Of a stretch of DNA of 10,030 nucleotides, positions 1 to 10,030 are shown in pieces (positions within the stretch are counted from its first letter, which is position 1; each line of letters opens with the position of its first letter). Source of the DNA: Planctomycetota bacterium (lineage in GTDB: Bacteria; Planctomycetota; Phycisphaerae; Sedimentisphaerales; Anaerobacaceae); the NCBI GenBank assembly GCA_023135255.1, contig JAGLTN010000549.1:1-10030 (forward strand), written 5' to 3'. The notes below the pieces were generated by a model. It did not search any database, was not told the DNA's origin, and was given only the letters and a program-made list of their open reading frames with translations. The translations under genes were made by a program, and so were the position numbers.

Positions 1-17
1 AAAGCTGGATGATTTTG

Positions 18-109
18 TACCCTTAAGGGTAGTAAATGTTCGCGAATAAAGCCGTAACTTGTTATTTTAAGTTATTTACCCGCGGATAAACGGGTGAATT
101 CAATTGGGA
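18..109 (+). repeat. Left arm of a long inverted repeat
   Basis: This 92-bp segment is the reverse complement of 4980-5072, with six mismatches (at 40, 51, 53, 58, 95, 96) and one single-base difference in a T run, about 92% identity. Weaker similarity continues inward to about position 123 (10 of 14 bases match). The outer edge is sharp: it begins with the perfect palindrome TACCCTTAAGGGTA (18-31), and outside it the two flanks do not match. Inside are CGCGAATAAA (41-50) and CGCGGATAAA (81-90), 40 bp apart, and a small hairpin-capable ACCCG/CGGGT pair (78-95). No open reading frame or transposase is present. It lies 140 bp upstream of the start at 249. Whether it is a dispersed repeat, a regulatory module or a recombination arm cannot be told from this window. 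Confidence 0.93.
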
Positions 110-164
110 ACAGTATAAAATAGTTTTGCAGAAAACATAACCAGCGGATAAACAGCTATTTTTC

Positions 165-192
165 TTGCAAAACAAGTCAGGTTAAATATACT
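165..192 (+). promoter_or_regulatory. Candidate sigma-70-type promoter for the 249-3161 operon
   Basis: A TTGCAA box (165-170) and a TATACT box (187-192) are separated by 16 bp and lie 57 bp upstream of the ATG at 249. The -10 matches consensus at five of six positions and the -35 at four of six. A third GCGGATAAAC motif (144-153), related to those in the repeat, sits just upstream. The assignment rests on box similarity only, since planctomycete promoters are poorly defined. Confidence 0.45.
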
Positions 193-248
193 TACATGCT
201 TCTAAAAATAAAGAACTGAATTTTTAAACTTATGTCGGAGCACAAACA

Positions 249-2483
249 ATGAGCTTGATGAGGTGGTTTCGTAAGAATAACAGAAAAATAATGGCTATTG
301 TTATTATTGTTATAATGGTGGGTTTTGTCGGCGGCAGTTATATCCAGCAGCTCGGCAGAAAAAGAAGCGGCATATACAAAGCTGTTGCTTACTACGGCGA
401 GGACAACAAGATAACAAATATGGACATTGCACAAGCCAGACAGCAGCTTGATATACTGAGAATCATTGGTGCAAGTTCTATGCTCAAAGGTCTTGAGGTG
501 CCTATGCTCAGGACGAGAGATGTAAAAGCTTTACTGCTTAATGAATTGTTGTTTCCGGATCGCAAAGAATCTGCCGGCATAAGTCAGCTTATCAAACAGC
601 TTGCCTCAACTCAGAATTATGCCATAAGTACTGAGCAGATAAATGATATTTATAAAAGTCCGGTTCAAAGTGAGATACTCTGGATTTTGCTCAGGGAAGA
701 AGCCAGGCAGACAGGTTTTCAGATATCAAATCAGCAATCCGGTGCTCTACTGGCAAAGATCGTTCCTCAGGTTATAGGTGCAACTTATCAGCAGCTTATC
801 GGTTCGATGGTTAGTGGGGCTGGTCGAGGCGGTCAGGGAGTTTCAGAGGATAATATTTTGTCAGCTTTTGCGGATTTCATCGCGGTATTGGAATATTCCA
901 AAGCAGCTACTTCAAATGAGAATGTTACACTGGCTCAGTTGACTCAGCAGTTAAGCTGGGAACTGGAAACTGCTATGGTAGAATCGGTAAGTTTTCCAGC
1001 TTCGGTTTTTGTTGACCAGCAGCCGGAGCCAACTGCTGATGCTATAAAAGAGCAGTTTAATAAATATAAAAATAATGCGAATGGTGATATAAGTGACGAG
1101 AATCCTTATGGCTTTGGTTATAGATTCGATGATATGGTTCAAGTCGAATATATCGCAGTTAAATTTGATGATGTTGCCAAGACGGTAAAACCTGTTGCCC
1201 AGGAAAAGGTTGAGGATTTTTATAAACTCCACAGGGAAGAATTTATCGAACAGGTTCTTTCTGACCCTAATGATCCTAATTCCCCGATGACCGACAGAAT
1301 AAAAAGCTTTGTAGAAGTATCAGATCTGATTACTGATGGTTTGCATAAAAAAGCAATCAATGGCCAGGCGGAAATAATTATTCAGGATGCAAAATCCATT
1401 ACTGAGACTGCTTTGGATGATGCTGATGTTGAAGTAGCTTCGTTAACTGATGAAGAGTTTAAAAAATTAGTCGGTGACTATTCTGTTGCGGCAAAACAGA
1501 TAGCTGAAAAATATTCTATAAAAGTTTATTCCGGCAAAACAGGATTGCTTACTGCTACCGATATTCGTCAGGATGAAAATCTCGGACAGTTAGTTATACA
1601 AACTTCTAATTACAGTGCTGTTGCTCTGAACCAGATCGTATTCGCTATCGACCAGCTCCAGTCGAGCTTGCTTAGCACGTTTGATATGGAAGCACCAAAG
1701 ATGTATCAGAATATTGGGCCTTTAAAATCAATGCCTCAGCAGGTGGGCGAACTCGGAAAGCTTATTGTTCTGACAAGGGTTGTTGATGCAAGCAAAAATG
1801 CTGTTCCTGACAGTTTAGATATGAAAGTAAGCAAGAAGACGATAGTTCTTTCTGATGAGTCGCAGGAAGCGAAAGAGTTTGTTGTAAAAGATGAAGTTGT
1901 TACTGACCTCAAGGAATTGGCAGCAATGAAAGCTGCACAGGCCCAAGCTCAGAAGTTTGTTGACTTGGCGAAAAAAGAAGACTGGGAGGCTGCTTCTAAG
2001 AGCTTTAATGAATCTCTCGGCAAGAAAAATGACGACCCTAATATGTTTGATATCAGCTATGGCAATAACCTTAGAAAACTGCCCGATACCATCATGGATG
2101 TTTACAACATTCAAAAAGCAGGTGAGCCTATAGCTTCATTTGTGATCAGAGAAAACAAAAAACTCAGCAAAAGGAGAGATATGTTCTTCTCACTAATCGG
2201 CAAAGATAAGGATGAAGCTGAGAATATGCCAGCGGTTATGGAATTGAAATCTGGCAGGGCATACCTGGCAGTTAAGAGCGTTAAGCTGAACAGGCTTGTT
2301 AATGAAGCTTTTGAAGCAAACAAGGCTTACAGGGTGTACATGCAGGATTTCATAGAGTCACAGACTCTTGCACCAGTATTCCTTAACCCTGAGAATATAC
2401 TCAAACGTATGGACTACCGAAGAGTAATAGAAGATGAAATTTCAGATCCTAACGAAACCGCTAAGTCGGGAGAAAAATCTTAA
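249..2483 (+). CDS. Membrane-anchored SurA/PpiD-like protein without a visible parvulin domain
   Basis: The 744-residue protein begins with a basic stretch (RWFRKNNRK) and one membrane helix at residues 14-32, giving a short cytoplasmic N-terminus and a large extracytoplasmic part. This is the layout of PpiD-type periplasmic chaperones. The region after the helix resembles the SurA/PpiD N-terminal fold (an ITNMDIAQARQQLD segment). Residues about 295-335 (VQVEYIAVKF followed by a helix containing EKVEDFYKLH) and the helices at about 546-588 and 685-728 also follow the PpiD pattern. I cannot find the parvulin isomerase signatures, so it may be a chaperone rather than an active prolyl isomerase. 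GGAG at 237-240 lies 8 bases before the ATG and supports this start. Its stop overlaps the next ATG (TAATG), so the two genes are probably translationally coupled. The family call is good, the exact role is inferred. Confidence 0.72.
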   Translation: MSLMRWFRKNNRKIMAIVIIVIMVGFVGGSYIQQLGRKRSGIYKAVAYYGEDNKITNMDIAQARQQLDILRIIGASSMLKGLEVPMLRTRDVKALLLNELLFPDRKESAGISQLIKQLASTQNYAISTEQINDIYKSPVQSEILWILLREEARQTGFQISNQQSGALLAKIVPQVIGATYQQLIGSMVSGAGRGGQGVSEDNILSAFADFIAVLEYSKAATSNENVTLAQLTQQLSWELETAMVESVSFPASVFVDQQPEPTADAIKEQFNKYKNNANGDISDENPYGFGYRFDDMVQVEYIAVKFDDVAKTVKPVAQEKVEDFYKLHREEFIEQVLSDPNDPNSPMTDRIKSFVEVSDLITDGLHKKAINGQAEIIIQDAKSITETALDDADVEVASLTDEEFKKLVGDYSVAAKQIAEKYSIKVYSGKTGLLTATDIRQDENLGQLVIQTSNYSAVALNQIVFAIDQLQSSLLSTFDMEAPKMYQNIGPLKSMPQQVGELGKLIVLTRVVDASKNAVPDSLDMKVSKKTIVLSDESQEAKEFVVKDEVVTDLKELAAMKAAQAQAQKFVDLAKKEDWEAASKSFNESLGKKNDDPNMFDISYGNNLRKLPDTIMDVYNIQKAGEPIASFVIRENKKLSKRRDMFFSLIGKDKDEAENMPAVMELKSGRAYLAVKSVKLNRLVNEAFEANKAYRVYMQDFIESQTLAPVFLNPENILKRMDYRRVIEDEISDPNETAKSGEKS

Positions 2484-2908
2484 TGGCTAAATCGTCTAAA
2501 GAGGCAAACTGGCCTTTTTTAATTTCCGTAGGTTTGTTAAGCTGGTTTGTTCCAGGCGGCGGCTACTTTCTGCTTAAAGAAAAAAAACGCGCCTGGATAA
2601 TTCTGATTACAATTAGCTTATTGTTTATTGCAGGTTTATACGTTGGTTCGATTGGAGTTGTTGACAAAGTTTCAATCGCAGATAAACCATGGATAATATC
2701 GAAGCTGTCATGGTATACCGCACAAATTATTGTTTCGCCGGTAGTAATGATGATAGGCAGTGTAACTGCATCAGGTCAGTATCAGGTTTACGGTAAGCCC
2801 GAAGAGATCGGTCAGATATATACCGGTATCGCAGGTCTTTTAAATTTCTTGTGCATTATAAATGCGGTTTACTTAGCTTATGTTGGCGTAGAAAGATCGG
2901 GGAAATGA
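2483..2908 (+). CDS. Small multi-pass membrane protein, DUF6677-like
   Basis: This 141-residue protein has about four hydrophobic segments: residues ~12-30, ~37-57, ~77-95 and ~115-136. The second is preceded by a positively charged KEKKRAW turn. A WFVPGGGYFLLKEKKRAW stretch near the N-terminus matches the PG-G-ylg-r-rG pattern of TM2-like and DUF6677 membrane proteins of planctomycetes. The C-terminal YTGIAGLLNFLCIINAVYLA also fits that family as I remember it, and no function is established there. Its ATG overlaps the stop of the upstream PpiD-like gene by one base. A GGGAG at 2468-2472, inside that gene, gives a usable ribosome-binding site. The tight coupling suggests that the two products act together in or at the membrane. 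No catalytic residues are recognisable. Confidence 0.72.
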   Translation: MAKSSKEANWPFLISVGLLSWFVPGGGYFLLKEKKRAWIILITISLLFIAGLYVGSIGVVDKVSIADKPWIISKLSWYTAQIIVSPVVMMIGSVTASGQYQVYGKPEEIGQIYTGIAGLLNFLCIINAVYLAYVGVERSGK

Positions 2909-2909
2909 T

Positions 2910-3161
2910 ATGCAATCGATAGCAACTTCTCTTATCGCAAGTTTTACATCACCAATGCACATTGGCACAACCGCGCAGGCATTGCTTTTTATAGTGCCTT
3001 TAATCGCAGCGATTTCGGTTGTTTATAAAGCCACCAAGCTTGAGAGCATGGCAACAAAGAATTTCATCAAGGAATCAGCTTCACTTTTCGGTTCTATCTT
3101 TGTCTTTATTTTGATAACCGCGATTGTTCTGCTTGTATTTACTTTCCTCGTTACCCAATAG
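2910..3161 (+). CDS. Small two-helix membrane protein of unknown function
   Basis: The 83-residue product has two strongly hydrophobic segments, residues ~20-40 and ~59-81. They are joined by a polar linker (YKATKLESMATKNFIKESAS), and the C-terminus is very short. The start lies one base after the stop of the preceding gene, with a GGGGA (about 2898-2902) eight bases upstream, so it is almost certainly the third gene of the same operon. I do not recognise the family. Conserved position behind a DUF6677-like protein would support a shared function in the envelope. It ends 11 bases from the converging RNase III gene, with no recognisable terminator hairpin in between. Confidence 0.75.
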   Translation: MQSIATSLIASFTSPMHIGTTAQALLFIVPLIAAISVVYKATKLESMATKNFIKESASLFGSIFVFILITAIVLLVFTFLVTQ

Positions 3162-3172
3162 GCATGTAGTTT

Positions 3173-3883
3173 TTATCCTTCTTCTGTTTCCTGCGGCAAT
3201 TCGATTACACTAAGTTCCACAAGGGAGTTAAAAGCCGCTTTTTGCTCAGCATCTTTTTTGTTGGTTCCCCAGGCACTTTTAAAATGTCTCCCGTCAACAA
3301 CTGCCTCAAGCTCAAAGCATTTATTATGGTCCGGTCCTTTTTCATCTACCAGTTCATAGACCGGCGTTACACCGAAATGGCGCTGGCTGTATTGCTGAAG
3401 AAGCGATTTATAATTGCCTTGCGATTGCTCAGCATCGACTTTTTTGAGCATAGGTTCAAATAGCCTTAATATGAAATCGTGTGCGGCATCAAAGTTGGAG
3501 TCGATAAAAACAGCTGCTATCAAAGCTTCCAGCAAACCCGCCGCCAGAGACCCCGAAAGTGACATGCTCGTAGCCATACCTTTGCCGACTTTAAGAAGCT
3601 TATGCAGAGAATTTTCCCTCATCACTTTTGCGCAGGTTCTTCTCGATACCAGCATACTTTTAATCTTAGTCAAATCACCCTCAAGATAGTTAGGGAAGCG
3701 GTCGAAAAGATTCAGGCAAATAACAAGGCCTAAAATTGAATCACCGAGGAATTCAAGCCTTTCGTTACTCATCACTCTTTCATCTGCAACCGAGGAATGT
3801 GTAAAAGCTTTGATTAATAGGTTGCGATCTTTGAATTTATAACCGATTATCTGCTCTATCTGATGCAGAACTTCTTCGTCCAT
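3173..3883 (-). CDS. rnc: Ribonuclease III with a substituted catalytic aspartate
   Basis: This double-strand-specific endoribonuclease is expected to process rRNA precursors and structured mRNAs. The 236-residue product has the RNase III signature NERLEFLGDS at residues 40-49, giving E41 and D48 (E. coli E38 and D45). EGDL at 68-71 includes the E65 equivalent. A C-terminal dsRNA-binding domain covers residues ~167-235 (YKSLLQQYSQ, then GPDHNKCFELEAVV and NKKDAEQKAA). The second metal-binding segment reads LAAGLLEALIAAVF. The glutamate equivalent to E. coli E117 is present (E119), but the D114 position is Gly116 (codon 3536-3538). I place the start at 3883, not at an upstream TTG (3976). AAGG sits eight bases before this ATG, the length then matches the family, and the extra 31 residues resemble nothing in RNase III. 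Identity is secure. Full activity is open. Confidence 0.95.
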   Translation of the reverse strand: MDEEVLHQIEQIIGYKFKDRNLLIKAFTHSSVADERVMSNERLEFLGDSILGLVICLNLFDRFPNYLEGDLTKIKSMLVSRRTCAKVMRENSLHKLLKVGKGMATSMSLSGSLAAGLLEALIAAVFIDSNFDAAHDFILRLFEPMLKKVDAEQSQGNYKSLLQQYSQRHFGVTPVYELVDEKGPDHNKCFELEAVVDGRHFKSAWGTNKKDAEQKAAFNSLVELSVIELPQETEEG

Positions 3884-3891
3884 TTTTGCTA

Positions 3892-3895
3892 CCTT
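3892..3895 (-). promoter_or_regulatory. Ribosome-binding site that fixes the RNase III start
   Basis: AAGG on the minus strand lies eight bases upstream of the ATG at 3883-3881. The longer reading would begin at a TTG (3976-3974) and add an unrelated hydrophobic segment. This site therefore favours the shorter, family-length protein. Confidence 0.6.
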
Positions 3896-4007
3896 ATCAT
3901 AACAAACTGACGAGCAGATTACGAAGACCACTATAATAAGCGATATTCGTAGCCGGCTCGAAAACCATAATCGCAATTCTACTTTGTTGTTGCGGCTTGG
4001 TCAAGTA

Positions 4008-4343
4008 TTATTTTACAAGCTGTAGTCCTGCAAGGGCTACGAACTTATCATCTACCATATCAAAAATGCTGTCTATACCGGTTACCGTGAAGATACCTTT
4101 AGTAGCAGCGGCTACATTACACAGGACCATTTTCTGGCCGCAATCGCCCAAAAGCTTTCTAAGTTTCAAAAGCTTTGAAAGACTTGAAGAAGTGATGATA
4201 TCAACCTCGGAAAAATCAAGCACGACTTCAGAATCGCCTCTTCCGCGGACGATTTCTGTTACAGCCCTCAATTCTTCACCAAGTTGCGGTTCCTGCGGCA
4301 GGTCTACAAGTACAATATTTTCTGACCAGTTCTGAATACCCAT
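4008..4343 (-). CDS. Single-domain STAS protein (anti-sigma factor antagonist-like)
   Basis: The 111-residue protein is a stand-alone STAS domain of SpoIIAA/RsbV type. The core reads EVVLDFSEVDIITSSSLSKL (residues 39-58), followed by a helix and the MVLCNVAAATKGIFTVTGI segment. In SpoIIAA the conserved DSSGL loop carries the phosphorylated serine. Here the loop is TSSSL, so Ser53 is the likely phosphosite and the usual Gly is Ser54. Such proteins normally bind an anti-sigma kinase when unphosphorylated, but no kinase or sigma factor is encoded nearby, so the partner must be elsewhere. A strong AAGGAG (4352-4357) stands eight bases before the ATG. It lies 124 bp upstream of the RNase III start on the same strand, a gap large enough for a separate promoter. 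Confidence 0.85.
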   Translation of the reverse strand: MGIQNWSENIVLVDLPQEPQLGEELRAVTEIVRGRGDSEVVLDFSEVDIITSSSLSKLLKLRKLLGDCGQKMVLCNVAAATKGIFTVTGIDSIFDMVDDKFVALAGLQLVK

Positions 4344-4413
4344 CTAAAAATCTCCTTAATACAAAAGAGTCTGTTATCAATCACGTCAGAAGCTGTATCG
4401 ACAATTCCCTGAC

Positions 4414-4433
4414 AGCAATTAACTATAATTGCT
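4414..4433. repeat. Short perfect inverted repeat between the STAS and anchored-protein genes
   Basis: The sequence is AGCAATTA, then ACTA, then TAATTGCT: two 8-bp arms around a four-base loop. It lies about 70 bp upstream of the STAS start. Neither strand has a T tract directly after it, so a classical terminator is unlikely. An operator, or chance in AT-rich DNA, are both possible. Confidence 0.4.
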
Positions 4434-4513
4434 TTATTAACCTGCTAAAAACAATTAAACCAGTCTTATATCGTAACTAAGCTACAAACACCTTTAGTTG
4501 TTCCGATAAAAAA

Positions 4514-4819
4514 TTATCTCTTGGTTTTAGGCCTACTTATGGTATCAGTGCCCAAGAAATACCCTTTGGTCGTTCTGCTGTTATCTGGAGATGATGAAAG
4601 ATTGTTATAAGACATCACCCTTGCTGCCATAGCATTTTTAGGATTGATTACATAAAACCCACCATCCTGAGTACGGATCAGACCATAGCCATCCGTAGGA
4701 AGAGCAATTCCAAACCGATCGGTATCAGCGCTTCCGGCCCCGGCGCCAGATACCATAACGATTATCGCGCCTAAAATAATTCCCACGATCAGAGTCTTAA
4801 TATCAATTGTAATTTTCAT
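4514..4819 (-). CDS. Small membrane-anchored extracytoplasmic protein, unknown function
   Basis: The 101-residue product starts with a short polar stretch and one hydrophobic helix (residues ~9-27, TLIVGIILGAIIVMVSGAGA). An Ala/Gly-rich boundary and a small outward-facing domain follow. The central segment (RFGIALPTDGYGLIRTQDGGFYVINPKNA, given here as residues 35-63) reads like two or three beta strands with a WD- or PQQ-like bY-V-D/N rhythm. I recall this layout in many small planctomycete proteins of unknown role. The C-terminus is basic (RPKTKR). An AAAGGG eight bases upstream supports the ATG at 4819. It is transcribed divergently from the methyltransferase at 5083, and the inverted-repeat arm lies between the two. 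No function is assigned. Confidence 0.7.
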   Translation of the reverse strand: MKITIDIKTLIVGIILGAIIVMVSGAGAGSADTDRFGIALPTDGYGLIRTQDGGFYVINPKNAMAARVMSYNNLSSSPDNSRTTKGYFLGTDTISRPKTKR

Positions 4820-4979
4820 TTCCGCAACCCTTTCAAATAAAAATTTTTATGTTTCGATTGTATTATCCCATTATCATTAACTAACTCAGCTGTTTTTGCA
4901 AGAGCTTTTGTTATCAGCAATAGCTGAAAATCGGCAATTACTGTTTTTGTTGCTGTGATAATCTGCTATTATGTATTGA
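4820..4979. other. Divergent intergenic stretch with small dyads, no gene
   Basis: This AT-rich stretch separates the minus-strand anchored-protein gene from the repeat arm. It holds a TCAGC/GCTGA dyad (4914-4927, four-base loop). It also holds TTGCAA at 4896-4901 and a tandem GATAAT pair on the minus strand (within about 4861-4877). These could serve the gene ending at 4514, but no pair has ideal spacing. Short matches to the left flank (cagctatt and cttgcaaaa, 153-172) hint that the repeat homology may continue inward in degraded form. Confidence 0.35.
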
Positions 4980-5072
4980 TCCCAATTGAATTTCCCCGTT
5001 TATCCGCGGGTAAATAACTTAAAAATAACAAATTACAGATTTATTCGCGGACATTTACTACCCTTAAGGGTA
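4980..5072 (-). repeat. Right arm of the long inverted repeat
   Basis: This is the 93-bp partner of 18-109 in opposite orientation. It carries the same palindrome TACCCTTAAGGGTA at its outer edge (5059-5072) and the two CGCGRATAAA motifs on the minus strand (5040-5049 and 4999-5008, 41 bp apart). Similarity fades inward to about 4966. The outer edge lies 10 bases before the methyltransferase ATG, so the palindrome falls inside that gene's probable leader and contains its only AAGGG. The two arms enclose about 4.87 kb with six apparently intact genes and no mobility gene. Confidence 0.93.
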
Positions 5073-5082
5073 TAACAGCGAT

Positions 5083-6237
5083 ATGAATATTAACAAAGAA
5101 AGTACGATTTTAATTACGTGCAGCCCGGGGCTTGTTGAATGCCTGCAAACCGAGGTTGAAGCTCTAGGTTATAAAACCTTCAATCCGCACAAAGCCGGTC
5201 TGGAAATCAAAGGCACCATTGTCGATTGCATGAAACTTAACCTCAACTTGAGAACCGCATTCAATGTGCTGTACCTCTTTAAGGAGTTTCAAAGCAAAAA
5301 CCCGGATCAGTTGTACCGGTATCTGGTGTCACTGAACTGGGCTGATGTGATCAGTGAAGATGAATATTTCACCGTTGTTTCAAGGGCTGACAATCCATCG
5401 GTAAAACATACGATGTTCCCCTCTATGAAAGTTAAAGATGCGATCGTAGACAGTATAGCCAAAGTTAAAGGCAAAAGGCCTGATTCGGGTTCGGAACGTA
5501 ATAATGTTGTGCTGAACTTTTACTGGAAAGATAAGAACTGCTGGATTTATATTAATACCTCCGGCAACAAACTCGCCGACAGGGGCTATAGAAAGATGCC
5601 ACACGCCGCACCTATGCAGGAAACCCTCGCAGCAGGTGTATTATTAACAGCAGGTTACGATGGTTCGATGCCTCTGGTTTGTCCGATGTGCGGCAGCGGC
5701 ACATTGGCAATTGAAGCAGCATTGATATCGATAAATAAATCGGCTGGACTTTTAAGGAGTAATTACGGCTTTGCACATCTGAAAGACTTCGACAAAGCTC
5801 TCTGGCAGAAGATGCGTAAGGACGCCCTCAAAGCCGCGAAAAAAACTTTAGCTTTTCCAATAATCGCTACTGACATCGATGAGCAGGCAATTGTCGCAGC
5901 TAAGCAAAATGCAAAAACCGCTGGTGTAGACCATCTTATCGAATTTGCTGTTTGCGATTTTGCTGAAACTAAAATCCCACAGGCCCCCGGAATAATATTG
6001 CTTAACCCTGAATACGGCAGAAGACTCGGCGATACAACAGAACTCGAAGAAACCTATAAAAGAATGGGTGATTTCTTCAAACAAAAATGTGCCGGCTATG
6101 CTGCTCATATATTCACAGGTAATATGAACCTGGCGAAAAAAATAGGGCTTCGTACCAGCAGAAAAACACCATTCTTTAACGGCACAATAGAATGCAGACT
6201 GCTTAAATATGATATCTACGAAGGAAGCAAAAAGTAA
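5083..6237 (+). CDS. rlmL: 23S rRNA guanine-N2 methyltransferase, RlmL/YpsC family
   Basis: The 384-residue protein has a THUMP RNA-binding domain (about residues 45-160) followed by a UPF0020-type SAM-dependent methyltransferase domain. It matches the length of Bacillus YpsC and lacks the RlmK half found in the fused E. coli enzyme. The family forms m2G at 23S position 2445 (E. coli numbering). SAM-binding motif I is CPMCGSGT (200-207), where the usual first residue is Asp. The acidic ribose-binding strand is TDID (263-266). The catalytic motif is NPEYGRRLG (308-316) in place of the usual NPPYGERLG. The start is the first in-frame ATG. The only purine-rich site is AAGGG (5066-5070), rather far upstream and within the repeat palindrome. 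The gene converges on yifB with 35 bp between stops and no visible terminator. The family is certain and the exact guanine target is inferred. Confidence 0.9.
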   Translation: MNINKESTILITCSPGLVECLQTEVEALGYKTFNPHKAGLEIKGTIVDCMKLNLNLRTAFNVLYLFKEFQSKNPDQLYRYLVSLNWADVISEDEYFTVVSRADNPSVKHTMFPSMKVKDAIVDSIAKVKGKRPDSGSERNNVVLNFYWKDKNCWIYINTSGNKLADRGYRKMPHAAPMQETLAAGVLLTAGYDGSMPLVCPMCGSGTLAIEAALISINKSAGLLRSNYGFAHLKDFDKALWQKMRKDALKAAKKTLAFPIIATDIDEQAIVAAKQNAKTAGVDHLIEFAVCDFAETKIPQAPGIILLNPEYGRRLGDTTELEETYKRMGDFFKQKCAGYAAHIFTGNMNLAKKIGLRTSRKTPFFNGTIECRLLKYDIYEGSKK

Positions 6238-6272
6238 GCTTAACTAATCCCAAAATTATCACGTAGAAAAAA

Positions 6273-7802
6273 CTAAAACTTTCTGTCAAGTCTGCGGTAA
6301 CTTATTGCTTCTGCGATGTACTCAGCTGAGATATTTTCGTTGTTTTCGAGGTCTGCGATTGTTCTGGCGACTTTGCATATTTTGTCGTGTGCCCTGCCGC
6401 TTAGACCGAACTCGCTCATCGCTGATTTTAGCATCTGCTCGGCATATTCATTGAGCGGACAGAATTTTTCCACCTCTTTATGGCTCATAGCAGCGTTGGT
6501 CATAACCTTGCCGTTAGATAGTCTCCTGTTCTGTATTTGTCTGGCCAACTGAACTTGTTTTCTTATCGCAGCTGAATCGATCTGCTCTGTTTTCGAGCGA
6601 AGCTTGCCGAATGACACCGCCGGCACTTCGATATGAATATCAATTCTGTCCATCAAAGGCCCGGATATTTTCGACATGTACTTTTCGATCTGGTTCGGGC
6701 TGCACTTACACGCCCTGACATCGCTGCCATAGTAGCCGCACGGGCACGGATTCATCGCCGCTACCAGCATAAAATCCGCGGGGAATCTGGTTGTTCCCTT
6801 TGCCCGCGAGATATTAACATAATTATCCTCTAAAGGCTGACGTATCAACTCAAGCACATGCCTGGGAAACTCAGCAAACTCATCCAGGAATAATATTCCG
6901 TAATGCGCCAATGATAACTCACCGGGTCTGGGTATCGTCCCGCCTCCTACCAGTGCAGGTCCGCTCGAAGAATGATGCGGCATCCGCACAGGCCTTTTCG
7001 CAAGCAGTGCTTCCTCTTTGTCCAAAAGCCCTACCGATGAATATATCCTTGTTGTCTCCAGAGATTCCGCCAGTGACAAAGGCGGTAGTATAGTAGCAAG
7101 CCTTTGCGAAAGCATAGTCTTACCCGCTCCGGGAGGGCCGATCATTATTATATTATGCCCGCCCGCTGCCGCGATCGTCAATGCGCGTTTAACGGATTCC
7201 TGTCCCTTGACATCAGCAAAATCAACATTATAATTCGATGCGGTATTGAAAAGTTTCTCAATATCCACAACCGTAGAATCCAACTCAAGGCTGCCCTCGA
7301 ACATTGCTACAACCTGTGTCAAACTGCCCATGCCGAAAACTTCAATATTCTCTACGACAGCTGCTTCCCGGGCGTTTTCCAAAGGCACGATTATCTTTTT
7401 AAACCCATGTTTTGCCGCCGCCATTGCCATACTCAAAATGCCGTTAACCGCCCGAACCCTGCCATCCAAAGCCAGCTCACCAACGATGACATATTCTTTC
7501 AAGGCCGGATTAGAAAAAACATTCTGACCGGCAAGCATTCCTAAAGCAATAGGCAAATCAAACGCAGGGCCTGCTTTCTTAACATCCGCCGGTGCAAGAT
7601 TAACCAGCGACTGCTTCTTAGGATATGTATATCCCGAATTAAGAACAGCACTCCTGACCCGTTCGATCGATTCCTTGACCGCGGCATCCGGCAAGCCGAC
7701 AATAATAGATTTGTCGAACCCACCTCGACCAACATCAACCTCAACCTCACAAATTATCGCCTCTATACCATCAAGCGTGACACTATGCAATTTAGCGAGC
7801 AT
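6273..7802 (-). CDS. yifB: Mg-chelatase-like AAA+ ATPase, ComM/YifB family
   Basis: The 509-residue protein has the three-part YifB architecture. An N-terminal Lon-protease-like ChlI fold comes first (from MLAKLHSVTLDGIEA, with VNLAPADVKKAGPAFDLPIA). Next is an AAA+ core with Walker A GPPGAGKT (222-229) and Walker B ILFLDE (D307, E308). A CPCGYYG...CKC cysteine cluster (probably zinc-binding) follows the core, and a C-terminal Mg-chelatase helical domain ends in YRRLDRKF. In naturally transformable bacteria ComM is a ring helicase that promotes branch migration of incoming DNA. In others the role is unclear. I start it at 7802: GAGG lies seven bases upstream, and MLAK is the usual N-terminus. 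A start at 7838 would lie inside the -10 box. All motifs are intact. Confidence 0.95.
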   Translation of the reverse strand: MLAKLHSVTLDGIEAIICEVEVDVGRGGFDKSIIVGLPDAAVKESIERVRSAVLNSGYTYPKKQSLVNLAPADVKKAGPAFDLPIALGMLAGQNVFSNPALKEYVIVGELALDGRVRAVNGILSMAMAAAKHGFKKIIVPLENAREAAVVENIEVFGMGSLTQVVAMFEGSLELDSTVVDIEKLFNTASNYNVDFADVKGQESVKRALTIAAAGGHNIIMIGPPGAGKTMLSQRLATILPPLSLAESLETTRIYSSVGLLDKEEALLAKRPVRMPHHSSSGPALVGGGTIPRPGELSLAHYGILFLDEFAEFPRHVLELIRQPLEDNYVNISRAKGTTRFPADFMLVAAMNPCPCGYYGSDVRACKCSPNQIEKYMSKISGPLMDRIDIHIEVPAVSFGKLRSKTEQIDSAAIRKQVQLARQIQNRRLSNGKVMTNAAMSHKEVEKFCPLNEYAEQMLKSAMSEFGLSGRAHDKICKVARTIADLENNENISAEYIAEAISYRRLDRKF

Positions 7803-7809
7803 TAAAATT

Positions 7810-7813
7810 CCTC
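7810..7813 (-). promoter_or_regulatory. Ribosome-binding site that fixes the yifB start
   Basis: GAGG on the minus strand (part of GAGAGG, 7810-7815) is seven bases upstream of the ATG at 7802. It selects this start over the ATG-containing extension up to 7838, which would add 12 residues not seen in the family. Confidence 0.7.
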
Positions 7814-7836
7814 TCATAAACATTATCAGAACCCGC

Positions 7837-7864
7837 ATTATAGTCTTTTATTTTTTTTAATCAA
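7837..7864 (-). promoter_or_regulatory. Sigma-70-type promoter for yifB
   Basis: On the minus strand there is TTGATT (7864-7859), a 16-bp A-rich spacer and a perfect TATAAT (7842-7837). This predicts a transcript start near 7830 and a leader of about 28 bases. It is the best-looking promoter in the window. Confidence 0.65.
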
Positions 7865-7880
7865 CCTCCAAAATCATCAA

Positions 7881-7909
7881 TTGCTACAAGTATTTTAATT
7901 TGCTATCAT
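7881..7909 (+). promoter_or_regulatory. Sigma-70-type promoter for the secreted propeller gene
   Basis: TTGCTA (7881-7886), a 17-bp spacer and TATCAT (7904-7909; five of six matches to TATAAT) lie 48 bp before the ATG at 7958. It is arranged divergently from the yifB promoter, with only 16 bp between the two -35 boxes, so shared regulation is possible. Confidence 0.55.
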
Positions 7910-7913
7910 TTAG

Positions 7914-7927
7914 CCTGAATGATCAGG
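7914..7927. promoter_or_regulatory. Operator-like dyad at the predicted transcript start
   Basis: CCTGA and TCAGG form perfect 5-bp arms around ATGA. The dyad begins four bases after the -10 box, right where transcription should start. That position suits a repressor site or a hairpin at the 5' end of the mRNA. The arms are short, so chance is possible. Confidence 0.35.
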
Positions 7928-7957
7928 TATCGAAAATAAATATAAAGGGCGACTAAA

Positions 7958-10030
7958 ATGACAAAAAGAACAATTATAATATTGTCAGCTGTCTTTCTAA
8001 CCCTGTGTTGCGTACAGCTGTCCGCCGAAACCATCGAAGATGTCCCATACCTGCAGGAAATTTCTATGAAGATTGCCTCTGCGAAGCCCATTATATCAGT
8101 CGCGCTTTATAAAGGACAACTTTACGCCGCCACAAAAACATCTCTCAAAACAATTGATGGTGAAAAATTAACAAACGCACCATGTCCTGCAAAAAATATT
8201 CGCCTTATAAAAACATTAAAAAATACTCTCTGGCTGATAAGTTCAGACAGTTTATATAAATTTGACGGTCAGTGGGAAAAAATCGCCGACGGAGATTTCA
8301 GCGATCTCTGTCTCCATCTCGGTAACGTCACTGTCGCATCCAAAAGATGCTTATACCATATCGAAGATGGTAAGCTCATCGAAATAGAAAAAAGCAAAGG
8401 CCCGGGAGAAGATATTCTCAATATCGATTCATATAGCGAAACCTTGTATGTCGCATCAAAAACCAAACTCGCATTGTTCGATTGTAATAGTTATGATGGT
8501 GTAAACGTTATTGACTGGGGGCGATTGCCATTCAGCGATATCCGCGATATTCACAGACAGCAAGGCAGATTATATGTCGCTACCGGCAAAGGATTAGCTC
8601 TGCTTAGAGGCATGTCTATGGTGACGATCACCGGCAGAGAGGGCTTGTGTTATGAAGATATTACCTGCCTGGCAGATGGTTTCGAAAAAGACTTGTGGAT
8701 AGGAACCACCGGAGGAGCGGTTCGTTATGTCAACGGCGAGTATCAATATTTCGCTGCGGATCGTTGGCTGTTGGATAACAATGTAAATAATATAGCGGTA
8801 GGTGATAAAGCTGTTTACATCGCAACCAACAAAGGACTTGGAATTATTAAATACCAGCCTTATACACTTCGCAAAAAAGCTGATTACTATGAAAAATATC
8901 TCGACGTCTGGGGACACAAAAGGCTTGGCTTTGTGCATAAGCTCGAATGGGACGACAAACTAAACCAGTGGGTCAGAGAAGTCAGTGACAATGATGGCGG
9001 ACGAAGCAGCCATTACATGAGTGCAATGTGTTTTAAATACGCAGTCACCGGCGACGAGAGAGCCCGCGCAGAGGCGGTAAACAGTTTCAAAAGCCTTAAA
9101 TGGTGCGAGGAGATATGCCCCATCGAAGGATTCCCCGCAAGGGCGATCTGGGCCAATGGTGAAACAGGACACAAAGCAAAAGGCGGCTCAGGCGGATACG
9201 ATGCGGAATGGCACAACACAGCAGATGGTAAATGGCAGTGGAAAGCTGACACCAGTAGTGACGAATCTGATGCACACTATTATGCCGCTTCAATTTTTTA
9301 CGACCTTGTCGCTGATGAAAAAGAAAAAGCACTTGCTGTCGAACATGTAGAAAAAATGAGCGATCATATAATCGATAATGGTTGGGTACTTAGAGACGTC
9401 GATGGCAAACCGACACGCTGGGGACGCTGGGATAAAAAATATTTCAAAACTGTCGAAGGTTTCATGGCCAGGGGCCTTAATGGTATGTCCGCACTAAGCT
9501 ATATGAAAACAACATATCAGCTCACTAAAAATAAAAAATACCAAAAAGCCTATCAGCAGCTGATCAAAGATGATTACCTCAATAATGTTTTGCGTCAAAA
9601 GCACACATCTCCGCCTGACTATATTTTCCACAGCGATGACCGTCTGGCATTTTTTGTTTACTACCCATTATTAAAATACGAGACAGACCCCGTACTGAGA
9701 AGCCTCTATTTCAGAAGTCTCGAAAGAAGCTTTGAAATCGAAAGGATCGAACACATCCCCTGGTTTAATTTCATCTACGGCACACTGACAGGTAACGATT
9801 GCGAAGCTGACAAAGCAGTCGAGCATCTTCGTCAATGGCCTTTGGATTTAATCGACTACCGATTCAAAAATTCGATTCGCGCAGACTTATACCCCCGGAA
9901 GGATTATGTGCCTTATTCAGGTGGAATAAAAGCGATGTCACCTCGTGAGATAGGTCCGATCCGCTGGTCAGGCAACATGCTGAAACTTGATGGCGGCAAC
10001 GGCAGAGCTATAACCGAACCTGCATGTTGG
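7958..10030 (+). CDS. Secreted beta-propeller protein with a C-terminal helical domain (3' end outside the window)
   Basis: The frame stays open to the last base, giving 691 visible residues and no stop. A signal peptide is clear: a KR N-terminus, a hydrophobic core (IIILSAVFLTLCCV) and probable cleavage after QLSA at residue ~24. Residues ~30-300 contain repeated blades of the two-component-regulator propeller type (Reg_prop), best seen in DLWIGTTGGAVRYVNGEY (245-262) and VYIATNKGLGIIKY (285-298). No histidine kinase part is visible. From ~310 the protein changes to a helix-rich region with conserved-looking NDGGRSSHYMSAM (from 345), RWGRWDKKYF and HSDDRLAFFVYYP (from 558). This resembles an (alpha/alpha) toroid of glycan-active enzymes, but I see no definite catalytic set. 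AAGGG (7944-7948) precedes the ATG by nine bases. A role in extracellular polymer binding or breakdown is inference. Confidence 0.75.
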   Translation, partial: MTKRTIIILSAVFLTLCCVQLSAETIEDVPYLQEISMKIASAKPIISVALYKGQLYAATKTSLKTIDGEKLTNAPCPAKNIRLIKTLKNTLWLISSDSLYKFDGQWEKIADGDFSDLCLHLGNVTVASKRCLYHIEDGKLIEIEKSKGPGEDILNIDSYSETLYVASKTKLALFDCNSYDGVNVIDWGRLPFSDIRDIHRQQGRLYVATGKGLALLRGMSMVTITGREGLCYEDITCLADGFEKDLWIGTTGGAVRYVNGEYQYFAADRWLLDNNVNNIAVGDKAVYIATNKGLGIIKYQPYTLRKKADYYEKYLDVWGHKRLGFVHKLEWDDKLNQWVREVSDNDGGRSSHYMSAMCFKYAVTGDERARAEAVNSFKSLKWCEEICPIEGFPARAIWANGETGHKAKGGSGGYDAEWHNTADGKWQWKADTSSDESDAHYYAASIFYDLVADEKEKALAVEHVEKMSDHIIDNGWVLRDVDGKPTRWGRWDKKYFKTVEGFMARGLNGMSALSYMKTTYQLTKNKKYQKAYQQLIKDDYLNNVLRQKHTSPPDYIFHSDDRLAFFVYYPLLKYETDPVLRSLYFRSLERSFEIERIEHIPWFNFIYGTLTGNDCEADKAVEHLRQWPLDLIDYRFKNSIRADLYPRKDYVPYSGGIKAMSPREIGPIRWSGNMLKLDGGNGRAITEPACW

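Follow-up and report, generated by a model that had tools for sequence, protein, structure and literature searches.

The window analysed here, a stretch of 10,030 nt from the draft genome of a planctomycete, contains two inverted copies of a short repeat. One is located close to the left end of the contig, which begins 17 nt ahead of it and so does not show its left neighbour, and the other is immediately upstream of rlmL (Table 1). Six ORFs of 83–744 aa lie between the copies, three of them without any Pfam match. A sequence-only reading of this DNA had noted no transposase or integrase between the arms, and Pfam searches with eight ORFs (these six, rlmL and the ORF at 6273–7838) likewise revealed none. 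The two copies may influence the expression of their neighbours, given that just 10 nt separate the palindrome of copy 2 from rlmL and that copy 1 stops ~130 nt short of the gene starting at 249.

Table 1. Positions of the two repeat copies and their flanking dinucleotides in the window
Feature	Coordinates	Strand	Description and basis
Repeat copy 1	18..115	+	Body TACCC...CAGTA, 98 nt; palindrome end toward the contig edge, right end toward the gene at 249; own-genome matches and alignment to the family
Copy 1 left-end palindrome	18..31	.	TACCCTTAAGGGTA; window sequence, with pairing kept across the family
Copy 1 left flank, TG	16..17	.	Putative target TA with one change; TA flanks of the family
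Copy 1 right flank, TA	116..117	.	Putative target duplication; empty-site junctions and family flanks
Repeat copy 2	4974..5072	-	99 nt, 89% identity to copy 1; between the ORF at 4514-4819 (-) and rlmL
Copy 2 left-end palindrome	5059..5072	.	Stops 10 nt ahead of the rlmL start codon (ORF start 5083)
Copy 2 palindrome-side flank, TA	5073..5074	.	Putative target duplication; empty-site junctions and family flanks
Copy 2 right-end-side flank, CA on the minus strand	4972..4973	.	Putative TA with one change

The near-perfect inverted repeats originally reported at 18–109 and 4980–5072 are present in the sequence: positions 15–123 align with the reverse complement of 4966–5075 at 89.1% identity (E 1.9e-39; length 110 nt, 11 mismatches, one gap). 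Exact identity between the arms runs for at most 30 nt, a second alignment splits the pair into ungapped blocks of 59 nt (90%) and 54 nt (91%), and repeat model R1 finds copy 2 at E 8e-32. The outer edges at 18 and 5072 were placed correctly and coincide with the outer end of the palindrome TACCCTTAAGGGTA, but the inner edges were not, as the bodies reach a few bases further in (to 115 and 4974) when the window is read against the family consensus. The impression that no target duplication is visible was also mistaken; the family has one, consisting only of TA, of which one side has apparently been lost at each window copy (flanks TG/TA for copy 1 and TA/CA for copy 2).

The draft genome contains at least 41 matches to the repeat, each of at least 75 nt and with 83–100% identity (query copy counted; a lower bound, with 40 of 158 candidates scored), and five of the other copies are closer to copy 1 than its partner in the window is. 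With many copies in the genome, the inverted pair was rejected as a unit in itself. That the arms serve to invert the 4.9-kb block by recombination, as their inverted orientation and 30-nt exact run could suggest, is very improbable, since any inverted pair among the at least 41 copies would be equally capable, copy 1 has these closer relatives elsewhere, and exact identity between the arms does not exceed 30 nt. The RlmL loci of relatives are uninformative on inversion because none of 19 has any other window protein in its flanks at E 1e-4. Ten of the 41 copies have a contig end no more than 130 nt away, and the repeat therefore breaks this assembly. The same count might point to an assembly or binning artefact, although this is exceedingly unlikely for a family that recurs in public MAGs from several projects with different names (80 of at least 112 left-end loci titled).

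Copies are predominantly intergenic, with 36 of the 42 for which flanks were retrieved being clear of crude ORFs (at least 70 aa) and six overlapping an ORF end by 3–61 nt. Within the order, 61 of 161 genomes have repeat matches (own genome included; distribution patchy within genera), as do two sampled genomes outside it. These carriers and their copy numbers are lower bounds, with at most ~24 (order) or ~9 (outside) candidates per genome scored under stricter filters, and some carriers in the order were likely missed. Copy number per carrier varies from one to over 150, with 153 matches in genome G083, and repeat length and key blocks are kept in G398, which belongs to a family outside the order. 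No match was found in viral contigs (exact pattern) or in plasmids and phages (blastn). The sequence-only reading had held that many copies beside unrelated genes, in the genome and its relatives, would support a dispersed element, and the searches do show many copies.

The 250 distinct full copies, drawn from a set including the 32 left-end loci L340–L371 that lie beyond the 80 titled ones, are 89–151 nt long with a mode of 104, and the unit is typically ~98–105 bp. For 167 of the 250 the nearest copy is in the same genome, a figure that counts the unlabelled L340–L371 as one genome and is not used here. At the left end, a CCGCG-type block comes after a conserved ~14-bp palindrome; the right end has a CGG..AAATT-type block and terminates in, for example, CAGTATA or CACTATA. 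All five arm positions of the palindrome are paired in 232 of the 250 (best placement within the first bases), and compensated forms include TACGC/GCGTA, TACCA/TGGTA, TATCC/GGATA and CACCC/GGGTG. Complementarity between the subterminal blocks (4.97 vs 3.22 for shuffled arms) is equalled when arms are swapped between genomes (4.96), so that no co-evolution of these blocks was found and a co-varying stem is not supported. In a free covariation scan of 93 representatives, differences between subfamilies dominated, consensus folding of the copies returned no structure, and no constant hairpin was seen by eye at the right end in the alignments. Modular arrangements A-A-B and A-B-B occur among the copies, and G083 has longer forms carrying internal inserts.

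Mobility is suggested by comparison of genome G071 with that of its sister species G072; five of the 17 copies in G071 have an orthologue in G072. The two genomes also have 19 copies that are not shared, and 16 of these were tested (the others are three partial ones in G071); eight have a continuous empty counterpart, one has a counterpart split by other sequence, and seven have none. The comparison involves two sister species without an outgroup, such that insertion and precise loss look alike. Close to the junction, five of these eight empty counterparts show differences of several bases, and the other three give exact junctions. At two of these (L080/L150 and L082/L156) the copy is flanked by TA left and right, with a single TA in the empty site, and at the third (L092/L154) TA is on the left and TC on the right, again with a single TA in the empty site. 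Among 201 copies with both ends anchored (matches that were near a locus end, contained N, were repeated or lacked a recognised end were dropped), TA flanks the left end in 161, the right in 173 and both in 144. In the 57 without double TA the left and right flanks agree in just two, as expected of decayed TA. Low G+C content in the same 201 copies is confined to ~5 nt from the copy ends on both sides.

Copy number, intergenic location, empty counterparts and TA flanks together indicate a small, apparently non-autonomous mobile repeat that inserts at TA. The initial proposal of a dispersed MITE-like unit is supported by the at least 41 copies in the genome, by matches in 61 of the order's 161 genomes and by the empty sites in the sister species. 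The strict sense of MITE does not apply, as the exact terminal inverted repeat read from the alignment is only the TAC that the ends have in common. The broad sense of a MITE-like small mobile intergenic repeat does, with a length under 200 bp, many copies, filled and empty sites, and a target duplication, although an element-borne TA would give the same pattern as the last of these: an element that brings its own TA and does not duplicate the target would likewise leave two TAs at the copy against one in the empty site.

A quite different view is that the repeat is a selected functional site, for example one bound by a nucleoid or regulatory protein, and that presence and absence reflect ordinary turnover. 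The mostly intergenic copies and the preservation of length and key blocks across families and in G398 accord with such a site, but its restriction to 61 of 161 genomes with patchiness within genera (some misses being likely), the range of copy numbers, and precise absence at matching sites make this distinctly unlikely. Moreover, no copy was found in flanks of up to 1.5 kb at 21 other RlmL matches (one without its upstream side), nine of which are in carrier genomes. This absence, together with the mixed orientation of copies to their neighbouring genes (of 23 copies with both neighbours scored, nine have both reverse relative to the copy, eight both forward, and three and three are mixed), leaves the earlier suggestion of a duplicated regulatory module unsupported. 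An RNA leader or riboswitch was also rejected, with no Rfam match in the window at the gathering threshold, mixed orientation to genes, and weak folds (z -1.27 and -0.90) whose pairing is limited to the palindrome and a short CCGCG/CGCGG stem.

Searches with two transposase models and in left-end and transposase loci identified no mobilising enzyme that accompanies the repeat. No autonomous copy was seen in 80 of at least 112 left-end loci; among these 80, seven left ends lack a full match and by eye appear to be copies with inserts or altered right ends, one tandem copy, and truncations. A pair of ends in G071 (C44) was rejected as an autonomous copy because the ORFs between them are not transposase-like by eye, and one of the ends belongs to a short repeat form. 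No repeat was found in any of 40 transposase loci. An earlier search with the IS630-type model PF13358 gave matches in six of 24 genomes, and in the full set of 161 it matches 24 of 61 carriers vs 43 of 100 non-carriers (Fisher p 0.74; a test with one Pfam model, DDE_3, and some incomplete genomes). An IS630 partner was rejected for lack of association with this model. Of the marks of an IS630/Tc1-mariner-derived (RUP-like) repeat, the TA target is present and a DDE_3 transposase distinguishing the carriers is not.

Movement by a Y1 (HUH) transposase, as in IS200/IS605 and REP/RAYT, would entail single strands that fold at the terminal palindrome and are cut and rejoined without target duplication, the TA on one side being the element's own. 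Compensatory changes maintain the left-end palindrome, the Y1 model PF01797 matches 133 of the 161 genomes, and REP families are reported in Planctomycetes (PMC3733652). However, the A/T-rich target is approximately symmetric around TA and better fits a double-strand cut, and the right end has no constant hairpin by eye. PF01797 matches 52 of 61 carriers vs 81 of 100 non-carriers, leaving nine carriers without a match (some genomes being incomplete), of which four have neither PF01797 nor PF13358. None of 30 Y1 loci contains the repeat, and of 20 further Y1 regions two have a clear copy, one of them also with a weak partial match (E 0.2), neither bracketing the Y1 gene. With no association, and no bracketing copies in these 50 regions out of a much larger number of Y1 matches, a Y1 partner was set aside, and we consider this mechanism unlikely.

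The repeat is a new family of an already known kind of element, the small mobile intergenic repeat, several of which are described in the literature. RUP of pneumococcus is 107 bp long with 108 copies between genes, inserts at TA sites, and has 9-bp terminal repeats and ends resembling IS630-Spn1, its proposed mobiliser (PMC2229807). As so described, the planctomycete repeat resembles it in length (~100 bp), intergenic location and TA sites, and differs in that its ends have only TAC in common and no partner IS was found; that source names an IS whose ends are similar for RUP alone (PMC2229807). ERIC, IRU and RU-1 are small and mostly intergenic with TA at their ends and 30 to 711 copies depending on the genome (PMC10969869), and the enterobacterial ERIC is 127 bp with 7-bp terminal repeats (PMC2229807). 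From these accounts the planctomycete repeat shares the small size, mostly intergenic location, TA ends and variable copy number of ERIC, and differs in length and in having TAC alone as a terminal repeat. Correia/NEMIS elements have TA ends, 24-bp terminal inverted repeats, and forms of ~107 and 155 bp that differ in an internal insert (PMC2229807). On that description, their long forms have a parallel in those of G083, whereas terminal inverted repeats of the 24-bp type are lacking in the planctomycete repeat. BOX elements of pneumococcus are modular, with repeated internal modules. Compared by description, this build resembles the A-A-B and A-B-B arrangements, and the modules boxA, boxB and boxC set BOX apart. 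REPs are 20–40 bp and sorted by GTAG or CGTC tags (PMC3733652). The planctomycete repeat is similarly dispersed, palindromic and extragenic, but it is ~100 bp long, flanked by TA, with a TACCC..GGGTA palindrome in place of a tagged 20–40 bp one, and brackets no Y1 gene in 50 Y1 regions. It apparently operates in the manner of RUP, ERIC or Correia elements.

We favour, with a probability of about 0.8, the reading that the two arms are independent insertions of a small non-autonomous mobile repeat of Sedimentisphaerales-type planctomycetes, mobilised by a putative TA-specific DDE-type transposase. The enzyme would act in trans, be IS630/Tc1-like in behaviour, recognise the unequal ends of the repeat, and move the unit with duplication of TA. 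With the arms as two independent insertions, the six genes between them are therefore probably bystanders rather than a special unit. More speculatively, and with little confidence in the combination, the repeat could be an old, unequal-ended mobile element never derived from a resident IS and moved by a recombinase, of the host or unknown, that recognises ends in a new way. It would have a palindrome at one end and none constant at the other, have kept a length of ~104 bp across several families and in one or more families beyond the order, and still move into TA sites and rearrange as two modules (A-A-B, A-B-B).

An independently inserting mobile repeat accounts for a recurrent pattern in draft genomes from a planctomycete order with few cultured members, and calls for caution in that these repeats fragment assemblies. 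It offers a widespread test case of a mobile repeat without a visible mobiliser, and could possibly be used as a marker for strain comparison.

The two arms of the window's inverted pair are 89.1% identical over 110 nt (11 mismatches and one gap; E 1.9e-39), which bears out the near-identity described in the sequence-only reading, and their longest shared exact run is 30 nt. They enclose six ORFs. When these six, rlmL and the ORF at 6273–7838 were scanned against Pfam, the search identified DUF6677, RNase III and STAS domains among the enclosed ORFs, gave no match for the other three, and found no transposase or integrase in any of the eight, as the earlier reading had stated for the region between the arms. 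Some window genes are provisionally named ppiD, secG and comM.

Positions of the two repeat copies in the window
Feature	Position	Strand	Basis
Copy 1 body	18–115	+	Window sequence read against family consensus
Copy 2 body	4974–5072	-	Window sequence read against family consensus

The arms are members of a family rather than a pair, as proposed in the dispersed-unit model of that reading, which had also put forward a duplicated regulatory module and arms for inversion. The window's own genome (2.85 Mb in 644 contigs, 83% complete) contains at least 41 matches of at least 75 nt to window positions 14–125 at 83–100% identity, counting both window copies; this is a lower bound, with 40 of 158 candidates scored. 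Five other copies in this genome are closer to copy 1 than copy 2 is. The repeat probably fragments this assembly, since 10 of the 41 copies are found no more than 130 nt from where a contig stops. By crude ORF calls, 36 of 42 copies overlap no ORF and six overlap an ORF end by 3–61 nt; gene orientation is mixed around the 23 copies with both neighbours scored.

In the family consensus, TACCCTTNAGGGTA is followed by a block of the TAAATGTCCGCGAATAAA type; after a more variable middle come TTACCCGCGGATAAACGG and then AATTCAATTGGGATCAGTA, and TA usually flanks the whole. All five paired positions of the left-end palindrome are intact in 232 of 250 distinct copies, compensated variants included, with pairing scored at the best placement near the copy start; in genome G141 the palindrome reads TACGC..GCGTA. 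The subterminal blocks have a complementarity of 4.97 versus 3.22 in shuffled arms, but no co-variation is evident, because arms swapped between genomes score 4.96. Apart from the palindrome, consensus RNA folding of a 51-copy set predicts just one short pairing (CCGCG/CGCGG), and the exact terminal inverted repeats of the family are restricted to TAC.

A nucleotide model built from 51 copies detects the repeat (E ≤1e-3) in 61 of 161 genomes from the order, the window's own included, in families f1, f2, f5 and f7, with patchy presence inside genera; one genome, G083, has 153 matches in several length classes. In a sample of the class, 36 of 397 genomes match and 34 of these are inside the order. 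Outside the order, genome G398 gives 19 weak matches (E ≤0.01) that show the family's layout, with the left palindrome TACCC-ATC-GGGTA. The left-end pattern is present in at least 112 stretches of named public genomes, and the 80 titles among the matches listed are all planctomycete, including Sedimentisphaerales, Phycisphaerae and Anaerohalosphaeraceae. Viral contigs contain no exact match to this pattern, and copy 1 has no blastn match in plasmid and phage collections.

The sister species G071 and G072 allow filled and empty sites to be compared. An orthologous copy is present in G072 for five of 17 G071 matches, and 16 of the 19 non-shared copies across both genomes were tested via joined flanks, three partial G071 copies being left out. 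Eight have a continuous empty counterpart site, one (L095, G071) has a counterpart in G072 contig C48 split by ~124 nt of other sequence, and seven have no counterpart, one of them (L087) with two short partial hits only. By this comparison the repeat moves or is precisely lost. At locus pairs L080/L150 and L082/L156 the copy has TA on both sides, where the empty site has one TA; at L092/L154, again with one TA at the empty site, the copy is flanked by TA on the left and TC on the right; and L083, L089, L105, L094 and L100 differ from the empty site by at least two bases around the junction. Both sisters have an inverted pair of copies separated by ~3.15 kb (G071 contig C57 and G072 contig C98).

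Among 201 copies anchored at both ends, TA is present on the left of 161, on the right of 173 and on both sides of 144. The flanks are identical in two of the 57 copies without TA on both sides, and there is no support for a duplication of three bases (6 versus 3.5 in shuffles). Five bases out from either end, flank G+C is ~15%; at six bases it is 37–40%. Such flanks might arise if the repeat brought its own TA instead of duplicating a target TA; we read them as a putative TA target duplication that decays over time. The earlier statement that no target duplication is visible describes the window copies, with TA on one side only (TG/TA for copy 1 and TA/CA for copy 2, consistent with a decayed duplication), but does not extend to the family.

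Neither of two candidate mobiliser families tracks the repeat. PF13358 (IS630-type DDE_3) is present in 67 of 161 genomes (24/61 carriers versus 43/100 non-carriers; Fisher p 0.74) and PF01797 (Y1) in 133 (52/61 versus 81/100; p 0.53); carriers G034, G089, G114 and G128, some of them incomplete, have neither. Forty transposase loci, 10 of the DDE_3 and 30 of the Y1 type, contain no repeat copies. Another 20 Y1 regions yield two clear copies plus one weak match, but in no case is the Y1 gene bracketed. Eighty left-end loci contain 87 full copies, together with seven exact left ends without a full match; by eye, the latter are truncations, a tandem copy, and copies that carry inserts or have a changed right end. 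None of these three sets of loci shows an autonomous element. The single-contig genome G118, not among the carriers, has 22 PF13358 matches, mostly in two equal-score groups.

The left part of the repeat is repeated in contig C640, the right part in C160, C424 and C167, and the whole unit in C320 of the window's genome; the named record LJTR01000301 has the left part twice. Joins between repeated modules are at TA. Forms with left (A) and right (B) modules arranged as A-A-B, A-B-B or whole-unit tandems occur at L009, L010, L019, L027, L030, L069 (window's genome) and L303. Longer forms with nested GC-rich inserts are seen in G083 (L143–L148) and at L260, L287 and L332. In fetched G083 loci, which overlap and were picked around copies, all 15 occurrences of CCGCCGCGGCGG are close to the palindrome of a copy, as are 18 occurrences of ACCTGTGGCACAAG, which is also seen three times away from one. 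A hairpin insert, TATCCGCCACGGCGGATA, lies mid-copy in three of four aligned G019 copies (L070–L072), and L108 (G071 contig C44) is a short form apparently lacking the middle between two CCGCG blocks.

RlmL has 22 matches across 60 family genomes, and the window's alone carries a repeat copy in the flank retrieved; copy 2 is thus best read as a lineage-specific insertion adjoining rlmL. For the other 21, flanks span at most 1.5 kb, and less where a contig stops; L391 is without its upstream side, L392 and L393 are only 36% identical, and nine of the 21, L391 included, are in carrier genomes. The copy 2 palindrome (5059–5072) stops 10 nt upstream of the rlmL start codon at 5083 and could affect rlmL translation or transcription. 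No other window proteins are beside RlmL in 19 of these loci, so relatives are uninformative on inversion of the 4.9-kb block, an earlier idea that has no support in this analysis.

No prior description of the family was found in the titles and abstract beginnings of the open-licence papers listed by keyword searches; published repeats were compared through PMC2229807, PMC3733652 and PMC10969869. On a strict criterion of terminal inverted repeats the planctomycete repeat is not a MITE, and it behaves like RUP, ERIC and Correia elements. A TA-inserting mobile repeat is our main explanation, at a probability of about 0.8, and these sequences most likely represent a new family of such small mobile repeats in planctomycetes.
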